Source: Acidilobaceae archaeon (GTDB taxonomy: Archaea; Thermoproteota; Thermoprotei_A; Sulfolobales; Acidilobaceae). From it: a DNA stretch of 51,440 nucleotides. The position numbers were made by a program, and so were the translations under genes. Of this stretch, positions 1-51,440 are shown piece by piece. The DNA lies in contig JALWEI010000006.1 in assembly GCA_027014125.1 (NCBI GenBank), forward strand, positions 1 to 51,440, in the 5' to 3' direction. Under the pieces are notes generated by a model. That model was not told the DNA's origin, did no database searches, and worked only from the letters and a program-made list of their open reading frames with translations. Numbering within the stretch: position 1 is the stretch's first letter; every line of letters starts with the position of its first letter.

Positions 1-107
1 GCCTTGACCCTTGTTACTGGGGTTTGGGTTTGGAGTAGGTGGAGTGTGTAGACCGAGTCCTTGCCTCCGGTGAATAGGAGTGCTCCCGTTGCCTCTTCTG
101 CCTTCAT
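1..107 (-). CDS. PP-loop ATPase of the Dph6/DUF71 type, 5' part only
   Basis: Only the first 35 codons are inside the window; the gene runs off the left edge. The ATG at 107-105 gives a protein starting MKAEEATGALLFTGGKDSV. TGGKDS at residues 13-18 is the pyrophosphate-binding PP-loop of the adenine-nucleotide alpha-hydrolase superfamily, and its position close to the N-terminus fits the DUF71/Dph6 (diphthine-ammonia ligase) group. A GGGAG sequence lies a few bases upstream. It follows meaB by 26 bases on the same strand and may be co-transcribed. A second PP-loop gene of this type is at 35001. The substrate cannot be told from this fragment. Confidence 0.7.
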   Translation of the reverse strand, partial: MKAEEATGALLFTGGKDSVYTLHLLQTQTPVTRVK

Positions 108-133
108 CGCTGCTCCCGGGGGGAGGGGCCCGG

Positions 134-1135
134 TTATATGTCTAGTATTGTCTTTCCTTTTACTGTTGTTGATGCTTGTCTGCATGTCTCTTCGACTAGT
201 GCTAGTGATAGGGGGGCTATGGGTATTCTGCCCGAGTCTGTTAGGTTGGGTGGTTTCACGACTTCCTTGGCCGCCTTCTCTAGGATGTTGTATAGGATCC
301 TTTCTGCTAGTAGTTTGACTAGTAGGAGTCTCCTTGATTCTATGCTTCTCTCGAACCTCCCCGTTTCCTTGGCGTACTTGTAGTGGTCTTCCACGGCGTT
401 TACTAGGTCTTCTATGCCTTGCCCCATTATTGCGCTTACCCTGACGAGTCTGGGGGTCCAGCCCTCCTCCTGTTCTCCTATATCGCCCTTCTCTAGGGCG
501 AATTTGAGGTACTCGTATGTCTTCTGCGCCTCTGGCTTGTCTGACTTGTTGAGCACGTATATGTCTCCTATCTCCATTACTCCTGCCTTGAGGGCTTGTA
601 TATCGTCCCCCGCGCCTGGCATTGTGACGACTAGTATGGTGTGGGCTGCGTGCATTATATCGACCTCTGCCTGTCCGACCCCCACGGTTTCCAGTATGAT
701 CTTGTCGAAGCCGAAGGCGTCGAACGCCTCTATCATGGCTAGGGCTGCTAGGCTCAGGCCGCCCTTGAGGCCCCGCGTTGATAGGCTCCTTATGAAGACC
801 CCGGGGTCGGTGGCGTGCTCCTGCATCCTCAGCCTGTCCCCCATGAGGGCCCCCTGGGTTATGGGGCTGCTGGGGTCTATGGCTATCACCGCCACCTTGT
901 AGCCCCTCCTCCTGAGGCCGCCGATCAGCTTTGAGACCAGTGTGCTCTTCCCGGCGCCGGGTATGCCCGTGACTCCTATGACGTGCGCCCTCCCGGCTTG
1001 GGATGCCATCTCTTCTAGTATCCACATCGACTCCTGGCCGGGCTTCTCTAGGAGTGTGAGGAGCCTGCCCATGGCCCTTAGGTTCCCCTTGCGGGCGAGC
1101 TCTATGAGCCTCCTTGCCTTCTCCCTCTCCACCAC
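134..1135 (-). CDS. meaB: MeaB/ArgK-type GTPase, methylmalonyl-CoA mutase chaperone
   Basis: This 333-residue G3E-family P-loop GTPase is of the kind that loads cobalamin into methylmalonyl-CoA mutase and protects the enzyme from inactivation. The Walker A motif GIPGAGKST is at residues 57-65, DPSSP at 88-92, the switch/Walker B segment ETVGVGQ at 149-155, and the guanine-specificity motif NKSD at 196-199. Length is normal for the family. It begins with two consecutive GTG codons behind a strong GGGAGGGG ribosome site. It lies downstream of the mutase genes on the same strand, but the 60-base gap holds its own TATA box and a palindromic operator-like site, so it can probably be transcribed separately. 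Confidence 0.93.
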   Translation of the reverse strand: MVEREKARRLIELARKGNLRAMGRLLTLLEKPGQESMWILEEMASQAGRAHVIGVTGIPGAGKSTLVSKLIGGLRRRGYKVAVIAIDPSSPITQGALMGDRLRMQEHATDPGVFIRSLSTRGLKGGLSLAALAMIEAFDAFGFDKIILETVGVGQAEVDIMHAAHTILVVTMPGAGDDIQALKAGVMEIGDIYVLNKSDKPEAQKTYEYLKFALEKGDIGEQEEGWTPRLVRVSAIMGQGIEDLVNAVEDHYKYAKETGRFERSIESRRLLLVKLLAERILYNILEKAAKEVVKPPNLTDSGRIPIAPLSLALVEETCRQASTTVKGKTILDI

Positions 1136-1148
1136 GTGGCACCCCTCC

Positions 1149-1165
1149 CTGGATAGGGTGTCCAG
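1149..1165. promoter_or_regulatory. 17-bp palindrome, copy 1, in the meaB promoter
   Basis: CTGGATAGGGTGTCCAG is an inverted repeat with a GGG centre and one imperfect arm position. It lies about 10-25 bases downstream of a minus-strand TATA box (CTATATAG, 1174-1181) and directly abuts the meaB ribosome site. It would cover the predicted transcription start. Near-identical sites occur at 3439-3455 and 7603-7619. Repressor binding is inferred. Confidence 0.65.
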
Positions 1166-1172
1166 CGCCTGG

Positions 1173-1183
1173 CTCTATATAGG
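1173..1183 (-). promoter_or_regulatory. TATA box of meaB
   Basis: On the minus strand this reads CCTATATAGA, a good archaeal TATA element. About 25 bases downstream puts transcription start near 1150, inside the palindrome at 1149-1165 and 15 bases before the meaB start codon. Confidence 0.6.
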
Positions 1184-1195
1184 TGGGGTATATGC

Positions 1196-1642
1196 CTATA
1201 GGAGGGTCTCCGCCTCGCGGGCCCTCTTCTCCTCAGCCAGCCTCCTCACCACCTCGATTATGTAGCGTAGGCTCGTCCCGGGTAGGAAGACCTCTCTTAT
1301 CCCCATCCTCTTTAGGGGCTCTATGTCGGGTATCGGTATCGTTCCACCCAGCACGACTGGTATATCCTCTGCCCCGTACTCCCTGAGCTTCTCCATAAGC
1401 TTCTCCATGTGGTGCATGTGGGCGCCGCTGAGTATGCTGACCCCGATCACGTCCACGTCCTCCTGTATAGCAGCTAGGGCGACCTGCTCGGGGCTCTGCC
1501 TTATCCCCGTGTAGACGACCTCGAACCCCGCGTCCTTGAGGGCCCTCGCTATCACCTTTGCACCGCGGTCGTGCCCGTCTATACCGAGCTTCGCTACGAG
1601 GACCTTGATCCTCCTAGTAGATTGGGGGCTCGACATAGACAC
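1196..1642 (-). CDS. mcmA2: Methylmalonyl-CoA mutase, B12-binding subunit
   Basis: This 148-residue protein is the stand-alone C-terminal domain of methylmalonyl-CoA mutase, which binds adenosylcobalamin. The base-off/His-on motif DxHxxG is present as D22-G-H24-D-R-G27 in the stretch [12 protein letters not shown], followed by the SGAHMHH and GGTIPIPD segments of the flavodoxin-like fold. In archaea the mutase is commonly split into a catalytic and a B12 polypeptide, as here. The start is a GTG at 1642 (an ATG two codons later is possible). The gene overlaps the end of the catalytic subunit gene by 29 bases, which suggests translational coupling. Product: succinyl-CoA from (R)-methylmalonyl-CoA together with the partner subunit. 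Confidence 0.95.
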
Positions 1643-3314
1643 CGTACACCTCCTTGAGCGTCCCCATCACCTCGCCTAGGGTTGCCTTCGCCTTTACTGC
1701 CTGTAGTATGTATGGGACCACGTTGTCCCCCCTCTCAGCCGCCCTCCTGAGCTCGTCTAGGCTCCTCCTCCACCTTGCCTGGTCCCTCTCCGCCCTCACC
1801 CTCTTGACTCTCTCCTTCATCCTAGCCTCTATGCCGGGCTGGTCGAATTCTAGTAGGGGCACGTTCCTGATCTCGTCGATCTCCTCCTGCTCGAATATGT
1901 TGACCCCTACTATGAAGCGCTTGCCCTCCTCCACCTCCCTCTGGAACCTGTAGCTGGCCTCCGTGACCTCCCTCTGGGGGAACCCCTTCTTCACCGCCTC
2001 CAACATGCCACCCATCCTCTCTATCCTCTCTATGTACCTCCACGCCCTCTCCTCTATCTCATCGGTGAGCCACTCTACGAAGTAGCTCCCTGCTAGGGGG
2101 TCGACTGTATCAGCAACCCCTGTCTCGTAGGCTATGATCTGCTGTGTCCTGAGGGCTATCATTGCAGCCAGCTCGCTGGGGACCCTGAAGGGCTCGTCGA
2201 AGCCGTTGGTGTGGAGGCTCTGTGTGCCCCCTAGCACTGCCGCCAGGGCCTCTATGGCTGTCCTGACTATATTGTTGTATGGCTGCTGCGCGGTGAGGCT
2301 GACCCCTGCTGTCTGGGTGTGGAACCTCAGCCATAGGCTCCTCCTCTTCTTGGCCCCGAACCACTCCTTCATTATCTTGGCCCACATCCTCCTGGCGGCC
2401 CTGAACTTCGCTATCTCCTCGAAGAAGTTTATGTGGGAGTCGAAGAAGAAGCTGAGCCTGGGGGCGAAGGTGTCCACGTCCATGCCGCGGGCGATCAGCT
2501 GCCTCACGTACTCTATCCCATCGGCCAGTGTGAATGCTAGCTCCTGCACGGCTGTGCTGCCGGCCTCCCTTATGTGGTAGCCTGATATGCTTATCGGGTT
2601 CCACTTGGGGGTGTTCTTTATGCTCCACTCGATCAGGTCCATCGCAACCTTAACAGCCGGCTCCGGGGGGAAGACGTAGCTCTTCTGGGCTATGAACTCC
2701 TTGAGGGGGTCGTTCTGCGTGGTGCCCCCTATCTTGGTGTATGGCACGCCCTGCTTCTCAGCCACCGCGACGTAGAAGGAGTAGAGCACCGGTGCCGGGG
2801 GGTTTATGGTCATGTTTGTGGTTACCTCCCCCAGGTTTATGTCCCTGAATATGATCTCCATGTCAACCACTGTGGGCACGCTTACCCCGACTATACCGAC
2901 CTCCCCCTCGGCCATGGGGTCGTCAGGGTCTATGCCGATCAGTGTTGGATAGTCGAAGGCGAGGCTGAGCCCGGTCTCACCATGCTTTATGAGGAACTTG
3001 AGCCTCTCATTTGTCTCCTCTGGCCCGCCGTAGCCGGAGAACATCCTCATGGTCCATATCCTTGCCCTGTACATGGTTGCGTGTATCCCCCTGGTGAAGG
3101 GGTACTCGCCGGGGAGGCCTAGCTTCTCCATGTAGTCGTGGTCCTTGAGGTCGAGTGGCGTGTAGAGCCTCTTCACCGGTATGCCGCTTAGTGTCGTGAA
3201 CTCGCTCATCCTCTCAGGCAGCTTCTTGAGCCACTCGGGGACTACCTCCTCCTCCCAGCGCCTATACCTCTCCTCCAGCTCCCTCAGGGCGTCCTCCGAG
3301 TATATCCTAGGCAA
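1614..3314 (-). CDS. mcmA1: Methylmalonyl-CoA mutase, catalytic subunit
   Basis: This 566-residue protein is the catalytic TIM-barrel subunit of methylmalonyl-CoA mutase. Recognisable family segments are [19 protein letters not shown] near residues 73-93, [13 protein letters not shown], the [11 protein letters not shown] stretch, [25 protein letters not shown], and [12 protein letters not shown] and HTNGFDEP towards the C-terminal third. The B12 domain is absent and supplied by the overlapping downstream gene. The likely start is a TTG at 3314. The upstream region is shared with a divergent cobalamin-type binding-protein gene, which fits a need for B12. The enzyme joins propionyl-CoA/branched-chain catabolism to the succinyl-CoA pool. 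No epimerase or propionyl-CoA carboxylase gene is in this window. Confidence 0.95.
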
Positions 3315-3350
3315 GGAGCATGCACCCCATAATACCTGCCCACATAGGGC

Positions 3351-3361
3351 CGGGTGGACAC
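3351..3361. promoter_or_regulatory. Half-site of the 17-bp palindrome in the mcmA1 leader
   Basis: On the minus strand the sequence reads GGTGTCCACCC, matching the right arm (GGTGTCCA) of the palindromes at 1149, 3439 and 7603. The left arm is missing. It lies about 20 bases downstream of a minus-strand TATA-like GTATAC (3373-3378), the same placement as the full sites. A single arm can arise by chance. Confidence 0.3.
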
Positions 3362-3390
3362 CTTATTACCTCACGGTAGCACGTATACGG

Positions 3391-3411
3391 GTTAATATTA
3401 ATATAATTAAC
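3391..3411. promoter_or_regulatory. AT-rich divergent promoter core between mcmA1 and the binding-protein gene
   Basis: A 21-base block, GTTAAT-N9-ATTAAC, is the only strongly AT-rich stretch in the divergent gap and can serve as TATA region. Rightward, start would fall near 3425-3435, just before the palindrome at 3439. Leftward, start would fall near 3365. The outer six bases on each side form an inverted repeat. Confidence 0.45.
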
Positions 3412-3426
3412 ATTATGCGCTGGTAA

Positions 3427-4278
3427 GTGCCTATAGGCCTGGACGGGGTGTCCAGCGTGGTTAAACTCTTCTCCGAGGCCCTTGGAAGGGAGGTCGAGGT
3501 CCCCGACGAGCCGGAGAGGATAGTGAGCCTCTCCCCCGCGATCACGGAGATACTCTACAGGATAGGCCTGGAGGACAGGATAGTGGGGGTCAGCTTCTAC
3601 TGCAACAAGCCCCCGAGGGCTAGGGAGAAGCCCCGGGTGGGGAGCTACTATAAGGTCCTCTACGATAAGATAGAGGAGCTGGAGCCCGACCTGGTCCTCA
3701 CGACAACCGGGGCGCAGAGGAAGGTTCTGGAGGAGCTCGCATCCCGCTTCACCGTATACCCGGTCCCCCTCCCCGTCACGATCCACGGGATAATAGACGA
3801 GATCAAGATTGTCGGGATAATAACGGGGAGGATCAGGGAGGCCCGCAGGCTGGCGGGAGAGGCAGCCAGGATCCTGGGCAAGCTAGAGGGCAAGCTGGCC
3901 GGGGTTAGGCTATACTACGAGATATTCCTAGGCGGCCCCGTCAGCGCTGGGGCCCACAGCTACATAGAGGACCTATTCAGCCACCTGGGAGCTGAGACCC
4001 CATTCTCCAACACAAGGACCACGTGGGTCATAAACCCGAGCCCGGAGGCGGTGAAGGCCTTCAACCCCCAGGTGATACTATACGAGAGGAGCCCCTACGC
4101 AGAGTTGACCAGGGAGAAGATAGCGAGGAGCCTGGAGGAGAGGGGGCTAGCTGGGCTTGAAGCCCTCAGGGAGGGGAGGCTGATAGTGCTGGAGCCCGAC
4201 ACACTGGCCCACTACGGCCCCAGCATATTCGAAGACACGCAGAGGATAGTGCAGGAGGTCAGGAGGCTACTCTCCTAG
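3427..4278 (+). CDS. BtuF-like substrate-binding protein without signal peptide
   Basis: This protein of at most 283 residues belongs to the helical-backbone-metal-receptor/BtuF group of periplasmic binding proteins. The PERIVSLSPAITEILYRIGL opening and the GVSFYCNKPP, ELEPDLVLTT, GAHSYIEDLFSHLGAETPF and NPSPEAVKAFNPQVIL segments are typical of cobalamin or siderophore binding proteins. No signal peptide or lipobox precedes the fold, so it may be cytoplasmic. The GTG at 3427 lies upstream of a palindrome (3439-3455); the GTG at 3457 is an attractive alternative start that leaves the palindrome in the leader. Divergence from mcmA1 suggests a role in cobalamin handling; that is inference. No permease or ATPase gene accompanies it. 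Confidence 0.8.
   Translation: MPIGLDGVSSVVKLFSEALGREVEVPDEPERIVSLSPAITEILYRIGLEDRIVGVSFYCNKPPRAREKPRVGSYYKVLYDKIEELEPDLVLTTTGAQRKVLEELASRFTVYPVPLPVTIHGIIDEIKIVGIITGRIREARRLAGEAARILGKLEGKLAGVRLYYEIFLGGPVSAGAHSYIEDLFSHLGAETPFSNTRTTWVINPSPEAVKAFNPQVILYERSPYAELTREKIARSLEERGLAGLEALREGRLIVLEPDTLAHYGPSIFEDTQRIVQEVRRLLS
3439..3455. promoter_or_regulatory. 17-bp palindrome, copy 2, at the BtuF-like gene
   Basis: CTGGACGGGGTGTCCAG differs from the perfect form at 7603 by one base. It lies about 35 bases downstream of the AT-rich promoter core and just before the alternative GTG start at 3457, so it most likely covers the transcription start or early leader. Confidence 0.6.
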
Positions 4279-5746
4279 CCACCACCCATACCAGCCTTGC
4301 AGCCAGGCCCCGGGCCCAGGGGCTAACCGCTAGGAGCAAGAGGCCATACACGGTGGCTGAGACTGCTAGGTGGGCCCCCAGGAGTACCCCGTCCTCCAGC
4401 GGCTCCACGACTATGATACCCCCGGCCCCCGAGGCCTTGAGGTAGGCCAGGGCTCCCAGCCCGGCTAGGATGGCCTCCATCAGGCTGCGCCAGGGGAACC
4501 TGAAGCCTGCCCGCCTCAGTATGAGGTGGTACCTTAGGGCAGCTGCGAGCCTCGCCAGGGCGATCACAGTCATATATAGCGTGGCGGCCTTCCATGGGCT
4601 CCCTGCTATGGTGGAGGCGGCGGCCCCGAGCACCATGCCCAGGAGGAGTACTATTATCTCCCAGGTGACAAGCCTGTAGAGCCTCCTATACCCCTCTCCC
4701 GTGAGCCTCGTGGAGCCTTGTATGTACACCCTGTAGCTGAAGGATAGCCCGGCTATGAAGGAGTAGATGGCCCCCGCAATTAGGACTAGGTGCCCGTCGA
4801 TGTAGACTGGGTTGAAGAAGCTCGCTATAGGCCTGGAGGCCCCAGCGATCAGGGCTAGGAGGAGGCCTAGGAAGGCTAGGTATATCCTGATCGTCTCCTC
4901 TAGCCCCCACAGGCCTCCTCCCCTGAGGGAGCTGGCGTAGAGGCCGGGCACCATAGAGTGGCCCATCCTTGTCATGGGCCCTGCTATGGAGAGGGCCATG
5001 TTAAGGTACGCTACCGGCCTTATCAGCCCCGTCACCCAGGTGTACACGGGCCTAACCAGGTTCTCCGAGGCGGTCACCATGAGTATGGATATGGGGAGGC
5101 GCCACCTCCTGAGCCAGCCAATGGCCATGTCCCTGCTGAACCCTAGGCCGGAGACTGGGAGCCTTGAGTATACAGCAGTGGAGGATGCTAGGAGCGCGAG
5201 GCTGGCGATATCGAGGCTGGCAACCGCGCCTCTCAGCCCCCAGCCCATCCAGGCTACGAGCACGAGCGCGGCCCCGAGCTTGGCAGCCTCGTGCACTAGG
5301 AGGAGGGGGCCTAGGAGCTCGGGGCGTGTGACACCTATGATCCCGCTACTCATGTACCTGGCTATAACGTACATGGCGACAGCGGGGGCTGCCAGGAGGC
5401 CTACCCGGGGGTTCAGGCCTGCCGCCTGTAGCGTTGTCCACGCTACTAGGGAGTATATGAGGGCTGCTATGGGCGCGGCTGCTATGGAGAGGAGTAGCCC
5501 GGTGCCCGCCGCCTTCTTGGCCTCGGGGCCCGTTGTCTCCCCGACGGTGCGTTGGGCCCACCAGTGCCATATGTGGGAGAGTAGGGGTATGGCCTGGTAG
5601 AGTGAGAGTATTATGCCTAGGGCTGCGAAGCCCTCTACGCCTAGCCTCCTGGCGACTGTTATTATGAAGAGGAGTGAGAAGCCTATCCTGGCTATGGCTG
5701 AGGCTAGGTTTGCCAGGGCTGCTAGGCGTAGCCTTACTCCTGTCAA
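4259..5746 (-). CDS. Polysaccharide/lipid flippase-like membrane protein (MOP superfamily)
   Basis: The protein has about 495 residues, with 12 or more hydrophobic segments spread over the whole length. It resembles the oligosaccharide flippase (Wzx-like) branch of the MOP superfamily, with an N-terminal IARIGFSLLFIITVARRLGVEGF segment typical of that group. It would move a lipid-linked glycan or similar substrate across the membrane. An in-frame ATG at 5812 exists, but it lies 70 bases inside the preceding gene. The TTG at 5746, which overlaps the upstream stop codon (ATTGA) and follows GGCGGAGAGG, is a better start. The 3' end overlaps the convergent BtuF-like gene by 20 bases. The substrate is unknown. 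Confidence 0.75.
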   Translation of the reverse strand: MTGVRLRLAALANLASAIARIGFSLLFIITVARRLGVEGFAALGIILSLYQAIPLLSHIWHWWAQRTVGETTGPEAKKAAGTGLLLSIAAAPIAALIYSLVAWTTLQAAGLNPRVGLLAAPAVAMYVIARYMSSGIIGVTRPELLGPLLLVHEAAKLGAALVLVAWMGWGLRGAVASLDIASLALLASSTAVYSRLPVSGLGFSRDMAIGWLRRWRLPISILMVTASENLVRPVYTWVTGLIRPVAYLNMALSIAGPMTRMGHSMVPGLYASSLRGGGLWGLEETIRIYLAFLGLLLALIAGASRPIASFFNPVYIDGHLVLIAGAIYSFIAGLSFSYRVYIQGSTRLTGEGYRRLYRLVTWEIIVLLLGMVLGAAASTIAGSPWKAATLYMTVIALARLAAALRYHLILRRAGFRFPWRSLMEAILAGLGALAYLKASGAGGIIVVEPLEDGVLLGAHLAVSATVYGLLLLAVSPWARGLAARLVWVVARRVAS

Positions 5747-5988
5747 TCCTCTCCGCCGCCCAGCTCCTCTGGCTCGGGCCTGGGGCTTGTTATCAGTGTG
5801 TATCCTATCCATGATAGTAGTCCGAATATTGTTGCCAGTGCTATTAGACCCATTACTTTTAGTGTGAATATGTCTATCGGGTCTCCCATGACCGTTATTG
5901 GGGGTGGGGTGAATACTAGGTAGATGTATGCCAGCATCACTACTATCGATATTGTTATCATGACTGCCCCTGCTGCCCTGTCGTCCAT
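5743..5988 (-). CDS. Small two-span membrane protein
   Basis: This 81-residue protein starts with an ATG at 5988. It has two hydrophobic helices: roughly residues 8-27 (VMITISIVVMLAYIYLVF) and 44-66 (VMGLIALATIFGLLSWIGYTL). A short proline-rich loop separates them, and an acidic tail ends PEELGGGED. It sits between the AMP-ligase-like gene (38 bases upstream) and the flippase-like gene, which it overlaps by 4 bases, so it is probably part of the same transcript and membrane function. I do not recognise a family. Confidence 0.7.
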   Translation of the reverse strand: MDDRAAGAVMITISIVVMLAYIYLVFTPPPITVMGDPIDIFTLKVMGLIALATIFGLLSWIGYTLITSPRPEPEELGGGED

Positions 5989-6026
5989 CGACAGCACCGG
6001 GGCTATAGTGCGTACTTGGCCGTGTA

Positions 6027-7559
6027 TTATAGGTAGCCCTCTATCCGTATGTCCCTGACCTTCTTGTAGAATGCTACCCTGCTGTTTATGTATGATAGTA
6101 GCTCCTCTGGGGTTATCCTGCCCTGGTAGTCCCTCCTTATCCAGACTCTGGCTACAGGCTTCTGGCCTACTGCCTCGTCTGGCACGCCCTCCACTATTGC
6201 CTTTGCCACGGCTGGGTGGCGTTCTAGGAGGACCTCTAGGTCCCGGGGTAGTATGGCGTATGCCTTGTACTTGATGAGTCTCTTCCGGACTCCCCTGAAG
6301 TAGAGTAGGCCGTTCTCGTCCATGTAGATCAGGTCCCCGGTCCGGAGCCACCCGTCTATGAATGCCTTCTCGTTCTCCTCGGGGAACTCGTATCCCTTCA
6401 TAATCCATGGGGACCTTGCTAGTAGCTCCCCCGTCTCCCCGGGCCCCAGCTCCCTGGCTGGGTTGTCCGGGTCCACTAGTCTGACGTCTACCCCGGGTAG
6501 GGGTATGCCTAGCGTGCCCTTGACCTCCCTTAGGCTCACGGGTTGTAGGGTGAGTAGGAGGCTCTCGGTCATACCGTATCCCTGGACTAGGGGTGTCGAT
6601 AGCCTCTCCCAGTACTCGTCTTGCAGCTCCGGTTTCAGGGGGGCCCCGGCTGATACGGCTAGTTTTATCCTCCCACGTGCACTGGGGGCTAGCTCCGCTA
6701 CTAGCTGCTCGTACATCATGGGGGCCCCGGCCATGTAGTTTACGGATCCCTCCTCTACCAGCCTAGCAGCGAGGCTGGGCCTCCAGCGCCTCATCATGTA
6801 GACGGTGCCTCCCTCTGCTAGGGGTGATAGGAGTGATAGCTGGAGGCCTAGCACGTGGGTTATCGACGCCACCGCGAGGGAGGAGTAGCCGCTGTCCACC
6901 CCGGCCATGAGGTTGTATGCCTTGACCGCGTGGTGGAGGCCTGCATGGGTGTGGATGGCCTGCATGGTCCTCCCTGCTATGCCGGAGTAGTATAGTGCTA
7001 TCGAGTCGTCCCCCGGCCCTGGCTCGGGATCCCTCCACTCTCCTGGTGGCGGGGTGTCGCCGAGGCCTGAGACGTGTAGGTCCTCGAGGCCGTCTACCCA
7101 GTCTAGGGATAGGACCTCGCGGGGGCCCGTCTCCTCTAGTATTGGCCTGTTCCTCTCCAGGAACTCCCTGTCCGCTATCAGGGCTACGAACCGTCTCCCC
7201 TCAAGCTGTATCCTGAGGTCCTCGCCTATCGTTAGGGGGTCTATGAGGACTGTGCGGGCTCCGGAGGCTAGGGCTCCTATGAGCGCTGCTGCCGCTTGGA
7301 CTGTGTTCCTAGCTGCTAGGGCGACCTGTTCTCCCTTCCATGCCCCGCGGGATTGGAGCCATGCCGCTATCGACTTTGAGACGGTCTTGAGCTTCTCGTA
7401 GGTGTAGCAGTAGCCGGTCTCGGCTTGTATTAGCGCCATCTTCCCTGCCGGCCCGCTCCATGCCTTGGTGTATATGGGGGTGTACTCCGTGTCTAGGACC
7501 TTGGGTACGCCCTGGGGCCATACCTTGTGCCAGGGTCTCCCGTCTATTGTGGACACCAT
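6027..7559 (-). CDS. AMP-dependent synthetase/ligase-like protein with degenerate active-site motifs
   Basis: This 510-residue protein has the fold of acyl-adenylating enzymes. The A5 motif YGMTES and the A7-type GWLRTGD are kept, and the A8 hinge region (FRGVRKRLIKYKAY) is recognisable. Two catalytic elements are not normal. The A3 nucleotide-binding loop, usually TSGTTGxPKG, reads YSGIAGRTMQA without its lysine. The protein also stops at IRIEGYL, just before where the A10 lysine motif normally lies. It could be an unusual ligase, a thioester-only enzyme or a pseudo-enzyme. It is the first gene of a minus-strand operon with a small membrane protein and a flippase, and it shares its promoter region with livG. 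Confidence 0.8.
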   Translation of the reverse strand: MVSTIDGRPWHKVWPQGVPKVLDTEYTPIYTKAWSGPAGKMALIQAETGYCYTYEKLKTVSKSIAAWLQSRGAWKGEQVALAARNTVQAAAALIGALASGARTVLIDPLTIGEDLRIQLEGRRFVALIADREFLERNRPILEETGPREVLSLDWVDGLEDLHVSGLGDTPPPGEWRDPEPGPGDDSIALYYSGIAGRTMQAIHTHAGLHHAVKAYNLMAGVDSGYSSLAVASITHVLGLQLSLLSPLAEGGTVYMMRRWRPSLAARLVEEGSVNYMAGAPMMYEQLVAELAPSARGRIKLAVSAGAPLKPELQDEYWERLSTPLVQGYGMTESLLLTLQPVSLREVKGTLGIPLPGVDVRLVDPDNPARELGPGETGELLARSPWIMKGYEFPEENEKAFIDGWLRTGDLIYMDENGLLYFRGVRKRLIKYKAYAILPRDLEVLLERHPAVAKAIVEGVPDEAVGQKPVARVWIRRDYQGRITPEELLSYINSRVAFYKKVRDIRIEGYL

Positions 7560-7580
7560 TTACCCTCCATTCTATGGTTC

Positions 7581-7596
7581 GGTATATATCTTAACC
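7581..7596. promoter_or_regulatory. Shared TATA region of the AMP-ligase-like gene and livG
   Basis: GGTATATATCTTAACC contains ATATATACC on the minus strand and TATATATC on the plus strand. Leftward start would be near 7563, making the ligase-like mRNA almost leaderless. Rightward start would be near 7612, inside the palindrome at 7603-7619. Confidence 0.55.
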
Positions 7597-7602
7597 TGTC
7601 TC

Positions 7603-7619
7603 CTGGACAGGGTGTCCAG
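7603..7619. promoter_or_regulatory. 17-bp palindrome, copy 3 (perfect form), in the livG promoter
   Basis: CTGGACAGGGTGTCCAG has two perfect 7-base arms around a GGG centre. It lies about 15-30 bases after the plus-strand TATA region and 30 bases before the livG ATG. This is the same position relative to the TATA box as in copy 1. A regulator bound here would block initiation of the liv operon and could also affect the divergent ligase-like gene. Confidence 0.7.
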
Positions 7620-7648
7620 TGTAGTTACCTATTTTACCCTAATAAAAC

Positions 7649-8530
7649 ATGTTATCCCTATTAACTGGTGGTCTTTTGAGGGGAACACGCCAGCTCTTCG
7701 ACGTCGAGTCCTGGAAGGTTGACCGTGTCTGGGATAAGGGTGAGTTGTACAAGAAGAGGCCTGTGAAGCCCGAGACCCTGGTCAGGACCGAGCATATACT
7801 CGTGGAGTTCGGTGGGATAAGGGCTGTTGATGACGTGTCGATAAGCGTGAGGAGGGGGGAGATACTCGGCATAATAGGCCCCAATGGGGCCGGGAAGACG
7901 AGCCTCCTCAACGTGATATCCGGCTTCTACAAGCCCAAGCACGGCCGGGTCTACTATAAGGGGAGGGACATAACACGCCTCCCCCCGCACGAGAGGGTTA
8001 AGCTAGGTATATCGAGGACCTTCCAGCACAGCGAGCTCTTCATGGGCATGAATGTGATCGAGAACATCATGGTGGGCCTCCACCCCTGGGCCCGGGGGAA
8101 CCCCCTGACCTACGCCCTCTGGACCCCGGGCGTGGTGGAGTGGGAGGAGTGGGCCAGGGAGAGGGCTGAGCACGTGATCGACCTCCTAGACCTCCACGAG
8201 TACCGGTACCACATAGTGGGTAGCCTCCCGCCCGGCGTGCAGAAGAGGGTCGACCTGGCTAGGGCGCTCGCCCAGGAGCCTGAGGTGGTTTTCATGGATG
8301 AGCCCATGGCAGGGTTGACCAGGGAGGAGAAGGAGGACCTAGTCAGGGCCATCATAGAGGTGTACGAGACCCGGGGCGTCACCTTCGTCCTCGTTGAGCA
8401 CGACCTCGAGGTTGTAACCGATATCTGCGACAGGCTGGTCGTCATGGACTTCGGCAAGGTTATCGCCGAGGGCCCGCCGGAGGAGGTTGTCAACAACCCG
8501 CTCGTGGTCAAGGCATACCTAGGCTCGTAG
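7649..8530 (+). CDS. livG: Branched-chain-type ABC transporter ATPase, LivG-like
   Basis: This 293-residue ABC ATPase is of the LivG class. Walker A is GPNGAGKTS near residues 76-84, the Q-loop region is SRTFQHSELF, and the signature takes the Liv-specific form LPPGVQKRVDLARAL instead of LSGGQ. Walker B is VVFMDEP, and the H-loop is LVEHDLEVV. An N-terminal extension of about 45 residues before EHILVEFGG is unusual; internal TTG or GTG starts would remove most of it. It is the first gene of the liv cluster and is followed 13 bases later by an acyl-CoA synthetase gene. It energises the LivH/LivM permease pair together with LivF. Confidence 0.9.
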   Translation: MLSLLTGGLLRGTRQLFDVESWKVDRVWDKGELYKKRPVKPETLVRTEHILVEFGGIRAVDDVSISVRRGEILGIIGPNGAGKTSLLNVISGFYKPKHGRVYYKGRDITRLPPHERVKLGISRTFQHSELFMGMNVIENIMVGLHPWARGNPLTYALWTPGVVEWEEWARERAEHVIDLLDLHEYRYHIVGSLPPGVQKRVDLARALAQEPEVVFMDEPMAGLTREEKEDLVRAIIEVYETRGVTFVLVEHDLEVVTDICDRLVVMDFGKVIAEGPPEEVVNNPLVVKAYLGS

Positions 8531-8543
8531 GGGGTGAGCCCTC

Positions 8544-10496
8544 ATGGTTCTGGAGACTGTAACCGTTGGGGAGGAGCCCGTTGGTAGGGGCCGCGAGCCC
8601 TATGAGACCACCTTCCCCCTCCTCCTGGCCGAGAGGGCTAGGAGGAGCCCCCAGGGCACCGCGTTCAGGTGGAAGAGGTACGGGATATGGAGGAGGTACA
8701 CGTGGAGCGAGTACCTGGAGAGGGTCGCGTGGGCCGCCATGGGGCTCCGAGCCCTAGGCCTAGGCGAGGATGATAAGGCTGCGTTTATGACGTTCAACAG
8801 GCCTGCTTGGGTGATCTACGAGCTGGGCGCCCAGACCGCTGGCGGGATCAGTATTGGTATATACCGTGATAGCCTCAGCGACGAGGTAGGCTACGTGCTG
8901 GATAGGAGCGATGCAAAGATAGTGCTGGTCGAGGGCCAGGAGCAGCTGGACAGGGTACTCGACTCGGGCGTGGATGTTGATAGGATTATAGTTGACGAGG
9001 CTAAGGGGCTACACCAGTATAGGGACATGCTGGATAGGAGGATAATCACCTTCGGAGACCTCCTAACCATCGGAAGGAGGGAGTATAAGGCGAGGCCCAG
9101 CGCCTTCAGGAGGATGATAGCCGAGTCAAGCCCCGACAGGGTGTGCGGCTTCTTCACAACCAGCGGCACGACGGGGCTCCCCAAGCTGGCCATGCTTACC
9201 TATAAGAGCATGCTGGCCATGGCCCACCAGCTCAACACGCTGGACCCTGTTGGGGAGAAGTGGGAGTACGTCTCCTTCCTCCCCACCGCGTGGATAGGGG
9301 AGCAGATGATGAGCATATCCCTCCACCTCCTAGCCGGGTTCAGGCTAAACTTCCCCGAGTCCCCCCACACCGTCTGGAGGGACTTCAGGGAGATAGCACC
9401 CCACTTCCTCTTCTCGCCCCCGAGGGTCTGGGAGAGGCTTGCCAAGGACATAATGGCTAGGATCGAGGACAGCGACCCGCTCAAGAGGACGGCATACAGG
9501 GTGGCCATGTGGATCGGGGAGCGGGCCGCCAGGAGTAGGCTGGTGAAGGGGAGGAGCAGGCCGACCCCCCTGTGGAGGGCGCTCCACTACCTCGCATACT
9601 GGCTGGCCTTCAGGCATATACTTGACAAGAATGGGTTGAAGAGGGTTAGGAGGGCCTACACGGGCGGGGCTATGATAGCGGAGGACTACGTCTTCTACTA
9701 CCACACCCTTGGCGTCAACCTGAAGCAGATCTATGGGCAAACCGAGATAGCTGGCATAGCCGTAGTCCACCCGGACGACGATGTCAGGCCAGACACCGTG
9801 GGCAAGCCCCTGCCGCTCACAGAGATCAGGATAGCCGAGGACGGCGAGATCCTACTCCGCAGCCCGGCCCTGATGGTCGGCTACTATAAGAATGAGGAGG
9901 CCACGAGGCGGACTATAGTGGACGGGTGGCTCCACACCGGGGACGTGGGGGAGCTGACTAGCGACGGCCACCTGAAGATCAAGGACAGGGCGAAGGAGAT
10001 CATAACACTCTCCGACGGCACCATGGTGGCGCCGCAGATAGTCCAGAACAAGCTGAAGTTCAGCCCCTACATAGGGGAGGCCGCCATAATAGGCTCCGGG
10101 AGGCCCTACCTCATAGCCCTCCTCAACATAGACTTCGAGATAGTGTCCAGGTGGGCCGAGAGGAGGAAGATAAGCTTCACAAGCTACTCCGACCTGTCGC
10201 AGAAGCCAGAGGTCCTAGAGCTCCTCCGCAGGGAGGTTTCCAGGGCCAATAGCAGGCTGCCCGAGAAGATGCGTGTAAAGCGCTTCGTCAGCCTCTTCAA
10301 GGAGTTCCACCCTGACGACGAGGAGATGACTAGGACTAGGAAGCTTAGGAGGATGGTGATAGAGGAGAGGTATGCAGGGCTCATAGAAGCGATGTATAAT
10401 GGCGAGGAGGAGTATGAGCTCACCGTTGTGATGAAGCTCGAGGACGGCCGCAGGGTCCCGGTGACGAGGAGGGTTAGGATAATGAGCGCCGAGTAG
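8544..10496 (+). CDS. Long-chain-type acyl-CoA synthetase (AMP-forming)
   Basis: This 650-residue acyl-CoA ligase has all core motifs. The A3 loop FTTSGTTGLPKLA is near residues 202-214, the A5 motif YGQTEIAG is in the middle third, and GWLHTGDVG and IKDRAKEIITLSDG follow. The C-terminal domain carries an MTRTRKLRR element in the A10 position. It resembles the FadD15/bubblegum class. It lies inside the liv transporter operon between livG and livH, so the imported compound is probably a carboxylic acid that is activated to a CoA thioester on entry. Reaction: acid + ATP + CoA to acyl-CoA + AMP + PPi. The chain length accepted cannot be told from the sequence. Confidence 0.92.
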   Translation: MVLETVTVGEEPVGRGREPYETTFPLLLAERARRSPQGTAFRWKRYGIWRRYTWSEYLERVAWAAMGLRALGLGEDDKAAFMTFNRPAWVIYELGAQTAGGISIGIYRDSLSDEVGYVLDRSDAKIVLVEGQEQLDRVLDSGVDVDRIIVDEAKGLHQYRDMLDRRIITFGDLLTIGRREYKARPSAFRRMIAESSPDRVCGFFTTSGTTGLPKLAMLTYKSMLAMAHQLNTLDPVGEKWEYVSFLPTAWIGEQMMSISLHLLAGFRLNFPESPHTVWRDFREIAPHFLFSPPRVWERLAKDIMARIEDSDPLKRTAYRVAMWIGERAARSRLVKGRSRPTPLWRALHYLAYWLAFRHILDKNGLKRVRRAYTGGAMIAEDYVFYYHTLGVNLKQIYGQTEIAGIAVVHPDDDVRPDTVGKPLPLTEIRIAEDGEILLRSPALMVGYYKNEEATRRTIVDGWLHTGDVGELTSDGHLKIKDRAKEIITLSDGTMVAPQIVQNKLKFSPYIGEAAIIGSGRPYLIALLNIDFEIVSRWAERRKISFTSYSDLSQKPEVLELLRREVSRANSRLPEKMRVKRFVSLFKEFHPDDEEMTRTRKLRRMVIEERYAGLIEAMYNGEEEYELTVVMKLEDGRRVPVTRRVRIMSAE

Positions 10497-10501
10497 CGGG
10501 G

Positions 10502-11386
10502 GTGAGTGGCGTGGACCCGATGCTGCTACTAGAGTCGACAGTTAGGGGCGTCATCATAGGCCTGACCTATGCTATGATCGCCCTGGGATTCAATATCGTG
10601 TATAGGGTGAACAAGTCGATAAACTTCGCGCACCCCGTCATAGTCCTCATGGCCGCCTATATAGCCTTGGTTGCATCGTACAGGTACAACCCCCTGCTTG
10701 CCTACGTCCTCGCGGTGCTAGCCGGTGTTGCTGCCAGTATAGCGATTGAGAGGCTAGTGGCCAGGCCGCTCCTGGGGAGGCCTCCCGTGGCCCTGATCGG
10801 CGCTACCCTAGGGATATACTACTTGTTCAAGGGGGTCACGATTACTATTGGGGGCGCCGAGACGGCTAGCCTACCCATAGGGTACAAGCTCTACCATCTG
10901 GGCCCCATAACGCTGGGCCTCAACGATATAGTGTCTGGGCTCGGCAGCCTCCTGGTGCTGGCCCTCGTCATACTCCTCCACATGAAGACCAGGCTAGGCT
11001 CGGCTATGAGGGCGGTCGCCGAGGACGTGGAGGGGGCGGCGGCCTACGGGATACCTGTTAGGAGGCTGATGAGCCTCAGCTGGGCCCTCGCGGGCCTGGT
11101 CGGAGCACTGGGCGGCCTCTTCCTGGCTGTGAAGAACCAGGTGTCGGTGGAGCTGGAGTTCTATGCAATAAGGGCGCTCGCCGCCAGCCTCCTAGCGGGG
11201 CTGGATAGCATAGGGGGCGTCGTGATCGGTGGCATAGTGCTTGGGGTGGCCGAGGAGGTTGGGGGCCTCCTACTGGACGACTACCTCCCCGGGATAGGGT
11301 ATGACCTGGCCTTCTTCATACTGCTACTAGTCCTCTTCGTCAAGCCCTACGGCCTCTTCGGGACCGAGAGGATAGAGAGGGTGTAG
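10502..11386 (+). CDS. livH: Branched-chain-type ABC permease, LivH-like
   Basis: This 294-residue inner-membrane permease has about eight hydrophobic spans. The opening GVIIGLTYAMIALGFNIVYRVNKSINFAH is the usual LivH start. The cytoplasmic EAA-like loop that contacts the ATPases is seen around AVAEDVEGAAAYGIPVRRL, followed by ALAGLVGALGGLFLA. The start is a GTG at 10502, five bases after the acyl-CoA synthetase stop, which indicates one operon. With LivM it forms the channel of a branched-chain amino acid, amide or carboxylate importer. Confidence 0.92.
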   Translation: MSGVDPMLLLESTVRGVIIGLTYAMIALGFNIVYRVNKSINFAHPVIVLMAAYIALVASYRYNPLLAYVLAVLAGVAASIAIERLVARPLLGRPPVALIGATLGIYYLFKGVTITIGGAETASLPIGYKLYHLGPITLGLNDIVSGLGSLLVLALVILLHMKTRLGSAMRAVAEDVEGAAAYGIPVRRLMSLSWALAGLVGALGGLFLAVKNQVSVELEFYAIRALAASLLAGLDSIGGVVIGGIVLGVAEEVGGLLLDDYLPGIGYDLAFFILLLVLFVKPYGLFGTERIERV

Positions 11387-11404
11387 GCGTGGGGGTGTAG
11401 AGGC

Positions 11405-12442
11405 GTGCCGGCTGGAGTGTTCAAGGAGACGTACAGGGCCGATATGGCCCACCTACGCTACCCCATCCACTGGGCTGGCCTCGTGCTGGGGGCCGGCTTG
11501 GCCCTGACCGCCCCACTATACTTGCAAGGATACTACCTGGACCAGGCTATACTATTCATGATATTCCTGATAGCGGCGGTCGGCCTCAATATAACCCTGG
11601 GGCTGGCGGGGCTCATAAGCCTGGCCCACGCCGCCCTCATGGGGGCTGGTGCGTACACCGTCGCTATGCTGGCGTTGAAGGCTGGGTTTAACGCGGTCCT
11701 GGCTATACCCCTGGCTGGCGTTGCCGCTGCTGTGCTTGGCTTCATACTGAGCCTCCCTAGCTTCAAGTTGAAGGGCTACTACCTGGCGATGGCCAGCCTG
11801 GCGGCCCAGTTCATATTAGAGTACTTCTACTCCCTCCTGGCCCCGGAGCAGTATATAACCGTGCCCTTCGAGACCAAGGAGATCGCTGGGGTATTCTTCG
11901 GCGAGGGGGTGCCCCTCTACTACCTAGCCCTAGCGATAACCGTACTCCTGCTCCTAGCGGCTGGGAACCTTGCTAGGAGTAGCCTGGGTAGGGCTATGAA
12001 GGCGGTCAGGGACAACGATGTTGCGGCCGAGATTGTTGGTATAAACGTTACTAGGACCAAGGCCCTAGCCTTCACCATAGGCGGCTTCTACGCCGGCATA
12101 GCCGGGGGACTATACGCGCTATATAGCGCCGGGATAGGCTGGGAGGGCTTCACCCTCCTCGTCTCCATAGAGCTACTGGGCATGGTGCTCATAGGAGGCC
12201 CCGGCAGGGTTGTATGGGGGAGCATGCTAGGGGTCCTCGTGCTTAAGACTGGGTGGACCAACCTGGAGAGCAGCCTAAGCCCCCTCCTCATGGATATGGG
12301 GCTTGACATAATAGCCTCCACCGCAAAGTACATAGTGCTAGGCACCCTCATAGCAGTCTTCATAATACTCGAGCCCGAGGGCCTGATAGCAGTACTGAGG
12401 AGGGTGAAGGAGTACCTGAGGCTATGGCCCTACAGCTACTAA
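11405..12442 (+). CDS. livM: Branched-chain-type ABC permease, LivM-like
   Basis: This 345-residue permease has about ten hydrophobic segments. LivM features are GLNITLGLAGLISLAHAALMGAGAYTVA near the N-terminus and the ATPase-contact loop AMKAVRDNDVAAEIVGINV, followed by TKALAFTIGGFYAGIAGGLYA. The start is a GTG at 11405, 18 bases after livH. Its stop is followed by a TATA-like TCTATATAG and a short gap, so the next gene may have its own promoter. Confidence 0.92.
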   Translation: MPAGVFKETYRADMAHLRYPIHWAGLVLGAGLALTAPLYLQGYYLDQAILFMIFLIAAVGLNITLGLAGLISLAHAALMGAGAYTVAMLALKAGFNAVLAIPLAGVAAAVLGFILSLPSFKLKGYYLAMASLAAQFILEYFYSLLAPEQYITVPFETKEIAGVFFGEGVPLYYLALAITVLLLLAAGNLARSSLGRAMKAVRDNDVAAEIVGINVTRTKALAFTIGGFYAGIAGGLYALYSAGIGWEGFTLLVSIELLGMVLIGGPGRVVWGSMLGVLVLKTGWTNLESSLSPLLMDMGLDIIASTAKYIVLGTLIAVFIILEPEGLIAVLRRVKEYLRLWPYSY

Positions 12443-12448
12443 CCGTTT

Positions 12449-12491
12449 TCTATATAGCCCCCGCCGCCCACCCCCATTACGGGGGCTGGGA
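12449..12491 (+). promoter_or_regulatory. Probable internal promoter and stem-loop before the PfpI-type gene
   Basis: TCTATATAGCCC (12449-12460) is a good TATA match about 40 bases before the next ATG. GCCCCCG at 12457-12463 and CGGGGGC at 12480-12486 form a 7-bp stem around a 16-base loop, ending 5 bases before the ATG. The stem would hide the G-rich ribosome site of the PfpI-type gene if present in the mRNA. Confidence 0.4.
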
Positions 12492-13025
12492 ATGCCTAGA
12501 GCCCTAGTTATATCAGCGGACGGCTTCGAGGATGTAGAGCTCCTCTACCCCTACTACAGGCTCGTGGAGGCCGGGTTCGAGGTCCACATAGCCTCGATGA
12601 GGGAGGGGGAGATAACCGGTAAGCACGGCTACAAGGTGAAGGTGGACAAGGCGTTCAGCAGCGTGGATCCAGGGGAGTACGATGTGCTGGTGATACCCGG
12701 GGGCCGGGCGCCCGAGAGGGTTAGGCTTGACAGCGATGCGCTGAGGATCGTTAGGAGCTTCTTCGAGACCGGGAAGCCTGTTGCAGTGATATGCCACGGC
12801 CCACAGATCCTCATAAGCGCGGGGCTAGTTAAGGGTAGGAGGATGACGAGCTACTGGGGGGTCAAGGACGATGTTATAGCAGCTGGGGGCGTGTGGCTGG
12901 ATGAGCCGGTCGTGGTCGACGGGAACCTGGTCTCGGCCAGGTACCCCGGTGACATACCATTCTGGATGAGGGAGTTCATGAAGCTACTCGAATCCCGGGG
13001 TCTGCTGAGGCACACCCCCCAGTAG
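12492..13025 (+). CDS. DJ-1/PfpI family protein
   Basis: This 177-residue protein of the class I glutamine amidotransferase-like DJ-1/PfpI family matches the length of Pyrococcus PfpI. The nucleophile elbow AVICHGPQ holds C101 and H102, and the family acidic residue is E13 in DGFEDVEL. PfpI homologues have been described as intracellular peptidases and as glyoxalase III/deglycase-type enzymes; the sequence alone does not decide between them. It lies between livM and livK on the same strand, where it interrupts the transporter genes together with the phosphatase-like gene that follows. Confidence 0.88.
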   Translation: MPRALVISADGFEDVELLYPYYRLVEAGFEVHIASMREGEITGKHGYKVKVDKAFSSVDPGEYDVLVIPGGRAPERVRLDSDALRIVRSFFETGKPVAVICHGPQILISAGLVKGRRMTSYWGVKDDVIAAGGVWLDEPVVVDGNLVSARYPGDIPFWMREFMKLLESRGLLRHTPQ

Positions 13026-13050
13026 CTATAGCCTAAGGGTGCTGTTTCCC

Positions 13051-13461
13051 ATGATCCTTGGCCTGATGAGGCATGGAAGGGCTGAGTCTGTAGGGGGCGA
13101 TGAGAGGCGTCTAACCAGTGAGGGCGTGAGGGAGGTTGAAGCCGTTGCTAGGATGCTTCCCTTCAAGCCGGTGGTAGTCTATACTAGCCCTCTGAGGAGG
13201 GCTGTTGAGACCGCCGAGATCGTGGCTAGGATCCATGGTGTGGAGGTTAGGGTTGAGGAGGGTCTTAGGCCTGGCGTGTTCAGTGTGGAGGTCTTCAATA
13301 GGCTGGCCGGTGATAGGGTCCTCATGGTGGGTCATAATCCGTCTATTAGTAGGGTTGCCTCGTTCCTGACTCGTAGCGTGGTGGACCTTGGCACCGGGTG
13401 GGTTGCGGTCCTGGAGGGGGATGCTGGCTCCTGGAGGCTGGTCTCGCTAGTCAGGCCCTAG
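13051..13461 (+). CDS. SixA-like phosphohistidine phosphatase (histidine phosphatase superfamily)
   Basis: The protein has about 136 residues. It opens MILGLMRHGRAES with the catalytic RHG motif. VVVYTSPLRRAVETAEIVA supplies the second conserved arginine, and LMVGHNPSISRVA supplies the second histidine. Such short members (SixA type) remove phosphate from histidine or from small substrates. The ATG at 13051 gives the standard N-terminus, though an in-frame GTG at 13039 also exists. It follows the PfpI-type gene by about 25 bases, and a promoter for livK lies beyond it. Confidence 0.85.
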   Translation: MILGLMRHGRAESVGGDERRLTSEGVREVEAVARMLPFKPVVVYTSPLRRAVETAEIVARIHGVEVRVEEGLRPGVFSVEVFNRLAGDRVLMVGHNPSISRVASFLTRSVVDLGTGWVAVLEGDAGSWRLVSLVRP

Positions 13462-13503
13462 CCCACCATTGTCACTCTAGAGTATAGACGCGGCCTGATT
13501 CAT

Positions 13504-13512
13504 ATTTTTATA
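13504..13512 (+). promoter_or_regulatory. TATA box of livK
   Basis: TTTTTATAC sits in the only AT-rich part of the 118-base gap before livK. Predicted start is near 13535, giving a leader of about 45 bases. The binding-protein gene can thus be expressed on its own, as is common for abundant binding proteins. Confidence 0.5.
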
Positions 13513-13579
13513 CTGGTTAATGTGATTATGTTGTTATGACGCATAACCGGTTTCTGAGGGTAGATAGGGTGGGAATGGT

Positions 13580-14893
13580 TTGGATAGCAGGGTCCTGGCT
13601 GGGATCGCGGTCCTCGTAATAATAGTCATAGCGGCTGGCTTCCTCATGATGCGGGGCGGTGAGGAGGCTGCCACGGGGACAACCGCCACCGAGGCTGCTG
13701 GTGGAGCCGAGGCTGGCGGCAAGGAGATCACTATAAAGGTTGGCCTCCTGGTCGACGAGACTGGGCCTACTAGCGACGTTGGTAAGGGCTATGCCATGGG
13801 CGCCGAGGCAGCCTTCAAGTACTTCAACGACAAGGGGATATACACCAAGGACGGTGTCAGGGTTAAGATAGAGTATATCAAGAGGGACTACGCCTACAAG
13901 CCCGACCAGGCGGAGGCCTTCTACAAGGAGTTCAGGGACAAGTACGGCGTTATAGCGATAATAGGCTGGGGCACCGCCGATACTGAGAAGCTTGCAGACA
14001 CCGTGGCGAGGGACAAGATAGTCTATATAAGCGCCAGCTACTCCGCGAAGCTCACCATAAAGCCCTACAACTTCTTCCCCGCACCCGACTATAGCACCCA
14101 GGCGTGCGCAGGCATAGCCTGGGCGGCCGAGCAGAAGCCCGGGGCCAAGCTGGCCCTACTCTACGACCACAAGGTAGCCTACAGTAGGAGCCCTATACCT
14201 GCTATAAAGGCTGTCGCGGAGGCCCTAGGCCTCCAGCTGGTAGGCGACTTCGACCTGAGCCTCAAGGCGACCGAGGCCAGCGCCGAGAGGGTGGTGAGCG
14301 ACGCCGCGACCAAGAACCCCGATGTACTGTGGTGCGGGAACACTATAAGCAGCTGTAGCCTAGCAGTTAAGGCCATGGCGAAGGTCGGGCTCGACGGCAT
14401 GCTTCTAGCCAACGTTTGGGGCTTCGACGAGAGGGTAGTAGACCTGGTCGGGGACGCTGGTAAGGGTAGGATGGCCGGCGTGACTCCCTTCGTCTACCCG
14501 ATGTTCGCCAAGGACATGGGCGCTAAGGGGATCGACACTGTGATGGAGGCTGCCAAGGCTGCTGGGTTCAGCGAGAATGACGTGAACCTAAGGTTCGTCC
14601 AGGGCTTCCTAAACGTGTGGCTGCTGGTGCAGGCTATAGAGAGGACGGACTCCACGGCGCTACAGGAGAAGGGTGGGGAGGCGTTGAAGGCCGCCCTGGA
14701 GTCGTCGTGCAACGGGGAGCCCTTCAAGTTCGGCGGCCTTACTGCTGATGACGTGAGGTTCTGCCCCGACAGCCACCTTGCGCATAAGAAGGTTTACGTG
14801 GTTGTCTTCAGCGATGCTGGCAGCCTCGAGATACAGGGCCCATACGAGGCCCCGAGCCAGGTGGACTGCGTTAAGGCCACTATACAGGGCTAG
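13580..14893 (+). CDS. livK: Branched-chain-type ABC substrate-binding protein, LivK-like, N-terminally anchored
   Basis: This 437-residue extracytoplasmic binding protein is of the Leu/Ile/Val-binding (type I periplasmic) family. Residues 4-25 form one hydrophobic helix (RVLAGIAVLVIIVIAAGF) without a lipobox cysteine. A Thr/Ala/Gly/Glu linker (about 28-50) follows, then the binding fold beginning IKVGLLVDETGPTSDVGKGYAMGAEAAFKYFN. The helix probably stays as an N-terminal membrane anchor. The TTG start at 13580 is chosen because an out-of-frame ATG just upstream leads nowhere. Extra cysteines (WCGNTISSC and others) may form disulfides. The ligand may be a branched acid or amino acid. Confidence 0.9.
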   Translation: MDSRVLAGIAVLVIIVIAAGFLMMRGGEEAATGTTATEAAGGAEAGGKEITIKVGLLVDETGPTSDVGKGYAMGAEAAFKYFNDKGIYTKDGVRVKIEYIKRDYAYKPDQAEAFYKEFRDKYGVIAIIGWGTADTEKLADTVARDKIVYISASYSAKLTIKPYNFFPAPDYSTQACAGIAWAAEQKPGAKLALLYDHKVAYSRSPIPAIKAVAEALGLQLVGDFDLSLKATEASAERVVSDAATKNPDVLWCGNTISSCSLAVKAMAKVGLDGMLLANVWGFDERVVDLVGDAGKGRMAGVTPFVYPMFAKDMGAKGIDTVMEAAKAAGFSENDVNLRFVQGFLNVWLLVQAIERTDSTALQEKGGEALKAALESSCNGEPFKFGGLTADDVRFCPDSHLAHKKVYVVVFSDAGSLEIQGPYEAPSQVDCVKATIQG

Positions 14894-14957
14894 CCTAGAG
14901 GCATAGTGACTGCCCCAACCCCCCTCTTTCCATACCCTGTAGCAGTGGTGGTGTACC

Positions 14958-15743
14958 GTGTCTGGGGCGCTGGTTGAGGTTAGGAATGTCGAGATAATGT
15001 ACCACCCCTTCATACTCGTGATCAAGAACCTGAGCCTGGAGGCTATGGAGGGTAGGATAACCGCTATACTCGGCCCAAACGGTGCGGGGAAGAGCACTCT
15101 CCTCAAGGCGGTGTCGGGGGTTTTGAAGCTTGAGAGGGGTAGGGTTACGCGTGGCGAGATACTATTTGCCGGGGAGAGGATTGAGAATAGGGATCCTGAT
15201 ACCGTGGCTAAGAAGGGTATAGTGTATGTGGCCGAGGGTAGGAGGATCTTCAAGGAGCTCACAGTCCAGGAGAATATAGATGCCGTCTCCTACGCCTGGG
15301 GGAACAGGGTCGACCCCGGGATAGTGTATGACTACTTCCCGAGGCTGAAGGCTAGGAGGAGCACTAGGGCCGGGTACCTTAGTGGTGGGGAGCAGCAGAT
15401 GCTCGCTATAGGGCTAGCCCTCCTAGCTAAGCCAAGGCTGATGCTCCTTGACGAGCCGAGCCTCGGGTTGGCCCCGAAGATTGTGAGCCAGGTGTACGAG
15501 TCGATAAAGCTGATGCATGAGAATGAGGGTATAACCATGATACTGGCGGACCAGAACGCTGTTAAGGCCCTCGATATAGCGGATTACGGATATATCATGG
15601 AGAATGGCAGGATAGTGACTGAGGGCCCCGCCCAGCGGCTTAGGGAGGATAAGGATGTTAAGGAGTTCTACCTTGGCATGGGGGCTCATAGGGTTAGTTA
15701 TAGGACCGTGAAGTGGTATCATAGGAAGAAGAGGTGGATCTAG
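14958..15743 (+). CDS. livF: Branched-chain-type ABC transporter ATPase, LivF-like
   Basis: This 261-residue second ATPase of the Liv importer has Walker A GPNGAGKST near residues 40-48. GIVYVAEGRRIFKELTVQEN is the LivF version of the Q-loop region, the signature is YLSGGEQQMLAIG, Walker B is LMLLDEPSLGLAP, and the H-loop is a divergent DQN. A basic tail (VKWYHRKKRW) extends past the usual end. It follows livK by 64 bases. Its stop codon overlaps by 4 bases the end of the convergent winged-helix gene. Confidence 0.92.
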   Translation: MSGALVEVRNVEIMYHPFILVIKNLSLEAMEGRITAILGPNGAGKSTLLKAVSGVLKLERGRVTRGEILFAGERIENRDPDTVAKKGIVYVAEGRRIFKELTVQENIDAVSYAWGNRVDPGIVYDYFPRLKARRSTRAGYLSGGEQQMLAIGLALLAKPRLMLLDEPSLGLAPKIVSQVYESIKLMHENEGITMILADQNAVKALDIADYGYIMENGRIVTEGPAQRLREDKDVKEFYLGMGAHRVSYRTVKWYHRKKRWI

Positions 15744-16219
15744 AGGCCTACATCCTCTATCCCATTATCGTAGCCGTAGTCGTCCCACTCGCTGTATCCT
15801 TCCTCTTGCTCATCAGCTCCAGCATCATGGCTCCACTCCGGGGCGTCGTATACTATCATGGGTGGTAGGAGGCCCATTAGTATGAGGAGTGGTAGTACCG
15901 CTGCTAGGTCCCACTGGGCCCCGCTGGCTTGCTGTAGGCCTTGGCTGCGCTCCTCTATCCTTGCCGCGGCCTCTCTTAGTATCCTCATGGCCTCGTCCAG
16001 TGCCTGTACCCCGGCCTGGGTTAGGGCTAGCTCCTCTCTCTTTAGTATCCTGCCCCTCGTGATCCTCTTCACGAGGCCCCGCTCCTCTAGCCTCTTGACC
16101 GTCTCCTCTACCACCCTTGGGTCTACTGTGTGGAATAGTTCTTTGAGGCCCCTGACCGTGTTAACCCCCCGGTATACGGCGGCTAGTATGCCGGCCTCGA
16201 AGTAGCTTAACCCCGCCAT
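15740..16219 (-). CDS. Winged-helix regulator with a C-terminal membrane segment
   Basis: In this 159-residue protein, residues about 1-85 form a winged helix-turn-helix of the PadR/MarR-like kind (EETVKRLEERGLVKRITRGR then a wing and LALTQAG). A short helix with coiled-coil character follows, then a hydrophobic segment (about 105-123, LAAVLPLLILMGLLPPMIV), and then a strongly acidic Asp/Glu/Tyr tail. A DNA-binding domain tied to the membrane suggests sensing at the cell surface. It is the last gene of the DUF401/acylphosphatase operon, 21 bases after acyP, and ends against livF. Its target is unknown; the neighbouring transporters are candidates. Confidence 0.75.
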   Translation of the reverse strand: MAGLSYFEAGILAAVYRGVNTVRGLKELFHTVDPRVVEETVKRLEERGLVKRITRGRILKREELALTQAGVQALDEAMRILREAAARIEERSQGLQQASGAQWDLAAVLPLLILMGLLPPMIVYDAPEWSHDAGADEQEEGYSEWDDYGYDNGIEDVGL

Positions 16220-16240
16220 GCCCCACCTGCCCCGCGTGGG

Positions 16241-16525
16241 CTAGTATATGATCTTGAAGCTAGTATACTCGCCCTGGTATGGGAGGAACTTGACGCTTGC
16301 CTCCTCGACCACAGCCTCCGGGGGGCCGTGTAGGCTCCAGCATATGACCCTCTCCACCGCCTCCCTGTCGCCCTCCAGCACCGCCTCCACGGTTCTGCCG
16401 TCGGGGAGGTTCCTAACCCACCCCGTCACCCCGTTCTCCGTGGCTACCCTTCTCATGTTTGCCCTGAAGAAGACTCCCTGAACTACGCCCTTGACCACTA
16501 GGTGGGCCCTAACCTTCTCAGCCAT
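16241..16525 (-). CDS. acyP: Acylphosphatase
   Basis: This 94-residue acylphosphatase hydrolyses carboxyl-phosphate bonds. The signature VKGVVQGVFFRANMRRVA holds the catalytic Arg21, and GWVRNLPDG holds the catalytic Asn39. The length is normal from the ATG at 16525; a longer reading frame upstream runs into the DUF401 gene and is not needed. It is 17 bases downstream of the DUF401 transporter gene and upstream of the winged-helix gene, probably in one operon. Confidence 0.93.
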   Translation of the reverse strand: MAEKVRAHLVVKGVVQGVFFRANMRRVATENGVTGWVRNLPDGRTVEAVLEGDREAVERVICWSLHGPPEAVVEEASVKFLPYQGEYTSFKIIY

Positions 16526-16542
16526 CCCCTCTGCACCCCCAG

Positions 16543-17820
16543 CTATACCGTGGTGTGTATGCCTAATAGGTGTGCAAGGAGGAGTACGAGGAGGCTTGAG
16601 ATGGTTACTGCCGCCAGGGTTAGGAGCATCACCCTCCCCGGCCTCGCCTTGTAGTAGTCTACTGTTAAGGCGAAGCACAGGTGGACGGGTGAGGCCATGA
16701 CGCCCAGCATACCCCCGGCGTAGGCTAGGATAAGCATGGGGCCTGAGATGCCTTGCCCAGAGACCAGGTACGCTACCAGGAGGGGCATTGCGGTGGCCGC
16801 GAAGAAGTTCTCGCCCCCAGCCGCCAGCCCCAGTATGAATGGGATGGAGAAGACTATTACCCAGCTAGGCGCCCCGAGCCCGGAGGCTAGGCTGTAGAGC
16901 TCCTGGGGCGCCCCGCTCCTTAGGAGGAGTTCCTTCAGGATCAACGCCTCCAGTAGCACGCCATGGATCCGGGGTCGTAGCGCTAGCCTGAGCGCCTCCT
17001 TCAGCTCTCCCTTGCCTGGGCGTAGGGCTAGGAGTACTACTGCTAGTGTTGCCACCAGGGCCTCCAGCAGGCTGGCTAGGCCTGTGAATACTAGTATGGC
17101 TAGTAGTATGAAGGGCCAGGTGGATCCTAGTAGTCCCCCAGTGTTGCCTGCATGGCCTGGGCACTTGTACCTGGATAGGGCTGGGTATGCCACCGCTAGC
17201 CCTGCTAGGATTACTAGTGGTGTTATGGGCCATGTTGTTGAGACCACTAGGCCTGGCTCCACGCCTAGTACCGCTGCTGTTATGACGACGCTCTGGAATA
17301 GGGGCCATGATGGGATCCAGATGTGCCTGAACCAGTAGTTCAGGTAGGACGCCCACTCCGCTGGCATGCCAGCCTCTTCTAGGTATCTCTTCCTCATTGC
17401 TATTGCTGAGACTAGCGCGCCTCCCGGCATTGGTAGTAGTCCTATCAGGGCTGGTACGCCTAGGTAGCTGAACCTGCATCCTAGCCTGGTCGTCGCCGAC
17501 ACCAGGTCGTCGAGCTTGCCTGTCTCCTTGAGTATTCCCGCTAGGAGTAGGCTGAGGAAGATGTATATTAGCACGCTAGCGTTGTTCCACCCGGCAAGGG
17601 ATACTATGCTGTCCAGGACTATGCCGGGGCCGGCGGCGTATAGTGTGTAGGCTGTGAATACTGCTATCATTGCACCTATAGCGGCTAGCGGCCCCCTGCC
17701 GCGGGCCACCATGGCTGCCAGTGCTATGTAGCCTAGTGTGAATGCCGCTAGTGTCTGCAACCCGCCGTACCCTTGGCCCGCTGGGGGGTAGGGTCGGGTG
17801 TATGGTTTTAAGAGAGACAT
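16543..17820 (-). CDS. DUF401 family integral membrane transporter
   Basis: This protein of up to 425 residues has about 10-12 hydrophobic spans. The LLPMPGGALVSAIAMRKRY segment and the SYLNYWFRHIWI segment mark the archaeal/thermophile DUF401 family, related to GntP/ion-transporter-superfamily carriers. The substrate is not established for the family. The first 20 residues are polar and proline-rich. A TATA-like TTAAAACC within them and a TTG at 17760 (MQTLAAFTLGYIALAA) make a shorter, leaderless start plausible. It leads an operon with acylphosphatase and a winged-helix regulator. Confidence 0.85.
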   Translation of the reverse strand: MSLLKPYTRPYPPAGQGYGGLQTLAAFTLGYIALAAMVARGRGPLAAIGAMIAVFTAYTLYAAGPGIVLDSIVSLAGWNNASVLIYIFLSLLLAGILKETGKLDDLVSATTRLGCRFSYLGVPALIGLLPMPGGALVSAIAMRKRYLEEAGMPAEWASYLNYWFRHIWIPSWPLFQSVVITAAVLGVEPGLVVSTTWPITPLVILAGLAVAYPALSRYKCPGHAGNTGGLLGSTWPFILLAILVFTGLASLLEALVATLAVVLLALRPGKGELKEALRLALRPRIHGVLLEALILKELLLRSGAPQELYSLASGLGAPSWVIVFSIPFILGLAAGGENFFAATAMPLLVAYLVSGQGISGPMLILAYAGGMLGVMASPVHLCFALTVDYYKARPGRVMLLTLAAVTISSLLVLLLAHLLGIHTTV

Positions 17821-17864
17821 TGAACCATGTATAGGGGTATCGTGGGGGAGGGTGTCGAGGCGCC

Positions 17865-18635
17865 TTGGGTATACCTTTGGAGGATGAGAATGTCCCTACC
17901 GGTGGGCCGCCGCTGGTCAACCTTACCCTTATACTGCTCAATATAGCCGTGTTCCTTGTAGGCGTACTGGCTCCCTGGCTCCTCCTGCCCGGGGCGGTTA
18001 GCTACTCTGTGGTGGTGGAGGAGCTGGGTATGGTGCCCGCCCGGATAATGGCGGGGGAGAGGTTGTACACCCTGTTTACATCCATGTTCCTGCACGGTGG
18101 TATAGCCCATCTGCTGGGTAACATGCTCTATCTCTACATCTTCGGGGATAATATAGAGGCTGTCCTTGGCAGGTGGAGGTACCTTGCCTTCTACCTAGCC
18201 TCCGGGCTAGGTGCTGCGGTGTTTCATATAGCCAGTATTGCCTTCATGCCTGCTGGGGCCCTAGCCAATAGTATACTCTCCTCCGGCGTGAACCCCTGGC
18301 TGATACCCGCTATAGGCGCTAGCGGGGCTATATCGGGGGTGCTAGGCGCCTACCTGCTACTATTCCCAGCCAGCAGGATCAGGGTTGTGACCTTCTGGGT
18401 CTGGATCCCCCTCTTCCTAGAGTTCCCTGCGTACGTCTACATAATGTTCTGGTTCCTGTACCAGTTCATAATGGGGCTGGCTGTGAGTCTTAGCGGGGTC
18501 CAGGCTGGGGTGGCCTTCTGGGCCCACATAGGCGGGTTCCTGACAGGGATGGCGCTCCTGCCCCTGCTCGCCGGGAGCGACGTGAGGAGGAAGCTCCTGC
18601 TCTACTACAGGTCCAAGATACTATCTGGTCTCTAG
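17865..18635 (+). CDS. Rhomboid family intramembrane serine protease
   Basis: This 256-residue protein has six to seven hydrophobic spans. The catalytic serine lies in GASGAISG (near residue 153) and the catalytic histidine in FWAHIGGFLTG (near 219). HLLGNMLYL in the second span provides the conserved His/Asn of the oxyanion region. It would cleave membrane proteins within the bilayer. The TTG start at 17865 follows a strong GGGGGAGGGTG ribosome site, with a TATA-like TTTTAAG near 17805. The 3' end overlaps the convergent MATE gene by 15 bases. Possible substrates nearby are the membrane-anchored surface proteins; this is speculation. Confidence 0.92.
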   Translation: MGIPLEDENVPTGGPPLVNLTLILLNIAVFLVGVLAPWLLLPGAVSYSVVVEELGMVPARIMAGERLYTLFTSMFLHGGIAHLLGNMLYLYIFGDNIEAVLGRWRYLAFYLASGLGAAVFHIASIAFMPAGALANSILSSGVNPWLIPAIGASGAISGVLGAYLLLFPASRIRVVTFWVWIPLFLEFPAYVYIMFWFLYQFIMGLAVSLSGVQAGVAFWAHIGGFLTGMALLPLLAGSDVRRKLLLYYRSKILSGL

Positions 18636-20006
18636 GCCCGCGATCCTGAGCGCGGCAGGCTTTAGCCATCCACCCGAGAGGACCCATATGGCTCCTGCCA
18701 TACCGGCGATCACATTGCTTATCGTCATGCTGGCCCACACCCCGTCGGGGCCCCAATTGTAGTGGTAGACTAGCATGTATGCTAGTGGTATCCTTAGGAG
18801 CCATAGCCTTGCTATCCCAAGTATAGATATTATGCCTGTCCACCCGCTGCCACGGGCTATGCCGTTGGCCACGAAGAACACGCCGAGGAAGGGTATTCCT
18901 GGAGCTATCAGCTCCACCATCCTCAGGCTCTCCTCGTATACCCCCGGCAGGTTTGTGAATAGCAGGACCAGGTAGCCCCTGAGTAGGTATATCACTATGG
19001 ATCCGAGGGAGAGTATTGTGAATATGATCCCCATCCCTATGTAGGCCGCCCTCTTAGCCCTGTCAACCCTGCCCGAGCCCAGGTTCTGGCCTACTACGGT
19101 GGCCACGGCTATGTTGAAGCCGAAGGTTGCCGACTGGATCACGTGTACTATCGCCAGGGATACGTTGTAGGCTGCCATCGCCACGGGGCCTAGGCTGGCA
19201 ACGATCCCCATCATGACGAGGAAGCCGGTGCTCACTATGACCCTCTGGAGGGCGACGGGGCCCCCGATCCTTGCTGCCATGACTGCGAGGGTGCGCCATG
19301 GCCTTACAGGGGTTATCCTGAAGCCTAGTGCTCCTGATAGCATTAGGTAGAGGGCTAGGCCACCTGCTATGAACCTTGATATTGCCGTGGCCAGTGCCGC
19401 TCCTACCACGCCCATCTCGGGGATGGGGCCTAGGCCGAAGATGAGTATGGGGTCTAGTATGACGTTTATGAGTGAGGCTAGGCTGGAGGCTATGAATGGC
19501 TTCCTCGTATCGCCCATGCCGCTGGATAGGTTGTTGAAGAATATTAGGAGGAACATGAAGGGTAGGCTGAGGGCGTCTATGAGGGTGTAGGCTAGGGCTA
19601 GGCTGTAGACCCCTGGTGGTATTCCCTGTGCTTTGAAGACGTGGGGTGCTATGGCTATCATTGTCAACATGCTGGCTAGGCCTAGTGTTATTGCTATTGC
19701 TAGCATCCCTCCAGCGGTCTTGGATGCCTCCTCGTACCTCCTGGCCCCTACAAGCTGGGATACAGAGGCTAGTGTTGCCGTTGTTATCCCGAAGTTTATC
19801 CCCATGAATAGCCAGAATAGGGGTTGGGCTGCTGTAGGGGCCGCTAGGTCCTCCGCTCCCACCCTGCCCAGGAATATGACGTCGACCGACTCCTGTATGG
19901 AGCCTAGTAGCCTTGCGGCCACGATGGGGGCGGCTAGGTATATTATGGCTTTGGCTATGCTCCCCTCGACCACGCGGCCTCTTAGCTTGTCTACTTTTGC
20001 GCTCAA
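18621..20006 (-). CDS. MATE family efflux transporter
   Basis: This 461-residue protein has 12 predicted membrane spans. It starts EGSIAKAIIYLAAPIVAARLLGSIQESVDVIFLGRVGAEDLAA, the standard MATE N-terminus, and has matching repeat features in the second half (AARIGGPVALQRVIVSTGFLVMMGIVA). It would export drugs, metabolites or cations using an ion gradient. The TTG at 20006 is the likely start. A TATA element (GATATATCTATC on the minus strand, about 20040-20051) lies just beyond the RNase P RNA 3' end, giving a short leader. Confidence 0.9.
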   Translation of the reverse strand: MSAKVDKLRGRVVEGSIAKAIIYLAAPIVAARLLGSIQESVDVIFLGRVGAEDLAAPTAAQPLFWLFMGINFGITTATLASVSQLVGARRYEEASKTAGGMLAIAITLGLASMLTMIAIAPHVFKAQGIPPGVYSLALAYTLIDALSLPFMFLLIFFNNLSSGMGDTRKPFIASSLASLINVILDPILIFGLGPIPEMGVVGAALATAISRFIAGGLALYLMLSGALGFRITPVRPWRTLAVMAARIGGPVALQRVIVSTGFLVMMGIVASLGPVAMAAYNVSLAIVHVIQSATFGFNIAVATVVGQNLGSGRVDRAKRAAYIGMGIIFTILSLGSIVIYLLRGYLVLLFTNLPGVYEESLRMVELIAPGIPFLGVFFVANGIARGSGWTGIISILGIARLWLLRIPLAYMLVYHYNWGPDGVWASMTISNVIAGMAGAIWVLSGGWLKPAALRIAGLETR

Positions 20007-20039
20007 GGCTTCTTATCACGCCTAGGGTTGTGTGTGGGA

Positions 20040-20051
20040 TAGATATATCTG
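20040..20051 (-). promoter_or_regulatory. TATA box of the MATE gene
   Basis: The palindromic AGATATATCT at 20041-20050 is followed on the minus strand by the MATE start about 35 bases later, so transcription would begin near 20018. It lies 15 bases after the RNase P RNA end, separating the two units. Confidence 0.5.
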
Positions 20052-20065
20052 TTATAAGCATAACC

Positions 20066-20397
20066 GTGGGGGCCGGGGCTATAACCCACCTTCTGTACTA
20101 CGGCGGCATTCGACTCAGCGGTCACTCCCCCCGCTTGTCGCGCGGCCCTCATCTGCGGGGGGCCTTGCTCCGCCGGGGGCGGCCGTTTCAACGCATCCCC
20201 CAGCCTCCTCGGCGGGTTGCTGCCCCTGCGTTGCCGCGGGGCCTCGCCGCCTCATACTCAGCGGCTGGGGGCCGTGTCGTTTCTGTGCCGTTGCCGCGGG
20301 TTTCACCCGCACCCCTCGCGGGGTCCGGCTGCCGCGGGGAGGGTGGAGTTTCCTCAGGCCCCCTCCCGGGCCCGTGGGCCGCCAGCCCCGGCCCCCA
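20066..20397 (-). ncRNA. rnpB: RNase P RNA, archaeal type A
   Basis: This is the catalytic RNA of RNase P, which matures tRNA 5' ends; length is about 330 nt. Read on the minus strand, the 5' end GGGGGCCGGGGCU (20396-20384) pairs perfectly with AGCCCCGGCCCCC (20080-20068) to form a 13-bp P1 helix. The conserved 5' block CCUGAGGAAACUCCACC is at about 20359-20343, GGCAACGGCACAGAAACG is in the middle, and the 3' conserved block UACAGAAGGUGGGUUAU is at about 20099-20083. CCACC and GGUGG of these blocks pair as P4. A TATA box (CTATAATAG, 20421-20429) is placed for a start near 20398. Open reading frames across this block are not credible. Confidence 0.93.
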
Positions 20398-20420
20398 GGA
20401 TCTAGTATCCTGGCTGTGGG

Positions 20421-20430
20421 CTATTATAGC
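20421..20430 (-). promoter_or_regulatory. TATA box of the RNase P RNA gene
   Basis: On the minus strand this is GCTATAATAG, about 26 bases before the first base of the P1 helix. That is the usual archaeal spacing, and it supports the assigned 5' end. Confidence 0.65.
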
Positions 20431-20504
20431 CAGGGCTGGTTGGACGCTTGGTGTGGGTAAAAATGTGGAGAGGCTACGGTTGCCTGGGGTTTTCTGGGGC
20501 TAGG

Positions 20505-22946
20505 CTAGCGTCTTAGTAGGACTACTGCCGCTATTACTATGATTATGAGTGCTGCTACTCCTAGTACTACTGGGTTTATGCCGCCGCCTTCCTCTTCTGC
20601 CTGGGTGGGGCTCTGCTCTTCTGGGGCTGGTTGTGGCTGCTGGGTTGTCTCCTGCTCTTTCTGCTCTTCTTGTGGCTTCTGCTCTTGTTGCGTCTGGGTT
20701 GTTGTGGTTGGGCTTGTCTGGGCTGTCTCCTGCTGTGTTGTGGTTGTTGCTCCTGGTCTTGTCAGTGTCCTGGTCGTGGTTGGCGTGGTGGTCTCCTGAG
20801 TAGTCTCCTGGGTAGTTGTCTCCTGCGTCGTCGTGGTTGTTTCCTGTGTAGTGGTTGTTGTGGTTGGGCTTGCGGTTGTGGTGGTCTCCTCTCCTGTCTC
20901 GGTTTCTGTGGTTGTGGTGGTTGTCTCCTGGGTGGTGGTTGTTGTTTCCCTTGTCTGTGTTGTCGTCTCCTGCGTCGTCGTTGTGGTTGTTGTTTCTTGT
21001 GTTGTCGTGGTTGTTGTCTGTGTGGTGGTTGTCTCTTCAGCCTCCTTCTCTACTACTGGTATGAATGTGCTGAAGCTGTCTGTTGTGAACCTTATCTTCG
21101 ACCCGGTCTGGACTATGTTCTCGATGACCTTGACTTGCCCGTCGTCGGTTATCTTTATGACTTTCACGTTTCCTGCTCCCGGGTCTACCTGTAGGGTTAC
21201 CTCTGCCTCACCTTGTATTAGTCCCTGCGCCTTTAGTGGTGTCCCGGCTACTGTGTACTTGTTGGTGTCTATTAGCTGCTCAGCCTCTCCCCTGTCCATT
21301 ATCTCTAGGGCTAGGGTCTCGCCCACTATTGAGCCGGTCCTGATGTTTGCCGAGGCCTCTGGGGCCTGGTCTCCGTTGGGGTCTAGGGTTACTATGAAGT
21401 CTTGTAGTGTGGTGGACTTTGCGCCCATGTGTATCATGACGCCGGGTGCCTGGGCGTTGATTGCGTCTACGAGTGCCGCCGCGTCGTAGTCTAGTTGTAC
21501 CAGGTTATCGCTGACTATTGTCAGGACGCCGCCGCTGGTGTCTATTATTGTGTTGCCGTAGATTACCCCTAGGTTGTCTAGTGGGAATGGCCCTGTTAGG
21601 TCTCCGGCCTCGAATGTTATCGTTTTCACCTCCTGTGGTGGGGTCTTGCTTGTGTCTACAACCATCACGTCTCCGCTTGTCTGGAAGTTAAATGTCACTG
21701 GTGTACCTTCTGGTAGTATGCCGAAGAGCACGTTCCCGATCTCCTTGGCTGCTAGCAGCCCTGTTACCGGGCTCGTGTATTGTGACTCTGTCTTGAAGTA
21801 GACCTCGTAGTTGCCATTGTTGATCTTTGCCCATGCCTCCATCTGTCCCTTGGTCAGGGTTGTTTCTGGCCCCGTGTAGTTGCCCTTTATGTAGCCGTCT
21901 ATGGTTACGTTGTACTGGCCATCACCTGTCTCGGTGGACTCTATTGACAGGCCCCACTCTACTGTTGCCCTCACCTCGGCCTCTATTGGCGTGAATGACG
22001 GTGTCTGGATTATTGATGTGATGTTCCCGGGCTCTATTGGGGCCTGGCCTCCTACTATGGAGCTCGTGTTTGTGGGGGCTATCTTGCCCTGGTACTCTAT
22101 CTTGATGTAGAATACACTCGCGTCGCCTGGCATTAGGTTCATGTCAAGGTTTACGGTTGGGTTCACCACGCCCATACTCTCTATTATGCTCTCTACCATC
22201 TGCTGGTTTATGTACATGCTTAGGGCCATCTGGATCATGGTGGCTAGCTGGGCGTCCGCTGCCAGGTTGCCGGTCTCGAAGTCTATGTAGACGCCTATCG
22301 TGCCCTTGGTTATGTTGTCCTGCATGTTTGTGTAGGTGTCTAGGGTTACGTTTAGCCAGAGCGCGAAGTCTCCCGTGGCCATGGGTAGTGGGACTCCTAT
22401 TGCGTTGAGTACGTATGGTAGCCCTTGCGACACGTTAGGCTTTAGGGCTAGCTTCATGCTGGCGCTGGTCTCGTTTGTCTCCATATCCATCTGGGTCTCA
22501 GCCTTTATTAGTAGGTAGAGCGTTGTGGGTAGCATCTTCTCAGGCGAGCTTGGGTCTATCATGCTGGAGTTTATTGTGAAGCTGGCTGATAGCTCGTTCA
22601 TCCAGGTTAGGCTGAATGACGTGTTCGCTGCCTCCAGGTCGAGGTATCCCTTGCTTGATGCGGAGAACTCGGTTAGGTTCTCGGTGGTTGCCCATGCCTT
22701 TATGTAGCCGTCTATCATGTCGCTGGTAGCCTTCAGGTAGCTGTCTAGGTATACGTTGGTCAGGTTCTCGCTGTAGCCCTTCGCGTACAGCTCTAGGCTA
22801 TAGCTGTCCTCGCCCAGGTTGACGTTAACCTCTACTCCCTCCCCCTCGCCTGCCATGGCTGTTTGGGCTAGGGGGCTCATGCTAGTTAGGAGTAGGAGTG
22901 CAAGTACTGCTATTCCCGCCAGCTGGGCTTTTAACCTGGGTTTCAC
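20505..22946 (-). CDS. Large Thr-rich, C-terminally anchored surface protein
   Basis: This 813-residue protein has a clear N-terminal signal peptide (hydrophobic core about 9-22, AQTAMAGEGEG after it). It carries an ectodomain of about 600 residues with many N-glycosylation sequons (NLT, NTS, NVS and NTT types). From about residue 640 a stalk of Thr/Gln/Glu repeats (QETTTTT-like) and a Gln/Pro/Glu segment leads to a final membrane helix (NPVVLGVAALIIIVIAAVVLL) with RR at the end. Stalks of this kind are probably heavily O-glycosylated. The role could be S-layer, adhesion or substrate capture; no family was recognised. The GTG at 22946 is leaderless behind a TATA box. It stands alone between the RNase P RNA and DUF2283 genes. 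Confidence 0.8.
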   Translation of the reverse strand: MKPRLKAQLAGIAVLALLLLTSMSPLAQTAMAGEGEGVEVNVNLGEDSYSLELYAKGYSENLTNVYLDSYLKATSDMIDGYIKAWATTENLTEFSASSKGYLDLEAANTSFSLTWMNELSASFTINSSMIDPSSPEKMLPTTLYLLIKAETQMDMETNETSASMKLALKPNVSQGLPYVLNAIGVPLPMATGDFALWLNVTLDTYTNMQDNITKGTIGVYIDFETGNLAADAQLATMIQMALSMYINQQMVESIIESMGVVNPTVNLDMNLMPGDASVFYIKIEYQGKIAPTNTSSIVGGQAPIEPGNITSIIQTPSFTPIEAEVRATVEWGLSIESTETGDGQYNVTIDGYIKGNYTGPETTLTKGQMEAWAKINNGNYEVYFKTESQYTSPVTGLLAAKEIGNVLFGILPEGTPVTFNFQTSGDVMVVDTSKTPPQEVKTITFEAGDLTGPFPLDNLGVIYGNTIIDTSGGVLTIVSDNLVQLDYDAAALVDAINAQAPGVMIHMGAKSTTLQDFIVTLDPNGDQAPEASANIRTGSIVGETLALEIMDRGEAEQLIDTNKYTVAGTPLKAQGLIQGEAEVTLQVDPGAGNVKVIKITDDGQVKVIENIVQTGSKIRFTTDSFSTFIPVVEKEAEETTTTQTTTTTTQETTTTTTTQETTTQTRETTTTTQETTTTTTETETGEETTTTASPTTTTTTQETTTTTQETTTQETTQETTTPTTTRTLTRPGATTTTQQETAQTSPTTTTQTQQEQKPQEEQKEQETTQQPQPAPEEQSPTQAEEEGGGINPVVLGVAALIIIVIAAVVLLRR
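20590..21040 (-). repeat. Thr/Gln/Glu codon repeat encoding the stalk of the surface protein
   Basis: About 450 bases of ACA/ACC-rich low-complexity sequence encode irregular units of the type QETTTTT, changing to a Gln/Pro/Glu-rich end near the membrane helix. The repeat is in frame and imperfect. Open frames on the opposite strand here (Val- or Cys/Trp-rich) are by-products. Confidence 0.85.
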
Positions 22947-22958
22947 TACGAGTACACC

Positions 22959-22994
22959 CTCTATATACTATTATGTGGATCCTGTGTGGATCCT
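22959..22994 (-). promoter_or_regulatory. Promoter of the surface protein with two direct repeats 11 bp apart
   Basis: On the minus strand the TATA box TAGTATATAGAG (22959-22970) is about 20 bases before the GTG start. Immediately upstream lie two copies of AGGATCCACA (22974-22983 and 22985-22994 on the plus strand as TGTGGATCCT). They are spaced exactly one helical turn apart, each holding the palindrome GGATCC. The position is right for an activator or for enhanced TFB contact. Confidence 0.5.
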
Positions 22995-23073
22995 CTCTCG
23001 TATAGACTAGGCTCTGGTGGTATTAATAAATATTGAGTTTGCGCGTCTCATTATCAATACCTGTATCGCGGTG

Positions 23074-23340
23074 TTACAACAGGTCCATTCCCACTTTTCT
23101 CGAGAAGTTGAATATCGTTATGCCGATCACCCTGTCCCCCGATATGCCGACGACTATGTCGTCGTCTACCATTATGCTCTCCTCCGCGTCCTCCCTGCCG
23201 AAGCCGATGTAGAGTATATCATTCCTCTTATCATACTCTATCCACATCTTGGTTACGTCGCCTAGCTTCAGCTCCTTGACTTTCTCCATCGCCTCCTCGT
23301 ACTCCCTCAGCCTATCCTCCGCCACTCCCGGGACCCCCAT
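23074..23340 (-). CDS. DUF2283 family protein
   Basis: This 88-residue protein has a C-terminal half with the DUF2283 pattern: IEYDKRNDILYIGFG, then a divalent acidic stretch VDDDIVVGISGDRVIGITIFNFSR. The N-terminal 30 residues are a charged helix (LREYEEAMEKVKELK). The family function is unknown; small DUF2283 proteins sometimes accompany toxin-antitoxin-like loci, but no partner is seen here. It begins at an ATG 23 bases after the hydroxyacid dehydrogenase gene and is probably co-transcribed with it. A 130-base gap that follows contains only the surface-protein promoter. Confidence 0.75.
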   Translation of the reverse strand: MGVPGVAEDRLREYEEAMEKVKELKLGDVTKMWIEYDKRNDILYIGFGREDAEESIMVDDDIVVGISGDRVIGITIFNFSRKVGMDLL

Positions 23341-23363
23341 GGGGATATGACCTATCTGGGGAT

Positions 23364-24383
23364 TTATTCTAGCTGGAAGCCTGGGGGCCTTACCTCCACC
23401 ACCTCCTTGTTGACTAGGTTGGGCGGCACCTCTCCCCGGGCGAAGGCCAGCAGGTTCTCGGCAACCATATCAGCCATCCTGGTCCTTGTCTCTATTGTCG
23501 CGCTCCCTATGTGTGGTGCAAGCACTGTGTTGGGCGCCCTGGCCAGGGGGTGGTCTGGGGGTAGTGGTTCCTGTGTGAAGACGTCTAGCCCCGCCCCGGC
23601 TATCCAGCCCTCCCTGAGGGCCCTGGCTAGGGCCTCCTCGTCCACCACTGCACCCCGGGCTGTGTTTACCAGTATAGCGGTGGGCTTCATCATCCTCAGC
23701 TCCCTCTCTCCTATCATGCCCCGGGTCTCGCTTGTTAGGGGTACGTGTATCGACACTATGTCGCTCTCCCTGAGGAGGTCCTCGAGGCTCCTATACTCTA
23801 CCCCTAGCTCCTCCTCCACCTCCCTGGGGAGCCTCCTCCTGTTGTGGTAGAGGATCCTCATCTTGAAGCCCCGGGCCCTCCTGGCCACCTCCCTGCCTAT
23901 CCTGCCTAGCCCTATGATGCCTATAGTCTTGCCTGTAACCTCCATGCCTAGCATGTATGTGGGGTGCCACCCAACTCCCTTGGCGTGCCATGCCCCGCTC
24001 CTGACCTCCCTGTCGGCCTCGACTATCCGCCTCATGACTGCTAGTATGAGGGCCCATGTCAGGTCTGCTGTGGCGTCTGCTAGGACTCCTGGTGTGTTTG
24101 TCACGTAGACCCCATGCCTGGTGGCGCACTCGACGTCTATGTTATCGTAGCCCACGGCGTACTGTGCGACTATCCTGAGCTTTGGGCTCGATTCTATGAG
24201 GTGGCAGTCTATCCTGTCGGTGAGGAGTGTCCCTAGGGCATCAGCATCCCGGGCCTTGGATTCTAGCACGCTGTAGGGCGGCGGCGCGTAGTCTTCCCAC
24301 ACCTCTACATCGTACACCCTCCTGAGCCTATCGATGGCATCGCCGGGTAGGGTCCTGGTTATGAATAGCCTGGGCCTTGTCAT
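23364..24383 (-). CDS. D-2-hydroxyacid dehydrogenase (glyoxylate/hydroxypyruvate reductase-like)
   Basis: This 339-residue enzyme of the D-isomer-specific 2-hydroxyacid dehydrogenase family has its Rossmann motif GIIGLGRIG at residues 155-163. The catalytic Arg lies in NTARGAVVDEEAL, a Glu in the following loop, and the catalytic His in LAPHIGSAT. Length and the opening PRLFITRTLPGDAIDRL match archaeal glyoxylate reductases. It likely reduces glyoxylate or hydroxypyruvate with NAD(P)H, though related 2-oxoacids are possible. The ATG at 24383 is chosen; 61 extra upstream codons would overlap the divergent phosphoesterase gene and are not conserved-looking. Confidence 0.9.
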   Translation of the reverse strand: MTRPRLFITRTLPGDAIDRLRRVYDVEVWEDYAPPPYSVLESKARDADALGTLLTDRIDCHLIESSPKLRIVAQYAVGYDNIDVECATRHGVYVTNTPGVLADATADLTWALILAVMRRIVEADREVRSGAWHAKGVGWHPTYMLGMEVTGKTIGIIGLGRIGREVARRARGFKMRILYHNRRRLPREVEEELGVEYRSLEDLLRESDIVSIHVPLTSETRGMIGERELRMMKPTAILVNTARGAVVDEEALARALREGWIAGAGLDVFTQEPLPPDHPLARAPNTVLAPHIGSATIETRTRMADMVAENLLAFARGEVPPNLVNKEVVEVRPPGFQLE

Positions 24384-24467
24384 GTCCAGGAGCACCGCTT
24401 TACATAGGATCGTGTTGTAGGGTAAATAAGGGGGAATCACACCCCTTGCCAAATACCGGTGTCGGGC

Positions 24468-24980
24468 ATGCTTGTAGGGGTGGTTAGCGACACGCACGAC
24501 GTCCTCGACGGGGTCAGGGCCGCCGTGAGGCTCTTCAGGGAGCACGGGGTGGAGCACGTGGTGCACCTAGGCGACTACGTTGCCCCCTTTAGCCTCGCCG
24601 AGCTGGCTGGGGGCCTCAACGGCGTGCCCGTGACCGGGGTGTTCGGGAATAACGACGGGGAGAGGATGGGGCTCCTCAGGGTAGCCCAGGGGTTTGGAGT
24701 CCAGCTGCACGACCAGGCCACGACCATCGAGCTAGGGGGCAGGAGGATACTGCTCATACACGGCTTCGGCCCCCCGGAGAATACGAGGGAGATAGTATAC
24801 TCGCTCGCCTCGAGCCGTAGGTGGGACGCCGTGCTCTACGGCCACACCCACCAGCCGGAGCTCACCTACATAAGGGGGGTCCTGGTGCTAAACCCTGGCA
24901 CAGCATCTGGAATACTAAATAGGCCCACAGCGGCTATACTAGATACTAGGAGGATGACCGCGAGGGTGATCAACTTATGA
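24468..24980 (+). CDS. YfcE/MJ0936-type metallophosphoesterase
   Basis: The protein has about 170 residues. The calcineurin-like metal ligands are present in order: SDTHD (D8, H10), HLGDYVAP, GNNDG, LLIHGFGP and YGHTHQPE. Proteins of this family hydrolyse phosphodiesters in vitro with Mn or Ni; the natural substrate is not fixed. The ATG at 24468 is preferred over a GTG three codons upstream. The gene overlaps the following JAMM gene by 4 bases and starts a five-gene plus-strand operon. Confidence 0.88.
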   Translation: MLVGVVSDTHDVLDGVRAAVRLFREHGVEHVVHLGDYVAPFSLAELAGGLNGVPVTGVFGNNDGERMGLLRVAQGFGVQLHDQATTIELGGRRILLIHGFGPPENTREIVYSLASSRRWDAVLYGHTHQPELTYIRGVLVLNPGTASGILNRPTAAILDTRRMTARVINL

Positions 24981-25369
24981 GCACGCCGAGGTCCATAGTC
25001 CTAGGGCCCCTGAAGGCTCCCATGATGCGGCTAGCCACCCAGGGGAGCGAGGTAGCGGGGATACTAGTAGGCAGGGTTGAGGGCGACACCGCCATAGCTT
25101 ACTACCTCCACCTTGCTAGGAACGTGAGGGAGAGCCCCGTAGAGTTCGAGGCCGAGCCGTGGCACGTGGTCCAGGCGCACGTATCCGCCGAGACGTATGG
25201 GCTGGAGGTAATAGGGGTATTCCACACCCACCCAGTCTGCCCCCCGAGGCCCAGTGCTAGGGACGTGGAAGGGATGAAGCGGTGGCCATATATATGGGTC
25301 ATAGCTTGTAGTAGCGAGGTAGAGGCATGGACCCCTGAGGCCGAGCCGAGGCCGGTAGAGGTCCTATAG
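24977..25369 (+). CDS. JAMM/MPN+ metallopeptidase
   Basis: This 130-residue single-domain protein has a complete JAMM zinc site: E25, H83-T-H85-P, S93 and D96 in VFHTHPVCPPRPSARD. Archaeal JAMM proteases of this size remove ubiquitin-like SAMP modifiers or process such modifiers for sulfur transfer. No SAMP-like or E1-like gene is present in the window. The ATG overlaps the stop of the phosphoesterase gene (ATGA), so the two are translationally coupled. Confidence 0.9.
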   Translation: MSTPRSIVLGPLKAPMMRLATQGSEVAGILVGRVEGDTAIAYYLHLARNVRESPVEFEAEPWHVVQAHVSAETYGLEVIGVFHTHPVCPPRPSARDVEGMKRWPYIWVIACSSEVEAWTPEAEPRPVEVL

Positions 25370-25452
25370 CCTGTAATCAGCTACGAGGTGCATAGTGTTT
25401 GCCCAGAGCCCGGGGGAGGAGGGGCTCCAGGAGGGAGGGAGCCAATGTCACG

Positions 25453-26013
25453 ATGACCAGTGTAGCCCTAGCCCTAGCGGCTGGGGCCACCTTGTATGCA
25501 GCCACAGGTGCATCCATCCTACCCGCGGTGCTCCTGGGCCTCATAACCCTCACCCCGGGCCTCTACCTTGCCTATAGGGGGATGCTCATCAAGGGCCTAG
25601 GCGCGGTTATGCTGCTCTCAGCCTTCTCGGGCAGCCTATCCTACGTGGCGTACCTAGCCACCCGGGGGCCCCAGGACCCCCTATACGCCTCCCTGGGTAG
25701 CCCCCTCACCCCCATCCTGCTCGCCCTCCTTGGGTTAGCCACTGGCGGGGTTGCCAGCTACCTGGGCGCCGTCTACCAGTGGGCGTGGCTGCTTGAGGCG
25801 TTGTCTCTGGAGGACCCGTGGATGATAGCCCACGGCCTCCTCTCGTGGGGCCTACTCGCATACACAACGGTACTCTCTATAGCAGTGTTGAGGGCCAGGA
25901 GCCTGAGGCACCTTGGCGCTAGGAGTAGCTTCGTGATCGCCGCTGGCACCGCGGCGCTCCTGGTAATATATATTGCCCACGCCCTCTCCCAGCCCCCGCC
26001 CGGTGCCGCATGA
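25453..26013 (+). CDS. Multi-spanning membrane protein of unknown function
   Basis: The protein has about 186 residues and roughly six hydrophobic helices with short loops. No catalytic motif was recognised. The ATG at 25453 places the first helix at the N-terminus; a TTG at 25399 in the same frame would add a basic, Arg/Gly-rich stretch. The 3' end overlaps the UPF0200 gene by 4 bases, so it belongs to the operon running from the phosphoesterase to UPF0201. Confidence 0.7.
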   Translation: MTSVALALAAGATLYAATGASILPAVLLGLITLTPGLYLAYRGMLIKGLGAVMLLSAFSGSLSYVAYLATRGPQDPLYASLGSPLTPILLALLGLATGGVASYLGAVYQWAWLLEALSLEDPWMIAHGLLSWGLLAYTTVLSIAVLRARSLRHLGARSSFVIAAGTAALLVIYIAHALSQPPPGAA

Positions 26014-26609
26014 TGCTACTAGTGCTAGTTACTGGCATGCCGGGGAGCGGGAAGAGTGTTGTAGCATCGATGCTAGCCAGAATCCTCGATGCACCTGTGT
26101 ATAGCATGGGGGATATAGTGAGGAGGGAGGTCGCCAGGAGGGGCATGGAGCTGACCGTCGAGAACATCGAGAGGGTGGCAAGGGAGCTGAGGAGGGAGAT
26201 GGGCATGGCAGCGGTCGCCAAGCTACTCCTCAAAGAGCTCCGGGGCATACATGCTAGTATAGTGGTTGTTGACGGCGTTAGGAGCCTCGACGAGGTGGAG
26301 GTCCTCAGGGGGGCCGGGAGGCCTTGTATAGTGGCTGTCCACGCATCGCCCCTGACCAGGTATAGGAGGATGATGGCAAGGGCCAGGAGGGGGGACATAG
26401 ATGGGTGGAACAGCTTCAGGATGAGGGACATGGCCAACCTATCCTACGGCATAGGAGGGGTTATAGCCATGGCTGACTACATGATAGTGAACGAGTCAGG
26501 GCCCGAGGAGCTTGAGGCCAGCGTGGCTAGGGTAGCGGGTGAGATCAGGAGTGGCGAGGGTAAGGGTTGTAGTGGAGGCGGAGGTCCGCCCCACGGAGGA
26601 CCCGGATAA
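26010..26609 (+). CDS. UPF0200 family P-loop nucleotide kinase-like protein
   Basis: This 199-residue protein has its P-loop TGMPGSGKS at residues 8-16. It has a D-x-x-R-R pattern (MGDIVRREVARRG), VVDGVRSLDEVEVL as Walker B-like region, and a lid-like RYRRMMARARRGD. These are features of the archaeal UPF0200 family, related to adenylate and dephospho-CoA kinases. The substrate is unproven. The last 20 residues (Gly/Pro-rich) overlap the next gene and may not be functional. UPF0200 is commonly next to UPF0201 in archaea, as here. Confidence 0.87.
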   Translation: MMLLVLVTGMPGSGKSVVASMLARILDAPVYSMGDIVRREVARRGMELTVENIERVARELRREMGMAAVAKLLLKELRGIHASIVVVDGVRSLDEVEVLRGAGRPCIVAVHASPLTRYRRMMARARRGDIDGWNSFRMRDMANLSYGIGGVIAMADYMIVNESGPEELEASVARVAGEIRSGEGKGCSGGGGPPHGGPG

Positions 26610-26988
26610 GGTCCTCAAGGCGGTGGAGTCATTCTTCACCCCAGACACTGTGAGGGTTGAGGACATAGGCTCCACTAGGATCCTAGTGGCGGAGGCTGGG
26701 AGCCTGAGGAGCCTGGAGAAGCTCCACTGGCTGCTGAGGGCTGAGAGGATACTAGACGCCGCCAGGGGCATGCTGAGGAGGGGCATCCAGGGCGAGAAGC
26801 TGGTTTTCCACCTACACAAGCAGGCAGCCTATGTGGGTAAGCTCAGCTTCGTCTCGGGGGACCATGAGTCGCCTATGGGGGCGATTAGGGTTACCGTGGA
26901 GCACCCTGACCCCAGGCAGGTGGTGGACTGGCTGGCCCCGCCCACTGTTAGGGGTAGGCCGGTGTTCGAGAAGCCAGTGCCCGAGTAG
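26551..26988 (+). CDS. UPF0201 family protein
   Basis: This 145-residue protein starts at the GTG at 26551 (VARVRVVVEAEVRPTEDPDKV), although a GTG at 26539 is in frame. It matches the archaeal UPF0201 family, an alpha/beta protein proposed to resemble RNA-binding folds. It overlaps the UPF0200 gene by 59 bases, so it is translationally coupled to it. It ends one base from the end of the convergent membrane-protein gene. Confidence 0.87.
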   Translation: MARVRVVVEAEVRPTEDPDKVLKAVESFFTPDTVRVEDIGSTRILVAEAGSLRSLEKLHWLLRAERILDAARGMLRRGIQGEKLVFHLHKQAAYVGKLSFVSGDHESPMGAIRVTVEHPDPRQVVDWLAPPTVRGRPVFEKPVPE

Positions 26989-26989
26989 G

Positions 26990-27385
26990 CTATGCGCCCC
27001 GGGTCAGCATCACTCCGAGGGCTAGGGCTCCTAGGGATGCTAGGAGCGCCACGACTAGTAGTGCCTGGGCCCTGGGGCTATCCTGCTGGCTTGGCAGCTT
27101 GTGGAACGCATACCCCCCGGCTGCCGCTGCTATGAGCCATGAGATCAGCTTCTCTCCGACCCTGCCTGGTGTGGTGCCCATCTGGAACCATGCATCGGGT
27201 CCCCCGTATTTGCCTGCGTTGATCAGGCCTGTTACTAGTATTAGTGCTAGGCCTGCTGTCGATGCTAGCGCGGTCCTCCTGATGGAGTCTTTATCCATGC
27301 CCTTGTGGGCTATGAGTAGGGCTACTAGCCCGCCTATCCATAGGGATGCCCCTATGATGTGTAGTATCGTTACGGCTAGGCTCAT
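26990..27385 (-). CDS. Four-span membrane protein, CopD-like
   Basis: This 131-residue protein has four hydrophobic helices. The first holds LHIIGASLWIGGLVALLI, a pattern of the CopD/DUF2269-type membrane proteins in which a His and a Trp-x-Gly-Gly lie in the helix. An exact function cannot be given; copper or haem handling is a family association only. A TATA box (CTATATATATC on the minus strand, about 27437-27449) in the 93-base gap gives it its own transcript, separate from the ABC exporter genes upstream. Confidence 0.6.
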   Translation of the reverse strand: MSLAVTILHIIGASLWIGGLVALLIAHKGMDKDSIRRTALASTAGLALILVTGLINAGKYGGPDAWFQMGTTPGRVGEKLISWLIAAAAGGYAFHKLPSQQDSPRAQALLVVALLASLGALALGVMLTRGA

Positions 27386-27434
27386 CCCCTGTCCACCCGT
27401 TGCTGGCCTGGTGTCCTGGTGGGGGGCTTAGAGT

Positions 27435-27450
27435 TTTGATATATATAGTT
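27435..27450 (-). promoter_or_regulatory. TATA region of the CopD-like gene
   Basis: On the minus strand AACTATATATATCAAAAC lies about 50 bases before the ATG, so transcription would start near 27417 with a leader of about 30 bases that holds a GGTGG ribosome site. The 35 bases to its right are very AT-rich without further structure. Confidence 0.5.
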
Positions 27451-27478
27451 ATTATTGTTATTGTTTTATTATTGCTGG

Positions 27479-28381
27479 TTAGAGGTCCGTCCTCTCTAGT
27501 ATGTAGGCTGTGAATGCTATGTGGAGTGCTATGCCGATTAGGGTTGAGAGCGCATATGCCCCTGCCAGGGGGGCTGCGTCTAGTGTTATCCCCTGGCTTG
27601 TTAGGAGTGGGTCCCTGATCACGCCCCCGTTTGCTACCCAGTACAGTAGTGAGGGTAGCGCGAGGCCGGCTTGGTAGGGGTCGTAGGCCATCGCCTTCAT
27701 CTGCTCCACCGCGAGCAACGTGTTTATGTTTCCAAGGTCCTCCGGACTGGCTGTAGCGGTTATCCTGAGGCCCACGTAGATTAGTATGGCCGTTGAGAGG
27801 GCCAGGTGGGCCACGAATCCCAGTACTATCCCGTGGAGGGGCTTCCTAGCCATCGCCCCTATCGCTGCCGCGAGGAGTAGTAGGGGGAGGGCTCCCACGC
27901 CTAGTAGGGCTCCGAGGCCTATGGCTAGGGGTAGGTCCCCGATCGGCGGCATGGATCCCATTAGTATGGCGTTAGACAGGAAAGCCGCTAGGCCCGTGGA
28001 GGCGGATATCAGCGATAGGACCAGGGTTACTGTGAGGACCTTAGCGGCTAGGTACTCTATCCTCCTCACGCCCCGTGCCAGGATTAGCCTGGCAGTGCCG
28101 TCGCTAAGGTCGCTTGCCAGCAGGTCGCCGCCGTAGAGTAGGGCTATTAGCCACATGAATGTGCCCAGGTTTACGATCTCCTGGAACGACACTTGGCCAG
28201 TGGTCTTGAACCCCATGACCACGGCCCAGAAGGATGGGTCGCTGACCGTCCTATCCATGCCGTACCTGAGTATTAGCGACGATATTACGGGTAGCACAGC
28301 TAGGAGTAGGAGGAAATAGAAGCTCCTCTTCCTCACCTCCCTGGCTAGCTCCATCCTGGCTACTGCTATGACCGGGTTCAC
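27479..28381 (-). CDS. ABC-2 type transporter permease
   Basis: This 300-residue protein has six hydrophobic spans. The N-terminal MELAREVRKRSFYFLLLLAVLP and the SDLSDGTARLILARGVRRIEYLAAKVL segment are typical of ABC-2 family permeases (NosY/ABC exporter type). It is 6 bases downstream of its ATPase gene. Together they would form an exporter of unknown substrate. Confidence 0.87.
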   Translation of the reverse strand: MNPVIAVARMELAREVRKRSFYFLLLLAVLPVISSLILRYGMDRTVSDPSFWAVVMGFKTTGQVSFQEIVNLGTFMWLIALLYGGDLLASDLSDGTARLILARGVRRIEYLAAKVLTVTLVLSLISASTGLAAFLSNAILMGSMPPIGDLPLAIGLGALLGVGALPLLLLAAAIGAMARKPLHGIVLGFVAHLALSTAILIYVGLRITATASPEDLGNINTLLAVEQMKAMAYDPYQAGLALPSLLYWVANGGVIRDPLLTSQGITLDAAPLAGAYALSTLIGIALHIAFTAYILERTDL

Positions 28382-28387
28382 TGCTGC

Positions 28388-29317
28388 TCACCTCCTGGCG
28401 CCGACTAGCCTTAGGTAGGCCTCCTCTAGGTCGTAGCCCCTGGTCTCGAAGCCCCTGACGCCTATACCCCTCTCCATGAGCCTCGCTATTATGGCCTGGG
28501 CCTCGTCCTCGCTCTCCAGCCTGACCCTTATAGCCTGGGCTAGGACCTGCACGTCCTTGTAGCCCATCTCCTCCACCGCCCTTGCCGCCTCAGCCGGCCT
28601 CGGTGTCCTGACGAGTAGCACGGCGCCGCCCGCTACCTTCCTGGCCAGCTCCTCTATGGAGCCGTGGAATATGGCCTTGCCCCTGGCTATTACTGCTACC
28701 TCGTCTACAAGGTCCTGGAGTTCCCTTAGTATGTGGCTGCTCACCAGCACCCCTACACCCCTGCGGCGGAGGTCGAGGACAAGCTCCCTCACCCTCGCGA
28801 CCCACTCAGGGTCGAGGCCGGTGAAGGGCTCGTCCATGAGCATGAATTCCCTCTCAGCGACTAGGGCCTGGGCTATGAGTATCCTCTTCCTCTGCCCCTT
28901 ACTCAGCTTCCCCATACGCCTCAGGCATAGATCCTCTACCCCCAGCTCTGCTAGGGCCTGGCGTGCCCTCGACCGGGCCTCGCCCTGTGGCACCCCGTCT
29001 ATGATTGCTAGGTCCTCTAGGAGCCTGCATGGGGTTGCCCATGCAGGCCCCTCGGGCACCTCGGGGGTGTAGCCGATTAGCCTCTTCATCCTCACCCCCT
29101 CCCTGTGGAGGTCTATGTCGTCTAGGAGTACCCTGCCCTTGTCGGGCTTGACTAGGCCTAGTATGATCTTGATCGTCGTCGTCTTCCCCGCGCCGTTGGG
29201 GCCTAGCAGGCCTAGGACCTTCCCCCGGGCTATCTCCAGCGATAACCCGTCAACCGCCACTGCTCCCTTATACCTCTTGCTTACCCCTTCCACCACGATC
29301 TTTGATGGCATCACCAT
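28388..29317 (-). CDS. ABC exporter ATPase (CcmA/DrrA-like)
   Basis: This 309-residue protein has Walker A GPNGAGKTT near residues 38-46, the signature LSKGQRKRILIAQAL and Walker B FMLMDEPFTGLDPEW. The H-loop is VSSHILREL, with a C-terminal regulatory region of about 80 residues as in DrrA-type ATPases. It starts at ATG 29317, with a TATA element (TATAATGCTTAT on the minus strand, about 29360-29371). It drives the ABC-2 permease encoded just downstream. Confidence 0.92.
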   Translation of the reverse strand: MVMPSKIVVEGVSKRYKGAVAVDGLSLEIARGKVLGLLGPNGAGKTTTIKIILGLVKPDKGRVLLDDIDLHREGVRMKRLIGYTPEVPEGPAWATPCRLLEDLAIIDGVPQGEARSRARQALAELGVEDLCLRRMGKLSKGQRKRILIAQALVAEREFMLMDEPFTGLDPEWVARVRELVLDLRRRGVGVLVSSHILRELQDLVDEVAVIARGKAIFHGSIEELARKVAGGAVLLVRTPRPAEAARAVEEMGYKDVQVLAQAIRVRLESEDEAQAIIARLMERGIGVRGFETRGYDLEEAYLRLVGARR

Positions 29318-29382
29318 ATACCTCTACAAGCCGCCTAGAGGCTGGGGCCGGGGCGGTTCATAAGCATTATACGCCTACCCAC

Positions 29383-29396
29383 CGTATGAATATACG
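29383..29396. promoter_or_regulatory. Inverted repeat CGTAT-GAAT-ATACG in the malic enzyme/ABC exporter gap
   Basis: This perfect 5-base-arm inverted repeat lies between the two divergent promoters, 45 bases upstream of the malic enzyme TATA box and about 15 bases upstream of the exporter TATA box. It could be an operator for either unit. Confidence 0.35.
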
Positions 29397-29431
29397 TGAA
29401 CTACACCCACCCTAATTATCCCCCAGATCAC

Positions 29432-29449
29432 ACTACACTATAATGTAGT
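29432..29449. promoter_or_regulatory. 18-bp palindrome enclosing the malic enzyme TATA box
   Basis: ACTACACTATAATGTAGT has 6-base arms ACTACA/TGTAGT and a central TATA; only one base pair breaks the symmetry. The TATA element is about 25 bases before the expected start (near 29466) of the malic enzyme mRNA. A protein bound here would directly exclude TBP. Confidence 0.55.
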
Positions 29450-29472
29450 ATCCCTGGAAAGGGTGCCTGGGA

Positions 29473-30819
29473 TTGGAGAAGGCCGAGGAGAAGGTGGACT
29501 GGTATAAGCTTAGCCTCAGGCTCCACAGGTTCTACGCAGGCAAGATGGAGACTATGCCCAAGGTCCCTGTAAGGAGCCTCGAGGACTTCGCCATATGGTA
29601 CACACCCGGGGTAGCGGAGCCCTCCCGTGCGATAGCCAGGGATCCGGATGAGAGCTTCGAGCTGACGAGCAGGTGGAACACTATAGCGGTGGTTAGCGAC
29701 GGGACGAGGGTCCTAGGGCTAGGGCGGATAGGCCCCGAGGCGGCGTACCCTGTCATGGAGGGGAAGGCCCTCATCTTCAAGTACCTGGGCGGCGTCGACG
29801 CTGTGCCCCTGGTGCATAGGGTTAGGGACCTGGAGGGCTGGATAAGCCTGTTGAAGGCCATAGAGCCCAGTTTCGGGGGGATCAACCTGGAGGATATAGA
29901 GAGCCCCAAGTGCTTCGCCCTCCTGGACCGGGCCAGGGAGGAGCTGGAGATACCGGTTTGGCACGACGACCAGCAGGGGACAGCCGCCGCGACTCTAGCT
30001 GGCCTCATAAACGCTTTCAAGCTTGTGGGCAAGGATATGGCCAAGTCTAGGATCGTGCTCTTCGGAGCCGGGGCTGCCAACATAGCGCTCTATAGGCTCC
30101 TCAAGGTGTGGGGCGTGCCTCCCGGCAACATAGTTGTTATAGACAGCAAGGGGGTGCTCCACCCGCACAGGGATGACATAGACAAGCTTATGATAAACAA
30201 CCCGTGGAAGTACAGGATAGCCCTCGAGACCGGCGGGGGATGGCTGAGGGCCGGGGATGGGATAGAGAAAGCGCTGGAGGGGGCTGACGCCCTGGTCGCG
30301 GCCAGCAGGCCGGGGCCCGGGGTTATTAAGAAGGAGTGGGTGGCCAAGATGGCCAAGGACGCCATAGTCTTCGCCGAGGCCAACCCCGTGCCGGAGATAT
30401 GGCCCTGGGAGGCCAAGGAGGCTGGGGCTAGGATCGTAGCCACGGGGAGGAGCGACCTCCCCAACCAGGTGAACAATAGCCTAGTCTTCCCCGCCGTCTT
30501 CAGGGGCGTGCTCGATGTGAGGGCCAAGACGATAACCGATGAGATGGCTATAGAGGCGGCGGTGGAGATAGCAAGGTACGCGGAGGAGCGGGGCCTAAGC
30601 GAGGACTACATCATACCCAAGATGGAGGAGTGGCACCTCTACCCTAGGGTAGCGGCGGCCGTGGCGGTGAAGGCGGTGGAGCAGGGGGTCGCTAGGAAGA
30701 CCACCACGTACAGGGAGGAGCTGGAGAGGGCTGAAGAGATAATAAGGAGGAGCAGGGAGAAGCACGACCTGATGTGGGAGAAGGGCCTCATAGAGAGGCC
30801 TCCTGAGGACCACTCTTAG
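29473..30819 (+). CDS. Malic enzyme (oxaloacetate-decarboxylating malate dehydrogenase)
   Basis: This 448-residue enzyme is of the prokaryotic short malic enzyme family and converts malate to pyruvate and CO2 with NAD(P). Conserved blocks are [53 protein letters not shown] (metal and substrate site), the nucleotide fold [12 protein letters not shown], and a late [23 protein letters not shown]. The start is a TTG at 29473, only a few bases after the predicted transcription start, so the mRNA is leaderless or nearly so. It heads an operon with two GNAT genes and a threonine-synthase-like gene. It could drain C4 acids produced through the methylmalonyl-CoA route. Confidence 0.94.
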
Positions 30820-30837
30820 GCTTGGAGGTGGCGTATC

Positions 30838-31311
30838 GTGTACGAGCCAGGCCTATACGTGAGGCCAGCCTCCGAGAAGGATCTGGAGAGGCTGGCCAGG
30901 CTCATATACAGGTTCTACTCCTTCAACGAGGAGTTCGACCCTGCCTGGGCCCTGGATGAGGATGCCGAGGCTATAGCCAGGGAGCTGGCAGGCGAGTATA
31001 TCGGGGGCGACGACCTGGTCCTCGTGGCCGAGTACGATAACGAGGTTGTCGGCTACATCAGGATAGTGGTCGTGGAGAACAGGATACTGGCATCCAAGAG
31101 GCTAGGCGTGATCAAGGAACTCTACGTGCTCCCACCCTTCAGGGGGAGGGGCATAGCCTCAAGGCTGATAGCCGAGGCTCAGGAGAGGCTGGGCGATATG
31201 GGTGTGAAGCACGTCTCCGCCGAGTTCCCCGCTGCAAACTATGTGGCTGAGAGGTTCTACCGCGCCTTAAGCTTCAGGCCCTACCTGAGCATGTACCTGA
31301 GGGAGGTGTAG
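30838..31311 (+). CDS. GNAT family N-acetyltransferase (first of two)
   Basis: This 157-residue protein begins with a GTG at 30838. The acetyl-CoA-binding motif A is VIKELYVLPPFRGRGIASRLI near residues 91-111, followed by the motif B region AERFYRALSFRP. It lies 18 bases after the malic enzyme gene. It is related to the next gene (shared layout and the N-terminal FNEEFDP versus LNEELDP segment), so the two look like an old tandem duplication. The acceptor substrate is unknown. Confidence 0.88.
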   Translation: MYEPGLYVRPASEKDLERLARLIYRFYSFNEEFDPAWALDEDAEAIARELAGEYIGGDDLVLVAEYDNEVVGYIRIVVVENRILASKRLGVIKELYVLPPFRGRGIASRLIAEAQERLGDMGVKHVSAEFPAANYVAERFYRALSFRPYLSMYLREV

Positions 31312-31317
31312 CCTGGG

Positions 31318-31797
31318 ATGAGGATCACCATAAGGCATGGAGAGGATAGGGACGTAGACGAGATCGCTGACATGGTGGCCAAGCTTAAGCTACTCAACGA
31401 GGAGCTAGACCCACACTTCAAGGTGGTCGACGACCTAGAGGAGCAGGTTAGGAGGTATGTGGAGGACGCTGTAAAGAGCAGCGACACTATAGTCCTTGTC
31501 GCGGAGGACGAGGACACACAGGCACTGGCAGGGGTGATAATAGCCAGGATAGTTGATAGGATCTTCTACAAGCCCAGGCTGAAGGCACTCATAACTGACT
31601 TCTACGTTAAACCCGTGTACAGGAGGAAGAGGCTAGGCACGCTACTCCTCGAGAGGATCGAGGCCGAGGCAGCCAAGAGGGGCGCCGGAATACTAACGGC
31701 AGTATACCCGGCATACAACTCTATAGCGGAGCACTTCTACGAGACCCACGGGTTCGACAAGCTACAGGTGGAGAGGTACAAGCCCGTCACAGGGTAG
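31318..31797 (+). CDS. GNAT family N-acetyltransferase (second of two)
   Basis: This 159-residue protein starts with an ATG 6 bases after the first GNAT gene. Motif A is LITDFYVKPVYRRKRLGTLLL, with RRKRLG in place of the RGRGIA of its neighbour, then AEHFYETHGF. The similarity of the N-terminal halves suggests duplication followed by divergence, perhaps of substrate range or into a heterodimer. It is followed 7 bases later by the PLP enzyme gene. Confidence 0.88.
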   Translation: MRITIRHGEDRDVDEIADMVAKLKLLNEELDPHFKVVDDLEEQVRRYVEDAVKSSDTIVLVAEDEDTQALAGVIIARIVDRIFYKPRLKALITDFYVKPVYRRKRLGTLLLERIEAEAAKRGAGILTAVYPAYNSIAEHFYETHGFDKLQVERYKPVTG

Positions 31798-31804
31798 CCC
31801 AGGC

Positions 31805-32767
31805 ATGGAGCTATACTGCCCCAACTGCGGCTACCGCTCCAGGAGGTACACCCACCGGTGCCCCCACTGCGGGGCGCCCCTGGAGGCTAGAGACCCGCCT
31901 CCCCCAGCCAGGGTCCTAGGGGAGGGCGATACACCACTAATCGAGGATAGGTACAGGGGTAACAGGATATACATGAAGCTGGAGTACCTCAACCCCACCG
32001 GCAGCTTCAAGGACCGCGGCGTGGCGGCGTCCCTGTCATGGGCATCCAAGCAGGGGTATAGGTGCGTCGTCGAGGATTCCAGCGGGAACACGGGGATCTC
32101 CACAGCAGCGTACTCCTCCCACCTTGGCATGGAGCCGGTCATAGTGGTTCCAAGGAGCGCTAGCCCGGGTAAGAAGAGGCTTATCAAGTCCCTCGGGGCC
32201 AGGCTGGTTGAGGAGGATACCCGGGAGGATGCCGCTAGGAGGGCGGAGGAGCTTGCTGGCGAGTGCTTCTACGTAGCCCACGCCTGGAGCCCCCTCTTCA
32301 TATGGGGGACCGAGACCCTTGCCGGGGAGCTGCCGAGGCGCCTGCTAGGCCTCCCCATCTTCGTGCCTGTATCGAGCGGTACCCTGCTCCTTGGCCTCTA
32401 TAGGGGGGCCCGCCGTGCTGGGGTTGATGCGAGGCTCTACGCCGTCCAGTCGCCTATGGCTAGTAGCCTGGCGAGGCTGGTGGAGCCTGTGGCGGTCCTT
32501 GGAAGTAGCCAGGGTATGCTGGATGCGCTGGTCTATAGGAACCCTCCTAGGCTGGCTGAGATGGTTGAGGCCGTCTCCCGGGGCGGGGTCTATATCGTTG
32601 GCTGGGAGTATGCATCTAGGGCCTACAGCTGGCTCCTGCGTAGGGGGTATATAGTCGAGCCTTCCTCGGCAGTTGTTATGGCGGCGTATATGCACGCCGT
32701 TGAGAGGGGCTTGGTGGGTGACGCCGTCCTGGTCTTGACTGGGAGCGGGCTGAAGTATCTGGGGTAA
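31805..32767 (+). CDS. Threonine synthase-like PLP enzyme with N-terminal zinc ribbon
   Basis: This 320-residue fold-type II PLP enzyme has a CPNC...CPHC zinc ribbon (C5, C8, C19, C22) before it. The PLP lysine is K69 in NPTGSFKDRG, and SSGNTG binds the cofactor phosphate/substrate carboxylate. LTGSGLKY at the end is the threonine synthase-type C-terminus. It is short for a threonine synthase (archaeal ones are usually 350 or more residues), so another beta-elimination or replacement activity is possible. It is the last gene of the malic enzyme operon. Confidence 0.82.
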   Translation: MELYCPNCGYRSRRYTHRCPHCGAPLEARDPPPPARVLGEGDTPLIEDRYRGNRIYMKLEYLNPTGSFKDRGVAASLSWASKQGYRCVVEDSSGNTGISTAAYSSHLGMEPVIVVPRSASPGKKRLIKSLGARLVEEDTREDAARRAEELAGECFYVAHAWSPLFIWGTETLAGELPRRLLGLPIFVPVSSGTLLLGLYRGARRAGVDARLYAVQSPMASSLARLVEPVAVLGSSQGMLDALVYRNPPRLAEMVEAVSRGGVYIVGWEYASRAYSWLLRRGYIVEPSSAVVMAAYMHAVERGLVGDAVLVLTGSGLKYLG

Positions 32768-32822
32768 GTAGGGCGCTCCTTTAAGGCCCCTAGCCTCCCC
32801 CTCTTTTCCTGGTGGATGGGCT

Positions 32823-33566
32823 ATGCTGGTCTACGATATGCATTCTCACCTGTATGAGCACAGCGACCGGGAGATAGAGGAGATCCTGGAGGCCGATAGG
32901 AGCCTTGTTATTGTAGCGGTTAGCGATGACGCCAGTAGCCTCGGGAGGACCTGGAGGCTGCATGAGGCCTACGGCGACAGGGTTGTACCCTGCGGCGGGT
33001 ATCACCCGTGGAACCTCAAGGAGGGGGGTAGTGTTGGGGCTGCTAGGGAGGCTGCTAGGCTTGCCGAGAGGCTTGGCGTAACGTGTATCGGGGAGGTTGG
33101 GCTTGATAGGAAGTTCCTGCCCGGTGAGACGTGGGAGTTACAGGTTGAGGTGTACAAGCTCTTCATAGGCCTCGCCAGGGAGCTGGGGGCTATGCTCAAC
33201 ATACACGCCCCAGGGGCGTGGAGGGATGCCCTGGAGATGGCTGTTGAGGGCGGGGTTGAGAGGGGGATGCTCCACTGGTACACGGGGCCCCAGGACCTTA
33301 TAGGGCGTATAGCTGAGGCTGGATTCTATGCCTCAATAAACCCTGCTATAAGGATCCAGGAGAAGCATAGGAGGATAGCCAGCGTGGCCCCCCTGGAGGT
33401 GCTCGTGTTCGAGAGCGACTCTCCCTATAATTATAGGGGGTTGAGGCTGAGCCCACTCATGGTTAGGGGTTCGATGGAGCTTGTGGCTAGTATAAAGGGT
33501 GTCAGCCTGGAGGCTGTCATGGAGAGGGCGTACGCCAATAGTAGGAGGCTCCTCGGCCTGGGCTAG
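32823..33566 (+). CDS. TatD family metal-dependent hydrolase
   Basis: This 247-residue amidohydrolase-superfamily protein of the TatD type has metal ligands in MHSHLYE (H7, H9), GEVGLDRKF (Glu), NIHAPG (His), MLHWYTG (His) and FESDSPYNY (Asp). TatD proteins act as 3'-5' exonucleases or DNases in studied cases; a more distant hydrolase function is possible. A TATA-like CTTTAAGG (about 32781-32788) precedes it in the short gap. The stop codon overlaps the end of the convergent gene by 4 bases. Confidence 0.87.
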   Translation: MLVYDMHSHLYEHSDREIEEILEADRSLVIVAVSDDASSLGRTWRLHEAYGDRVVPCGGYHPWNLKEGGSVGAAREAARLAERLGVTCIGEVGLDRKFLPGETWELQVEVYKLFIGLARELGAMLNIHAPGAWRDALEMAVEGGVERGMLHWYTGPQDLIGRIAEAGFYASINPAIRIQEKHRRIASVAPLEVLVFESDSPYNYRGLRLSPLMVRGSMELVASIKGVSLEAVMERAYANSRRLLGLG

Positions 33567-34345
33567 CCAGCCAGCTTTATGTCTAGGAGCTTTACCTCCA
33601 CAACATACTCTCCGGCTTGCAGGGTTAGCGTCATCTTATAGTATGGCGAGACCACCAGGCCGTCCATGTTTACCAGGTCTATCGTGTACTCCGGCATGCC
33701 CCACACGGTTGGGCTGAAGAGCGGGTTCAGCGGGACCAGGTTGAGCGTGACCCCACGGGTCGTACCCCAGGGAGCCTCCACGTCTCCCGGTATTACCCCT
33801 ATATCGACTAGCTGGCTGGGCTGGCCCCCGCGGGGGCTTGTTAGTGCGTTCCAATCTATGTCGAGCTCATCGGTGAGGTAGTATATTATGTAGGCTGGCC
33901 CGACCCCCGCCGCGGCCCCGGCCTCCGCCTCCTGGCCCGCCAGCCTCAGGTATATGCTCGTCTTGAAGAAGGGCTCGTAGGCCTGGGGGTTCTCCTCGCT
34001 CCTAGTACCGTTGGGGTATACCCTGTAGGCCTCCTCCAGGAGCTCGTCGCTGTACCTGTACTCTAGCTTGTAGAGTAGGGTGCCGTTGCTCGCGTACGCC
34101 TCCACGACTCCGCTCCGCCCGGCGGGGTCGTTGTTGACCTTGAATAGGGTCTTGGTTCCATTGTAGCTGACCTCATACTCTATATAGGAGACCCTGTCGA
34201 GGACCTCGCCCAGCTTGAGAGCCCCAGTCTCGCTGAGCCTCTCGACGGGGCCCACGTAGGAGAAGTACACGTACGCCCCTATCGAGCCCGATACCAGCGT
34301 GATTATGAATAACGCGATAATCAGGTTCTTAGCCGTCAGCGCCAC
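33563..34345 (-). CDS. N-terminally anchored extracytoplasmic protein of unknown function
   Basis: This 260-residue protein has one N-terminal hydrophobic helix (about 7-29, NLIIALFIITLVSGSIGAYVYFSY) followed by a mainly beta-type ectodomain. It carries a few NGT-type glycosylation sequons and a repeating YEVSYNGTKTLFKV and LEYRYSD character. No family was recognised; the pattern recalls lipoprotein-like or DUF-type outer proteins. The GTG at 34345 follows a GGGTG site. The TTTAAA promoter at 34384-34389 is shared with the divergent zinc-ribbon gene. Confidence 0.65.
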   Translation of the reverse strand: MALTAKNLIIALFIITLVSGSIGAYVYFSYVGPVERLSETGALKLGEVLDRVSYIEYEVSYNGTKTLFKVNNDPAGRSGVVEAYASNGTLLYKLEYRYSDELLEEAYRVYPNGTRSEENPQAYEPFFKTSIYLRLAGQEAEAGAAAGVGPAYIIYYLTDELDIDWNALTSPRGGQPSQLVDIGVIPGDVEAPWGTTRGVTLNLVPLNPLFSPTVWGMPEYTIDLVNMDGLVVSPYYKMTLTLQAGEYVVEVKLLDIKLAG

Positions 34346-34380
34346 ACCCTTCCCCCAGAGGCCGGGCTAGATGAGGGTTA

Positions 34381-34392
34381 GAATTTAAAACC
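34381..34392. promoter_or_regulatory. Bidirectional TATA element
   Basis: GAATTTAAAACC holds the self-complementary TTTAAA in the middle of the 86-base divergent gap. It can serve the anchored protein gene leftward (start near 34360) and the zinc-ribbon/Dph6 operon rightward (start near 34412). Confidence 0.5.
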
Positions 34393-34431
34393 ATAGAGCC
34401 CCCAAGCCGCCTGCTGGGGTGGATCAAGGGG

Positions 34432-34695
34432 TTGACGCTCGGACTGGACAAGGGGACCAACGCCCAGGGCCATATGGGGTGGATCAGCGTTAGGTGCAGG
34501 ATCTGTGGGAGGCACCTGAGCCTGACCGGCAACTACCCGGGCACAAGACAGTTCATAGTTGTCTATGCATGCCCCAAGTGCGCCCGGGATTATGATGCCT
34601 ACTTCTGCCACGCCGACGCTAGGAAGGTAAAGTACACCTGCCCCTACTGCGGGGGCCCACTGAAGCCGCTCACACCGATACCAGCGGAGAGGTAG
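34432..34695 (+). CDS. Small multi-cysteine zinc-ribbon protein
   Basis: The protein has 87 residues from the TTG at 34432, or 73 from the ATG at 34474. It contains three CxxC pairs (CRIC, CPKC, CPYC) and a single Cys-His (YFCHAD), enough for two zinc sites. Such proteins are often RNA- or ribosome-linked in archaea, but no exact family was recognised. It begins an operon of three genes with an unknown protein 1 base downstream and a Dph6-type enzyme. Confidence 0.7.
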   Translation: MTLGLDKGTNAQGHMGWISVRCRICGRHLSLTGNYPGTRQFIVVYACPKCARDYDAYFCHADARKVKYTCPYCGGPLKPLTPIPAER

Positions 34696-34696
34696 C

Positions 34697-35032
34697 ATGC
34701 CGGCGGTGGAGGAGCACTACCCGGAGAACCATATAAGGGTTCTCAGGATACTCCTAGGAGACCGTATAGTCTACTCCATAGACCACTACGCCAGGCTAAA
34801 CGGGGAGCCCGGGGACTGCGAGGGCCCCGGGACTGGGAGCTATAGGCTCTGCTACAAGAGGCTGGGCAAGTGCACAGCGGTGATAGCAGTAACCCCGGCC
34901 GGGGCCGAGCTCGTAAACCTGAGGCTGGAGACCGGGCCTGATGGCGACCCGGGCCCCGTGGAGGCTAGGAGGATCTGCGTGGAGGAGGCTGGTAGGATCC
35001 TTGAGGGTATGCTCGCTCCTCAGCGGGGGTAA
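34697..35032 (+). CDS. Conserved-looking small protein of unknown function
   Basis: This 111-residue protein starts with an ATG one base after the zinc-ribbon stop. It has four or more cysteines (GDCEG, RLCYK, GKCTA, RRICV), alternating beta-type segments and no membrane helix. Its last 32 bases overlap the TTG start of the Dph6-type gene. No family was recognised; the tight coupling suggests joint function with its neighbours. Confidence 0.65.
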   Translation: MPAVEEHYPENHIRVLRILLGDRIVYSIDHYARLNGEPGDCEGPGTGSYRLCYKRLGKCTAVIAVTPAGAELVNLRLETGPDGDPGPVEARRICVEEAGRILEGMLAPQRG

Positions 35033-35711
35033 GGATAGCAACTATGCCCTCTACAGGGCCCTTAGAGAGGGCCACGAGCCGGTGTGCATACTCGTTGCTA
35101 GGCCCAGGACTAGGGATAGCTGGATGTTCCACGTGCCCAACGTGGAGCTAGCTCTACTCCAGGCCGAGGCTATGGGCCTCAGGCACATTGCCAGGATGGT
35201 GGAGGTGAGCGGTGTTAAGGAGAGGGAGGTGGAGGAGCTGTGGAGGGCCCTAGAGAGGCTCCACGGCGAGGTAGGGTTCGAGATGATAACCGTGGGGGCG
35301 CTGGCAAGCAGGTACCAGTACAAGAGGATTGAGAGGATCGCCAGGGCCCTAGGAGTGGAGGTCTACGCACCAGCCTGGCTAATGGACCAGGAGGAGTACC
35401 TTAGGAAGCTCGTCGACGAGGGGATCAGGTTCGTGATCACCAGGATCTCCACCATGGGGCTGCCCCACAAGCTCCTAGGAGTCCCTATAGGGCCCGTGGA
35501 GGTCGAGGTGATAATAGAGGCGGCGAGGAGATACGGGTTCAACCCCGCCTTTGAGGGGGGCGAGGCCGAGACCCTTGTAGTTGATGCACCCCACTATAGG
35601 GCCCGGCTAGGGCTGAAGGCAACCCCTAGGGTGCTCGGCGACTTCGAGGCCGAGCTTGTCATAGAGGATGCTTGGCTGGAGTGGAAGGAGCAGCTTGCTA
35701 GTTCCCCCTGA
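35001..35711 (+). CDS. dph6: Dph6-type diphthine-ammonia ligase (PP-loop ATPase)
   Basis: The protein has 236 residues from the TTG at 35001, giving the typical opening MRVCSLLSGGKDSNYALY with the PP-loop SGGKDS at residues 8-13. Further DUF71 features are VGALASRYQYKRIERIARALGVE, PAWLMDQEEYLRKLVDEGIRFVIT, FEGGEAETLV and VDAPHY. The enzyme amidates diphthine on elongation factor 2 as the last step of diphthamide formation. A longer in-frame start at 34941 would overlap the upstream gene more deeply and lacks family support. The end overlaps the convergent small coiled-coil gene by 14 bases. Confidence 0.88.
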   Translation: MRVCSLLSGGKDSNYALYRALREGHEPVCILVARPRTRDSWMFHVPNVELALLQAEAMGLRHIARMVEVSGVKEREVEELWRALERLHGEVGFEMITVGALASRYQYKRIERIARALGVEVYAPAWLMDQEEYLRKLVDEGIRFVITRISTMGLPHKLLGVPIGPVEVEVIIEAARRYGFNPAFEGGEAETLVVDAPHYRARLGLKATPRVLGDFEAELVIEDAWLEWKEQLASSP

Positions 35712-35898
35712 GCGCTGCTTTGAGTGCTAGTATCCTCCTCTCGATATACTCCAGGGCGTAGTCCCTGTCAACCTCTACCATGACCTCGTCCCCGAATTTT
35801 AGGTAGATCCTCGAGGCCCTGCCCTCCTCGATCAGCTTCCTGGCCTCCTCCATCTCCCTTAGCCTGGCCTCTAGCTCCATCTTTGTAGGAGCCTGCAT
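35698..35898 (-). CDS. Small helical protein downstream of prefoldin alpha
   Basis: This 66-residue protein has two charged helices (KMELEARLREMEEARKLIEEG and DYALEYIERRILALKAAL) separated by a beta hairpin (RIYLKFGDEVMVEVDRD). The helix-hairpin-helix order is like that of a miniature prefoldin beta-type subunit. It lies 49 bases downstream of pfdA on the same strand. It may be a prefoldin-like partner; that is inferred from size, layout and position only. Confidence 0.6.
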   Translation of the reverse strand: MQAPTKMELEARLREMEEARKLIEEGRASRIYLKFGDEVMVEVDRDYALEYIERRILALKAALRGN

Positions 35899-35947
35899 CG
35901 CTGTGGCACCCCCTCGTGGGGTCGTGTTGAAAGAGGAGGGGGTGGGG

Positions 35948-36367
35948 CTAGGCCCCCTGCTGGCCCTGCTGGGTCTTCTCTAGTATCTCCCTTATCCTGG
36001 CGTTTACCTCCTCCAGCTTCCTCCTCAGGTCTAGCCTTAGCCTCTCTAGGCTCTCGATCCTCTGGTTTATTAGCTCCTTGGCATCGTCTATGCTGGCCTC
36101 GACGCTCAGCCTGCCGCCTACGCCCATGATTACGTGCTCTGTGTCCACTACCTTTGCCCGTATGAAGTTCCCGGCTCCTATGGGTACTAGCACCACCTTG
36201 TCGCTACCCCTCTGCTTTATGTAGTCCAGGGTCTCCAGCACGGTTGCCAGGTCTAGCACGGTGGCGTCTATTGTCGCTATCTGCTGCCTTATGCTCTCGG
36301 CCTGGCCGAAGAGGGTCCTGAGCTCCTCCTCCAGCCTGTCCACCGCGGGTGCCTTCTCCTCTGCCAT
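35948..36367 (-). CDS. pfdA: Prefoldin subunit alpha
   Basis: The protein has 139 residues from the ATG at 36367. N- and C-terminal coiled-coil helices flank the beta-hairpin core VVLVPIGAGNFIRAKVVDTEHVIMGVGGRLSVEAS, which is diagnostic of prefoldin alpha. Six subunits form the holdase that passes unfolded proteins to the thermosome. A GTG at 36379 is in frame, but the TATA box at 36385-36398 predicts a start at about 36365-36367, making the ATG leaderless and the better choice. Confidence 0.92.
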   Translation of the reverse strand: MAEEKAPAVDRLEEELRTLFGQAESIRQQIATIDATVLDLATVLETLDYIKQRGSDKVVLVPIGAGNFIRAKVVDTEHVIMGVGGRLSVEASIDDAKELINQRIESLERLRLDLRRKLEEVNARIREILEKTQQGQQGA

Positions 36368-36384
36368 CCCCCGGGTCACCCCCC

Positions 36385-36447
36385 GGGTTTATATACTATA
36401 TATTCCTATAATATTTAACCATTTGGCTATTATAGTATAATCCAAAT
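36385..36447 (-). promoter_or_regulatory. AT-rich prefoldin promoter with an upstream inverted repeat
   Basis: On the minus strand TATATAAACCC (36385-36395) is the likely TATA box. Further upstream, ATTTGG-CT-ATTATA-G-TATAAT-CCAAAT (36421-36447) is an inverted repeat, perfect apart from two extra bases in one arm. It lies 44 bases past the argG stop, so it may be a promoter element for pfdA or part of the argG 3' end. Confidence 0.45.
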
Positions 36448-36490
36448 TATTATAAGAGAGGTACGGGATCCCCTACTCCTTGTGGGGCTG

Positions 36491-37729
36491 TTAGTGGTGC
36501 TGCACGGCCTCGCCGGCTAGCCTCGCCTCCTGTTGCCTCTCCCTTGCTAGGGCAGCGGCTAGGCTGTGCATCGTGTATATCCTGACGAAGCCCTCTGCCT
36601 CCTCGCCGGTTGGGTACCATCCTGTGTTGTAGTCTATCGCCTCCTTGCTGTAGCTGGAGTAGGGGCTCTTCCTACCTACTATGCTTAGGCTTCCCTTGTA
36701 GATCTTGACCCTGACTGTCCCTGTTATACTCTTATTCATGCTGTCTATTGCCGCCTCCAGGTGGCTCCTGAGGGGCTCTATCCAGAGGCCCTGGTATACT
36801 AGGTCGCTCCACTCCCTGTCTAGTAGCCTCTTGAACCTCAGCTCTCTGGGTGTTAGTATGTGCTTCTCTAGGTCCTTGTGGGCGTTTATGAGGACCATTG
36901 CCGCTGGGGCTTCGTATACCTCCCTCGACTTGAGCCCTACTACCCTGTTCTCTATGTGGTCTATTCTACCGTAGCCGTGTGCACCCGCCTCCTTGTTTAG
37001 CTTCTCCACTATGTGGTGGAGTGGCATGTACTCGCCGTTGACTGCGACTGGTACTCCCTCCTGGAACTCTATCTCTAGGTATAGCGGCGTGTCTGGCGCC
37101 TTCTCCGGGGCTACTGTCCAGGCATAAGCGTCCTCCGGCGGCTCCAGGTACTCATCGTCTATGGGTCCTCCTTCTATGCTCCTAGTCCACATGTTCTCAT
37201 CTATACTATACTTGCCGTGGCTGCCTGGGGGTTGGAAGCCGTGCCTCTTGAGTATCTCCATGGACATCTCCCTGGTTAGGGCCATCTCCCTGACTGGCGC
37301 GATTATCTTCGCCCCGGGGCCTAGGTGGTAGAGTAGCGTGGAGTCGAACCTGACCTGGTCGTTGCCCTTGCCTGTGCATCCGTGTGCCACTGCCTCTGCC
37401 TCCTCGTATTTGGCTACCTCAGCCACCTTCTCCGCTATCAGGGGCCTTGCCAGGGCTGTGCCTAGGGGGTAGGAGTCCTCGTAGAGGGCGTTGGCCTTTA
37501 CAGCCTTGGATATGTACTTCTCCGCGAACTCGCTCTTCGCATCTATTGTATAGTGCTTGTATGCCCCGAGCATGTAGGCCCTCTCCTCTACTCCTTTAAG
37601 GTCCTCGTCGAGTCCAACGTCTACGGTGACCGTTATGACCTTGTACCCCTTCTCCTTGAGTAGTAGGAGGATGGCTGACGTGTCTAGGCCTCCGGAGTAT
37701 GCAAGTACAACCTTCACTCTAGGCGGCAC
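36491..37729 (-). CDS. argG: Argininosuccinate synthase
   Basis: This 412-residue enzyme of arginine biosynthesis (citrulline + aspartate + ATP to argininosuccinate) has its PP-loop SGGLDTS at residues 12-18. Family blocks AHGCTGKGNDQVRFD, KYSIDENMWTRSIEGG, and the late KIYKGSLSIVGRKSPYSSY are all present. The annotated start is a GTG at 37729; a GTG four codons later (VKVVLAYSGGLDTS) would give the shortest usual N-terminus. No other arginine gene is nearby. Confidence 0.96.
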   Translation of the reverse strand: MPPRVKVVLAYSGGLDTSAILLLLKEKGYKVITVTVDVGLDEDLKGVEERAYMLGAYKHYTIDAKSEFAEKYISKAVKANALYEDSYPLGTALARPLIAEKVAEVAKYEEAEAVAHGCTGKGNDQVRFDSTLLYHLGPGAKIIAPVREMALTREMSMEILKRHGFQPPGSHGKYSIDENMWTRSIEGGPIDDEYLEPPEDAYAWTVAPEKAPDTPLYLEIEFQEGVPVAVNGEYMPLHHIVEKLNKEAGAHGYGRIDHIENRVVGLKSREVYEAPAAMVLINAHKDLEKHILTPRELRFKRLLDREWSDLVYQGLWIEPLRSHLEAAIDSMNKSITGTVRVKIYKGSLSIVGRKSPYSSYSKEAIDYNTGWYPTGEEAEGFVRIYTMHSLAAALARERQQEARLAGEAVQHH

Positions 37730-37804
37730 CCCGTCCGGGTCGAACGGGCTCCGGGGTACAGGGTGTATAAGGGAGTGTATCCACGTGTAACCTGCTGGAG
37801 GCTC

Positions 37805-39106
37805 CTAGTTACCCTCGTTACAATGCCTCTCATAGCCCGGGAGGGGTTGGGGCTCCCTTGTCGGCGCGGGGTCTCGGGCCATCCTACAGTACATTCTCCA
37901 AGCCAGGTCCTCCTGTAGCCTCCAGTCCCCCTCGAAGACGCCCCTGCCTAGGAGGCGTAGCACCGCCTTCTTGTATAGTGGGTGGAGGGGCCTTGGCCTA
38001 GCCCTTGCTAGGGGCGTGCCGGGGAGGGGTAGGAAGTGGTGGAGCCTCATCTTGGCCCCCATATCTGCTAGCCTATACATGACCTCCACTGTAGCCTTCA
38101 CATCCTCCTCCTTCTCCCCGGGCATGCCGAATATTAGGTCCACCACGGCGGTGAAGCCGTAGGAGTGGATGAGTTCCACCGCTCTTAGGACTTCCTCAAC
38201 ACCGTGTCCCCTCCCCACACTGTCCAGGAGGGCCTCGCTGCCGCTCTGGAGGCCCACCGAGATCCTCCTGTTGGCGGCATACCTCTTCACCACCTCCAGG
38301 ACCTCCGGAGTCACGTACTCCGGCCTTGTCTCGCTGGGGAACGTGCCCAGGTATGGCCTCCCGCCCGCCTCAGCCACGCCGCTCAGCAGCTCTGCTATGG
38401 CGCTGGGGTTAGGCCTGCCACCCCGGCTCATGTAAGCGAAGCCCACGGGTGCTATGAAGCGTATATCCCTCCTACCCCGGGCGACGTAGGCCCTAGCCGC
38501 CTCGTGCACCCTAGCCGGGCTCCTGTACCTAACATTGCTCTTGAACTGCCAGGGTACCTGGCAGAACCTGCACCTGTACATACACCCCCTCATGATCTCT
38601 ATGGGGGGATAGAGGCCGAGGCCCTCGTGGTAGGGCTTGTACTCGTCTAGGTCCGCTAGGCTTATCCGGGTAGTCCTGAACCTGCCATCCTCCAGGTACG
38701 CTATATTGGGGACGCTGGAGAGATCCCTCCACCCCAGTAGGCTCTCCGCCAGCCCCACTATTGCGGGCTCGCCGTCGCCAACCACGGAGGCGTAGGCGCC
38801 TAGGCGGAGCAGGTGCCAGTAGGCCCCCTCGGCGTGTGGCCCACCAGCTATCACCGGGTACCTGGAGGCTACCCTAGCAACTTCGCCCTCCAGCTCCAGG
38901 AATACGGGGGTGGAGAGGCCGTAGAGTACTGCAACCCTCCTACCCCTGGCCTCCTCCCTCGCAGCATCTGCCAGGGGCTCCTCAGTGAAGCGTATCTCCA
39001 CCTCCCTGCCGAGGAGCCCCTCCTTCTCTAGGGCCGCTGCTATGTGGGCGAACCCGTTCTTGGCCCCATAGACTACCCTTGCTAGTAGTGTGAGCCTGGG
39101 CTGCAA
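37805..39106 (-). CDS. B12-binding-type radical SAM protein
   Basis: This 433-residue protein has an N-terminal region of about 130 residues resembling the cobalamin-binding Rossmann-type domain of such enzymes (VAVLYGLSTPVFLELEGE, AGGPHAEGAYWHLLRLGA, VVGDGEPAI), but no DxHxxG motif was seen. The radical SAM cluster motif is C175-MYR-C179-RF-C182, followed by a typical TIM-barrel region (VGLQSGSEALLDSVGRGH and VDLIFGMPGEKEED). It belongs to the archaeal Elp3/MiaB-like radical SAM group of unknown reaction. The start is a TTG at 39106 behind a GGGGG site. Confidence 0.85.
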   Translation of the reverse strand: MQPRLTLLARVVYGAKNGFAHIAAALEKEGLLGREVEIRFTEEPLADAAREEARGRRVAVLYGLSTPVFLELEGEVARVASRYPVIAGGPHAEGAYWHLLRLGAYASVVGDGEPAIVGLAESLLGWRDLSSVPNIAYLEDGRFRTTRISLADLDEYKPYHEGLGLYPPIEIMRGCMYRCRFCQVPWQFKSNVRYRSPARVHEAARAYVARGRRDIRFIAPVGFAYMSRGGRPNPSAIAELLSGVAEAGGRPYLGTFPSETRPEYVTPEVLEVVKRYAANRRISVGLQSGSEALLDSVGRGHGVEEVLRAVELIHSYGFTAVVDLIFGMPGEKEEDVKATVEVMYRLADMGAKMRLHHFLPLPGTPLARARPRPLHPLYKKAVLRLLGRGVFEGDWRLQEDLAWRMYCRMARDPAPTREPQPLPGYERHCNEGN

Positions 39107-39183
39107 TCCCCCTCTGGCCCCGGGGGGTTAGGGTGTCTGCTCGTAGAGTTATTATCACCTACCCGCTTTGGGGCGAGTGGTGT

Positions 39184-41715
39184 ATGGGCTTGGGCTGGAG
39201 GCGGCCCCTCATAGTCTTCATCCTGGCGTCTCTGGTAGTGGACCTCGCCTACATCCTGGGGGCCGTTGATGTCGTTGATACTGACAAGTACTTCCTGGGC
39301 GTGTGGTGGGTGCCGTGGACGTACCTGGAGGCCGCCTTCAGCCCCTACTCCCCCGATTACATGGGGATCCTGAAGTTCAACTACCACCCCTCCGAGCCCA
39401 TAGTTATGCTCGTGTATACAATCACCGGCTTGGCCGGCATCCACGCTACCCTTGTTATACCATTCCTCCTCCACCTGAGCCTCATGGTGGGGATGTACAC
39501 CCTCCTCTCCCGGCTGGTTGACAGGGAGCCAGTGAGGATCCTGGGCTCCCTCGCGTACGGGCTTAACCCTGTAGCCTCTGCATACTACGTGGCAACCCCC
39601 ATAGCGTTCCTGCCAGCCCTCCTACCAGTGATGGTGGCCTTCATAATTGACCTTGCAATGGGCCAGTCTAGGAGGGCCTGCTTTAAGGCGGGCCTTGCAG
39701 CTGGGTTCACCGTTAGTATGCACTACTCCTTCGCACCCCTGGCAGCTGGGATGGCTGGGGTAGCGGGGCTCTACGCGCTGGCCTACTCGCCGGATAGGCG
39801 TAGGGCCCTGAAGACCCTCATCCTGGCGGCCCTGGTGGCCCTCGCGGCCATGGCCCCTACGCTGATCCACCTTTCTATAGTACACTTCGTCGGCCCGGAC
39901 AAGCAGCTAAACTACCTCTCCCAGGGCCTAGACCCCGAGTCTGTAGCCAATGACATCAGGTACTGCTATAGCATTAACGCGACTGGCGTTGTTAGCCTAA
40001 CCTGGGATCCGTGCCACAAGCAGACCCGTACAACCTACAACGATAACCCCCTGGGGCTACTCCACATACCCCTGGCCCTAGCCACTCTATCCCTAGCAGC
40101 GCTCATCCCAAGGCTTAGGGGGCCCAAGCTGCTTGCGGGGGCTGCGTGGGCCTCGACTGTGCTTGCAGCTTCATACGCATCCATACTCTTCATACACTCT
40201 CTCGGCCCGGCATTCTCTGGGAACATACTAGTCGTGGCGCTCAGGTCTCCTATTAAGCTGAGGCTCGCCGCCGAGCTGGCTCTGATCACGGGATCCACAA
40301 TTCTTATCGGCCTCCTGCTCAGCTCCAGGAGGAGGCTCCTGGGCCTAGCTCTAGCATGGATCTTGGTCCTCTCCATGGCTGGGATTATGGCTCCCTATAT
40401 AGCTGATACCGTCTCGATGGAGACCTATAACCCTGCTAACCCTGCCCTGGTTAGGCTATACGAGGAGGGCGCCCTGGAGCCCGGGGTTAGGGGGCTCATA
40501 GTGCCTTACACCCATGAGGCTATGCTACATAGCCCACCGGAGATGAGGCTTCTCCCCCTCTCCCCTAGGCCGCCAGTGGTCGGATACATAGACTCATCGT
40601 ACCGGGCTGGGACCCTGCCCTACGCTCTCGAGGCCCTGGGCGCTGGAAGGATTGTTGTTCTTGATCAGGGGCCTGGTGAGAGGTCCTTCTATGACGTGGC
40701 ACTGTCTCAAGGCGTCGATCCTAGTAGGGTTGTTGATATGCTTGTGTCCTCGGGCGTGTATAGGCTTGCTGGGGCTGGCGATGGCTTCTGGGTCTTCACG
40801 GGTAGGGGTGGCTTGCTGGATAGCTACGGGGAGGTGTTCGTGGTTCCTAGGCCTAGTATGGTGTGGCTATCTGCGTACCTCCTCAACACTACCGGGTACA
40901 TCCCTACTATATCCCAGAGCCCGGGCCTGATGGGGTATCTAAGCCCCGATAGGGCATACATGGTCTCCACGATCGACCTGGGCCCGTCCAGCGGGGATTA
41001 TACTAGGGTCTATGGGGGCCACCTCTTCGTCTATACAACCCCCGTCGACGGGTGGAATGCACCCAGGCTGGGAGCCAGCAAGGTCGTCAGTGTCTCCGGG
41101 GGTATGCGTGTGGAGGTGGCCCGGGGTGTGGAGATGCTGGTGTCCGTACCCCCGGCTCATTATAGGCTTGAGGCAGTGGATTCCAGTGGTGCCACAGTGC
41201 TCATTGTAGAATCTGGATCCTCGGGGATAACTTGTACTACCCCCGGGGGCACCGTTGAGGGGTCTTGGGGCCAGCTTGGGCTGAGCTATAGTGGGGGCAA
41301 GGTGAATGTTGGGGTTGGCGGGTTGTCTTGCGCGGCCGAGGCTAGCGGCGTGCTTAGGGTGTACCTGGAGGCTGTGGATGACGGTGTTAGGGTGGTGGCT
41401 TCTGGGAGGGTCTATGGCCCTGTGTACCATGCTGTAGCCGTGGATGGGTGGAGGGTCCTGGTTTACAGGGTTGCCTATAACAGCCTCTATAGGCTCGCTG
41501 GCGTGGAGGCTGGCGGCGGGGAGCCAATCCTGGTTGACGGGTTTGGGAATGCCTGGTTCTACCGGGGTGGGGAGCCTGTGGTGGTTGAGCCCCTCTCCAG
41601 GCTATACCTGGCCGTGGGCGCTGTTACCTGGCTACTATTCTACCCCCTCGCGGCCATCGTGGCCGTGGGACGGGTTAAAGGCTTAAACCGCGTCTTGGCC
41701 CACCGCCGTGGCTAG
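39184..41715 (+). CDS. Large multi-spanning membrane protein, possible GT-C glycosyltransferase
   Basis: The protein has about 843 residues from the ATG at 39184 (a GTG at 39133 is in frame). A TATA-like TTATTATC at about 39149-39156 favours the ATG. The first half has about 10-12 hydrophobic spans. After the first span comes an extracellular loop with acidic residues (VDVVDTDKYF, YSPDYMG), as in GT-C enzymes that use lipid-linked sugars. Residues about 410-800 form a soluble beta-rich extracytoplasmic domain, and one last helix (LAVGAVTWLLFYPLAAIVAVG) ends the protein. The fold assignment is tentative. It is followed 17 bases later by an anchored protein gene. Confidence 0.65.
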   Translation: MGLGWRRPLIVFILASLVVDLAYILGAVDVVDTDKYFLGVWWVPWTYLEAAFSPYSPDYMGILKFNYHPSEPIVMLVYTITGLAGIHATLVIPFLLHLSLMVGMYTLLSRLVDREPVRILGSLAYGLNPVASAYYVATPIAFLPALLPVMVAFIIDLAMGQSRRACFKAGLAAGFTVSMHYSFAPLAAGMAGVAGLYALAYSPDRRRALKTLILAALVALAAMAPTLIHLSIVHFVGPDKQLNYLSQGLDPESVANDIRYCYSINATGVVSLTWDPCHKQTRTTYNDNPLGLLHIPLALATLSLAALIPRLRGPKLLAGAAWASTVLAASYASILFIHSLGPAFSGNILVVALRSPIKLRLAAELALITGSTILIGLLLSSRRRLLGLALAWILVLSMAGIMAPYIADTVSMETYNPANPALVRLYEEGALEPGVRGLIVPYTHEAMLHSPPEMRLLPLSPRPPVVGYIDSSYRAGTLPYALEALGAGRIVVLDQGPGERSFYDVALSQGVDPSRVVDMLVSSGVYRLAGAGDGFWVFTGRGGLLDSYGEVFVVPRPSMVWLSAYLLNTTGYIPTISQSPGLMGYLSPDRAYMVSTIDLGPSSGDYTRVYGGHLFVYTTPVDGWNAPRLGASKVVSVSGGMRVEVARGVEMLVSVPPAHYRLEAVDSSGATVLIVESGSSGITCTTPGGTVEGSWGQLGLSYSGGKVNVGVGGLSCAAEASGVLRVYLEAVDDGVRVVASGRVYGPVYHAVAVDGWRVLVYRVAYNSLYRLAGVEAGGGEPILVDGFGNAWFYRGGEPVVVEPLSRLYLAVGAVTWLLFYPLAAIVAVGRVKGLNRVLAHRRG

Positions 41716-41732
41716 GGTTTAGGTGTTAAGGG

Positions 41733-42872
41733 GTGAATGCGAGGCTGGTTATACTTGCCCTGGCTATCCTAGCCGTTGGCCTCGCCTCCTACGTGCTCCT
41801 TGGTGGCGAGGAGGATACTGGCTCGTGGTTCATAGACCTGGGTGAGGGCGAGAGGCTCCTCGACGAGCCGATCCCGTATATAGTCGATGGTAGAAGCGTA
41901 TACCTTGTCGTCACGAGCTCCCGGGTTGTGGTTATTGACGCCCTAGACGGCTCGGTGGTCTCCGAGACCCGGCTGGAGGGCGTGAATGCCGGCCTGGGCC
42001 ATAGGCTTGAGCCCCTGGAGGTGTATGTGGGCAAGCATAGCGGCGGCACCCTGGACATCTATAGGATCTACCTGGACGGCCTGGAGCCCAGGATTGAGGG
42101 GCCCATACTAGGCGGTGTGAACCTGTGGAGCAGCTTCTCCGAGAGGGGGCTTTGGACAGCAACTAATGACAGCCTTCTATTCTACCCCCTCCCAGGCCTG
42201 GAGCCTGTTAGGGTTGAGAGTCCCCTCCCCTTCAGCGATCCCATCTCCGTGTCGGCCCACAGTATTGGCCCCTTCGACACCGTCTCCCTGGTGCTCAAGA
42301 ACGCTTCAAGCTTTACCGTGATAGTTGATATGACTAGTGGCCCCGAGCCGGTGGCCGTGTTGAGGGGCTATGTTGTAGCCGACACGATATCCTCTGAAAG
42401 GGGCTTCTTCCTTGCCGCCGTGTCATATAGCGGGGATAACATTGCAGAGTACAGCATTGAGTATATCATAGATGTCATCCAGCTGGAGGACGACGGGAGG
42501 CCTAGGACCTTCTATAGCCTGAGCCATAGGAACGCTGTAAACTACCCCCCGGCGGTGGAGTTCTACACAGATCCCCTCTACCTGGCCCTCCTCTCCGTGG
42601 GCCCCAAGTCTAGGACCGGGAACTTCTCGGGGACCGACCCAGCCGTGGTTATAGTGGAGAGGGACGGCGACACCGTGGCTTTACAGTACCTAGCCGACCT
42701 GACCGGGGGCCTGCCCCCGAAGACCCTGTGGACCCCCTACACAGGCCTGGCCAACCCTATAGACTTTGACGGGGACGGCCTGGTTGATGTGCTGGCTAGT
42801 ATGAGGCTGTATGAGGGGGATGAGTGGAGGATCAGGCTGGTCCACCTGGAGATGCCTCCCCCGGGCGGGTAG
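41733..42872 (+). CDS. N-terminally anchored beta-propeller-like extracytoplasmic protein
   Basis: This 379-residue protein starts with a GTG at 41733. One hydrophobic helix (about 4-22, RLVILALAILAVGLASYVL) precedes an ectodomain with repeated short beta blades (YIVDGRSVYLVVTSSRVVVIDALDGSVVSETR is PQQ/WD-like). It ends with DFDGDGLVDVLASM, which matches FG-GAP/dockerin-like calcium loops (DxDxDG). It probably works outside the cell with the large membrane protein encoded 17 bases upstream. No exact family was recognised. Confidence 0.7.
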   Translation: MNARLVILALAILAVGLASYVLLGGEEDTGSWFIDLGEGERLLDEPIPYIVDGRSVYLVVTSSRVVVIDALDGSVVSETRLEGVNAGLGHRLEPLEVYVGKHSGGTLDIYRIYLDGLEPRIEGPILGGVNLWSSFSERGLWTATNDSLLFYPLPGLEPVRVESPLPFSDPISVSAHSIGPFDTVSLVLKNASSFTVIVDMTSGPEPVAVLRGYVVADTISSERGFFLAAVSYSGDNIAEYSIEYIIDVIQLEDDGRPRTFYSLSHRNAVNYPPAVEFYTDPLYLALLSVGPKSRTGNFSGTDPAVVIVERDGDTVALQYLADLTGGLPPKTLWTPYTGLANPIDFDGDGLVDVLASMRLYEGDEWRIRLVHLEMPPPGG

Positions 42873-42981
42873 CCCTGTCTTCACATGAGGATAGGTACGA
42901 CCACAATTTAGGCCCCAGGCCTCCACGGCCTGTATAACAGTATTAAGGCGTAGGAGCGTATATGTGCTGGAGGGGGTTTAG

Positions 42982-44052
42982 GTGGCGGTTAGGCTTAGGA
43001 ACCTGCCCCAGGTGCCTGAGAAGTACCTTCCCATGTACGAGAGGATGTACAAGCAGAAGTACCACTTCGTTGGCCGCCATACAGTGGTGAAGAAGTGCTA
43101 CTGGACACATAAGGCCATGGTGGAGGGGAGGCACTGCTACAAGTGCAAGTTCTACGGGATCGAGAGCCACAGGGACATACAGATGAGCCCCGCCGCCCTC
43201 TGGTGCTGGAACGCCTGCCTCCACTGCTGGAGGATCAGGCCCCAGGACCTGGGCGTGGATATGGATGAGACGAAGATGCCCTTCTACGACGACCCCAAGA
43301 TGCTTGTTGACGAGCTGATAAAGGTGCACAAGAAGCTCATGAGCGGCTACAAGGGGCACCCCAAGGTCGACCCCAAGATGCTGGAGGAGGCAATGAACCC
43401 GGTACACGTCACCATGAGCCTCACCGGGGAGCCAACGCTCTACGAGCTCCTGGGCGACCTGATAAAGGAGATCCACAAGAGGGGTATGACAACCTTCATA
43501 GTCACCCGCGGGGTTAGGCCCGACGTCCTCGCAAGGCTGGACGAGGAGCCCAGCCAGCTCTATGTTAGTATAGAGGCGTGGGATAAGAAGAGCTACAACT
43601 ACTTCACCAGGCCCCTAGTACCCAGGGCCTGGGAGCTGACGTGGGAGACCTTCGAGATAATGCCCAGCTTCACCAACCCCACCGCCATAAGGATCACCCT
43701 AGTCAGGGGGTTCAACGACCACGAGGAGGCCCTGAAGGGCTTCGCCAGGATCATAGAGACGGCCCAGCCCACATACGTGGAGGTGAAGAGCTACATGTGG
43801 GTGGGCGCGAGCAGGGAGAGGCTATCCAAGTCAAACATGGCCCGCCACGACCAGGTCAGGGACTTCACTAGGAGGCTCTCCGAGCTGACCGGGTACCCGA
43901 TAATAGGGGAGAGCAAGAGCAGCAGGGTAGTACTGCTGAGCAGGATACCCAAGCCGATCAGGCTCGGGAAGGGGTGCCCCAAGGGGCTAGACACACCAGA
44001 GCCCGAGGCTCCCGGGGAGTATGACGAGTACGACCCCGACGTTATGCCCTAG
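42982..44052 (+). CDS. taw1: 4-demethylwyosine synthase Taw1 (TYW1)
   Basis: This 356-residue radical SAM enzyme makes the tricyclic wyosine base at position 37 of tRNA-Phe from m1G and pyruvate. The radical SAM motif is C75-WNA-C79-LH-C82, followed by VHVTMSLTGEPTLYELLG and later blocks (RGFNDHEEALKGFARI, VEVKSYMWVGASRERL). The extra cluster uses three cysteines in studied homologues. Here C39 and C52 are present, but the third, normally in an SHRC motif, is Asp65 (SHRDIQM), while an additional Cys55 appears (CYKC). The start is a GTG at 42982, with a weak TATA (GTATAACAG) upstream. Confidence 0.93.
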   Translation: MAVRLRNLPQVPEKYLPMYERMYKQKYHFVGRHTVVKKCYWTHKAMVEGRHCYKCKFYGIESHRDIQMSPAALWCWNACLHCWRIRPQDLGVDMDETKMPFYDDPKMLVDELIKVHKKLMSGYKGHPKVDPKMLEEAMNPVHVTMSLTGEPTLYELLGDLIKEIHKRGMTTFIVTRGVRPDVLARLDEEPSQLYVSIEAWDKKSYNYFTRPLVPRAWELTWETFEIMPSFTNPTAIRITLVRGFNDHEEALKGFARIIETAQPTYVEVKSYMWVGASRERLSKSNMARHDQVRDFTRRLSELTGYPIIGESKSSRVVLLSRIPKPIRLGKGCPKGLDTPEPEAPGEYDEYDPDVMP

Positions 44053-44116
44053 CCCCGAGGGGCCCTGCCGCGGCCATACACCTACTTATATTCATCCCTC
44101 CATATCTGCAACCAGT

Positions 44117-44127
44117 CAATATAAAAT
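44117..44127 (+). promoter_or_regulatory. TATA box before the PadR unit
   Basis: AATATAAAAT around 44117-44127 predicts transcription from about 44147. That is just before a GGGGGCG site and the ATG of the 22-codon leader frame at 44166. A weaker TTATATT is at about 44093. Confidence 0.5.
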
Positions 44128-44165
44128 CCGTAATAACCATACACCACCCCATCGCGGGGGCGCCA

Positions 44166-44234
44166 ATGAGGACCAACCTCGTCACCGAAACGGTGGGGAG
44201 TGCGCCGGAATCCGAGGCGCTGAGAGGTGTGTAG
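44166..44234 (+). CDS. Possible 22-residue leader peptide upstream of the PadR gene
   Basis: An ATG at 44166, with a GGGGGCG site 7 bases upstream and a well-placed TATA box, opens a 22-codon frame (MRTNLVTETVGS... to GV). It ends in TAG four bases before the GTG at 44239 that may start the PadR protein. The frame differs from that of PadR. It could be a translated leader coupling expression, or simply chance. An inverted repeat CACCGAAACGGTG lies inside it. Confidence 0.35.
   Translation: MRTNLVTETVGSAPESEALRGV
44183..44195. promoter_or_regulatory. Inverted repeat CACCGAAACGGTG upstream of PadR
   Basis: A perfect 5-base-arm palindrome (CACCG/CGGTG, AAA spacer) lies about 45 bases before the PadR start and about 35 bases after the predicted transcription start. 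PadR proteins often bind their own promoter, so this is a candidate operator. No second copy was noticed at the sugar transporter. Confidence 0.4.
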
Positions 44235-44238
44235 AAGG

Positions 44239-44559
44239 GTGATAGGGAAGCTGCCAACCAGGATGCTGAAGGGGATAACGGTAGGGAGCCTCTGGATGTA
44301 CGTCCTAGCCCTCCTGGAGGGGCGGCCCTCGTATCCCTACGAGGCGAGGAAGCTGATCAAGGAGAAGTTCGGCTTCGAGCCGCCGATCGTCACCCTCTAC
44401 ACAACATTCTATAGGCTAGAGAGGGAGGGCTTCATAAAGAAGGAGGAGGGGGGCCACTACGTCTTATCCGAGAAGGGTAGGGAGGCGCTCAGGGAGGCTA
44501 TAACGCTCCTCAGGGAGATCGCCAGGAAGCTGGAGGAGGTGGCCAGCCAGCCCCGGTAA
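44239..44559 (+). CDS. PadR family winged-helix transcriptional regulator
   Basis: The protein has about 106 residues from the GTG at 44239; a GTG at 44227 and an ATG at 44263 are alternatives. The PadR pattern is clear: MYVLALLEGRPSYPYEARKLIKEKFGFEPPIVTLYTTFYRLEREGFI (helix-turn-helix and start of wing), GHYVLSEKGREAL and a C-terminal dimerisation helix. It lies about 190 bases upstream of the sugar-binding protein gene on the same strand and is the obvious candidate regulator of that transporter. Confidence 0.9.
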   Translation: MIGKLPTRMLKGITVGSLWMYVLALLEGRPSYPYEARKLIKEKFGFEPPIVTLYTTFYRLEREGFIKKEEGGHYVLSEKGREALREAITLLREIARKLEEVASQPR

Positions 44560-44594
44560 CACCAGGCTTCTAGCGAATCAGTACCGGTACATAT

Positions 44595-44624
44595 GTTACA
44601 TTCATCCTACCGGCTACGTGTAAC
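44595..44624. promoter_or_regulatory. Inverted repeat GTTACA-N18-TGTAAC upstream of the sugar ABC operon
   Basis: Two 6-base arms have centres 24 bp apart (about two helical turns). They lie 100-130 bases upstream of the sugar-binding protein's TATA box, right after the PadR stop. They could be a paired operator, or the PadR 3' end structure. Arms this short can occur by chance. Confidence 0.25.
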
Positions 44625-44721
44625 GGCTTAAGGTGCTGAGTATATTTGTATCGGCCCGGCTTCTACGGTTTAGCCATATGCCTACAGATTCTAGAAAACC
44701 CATTTAAATGCTAGCCCCTTC

Positions 44722-44737
44722 TAATATATTTAATATA
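44722..44737 (+). promoter_or_regulatory. TATA box of the sugar ABC operon
   Basis: TAATATATTTAATATA is the strongest AT block before the operon. Its spacing predicts a start at about 44753, exactly at the GTG chosen for the binding protein. Since it lies inside the longer reading frame that begins at 44708, that longer start is unlikely. Confidence 0.6.
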
Positions 44738-44752
44738 GGGGTGAATTGTGAA

Positions 44753-46600
44753 GTGAGGCCAAAAAGAATACTAGCGGCGATGCTACTGGTCGCACTGTTC
44801 ATCCTACCCGCCGCCTCAGCAGGGCTGGGCATCATTGCTAGCAGCGCCGCCCCAGGCCTAACCGGGGACTTCAGGACCGACGTGGTCAACCTAGGCAAGT
44901 ATCTGGAGGGTAAGGGCGTCAACGAGGTTAAGTTCAGCGTTATGGCTGCTGGGGATCCCAATAGCGTTCTGAGGATGTATGGTATAGTGGAGGGCGCCGC
45001 CAAGATAAACAAGATCTGGGAGGAGGAGGGCATAAACGTTAGGATTAAGATAGATACTATCTGGGAGCCCGACTTCAAGAAGCAGTTCGATAACTTCGTC
45101 GCCCAGTACGAGCTAGGGCAGAACGGCGACTTCTTCGTCAACAGCTACGTCTACATAGCCACACTCGTCAACGATGACAGGCTCCTAGACATAACTGACT
45201 GGGTAAAGGCGTACTGGGACACAGTGTTCAGCGACTTCTACAAGCCACTAATGGAGGCGGCCCAGTACAAGGGCAAGTACTATGCCATCCCCCAGGACAC
45301 CGAGGCCAGGCCCTTATACATAAGGAAGGATGTAGCCGCATGCATGGGCTGGAACCTGGAGGGCCTAGATGAGAAGGTCAAGGCCGGTGAGTTCACCTGG
45401 AAGGACGTCTACATGAAGGCCAAGGAGGCAGTTGACAAGAGATGCTCCAAGTGGGGCCTCATACACAGGAAGGGCAGCGCCCACCCAGACCTAATACAGT
45501 TCATATTCGCCTTCGGAGGAACCCTCTACAACCCACAGACTGGGAAGCTAGTTGTTGACAGGGAGGCAGTGTACAAGTGGCTGGCGACCGAGAAGGCGTT
45601 CGCAGACGCCAACCTCCTGCCAAGGGACATACTGGAGTGGGACTGGGCAACCCAGATACACCCGACCATAGTAGGCGAGAAGGGCACGCTCTTCGACATA
45701 GGAGGCACATGGTACTGGACCGAGTGGCAGACCAAGGACTACTACCAGGACCCGAAGACCGGGGAGAAGAGGCCCCTAACCCCACAGGAGGTCCAGGAGA
45801 AGTTCTACTACACCCTGTTCCCGGCCGGCGAGCCTGGCAAGGACCCGGTGACCCTGAGCCAGCCATTCATGTGGATGATAGCAGCCAACGCTGGCAAGGA
45901 CAACCCTGGCTACGATGACCCCGAGATGAGGGATGCCTACCAGAAGCTGGCGTTCCTCATAGTAGTAGGGGCCAGCGACCCGGAGATCAACGCTATACAC
46001 AGTATCATAAGCGCCCACGTCCCCGTCAGGAAGGCCGCCGCGGCTCTGCTGGAGGATGAGCAGTGGATACAGAAGCTGAGGAGCCTAGACCTAGACCTGA
46101 CGGAGGAGACCAAGAATGCTATAAGGGAGATAGTGGCCAAGACCGCTGACCCGATCAACATCAAGTTCCTGGCCAGCGTGAGCTACATGCTAGACTACAC
46201 CAAGCTAGCCCCGAGCCACCCGTACTACAGCAAGCTAGCTGGAGTATTCAAGGACGCCGTGGACAGGGTGCTCAAGGGCCAGTCAAGCCCTGAGGACGCG
46301 ATCAAGTACATAGAGAACAAGGTCAAGGCCGACCCCGACCTGAGGGGCAACGTGGAGTTCAAGGGAACAATACCCAAGGGATGGAAGCTAGTCGAGGAGA
46401 CGAAGCCAGCGGAGACAAAGACTGAGGCCCAGCAGACACAGGCACAGGAGACCCAGCAGGCAACAGAGCAGGCACAGGAGACAATGGAGGAGACCGCCAC
46501 GGGCCAGGCTGAGGAGGAGGGCGGCTTCCCAACAGCACTACTAGCCATAGTAGTAATCATAGTGATAGCGGCTGCCGCGTACTTCCTGCTGAGGAAGTAG
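44753..46600 (+). CDS. Sugar ABC transporter substrate-binding protein, C-terminally anchored
   Basis: The protein has about 615 residues from the leaderless GTG at 44753 (opening RPKRILAAMLLVALFILPAASAG, a signal peptide). The body matches the maltose/trehalose-type extracellular solute-binding family (NKIWEEEGINVRIKID, YAIPQDTEARPLYIRKDV, LIHRKGSAHPDLIQFIFAFGGTLYN, GTLFDIGGTWYWTEWQ). It is long for the family. A Gln/Glu/Thr-rich linker (about 545-590) leads to a final membrane helix (PTALLAIVVIIVIAAAAYFLL) with RK, the same plan as the Thr-rich surface protein at 20505. It captures sugar for the two permeases encoded next. Confidence 0.9.
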   Translation: MRPKRILAAMLLVALFILPAASAGLGIIASSAAPGLTGDFRTDVVNLGKYLEGKGVNEVKFSVMAAGDPNSVLRMYGIVEGAAKINKIWEEEGINVRIKIDTIWEPDFKKQFDNFVAQYELGQNGDFFVNSYVYIATLVNDDRLLDITDWVKAYWDTVFSDFYKPLMEAAQYKGKYYAIPQDTEARPLYIRKDVAACMGWNLEGLDEKVKAGEFTWKDVYMKAKEAVDKRCSKWGLIHRKGSAHPDLIQFIFAFGGTLYNPQTGKLVVDREAVYKWLATEKAFADANLLPRDILEWDWATQIHPTIVGEKGTLFDIGGTWYWTEWQTKDYYQDPKTGEKRPLTPQEVQEKFYYTLFPAGEPGKDPVTLSQPFMWMIAANAGKDNPGYDDPEMRDAYQKLAFLIVVGASDPEINAIHSIISAHVPVRKAAAALLEDEQWIQKLRSLDLDLTEETKNAIREIVAKTADPINIKFLASVSYMLDYTKLAPSHPYYSKLAGVFKDAVDRVLKGQSSPEDAIKYIENKVKADPDLRGNVEFKGTIPKGWKLVEETKPAETKTEAQQTQAQETQQATEQAQETMEETATGQAEEEGGFPTALLAIVVIIVIAAAAYFLLRK

Positions 46601-46610
46601 GTGCCCAAAC

Positions 46611-47552
46611 TTGGCTAGGAGGGGTAGGCAAGCCCTCTTTTTTCTCCTTCCCATGCTTATACTAGTTGTGGCCTTCTACATCCTGCCCCTAATCCTCACA
46701 GCCTGGATAAGCTTCACGCCCCTAACCAACTGGAGGGTCAGGGACCAGCTCGACGACTTCGTCGGTCTGGAGAACTACGTCAACCTCTATTACCTTGCAA
46801 GGTACGACCCCGACTTCCATAAGGTTCTACAGACAACCCTGGTATTCGTCACGTTCACCCTCTTCATAAACGTAGTTGGGGGCCTGGTGCTGGCTATACT
46901 CACCTACCTGATCGACGAGAGGATATCCCTAGCCTACAGGCTGCTATGGCTGCTGCCAAGGATGACCCCCCTGGCCGTCTTCGGCCTGTTATGGTACTAC
47001 TTCTTCTACGGCGGCCCCCAGGGGACCCTCAACTCGTTCCTCCTCAAGCTGGGGGTTATAGATGAGCCGGTTAGGTGGGGCACCGACCCTGCTATGCTAC
47101 CCTACTCTGCGTGGGCTATCATAGTGTTCGTGAACGGGCTGGTGGGGGTAAGCTACGGCATGATCATATTCTACTCTGCATTCAAGAACATACCCAGGGA
47201 GCTGATTATAGCTGCTAGGGTTGACGGGGCCAGGACCTGGGAGGTTATACGCCACATACTCGTTCCCATGGTAAGGTGGCACATAGTATTCGTCACCGTG
47301 TGGCAGCTGCTTAGCCTGATAACAAGCTACACCCACCTATTCGTCCTGGTCCAGTGGAGTGTCGTGGATAAGTGGTATGGCACCACCCTGGCCCTCTACG
47401 TGTTCAACACTGCGTTCTTCGACGTGAAGAACCAGGGCTTCGCGGCTGCGGCGGCCGTGATCCTCGTGATCATAGGCAGTATCCTCGGCCTTGTCACGCT
47501 CAGGATCATGAGGTTTAGCCAGATGATATCCCCGCCCCGGGGTGATATATGA
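46611..47552 (+). CDS. Sugar ABC transporter permease (MalF-like)
   Basis: This 313-residue protein has six hydrophobic spans and begins with a TTG at 46611. The EAA loop that contacts the ATPase is PRELIIAARVDGARTWEVIRHILVPMV. It lies 10 bases after the binding-protein gene. Its stop overlaps the next permease start (ATGA), so the two subunits are translationally coupled. Substrate: a sugar or oligosaccharide. Confidence 0.92.
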   Translation: MARRGRQALFFLLPMLILVVAFYILPLILTAWISFTPLTNWRVRDQLDDFVGLENYVNLYYLARYDPDFHKVLQTTLVFVTFTLFINVVGGLVLAILTYLIDERISLAYRLLWLLPRMTPLAVFGLLWYYFFYGGPQGTLNSFLLKLGVIDEPVRWGTDPAMLPYSAWAIIVFVNGLVGVSYGMIIFYSAFKNIPRELIIAARVDGARTWEVIRHILVPMVRWHIVFVTVWQLLSLITSYTHLFVLVQWSVVDKWYGTTLALYVFNTAFFDVKNQGFAAAAAVILVIIGSILGLVTLRIMRFSQMISPPRGDI

Positions 47553-48460
47553 TGGGTGAGGGTATAGGAGAGGGAGGCCCCCTGGTTAGGGGCACAATGG
47601 GCATCGTGATAATACTAGCCCTGCTCCTGGCAAGCCTACCGATAATCATGACGTACTCCACCCTAATACTAACAAGCTTCGCCAACACGATAGTATCTAG
47701 CCCCTGGGTGAAGTTCAGGTTCACGCTCGAGAACTGGAGGCTATTCCTCGAGGGCAAGCTGGCCCCCACCGCCGGGGTTGTCTACACCCCCGAGGATATA
47801 CTGAGGTTCATAGTGAACACCGCCATAGTGGCTGGGGGCGTAACCCTGGTGGTCCTTGCTGCCAGCGTCACCTCGGCCTACGCATTCTCGAGGATGAACT
47901 TCTTCATGCGCAGCGGCATGATGAGACTGCTCATACTCCTCCACGCCTTCCCCGGCGTGGCCCTCATAGTGGGGGTCTACGCAATCTACGTGTTCCTAAA
48001 CAGCTACATCCCCAGGGACTACAGCGTCTACTATAGCTTCATCTTCGTGATAATAGCGAGGGCTAGCCTCGAGATACCCATGGCGATATGGATCCTCAAG
48101 GGCTTCTTTGACAGGGTCCCCTGGGAGCTGGAGTGGGCCACGATAGTGGATGGGGGGAGCAGGCTGACCGCCCTCAGGACCGCGGTGCTCCCCCTGGTAA
48201 AGCCTGGAATAGCCGCTGTTGCCATATTCGCGTTCCTAGCCGGGTGGGAGGATCTTATCTACGTCCTAGTCTTCCTCCCTCCACACGAGAAGACTCTGGC
48301 CACCTACATAGAGAGCCAGCTGGGGAGCGGTACCCTGGAGACGACGTATCTACCCGTCGTGGCCGCCGCGGGTACCCTCTATTTAATACCCACAATCATC
48401 TTCTTCGTAGTAACGCAGAGGCTACTACTCGAGACAATGAGTGGGGGCTTGAAGGGGTGA
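47549..48460 (+). CDS. Sugar ABC transporter permease (MalG-like)
   Basis: This 303-residue protein has six hydrophobic spans. The EAA loop is VPWELEWATIVDGGSRLTALRTAVLPLVKPG, matching the MalG group, and the C-terminal region has the FAFLAGWEDLIYVLVFL segment. It starts with an ATG overlapping the MalF-like stop codon by 4 bases. It forms the heterodimeric channel with the preceding permease. Confidence 0.92.
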   Translation: MMGEGIGEGGPLVRGTMGIVIILALLLASLPIIMTYSTLILTSFANTIVSSPWVKFRFTLENWRLFLEGKLAPTAGVVYTPEDILRFIVNTAIVAGGVTLVVLAASVTSAYAFSRMNFFMRSGMMRLLILLHAFPGVALIVGVYAIYVFLNSYIPRDYSVYYSFIFVIIARASLEIPMAIWILKGFFDRVPWELEWATIVDGGSRLTALRTAVLPLVKPGIAAVAIFAFLAGWEDLIYVLVFLPPHEKTLATYIESQLGSGTLETTYLPVVAAAGTLYLIPTIIFFVVTQRLLLETMSGGLKG

Positions 48461-48467
48461 TCCTAGA

Positions 48468-49592
48468 ATGGTAGAGGTGAGGCTGGAGGGGGTTACAAAG
48501 AGGTTCGGAAGGGTCACGGCGGTCAACAACGTCAACCTGACTTTTGGGGACGGAGAGTTCACCGCCCTCCTCGGCCCCTCGGGTAGCGGGAAGAGTACTA
48601 TACTATACCTCGTGGCTGGGATATACAAGCCCAGCAAGGGGAGGATATACTTCGGCGACCGCGACGTCACCGACCTGATGCCGAACGAGAGGAACATAGG
48701 GCTGGTATTCCAGAACTATGCCCTCTACCCCCACATGACCGTCTACGACAACATAGCATTCCCCCTAAAGCTGAGGAAGACCCCGCCAGAGGTGATAAGG
48801 GACAAGGTCCTAGAGGTGGCGAAGTTCCTCCACATACACGAGCTCCTAGACAGGTACCCCGCCCAGCTGAGCGGGGGACAGCAGCAGAGGGTGGCCCTAG
48901 CCAGGGCCCTGGTAAAGGAGCCGGAGGTCCTGCTCCTAGACGAGCCCCTCAGCAACCTCGATGCGCTGCTGAGGATCAAGATTAGGAGCGAGCTAAAGAG
49001 GATACAGAAGGAGCTGGGCGTGACCGCTATCTACGTCACCCACGACCAGAGCGAGGCGCTGGCTATGGCTGATAAGGTTGTGGTGATAAACCGGGGGGTT
49101 ATACAGCAGGAGGCCCCACCCGACACTATATACAATGAGCCCAGGAACGTGTTCGTTGCCAGCTTCATAGGCTCGCCCCCCGCGAACATATTCCCCGCCA
49201 CGATGGACTACACCGAGGAGCCATGCATAAACCTGCCCGGCGGTACCAGGCACTGTGTCGAGGATGAGTATGCGAGCGTGCTGTGGAGGATGAAGCCAAG
49301 CAAGGTCATAGTAGGCTTCAGGCCGGAGCATGCTGAGATAGTGGAGAACCCCGTGGACGGGAGGCCGGTGATAGTGGGCGAGGTATACACCGTGGAGCCC
49401 TTGGGGAGGGAGAATATAGTCACGGTGGCCTCAGAGGACATACACCTCAAGGTCATAACGCCGCCAGAGGTAAGGCCGGAGGCCGGGGAGCTGGTCTACG
49501 TCGCGGTGGAGAAGGGTAAGCTTATGCTATTCGACCCCCAGACCGAGGTAAACCTTAGGTACATAGCAAGGGAGTGGAGCCAGGGTGGCTAG
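48468..49592 (+). CDS. Sugar ABC transporter ATPase (MalK/MsmX-like)
   Basis: This 374-residue protein has Walker A GPSGSGKST near residues 36-44, the signature LSGGQQQRVALARAL, Walker B VLLLDEPLSNLDALLR and the H-loop VTHDQSEA. A C-terminal MalK-type regulatory OB-like domain of about 130 residues (VIVGFRPEHAEIV) follows. It drives the MalF/MalG-like channel and is 7 bases downstream of it. Its end overlaps the start of the orphan gene by 8 bases. Confidence 0.94.
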   Translation: MVEVRLEGVTKRFGRVTAVNNVNLTFGDGEFTALLGPSGSGKSTILYLVAGIYKPSKGRIYFGDRDVTDLMPNERNIGLVFQNYALYPHMTVYDNIAFPLKLRKTPPEVIRDKVLEVAKFLHIHELLDRYPAQLSGGQQQRVALARALVKEPEVLLLDEPLSNLDALLRIKIRSELKRIQKELGVTAIYVTHDQSEALAMADKVVVINRGVIQQEAPPDTIYNEPRNVFVASFIGSPPANIFPATMDYTEEPCINLPGGTRHCVEDEYASVLWRMKPSKVIVGFRPEHAEIVENPVDGRPVIVGEVYTVEPLGRENIVTVASEDIHLKVITPPEVRPEAGELVYVAVEKGKLMLFDPQTEVNLRYIAREWSQGG

Positions 49593-50109
49593 GGTAGACG
49601 CTGGGAGCTACATACTCGAGATCCACACTATACTATCCACCCCAAACCCCGCCTCGATACTTGGCTGGGCCCTAACGGAGGCCAGCCTAGTCACGAGCCC
49701 GGCGCTCGTCTACGTCGAGAGGCCAAGGCTCAGGCTAGCCGTGGGGCCCGGCAGCCTTGTCTCCGAGAGCGAGCCCCCACTGCCGGCTTACAGGCTAGCC
49801 TCACCCCAGTGGATAGACACCTGTACCCCGGCGGGGGAGCCCAGGTATAGGGTGCTGGGGGGCAGGGTGGAGCTGGAGGCTACTGTGGAGGCTAGGGAGG
49901 TGAAGGATCTCGCTGCGCTCCTTGTAAACGGGGTTAGGGGGCGCCACATCCTCTCAGGCGAGGAGGGAGAGGCCTACGCTGTCGCTGGGGGGTACAAGGT
50001 CCTCGACTGGGACCCCGGGGAGGGCTACCTACTCCACGCATCCAGCGGAGAGGCTTATAGGAGGTTATCCTATATAGCCCCCCTTGCATCCACATGCACA
50101 AGGCGATGA
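49585..50109 (+). CDS. Unknown protein coupled to the sugar ABC ATPase
   Basis: This 174-residue protein starts with a GTG at 49585, inside the last codons of the ATPase gene. It is rich in beta-type alternation (SPALVYVERPRLRLAVGPGSLV; GGRVELEATVEAREVKDLAALLV) and has no membrane helix and no recognised motif. Cysteines are few (WIDTCTP and STCTRR near the end). The overlap suggests co-translation with the transporter; it could be a regulator or sugar-processing accessory. No family was recognised. Confidence 0.65.
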   Translation: MARVDAGSYILEIHTILSTPNPASILGWALTEASLVTSPALVYVERPRLRLAVGPGSLVSESEPPLPAYRLASPQWIDTCTPAGEPRYRVLGGRVELEATVEAREVKDLAALLVNGVRGRHILSGEEGEAYAVAGGYKVLDWDPGEGYLLHASSGEAYRRLSYIAPLASTCTRR

Positions 50110-50156
50110 CCGTAGCTACCCTACACCGACGCGGGTGCTGATGGGGATCACCGACC

Positions 50157-50492
50157 ATGGAGGAGCCGCAGCCGCTCAGGGGTTTGCCCAGGAGGAGGGA
50201 GGTCGCAGCCCTATACCTGCTCTACAGCCTTGGAGAGCTTGAGCTGGGCGAGGCGATAAGCCTCCTCTCCCGGCGCCTCTGCATGACCCGTAGGACCGCT
50301 CATGGCGTGATTAAGAGGCTCCGCCGCCTAGGCTTGGTTAGGTACCGGCGGGGTCCTGGGGGCGTGATCCTGGTCCGTGCTGTGTCTCCTGAGGAGCTGG
50401 TTAGGGCTATAGCTGAGCCCTATATAGCGGGTAGGGGCGGGGATGAGGATGGCTGTACTCGCGGACCCCGGCGGGGCCGGGGTGTGAAGTAG
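50157..50492 (+). CDS. Winged-helix DNA-binding protein
   Basis: This 111-residue protein, residues about 12-75, forms a winged helix (REVAALYLLYSLGELELGEAISLLSRRLCMTRRTAHGVIKRLRRLGLVRYRRGPGGVILVRA), of the small archaeal MarR/ArsR-like kind. A basic Arg/Gly-rich tail follows. It lies 47 bases after the orphan gene and may be the end of the sugar transporter operon or a separate unit. Its target is unknown. Confidence 0.75.
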   Translation: MEEPQPLRGLPRRREVAALYLLYSLGELELGEAISLLSRRLCMTRRTAHGVIKRLRRLGLVRYRRGPGGVILVRAVSPEELVRAIAEPYIAGRGGDEDGCTRGPRRGRGVK

Positions 50493-50584
50493 CCTTTAAG
50501 TACTGACCCTTCGCCTTGTGCGTGTATGGCGGCGCTACAACATTAATCCCCGGCCCGTGTACATCACTTGGGATGGTCGTGGGG

Positions 50585-51295
50585 ATGAGTGGAAGGGGGA
50601 TTAGGGATATCTGGGACACGATAGTGTCTAGTATTGAGAGGCTCTCGTCCACCAACTGCTATGAGAGGATAAACCTGCTCGCGAGCCTGGGCCTGGTTAA
50701 TAGGTATAGGAGGATAGCCGCGCGCCTCCTCCCCTGTAGGGGTACTATACTCGACGCGGGATGCGGGCCGGGGACCTCGACTGCCGTCCTCCTCTCCAGG
50801 TGCAAGGGCAGGGCCCGGATCGTGGCCCTAGACCCTAGCACATCCATGCTCCGCCGCGCCCCCTCAGCCCCCTCCTGCATGAGGCTTGGCGGCAGGTTCG
50901 AGAAGCTGCCCCTAGCCAGCTCCTCTATTGACGGGATCGTCGCCATGTTCAGCTACAGGGATGCTACTAGCTATGATGAGGCCTTGGAGGAGTTTGCTAG
51001 GGTGCTCAAGCCCCGGGGGGTGCTGGTGGTCCTGGATATATTCAGGCCCACGGGCCTCATAGCTAGGACCCTCCTCAAGGGGTACCTTTACGGTGTTGGG
51101 CTGCTGGGCGGCTTGTTGACTATGTGCCCTGGGGAGGGTAGGAGCTATGCAAGCATCATGTACACGATTGATAGGATGCTTAGTATAGGCGAGATGGAGG
51201 AGGCCATGGGCAGGCTATTTGAGGGTGTATCCGTCTACCGTGGCCCCTTTATTGCAGTGGTGTGGGGTAGGAAGCCCTCCAGCCCCGCCGGTTAG
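50585..51295 (+). CDS. Class I SAM-dependent methyltransferase
   Basis: The protein has about 236 residues from the ATG at 50585. Motif I ILDAGCGPGTSTAVLL is near residues 55-70, motif II is IVALDPSTSML, then IDGIVAMFSYRDATSYDEALEEFARVLKPRGVLVVLDIF (UbiE/Methyltransf_11 pattern). The methyl acceptor is unknown; quinone or small-molecule substrates are usual for the group. Upstream in-frame codons back to 50516 exist but look unconserved. A TATA-like CTTTAAGTAC is at about 50494-50503. Confidence 0.85.
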   Translation: MSGRGIRDIWDTIVSSIERLSSTNCYERINLLASLGLVNRYRRIAARLLPCRGTILDAGCGPGTSTAVLLSRCKGRARIVALDPSTSMLRRAPSAPSCMRLGGRFEKLPLASSSIDGIVAMFSYRDATSYDEALEEFARVLKPRGVLVVLDIFRPTGLIARTLLKGYLYGVGLLGGLLTMCPGEGRSYASIMYTIDRMLSIGEMEEAMGRLFEGVSVYRGPFIAVVWGRKPSSPAG

Positions 51296-51324
51296 GATTG
51301 CTCCTCCCCGGTGCCTGGAGGGGG

Positions 51325-51440
51325 CTAGTAGTAGTACCAGATTGTCTCGTACTCCTTGGGGTCCTCCCCTATCTCCTCTAGCCTCTTGAGGTAGTCGTAT
51401 ATGGGCACGTCTACGTATGGCCAGGGGTCGACGGGTGCTA
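51325..51440 (-). CDS. 3' end of an unidentified minus-strand gene
   Basis: A reading frame enters from the right edge and ends at a TAG at 51327-51325. The visible 37 residues are rich in aromatic and acidic residues and finish IWYYY, after DYLKRLEEIGEDPKEYET. Codon choice fits a real gene. The part seen is too short to assign a family. Confidence 0.6.
   Translation of the reverse strand, partial: APVDPWPYVDVPIYDYLKRLEEIGEDPKEYETIWYYY

Follow-up and report, generated by a model that had tools for sequence, protein, structure and literature searches.

An apparently undescribed ANL family in Thermoproteota with a replaced P-loop and no A10 segment, and its possible role with CoA thioesters

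The window, a stretch of 51,440 nucleotides from an Acidilobaceae archaeon, carries on its minus strand a gene for a non-canonical, acyl-CoA ligase-like member of the ANL superfamily, which is divergent from a cluster of Liv-type ABC transporter genes (Table 1). The reading frame runs from an ATG at 7559 down to 6027 without internal stops and encodes 510 amino acids. DJ-1/PfpI and histidine-phosphatase genes (Pfam) lie inside the transporter cluster, at 12492-13461 on the plus strand. Just downstream of the ANL gene, a small ORF (5743-5988, minus strand) encodes 81 amino acids with two hydrophobic stretches recognized by eye, and similar small ORFs of 84 and 78 amino acids occupy the same place in genomes G002 and G003 (L040 and L041). 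A hydrophobic protein of 517 amino acids (4259-5812, minus strand), which has no Pfam match, is kept beside the ANL gene in the window's genome, G002, and G003. Genes for methylmalonyl-CoA mutase (1614-3314) and the MeaB GTPase (134-1135), both identified by Pfam on the minus strand and separated by a B12-binding-like ORF (by eye), represent further acyl-CoA metabolism near the ANL gene.

Table 1. Positions of the ANL gene, its motifs, and the neighboring transporter and ligase genes in the window
Feature	Positions	Strand	Remarks
Non-canonical ANL (acyl-CoA ligase-like) gene	6027..7559	minus	510 aa; 59 complete family members
Shortened C-terminus, stops before A10	6030..6089	minus	residues 491-510; Y498 and K499 in 59/59
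A8/hinge region	6234..6311	minus	GLLYFRGVRKRLIKYKAYAILPRDLE, residues 417-442; from alignment
A7 motif GWLRTGD, kept	6333..6353	minus	residues 403-409 (Asp409); D409 in 59/59
A5 motif YGMTES, kept	6561..6578	minus	residues 328-333 (Glu332); E332 in 59/59
A3/P-loop, replaced	6957..6992	minus	YYSGIAGRTMQA, residues 190-201; K at 199 in 0/59 family members, 65/65 ordinary ligases
LivG-type ABC ATPase	7649..8530	plus	divergent from the ANL gene, 89 nt between
Ordinary AMP-forming acyl-CoA ligase	8544..10496	plus	PF00501 and AMP-binding_C_3; within the Liv transporter gene cluster
LivH- and LivM-type permeases	10502-11386, 11405-12442	plus	first also by Pfam
Liv-type substrate-binding protein	13580-14893	plus	Peripla_BP_6
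LivF-type ATPase	14958-15743	plus	

Two Pfam profiles place the 510-aa protein in the ANL superfamily: PF00501 (193.4 bits, cut-off 29.9) and PF13193 (34.1 bits, cut-off 24.5). The latter match covers positions 2-65 of 76 only; the last 11 positions (66-76), which correspond to A10, are absent. Among the residues expected of a functional AMP-forming ligase, the A5 TxE glutamate and the A7 GD aspartate are present. The A3 T-T-G-x-P-K motif is replaced by GIAGRTM, part of the stretch YYSGIAGRTMQ that stands where ordinary ligases have the P-loop; the A8 arginine is replaced by Val424; and the A10 catalytic lysine is missing, with the chain ending in ...YINSRVAFYKKVRDIRIEGYL-stop (also written ...VAFYKKVRDIRIEGYL). 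No A10-like sequence was found downstream of the ORF in the three minus-strand frames down to about position 5740. In the A8/hinge region, Arg427 is new, and Lys426, Lys430, Lys432, and Tyr434 are as in the nearest ordinary ligases. The initial annotation, which described an altered A3 loop without the P-loop lysine, a chain that stops ahead of the C-terminal catalytic lysine, and intact YGMTES and GWLRTGD motifs, is thus borne out. Its statement that the two best-conserved lysines are lost is correct for both residues but understates the change: the P-loop threonines and proline are replaced too, and so is the A8 arginine, a third loss that it did not mention. The ordinary ligase at 8544, which it proposed for comparison, keeps TSGTTGLPK (by eye). 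Against the NCBIfam models of named ligase families, the 510-aa protein stays under the cut-off of each of the best 25 of 93 matches, with a top score of 218 bits compared with a cut-off of 705, and two other family members (L028 and L016) also score below the cut-offs (among the best 25 of 93 and of 90).

A protein search of 60 related genomes yielded 22 near-complete homologues with 39-100% identity, the window's own copy included, and the altered loop and early stop are found in all 22. A profile built from these sequences was run on 398 Thermoproteota genomes and detected the family in 51 of them (match of at least 388 bits, including a broken copy in G418 and a copy with one stop in G318). 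The output comprised 62 ORFs or fragments, of which the 59 with more than 400 bits were kept; the three excluded were a fragment at a contig end (G029) and two pieces of the broken G418 copy. The pooled set, drawn from Thermoproteota genomes only, has 59 complete members (422-556 aa) in 57 genomes; among the source loci, L037 belongs to a Desulfurococcales archaeon and L038 to an Acidilobaceae archaeon. The G418 copy (L098, 7696-9195), which has five in-frame TAA codons, is the clearest decayed member seen, and G318 has one TGA inside the family match. For comparison, 46 ordinary ligases were combined with the 19 nearest ones to give 65; two incomplete ordinary rows (L111_5 and L097_20) were present in the first, 48-row alignment and were dropped from the trees and from the 65-ligase counts. 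All 19 fetched matches just under the 388-bit line are ordinary ligases with a P-loop and an A10 lysine.

The alignment with close homologues, which had been proposed as a check on the initial annotation, indicates that the altered motifs are conserved in all 59 complete members; orthologues with normal motifs, named there as contrary evidence, do not occur among them. The position of the P-loop lysine is occupied by methionine (46 members), leucine (5), glutamate (5), or tyrosine (3). At the position of the A8 arginine, which is present in 65/65 ordinary ligases, family members have valine (50), isoleucine (5), leucine (3), or methionine (1) and never arginine. The A10 motif is found in none of the 59, of which 58 stop before it; the exception, in G227 (L122, 1337-2968, plus strand), is a longer ORF that continues into a cysteine-rich tail in place of A10. 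In G216, a separate cysteine-containing ORF of 61 aa (L124, 8002-8184, plus strand) overlaps the gene end by 20 nt.

Other positions distinguish the family to different degrees. Asp107, Asp114, Tyr191, Thr198, Phe421, and Arg427 are invariant in the family and rare in ordinary ligases, and His203 (57/59) is also rare elsewhere; residue 197 is arginine in 56 members and lysine in 3. Glu332 and Asp409 are shared with all 65 ordinary ligases. Lys426, Lys430, Lys432, Tyr434, Tyr498, and Lys499 are present in 59/59 members and variable in the 46 more distant ordinary ligases; among the 19 nearest, the four lysines are found in all and the two tyrosines in 18. Lys426, Lys430, and Lys432 were therefore rejected as family novelties. 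Residue 500 was rejected as a kept CoA contact, as it is lysine or arginine in 57/59 members and alanine in 13 of the 19 nearest ligases. Residue 433 is alanine in 19/59 members, including the 510-aa protein.

The family forms one clade with a single origin. In a tree of 105 proteins it lies on one side of a branch with an SH-aLRT value of 100 (all columns), and the value is 99 when the A3, A8, and C-terminal columns are removed (31 of the 59 members); both trees were built quickly, with no bootstrap, and some long branches meet according to a program warning. Purifying selection on the family is strong: dN/dS, computed for 26 pairs with 75-99% identity, is 0.053-0.169 in the 21 whose dS is not saturated. 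The window's own copy gives 0.056 against that of G002, and the neighboring ordinary ligase of the same genome pair gives about 0.05 (0.032/0.63). These data bear on local decay, a frameshift, or a sequencing error in an ordinary ligase, to which next to no probability can be given. Nothing in this genome speaks for such an event, and the points in its favor are the broken copy in G418 (five stops) and the single stop in G318 among the relatives. Because 59 members share the same motifs and end region, dN/dS is low, and the other downstream frames hold no A10, decay is refuted by the relatives.

The family resembles class I ANL ligases over nearly the whole chain (4-coumarate:CoA ligase, 3a9u, profile E 1.7e-72; FadD-1, 3g7s, 1.1e-79), with which it has in common TxE, TGD, and the A8 IKYK-G/A stretch. 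Unlike these enzymes, all 59 members are without the P-loop threonines, proline, and lysine, the A8 arginine, and the A10 segment. The next-best matches of the family profile are 19 Thermoproteota acyl-CoA ligases (L130-L148), which have the A8 lysines in common with the family and, at the C-terminus, an FVNxRVAxYKxIRxV-like stretch; however, they all have YTGGTTG-x-[PAS]-K and the A10 GK (A10 by eye), and they fall outside the family clade. Fatty acyl-AMP ligases (FAALs) are also a variant ANL subfamily with an altered part of the two-step reaction. By description only, according to excerpts of PMC8460268, FAALs reject CoA and rely on holo-ACP, whereas the present family misses the ATP-handling side. 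Literature searches, several of them narrow and with most subscription journals outside their scope, found no description of the family, which is apparently an undescribed ANL subfamily in Thermoproteota.

The roles of the affected residues are known from other ANL enzymes. The C-terminal domain turns between adenylation (A10 lysine) and thiolation (A8 lysine) states; in GrsA, Lys517 in A10 stabilizes adenylation and Lys434 stabilizes the thiolation half-reaction (passages of PMC11253843). Lys430 of the 510-aa protein aligns with the A8 lysine of 4-coumarate:CoA ligase (4CL), which is equated here with GrsA Lys434. Its presence is weak evidence of function because the equivalent lysine is not universal in ordinary ligases (19/19 of the nearest but 21/46 of the others). 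The P-loop and A8 mutants considered below, which are tabulated in a review from its references 9, 11, and 63, are presumably those of 4-chlorobenzoate:CoA ligase. The P-loop binds ATP phosphates, and mutation of its lysine lowers activity only 4-fold, whereas mutation of Thr161 lowers it 2,000-fold, that of Pro168 abolishes it, and that of the A8 Arg400 lowers it 100-fold (Table 2 and accompanying passages of PMC8388817). Loss of the P-loop lysine alone thus proves little.

It might be supposed that the protein is still an ATP-dependent ligase in which substitute residues, e.g., Arg197 together with Lys426, Arg427, Lys430, and Lys432 of A8, take over the lost functions. The mild effect of the P-loop lysine mutation, the basic residue at position 197 in 59/59 members, the new and invariant Arg427, and the conservation of the three A8 lysines would fit such an enzyme. 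However, the P-loop threonines and proline, whose mutants are strongly impaired, as is that of Arg400, are gone as well, and the A10 segment is physically absent in every member, which makes this alternative distinctly improbable.

The structure 3etc, which we take to be MacsMa, has an aligned stretch one residue longer than that of the 510-aa protein. By spacing only (Gly459 to Tyr525, 66 residues; 433 to 498, 65 residues), Tyr498 falls on MacsMa Tyr525, which has been studied as a CoA-pocket residue, and residue 433 (alanine here) falls on a highly conserved glycine proposed to open the pantetheine tunnel (passages of PMC10455477). In acetyl-CoA synthetase, the A8 arginine touches the phosphate of the acyl-adenylate, and it is believed to maintain the thioester conformation (same source). 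An AlphaFold2 model of the 510-aa protein built from four sequences has a mean pLDDT of 46.5, too low for structural conclusions.

In the relatives, the family gene often lies in a context of acyl-CoA metabolism, at some loci within Liv-type transporter or beta-oxidation clusters, but the adjoining ligase varies in kind. A profile-detected AMP-binding ligase is found within 8 kb of 33/59 members, compared with about 4.6 expected, and a Liv permease within 8 kb of 17/59, compared with about 1.7; these expectations are rough, as they are based on PF00501 counts and rounded genome sizes and are uncorrected for relatedness and contig ends. The incomplete L111_5 and L097_20 were counted as ligase neighbors, so that the loci in G110 and G122 both count among the 33; a second ligase neighbor is present in G110 but not in G122. 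In G110, an ORF of 681 aa (L111, 5119-7161, minus strand) has an acyl-CoA ligase-like start and a LivF-like end (by eye) and is either a fusion or an assembly artefact. No profile-detected ligase lies within 8 kb of the remaining 26/59, three of which (G005, G011, and G021) are beside PaaK-like ligases, an identity read from same-cluster members in G029 and G005. In G011, G021, and G005 (L043, L044, and L046), the family gene has a PaaK-like ligase gene on either side. The neighboring ligases are of at least four kinds: FadD11-like with AMP-binding_C_3, ACS-type (about 630 aa with ACAS_N), a type of about 555-560 aa, and PaaK-like.

Some of the arrangements are tight, with overlaps between family genes and ligase, LivF (by eye), zf-ChsH2, and MoCoBD genes. 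An upstream ligase gene overlaps the family gene by 1 or 4 nt in G096, G137, G166, G172, G333, and G349; in the g90 group of six, an ACS-type ligase overlaps the family gene by 4 nt in five members and is 12 nt away in the sixth (one ligase Pfam-checked). In G290, the family gene follows a permease gene with a 14-nt overlap, and the cluster also encodes Liv subunits and a ligase. In G217, it lies with 4-nt overlaps between zf-ChsH2 and molybdopterin oxidoreductase genes, with thiolase, acyl-CoA dehydrogenase, CoA transferase, and ECH genes nearby, and in G125 a hydroxyacyl-CoA dehydrogenase/ECH fusion precedes it, with thiolase, zf-ChsH2, and ligase genes nearby. In family f11, 16/20 members have no ligase within 8 kb, and a thioredoxin-like gene is directly downstream in 16/20, 12 of them with an 8-nt overlap (one Pfam-checked); at L059, the thioredoxin gene (7359-7757, plus strand) overlaps the family gene end by 8 nt.

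The frequency of ligase neighbors (33/59) and the 1- or 4-nt overlaps with upstream ligase genes would be expected of a non-catalytic pseudo-enzyme subunit that forms a heteromer with the adjoining true acyl-CoA ligase and regulates or stabilizes it. This explanation is nonetheless unlikely: the active-site residues Glu332 and Asp409 are invariant, 26 members have no profile-detected ligase within 8 kb (three of them adjoin PaaK-like ligases), and one fixed partner surface is improbable because the neighboring ligases are of at least four kinds.

Two specific links were considered and set aside. Ignicoccus-like genomes keep the family gene along with few other ligases, which raised the idea of a 4-hydroxybutyrate-CoA ligase of the carbon-fixation cycles; the literature consulted on this gave no link. 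Genome G050 has a weak PF00501 match at 421751 (E 0.00135). According to passages of PMC5468417, Igni_0475, a "fatty acid CoA ligase" of Ignicoccus, is reported to occur within Nanoarchaeum; a family link to it was dropped, as part of the forward primer has no exact match in G050 (the second codon may have been changed by a cloning site). We take G050 to be Ignicoccus hospitalis, and its match at 421751 may, by our reading of the tag order, be Igni_0475.

Taken together, the data favor a neofunctionalized ANL protein that has probably given up ATP adenylation and may still bind or handle CoA thioesters, a reading to which we assign a probability of roughly 0.6. The P-loop, A8 arginine, and A10 lysine are replaced or missing in 59/59 members, and the replacement itself is largely conserved. 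The loss of ATP phosphate and ribose contacts, together with the retained Glu332, Asp409, A8 lysine, and putative CoA contact, favors a non-adenylating role with CoA thioesters. The ANL ligase fold would be retained. Binding of a CoA thioester is suggested because Lys430, TxE, TGD, and Tyr498, the probable CoA-contact position, are kept; it would occur in the conformation of the second (thioester) half-reaction, since the A10 lysine, on which the adenylation conformation depends, is missing. The protein probably works in the pathway of the adjoining true acyl-CoA ligases, which would comprise Liv-type ABC uptake, activation, and beta-oxidation-type steps, and its role might be to hold or sense acyl-CoA or to make or break CoA thioesters without ATP. 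More specifically, and only tentatively, the family may be an ANL scaffold fixed in the thioester half of the cycle, with ATP-independent formation, cleavage, or transfer of CoA thioesters beside ordinary ligases. A simple "second half only" enzyme is counted against by the loss of the A8 arginine, which suggests that AMP could be irrelevant; perhaps neither AMP nor acyl-AMP is bound. The alanine at residue 433, in place of the usual tunnel glycine, likewise counts against the CoA-thioester reading. The proposal of the initial annotation that the protein has a new activity or is a regulatory pseudo-enzyme survives, as the losses are conserved family-wide, and sequence does not decide between the two.

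ANL enzymes are well-studied two-step catalysts in which the alternation between adenylation and thiolation conformations is central. A natural family in which one side of this cycle persists and the other has been dropped offers a ready test of which residues serve each half-reaction, and it is under strong selection across archaeal families. The finding is also a warning for annotation: genes of this family score well against acyl-CoA ligase models and would be annotated as ligases, which they may not be. It points to an unrecognized participant in the uptake of acids and the metabolism of acyl-CoA in archaea.
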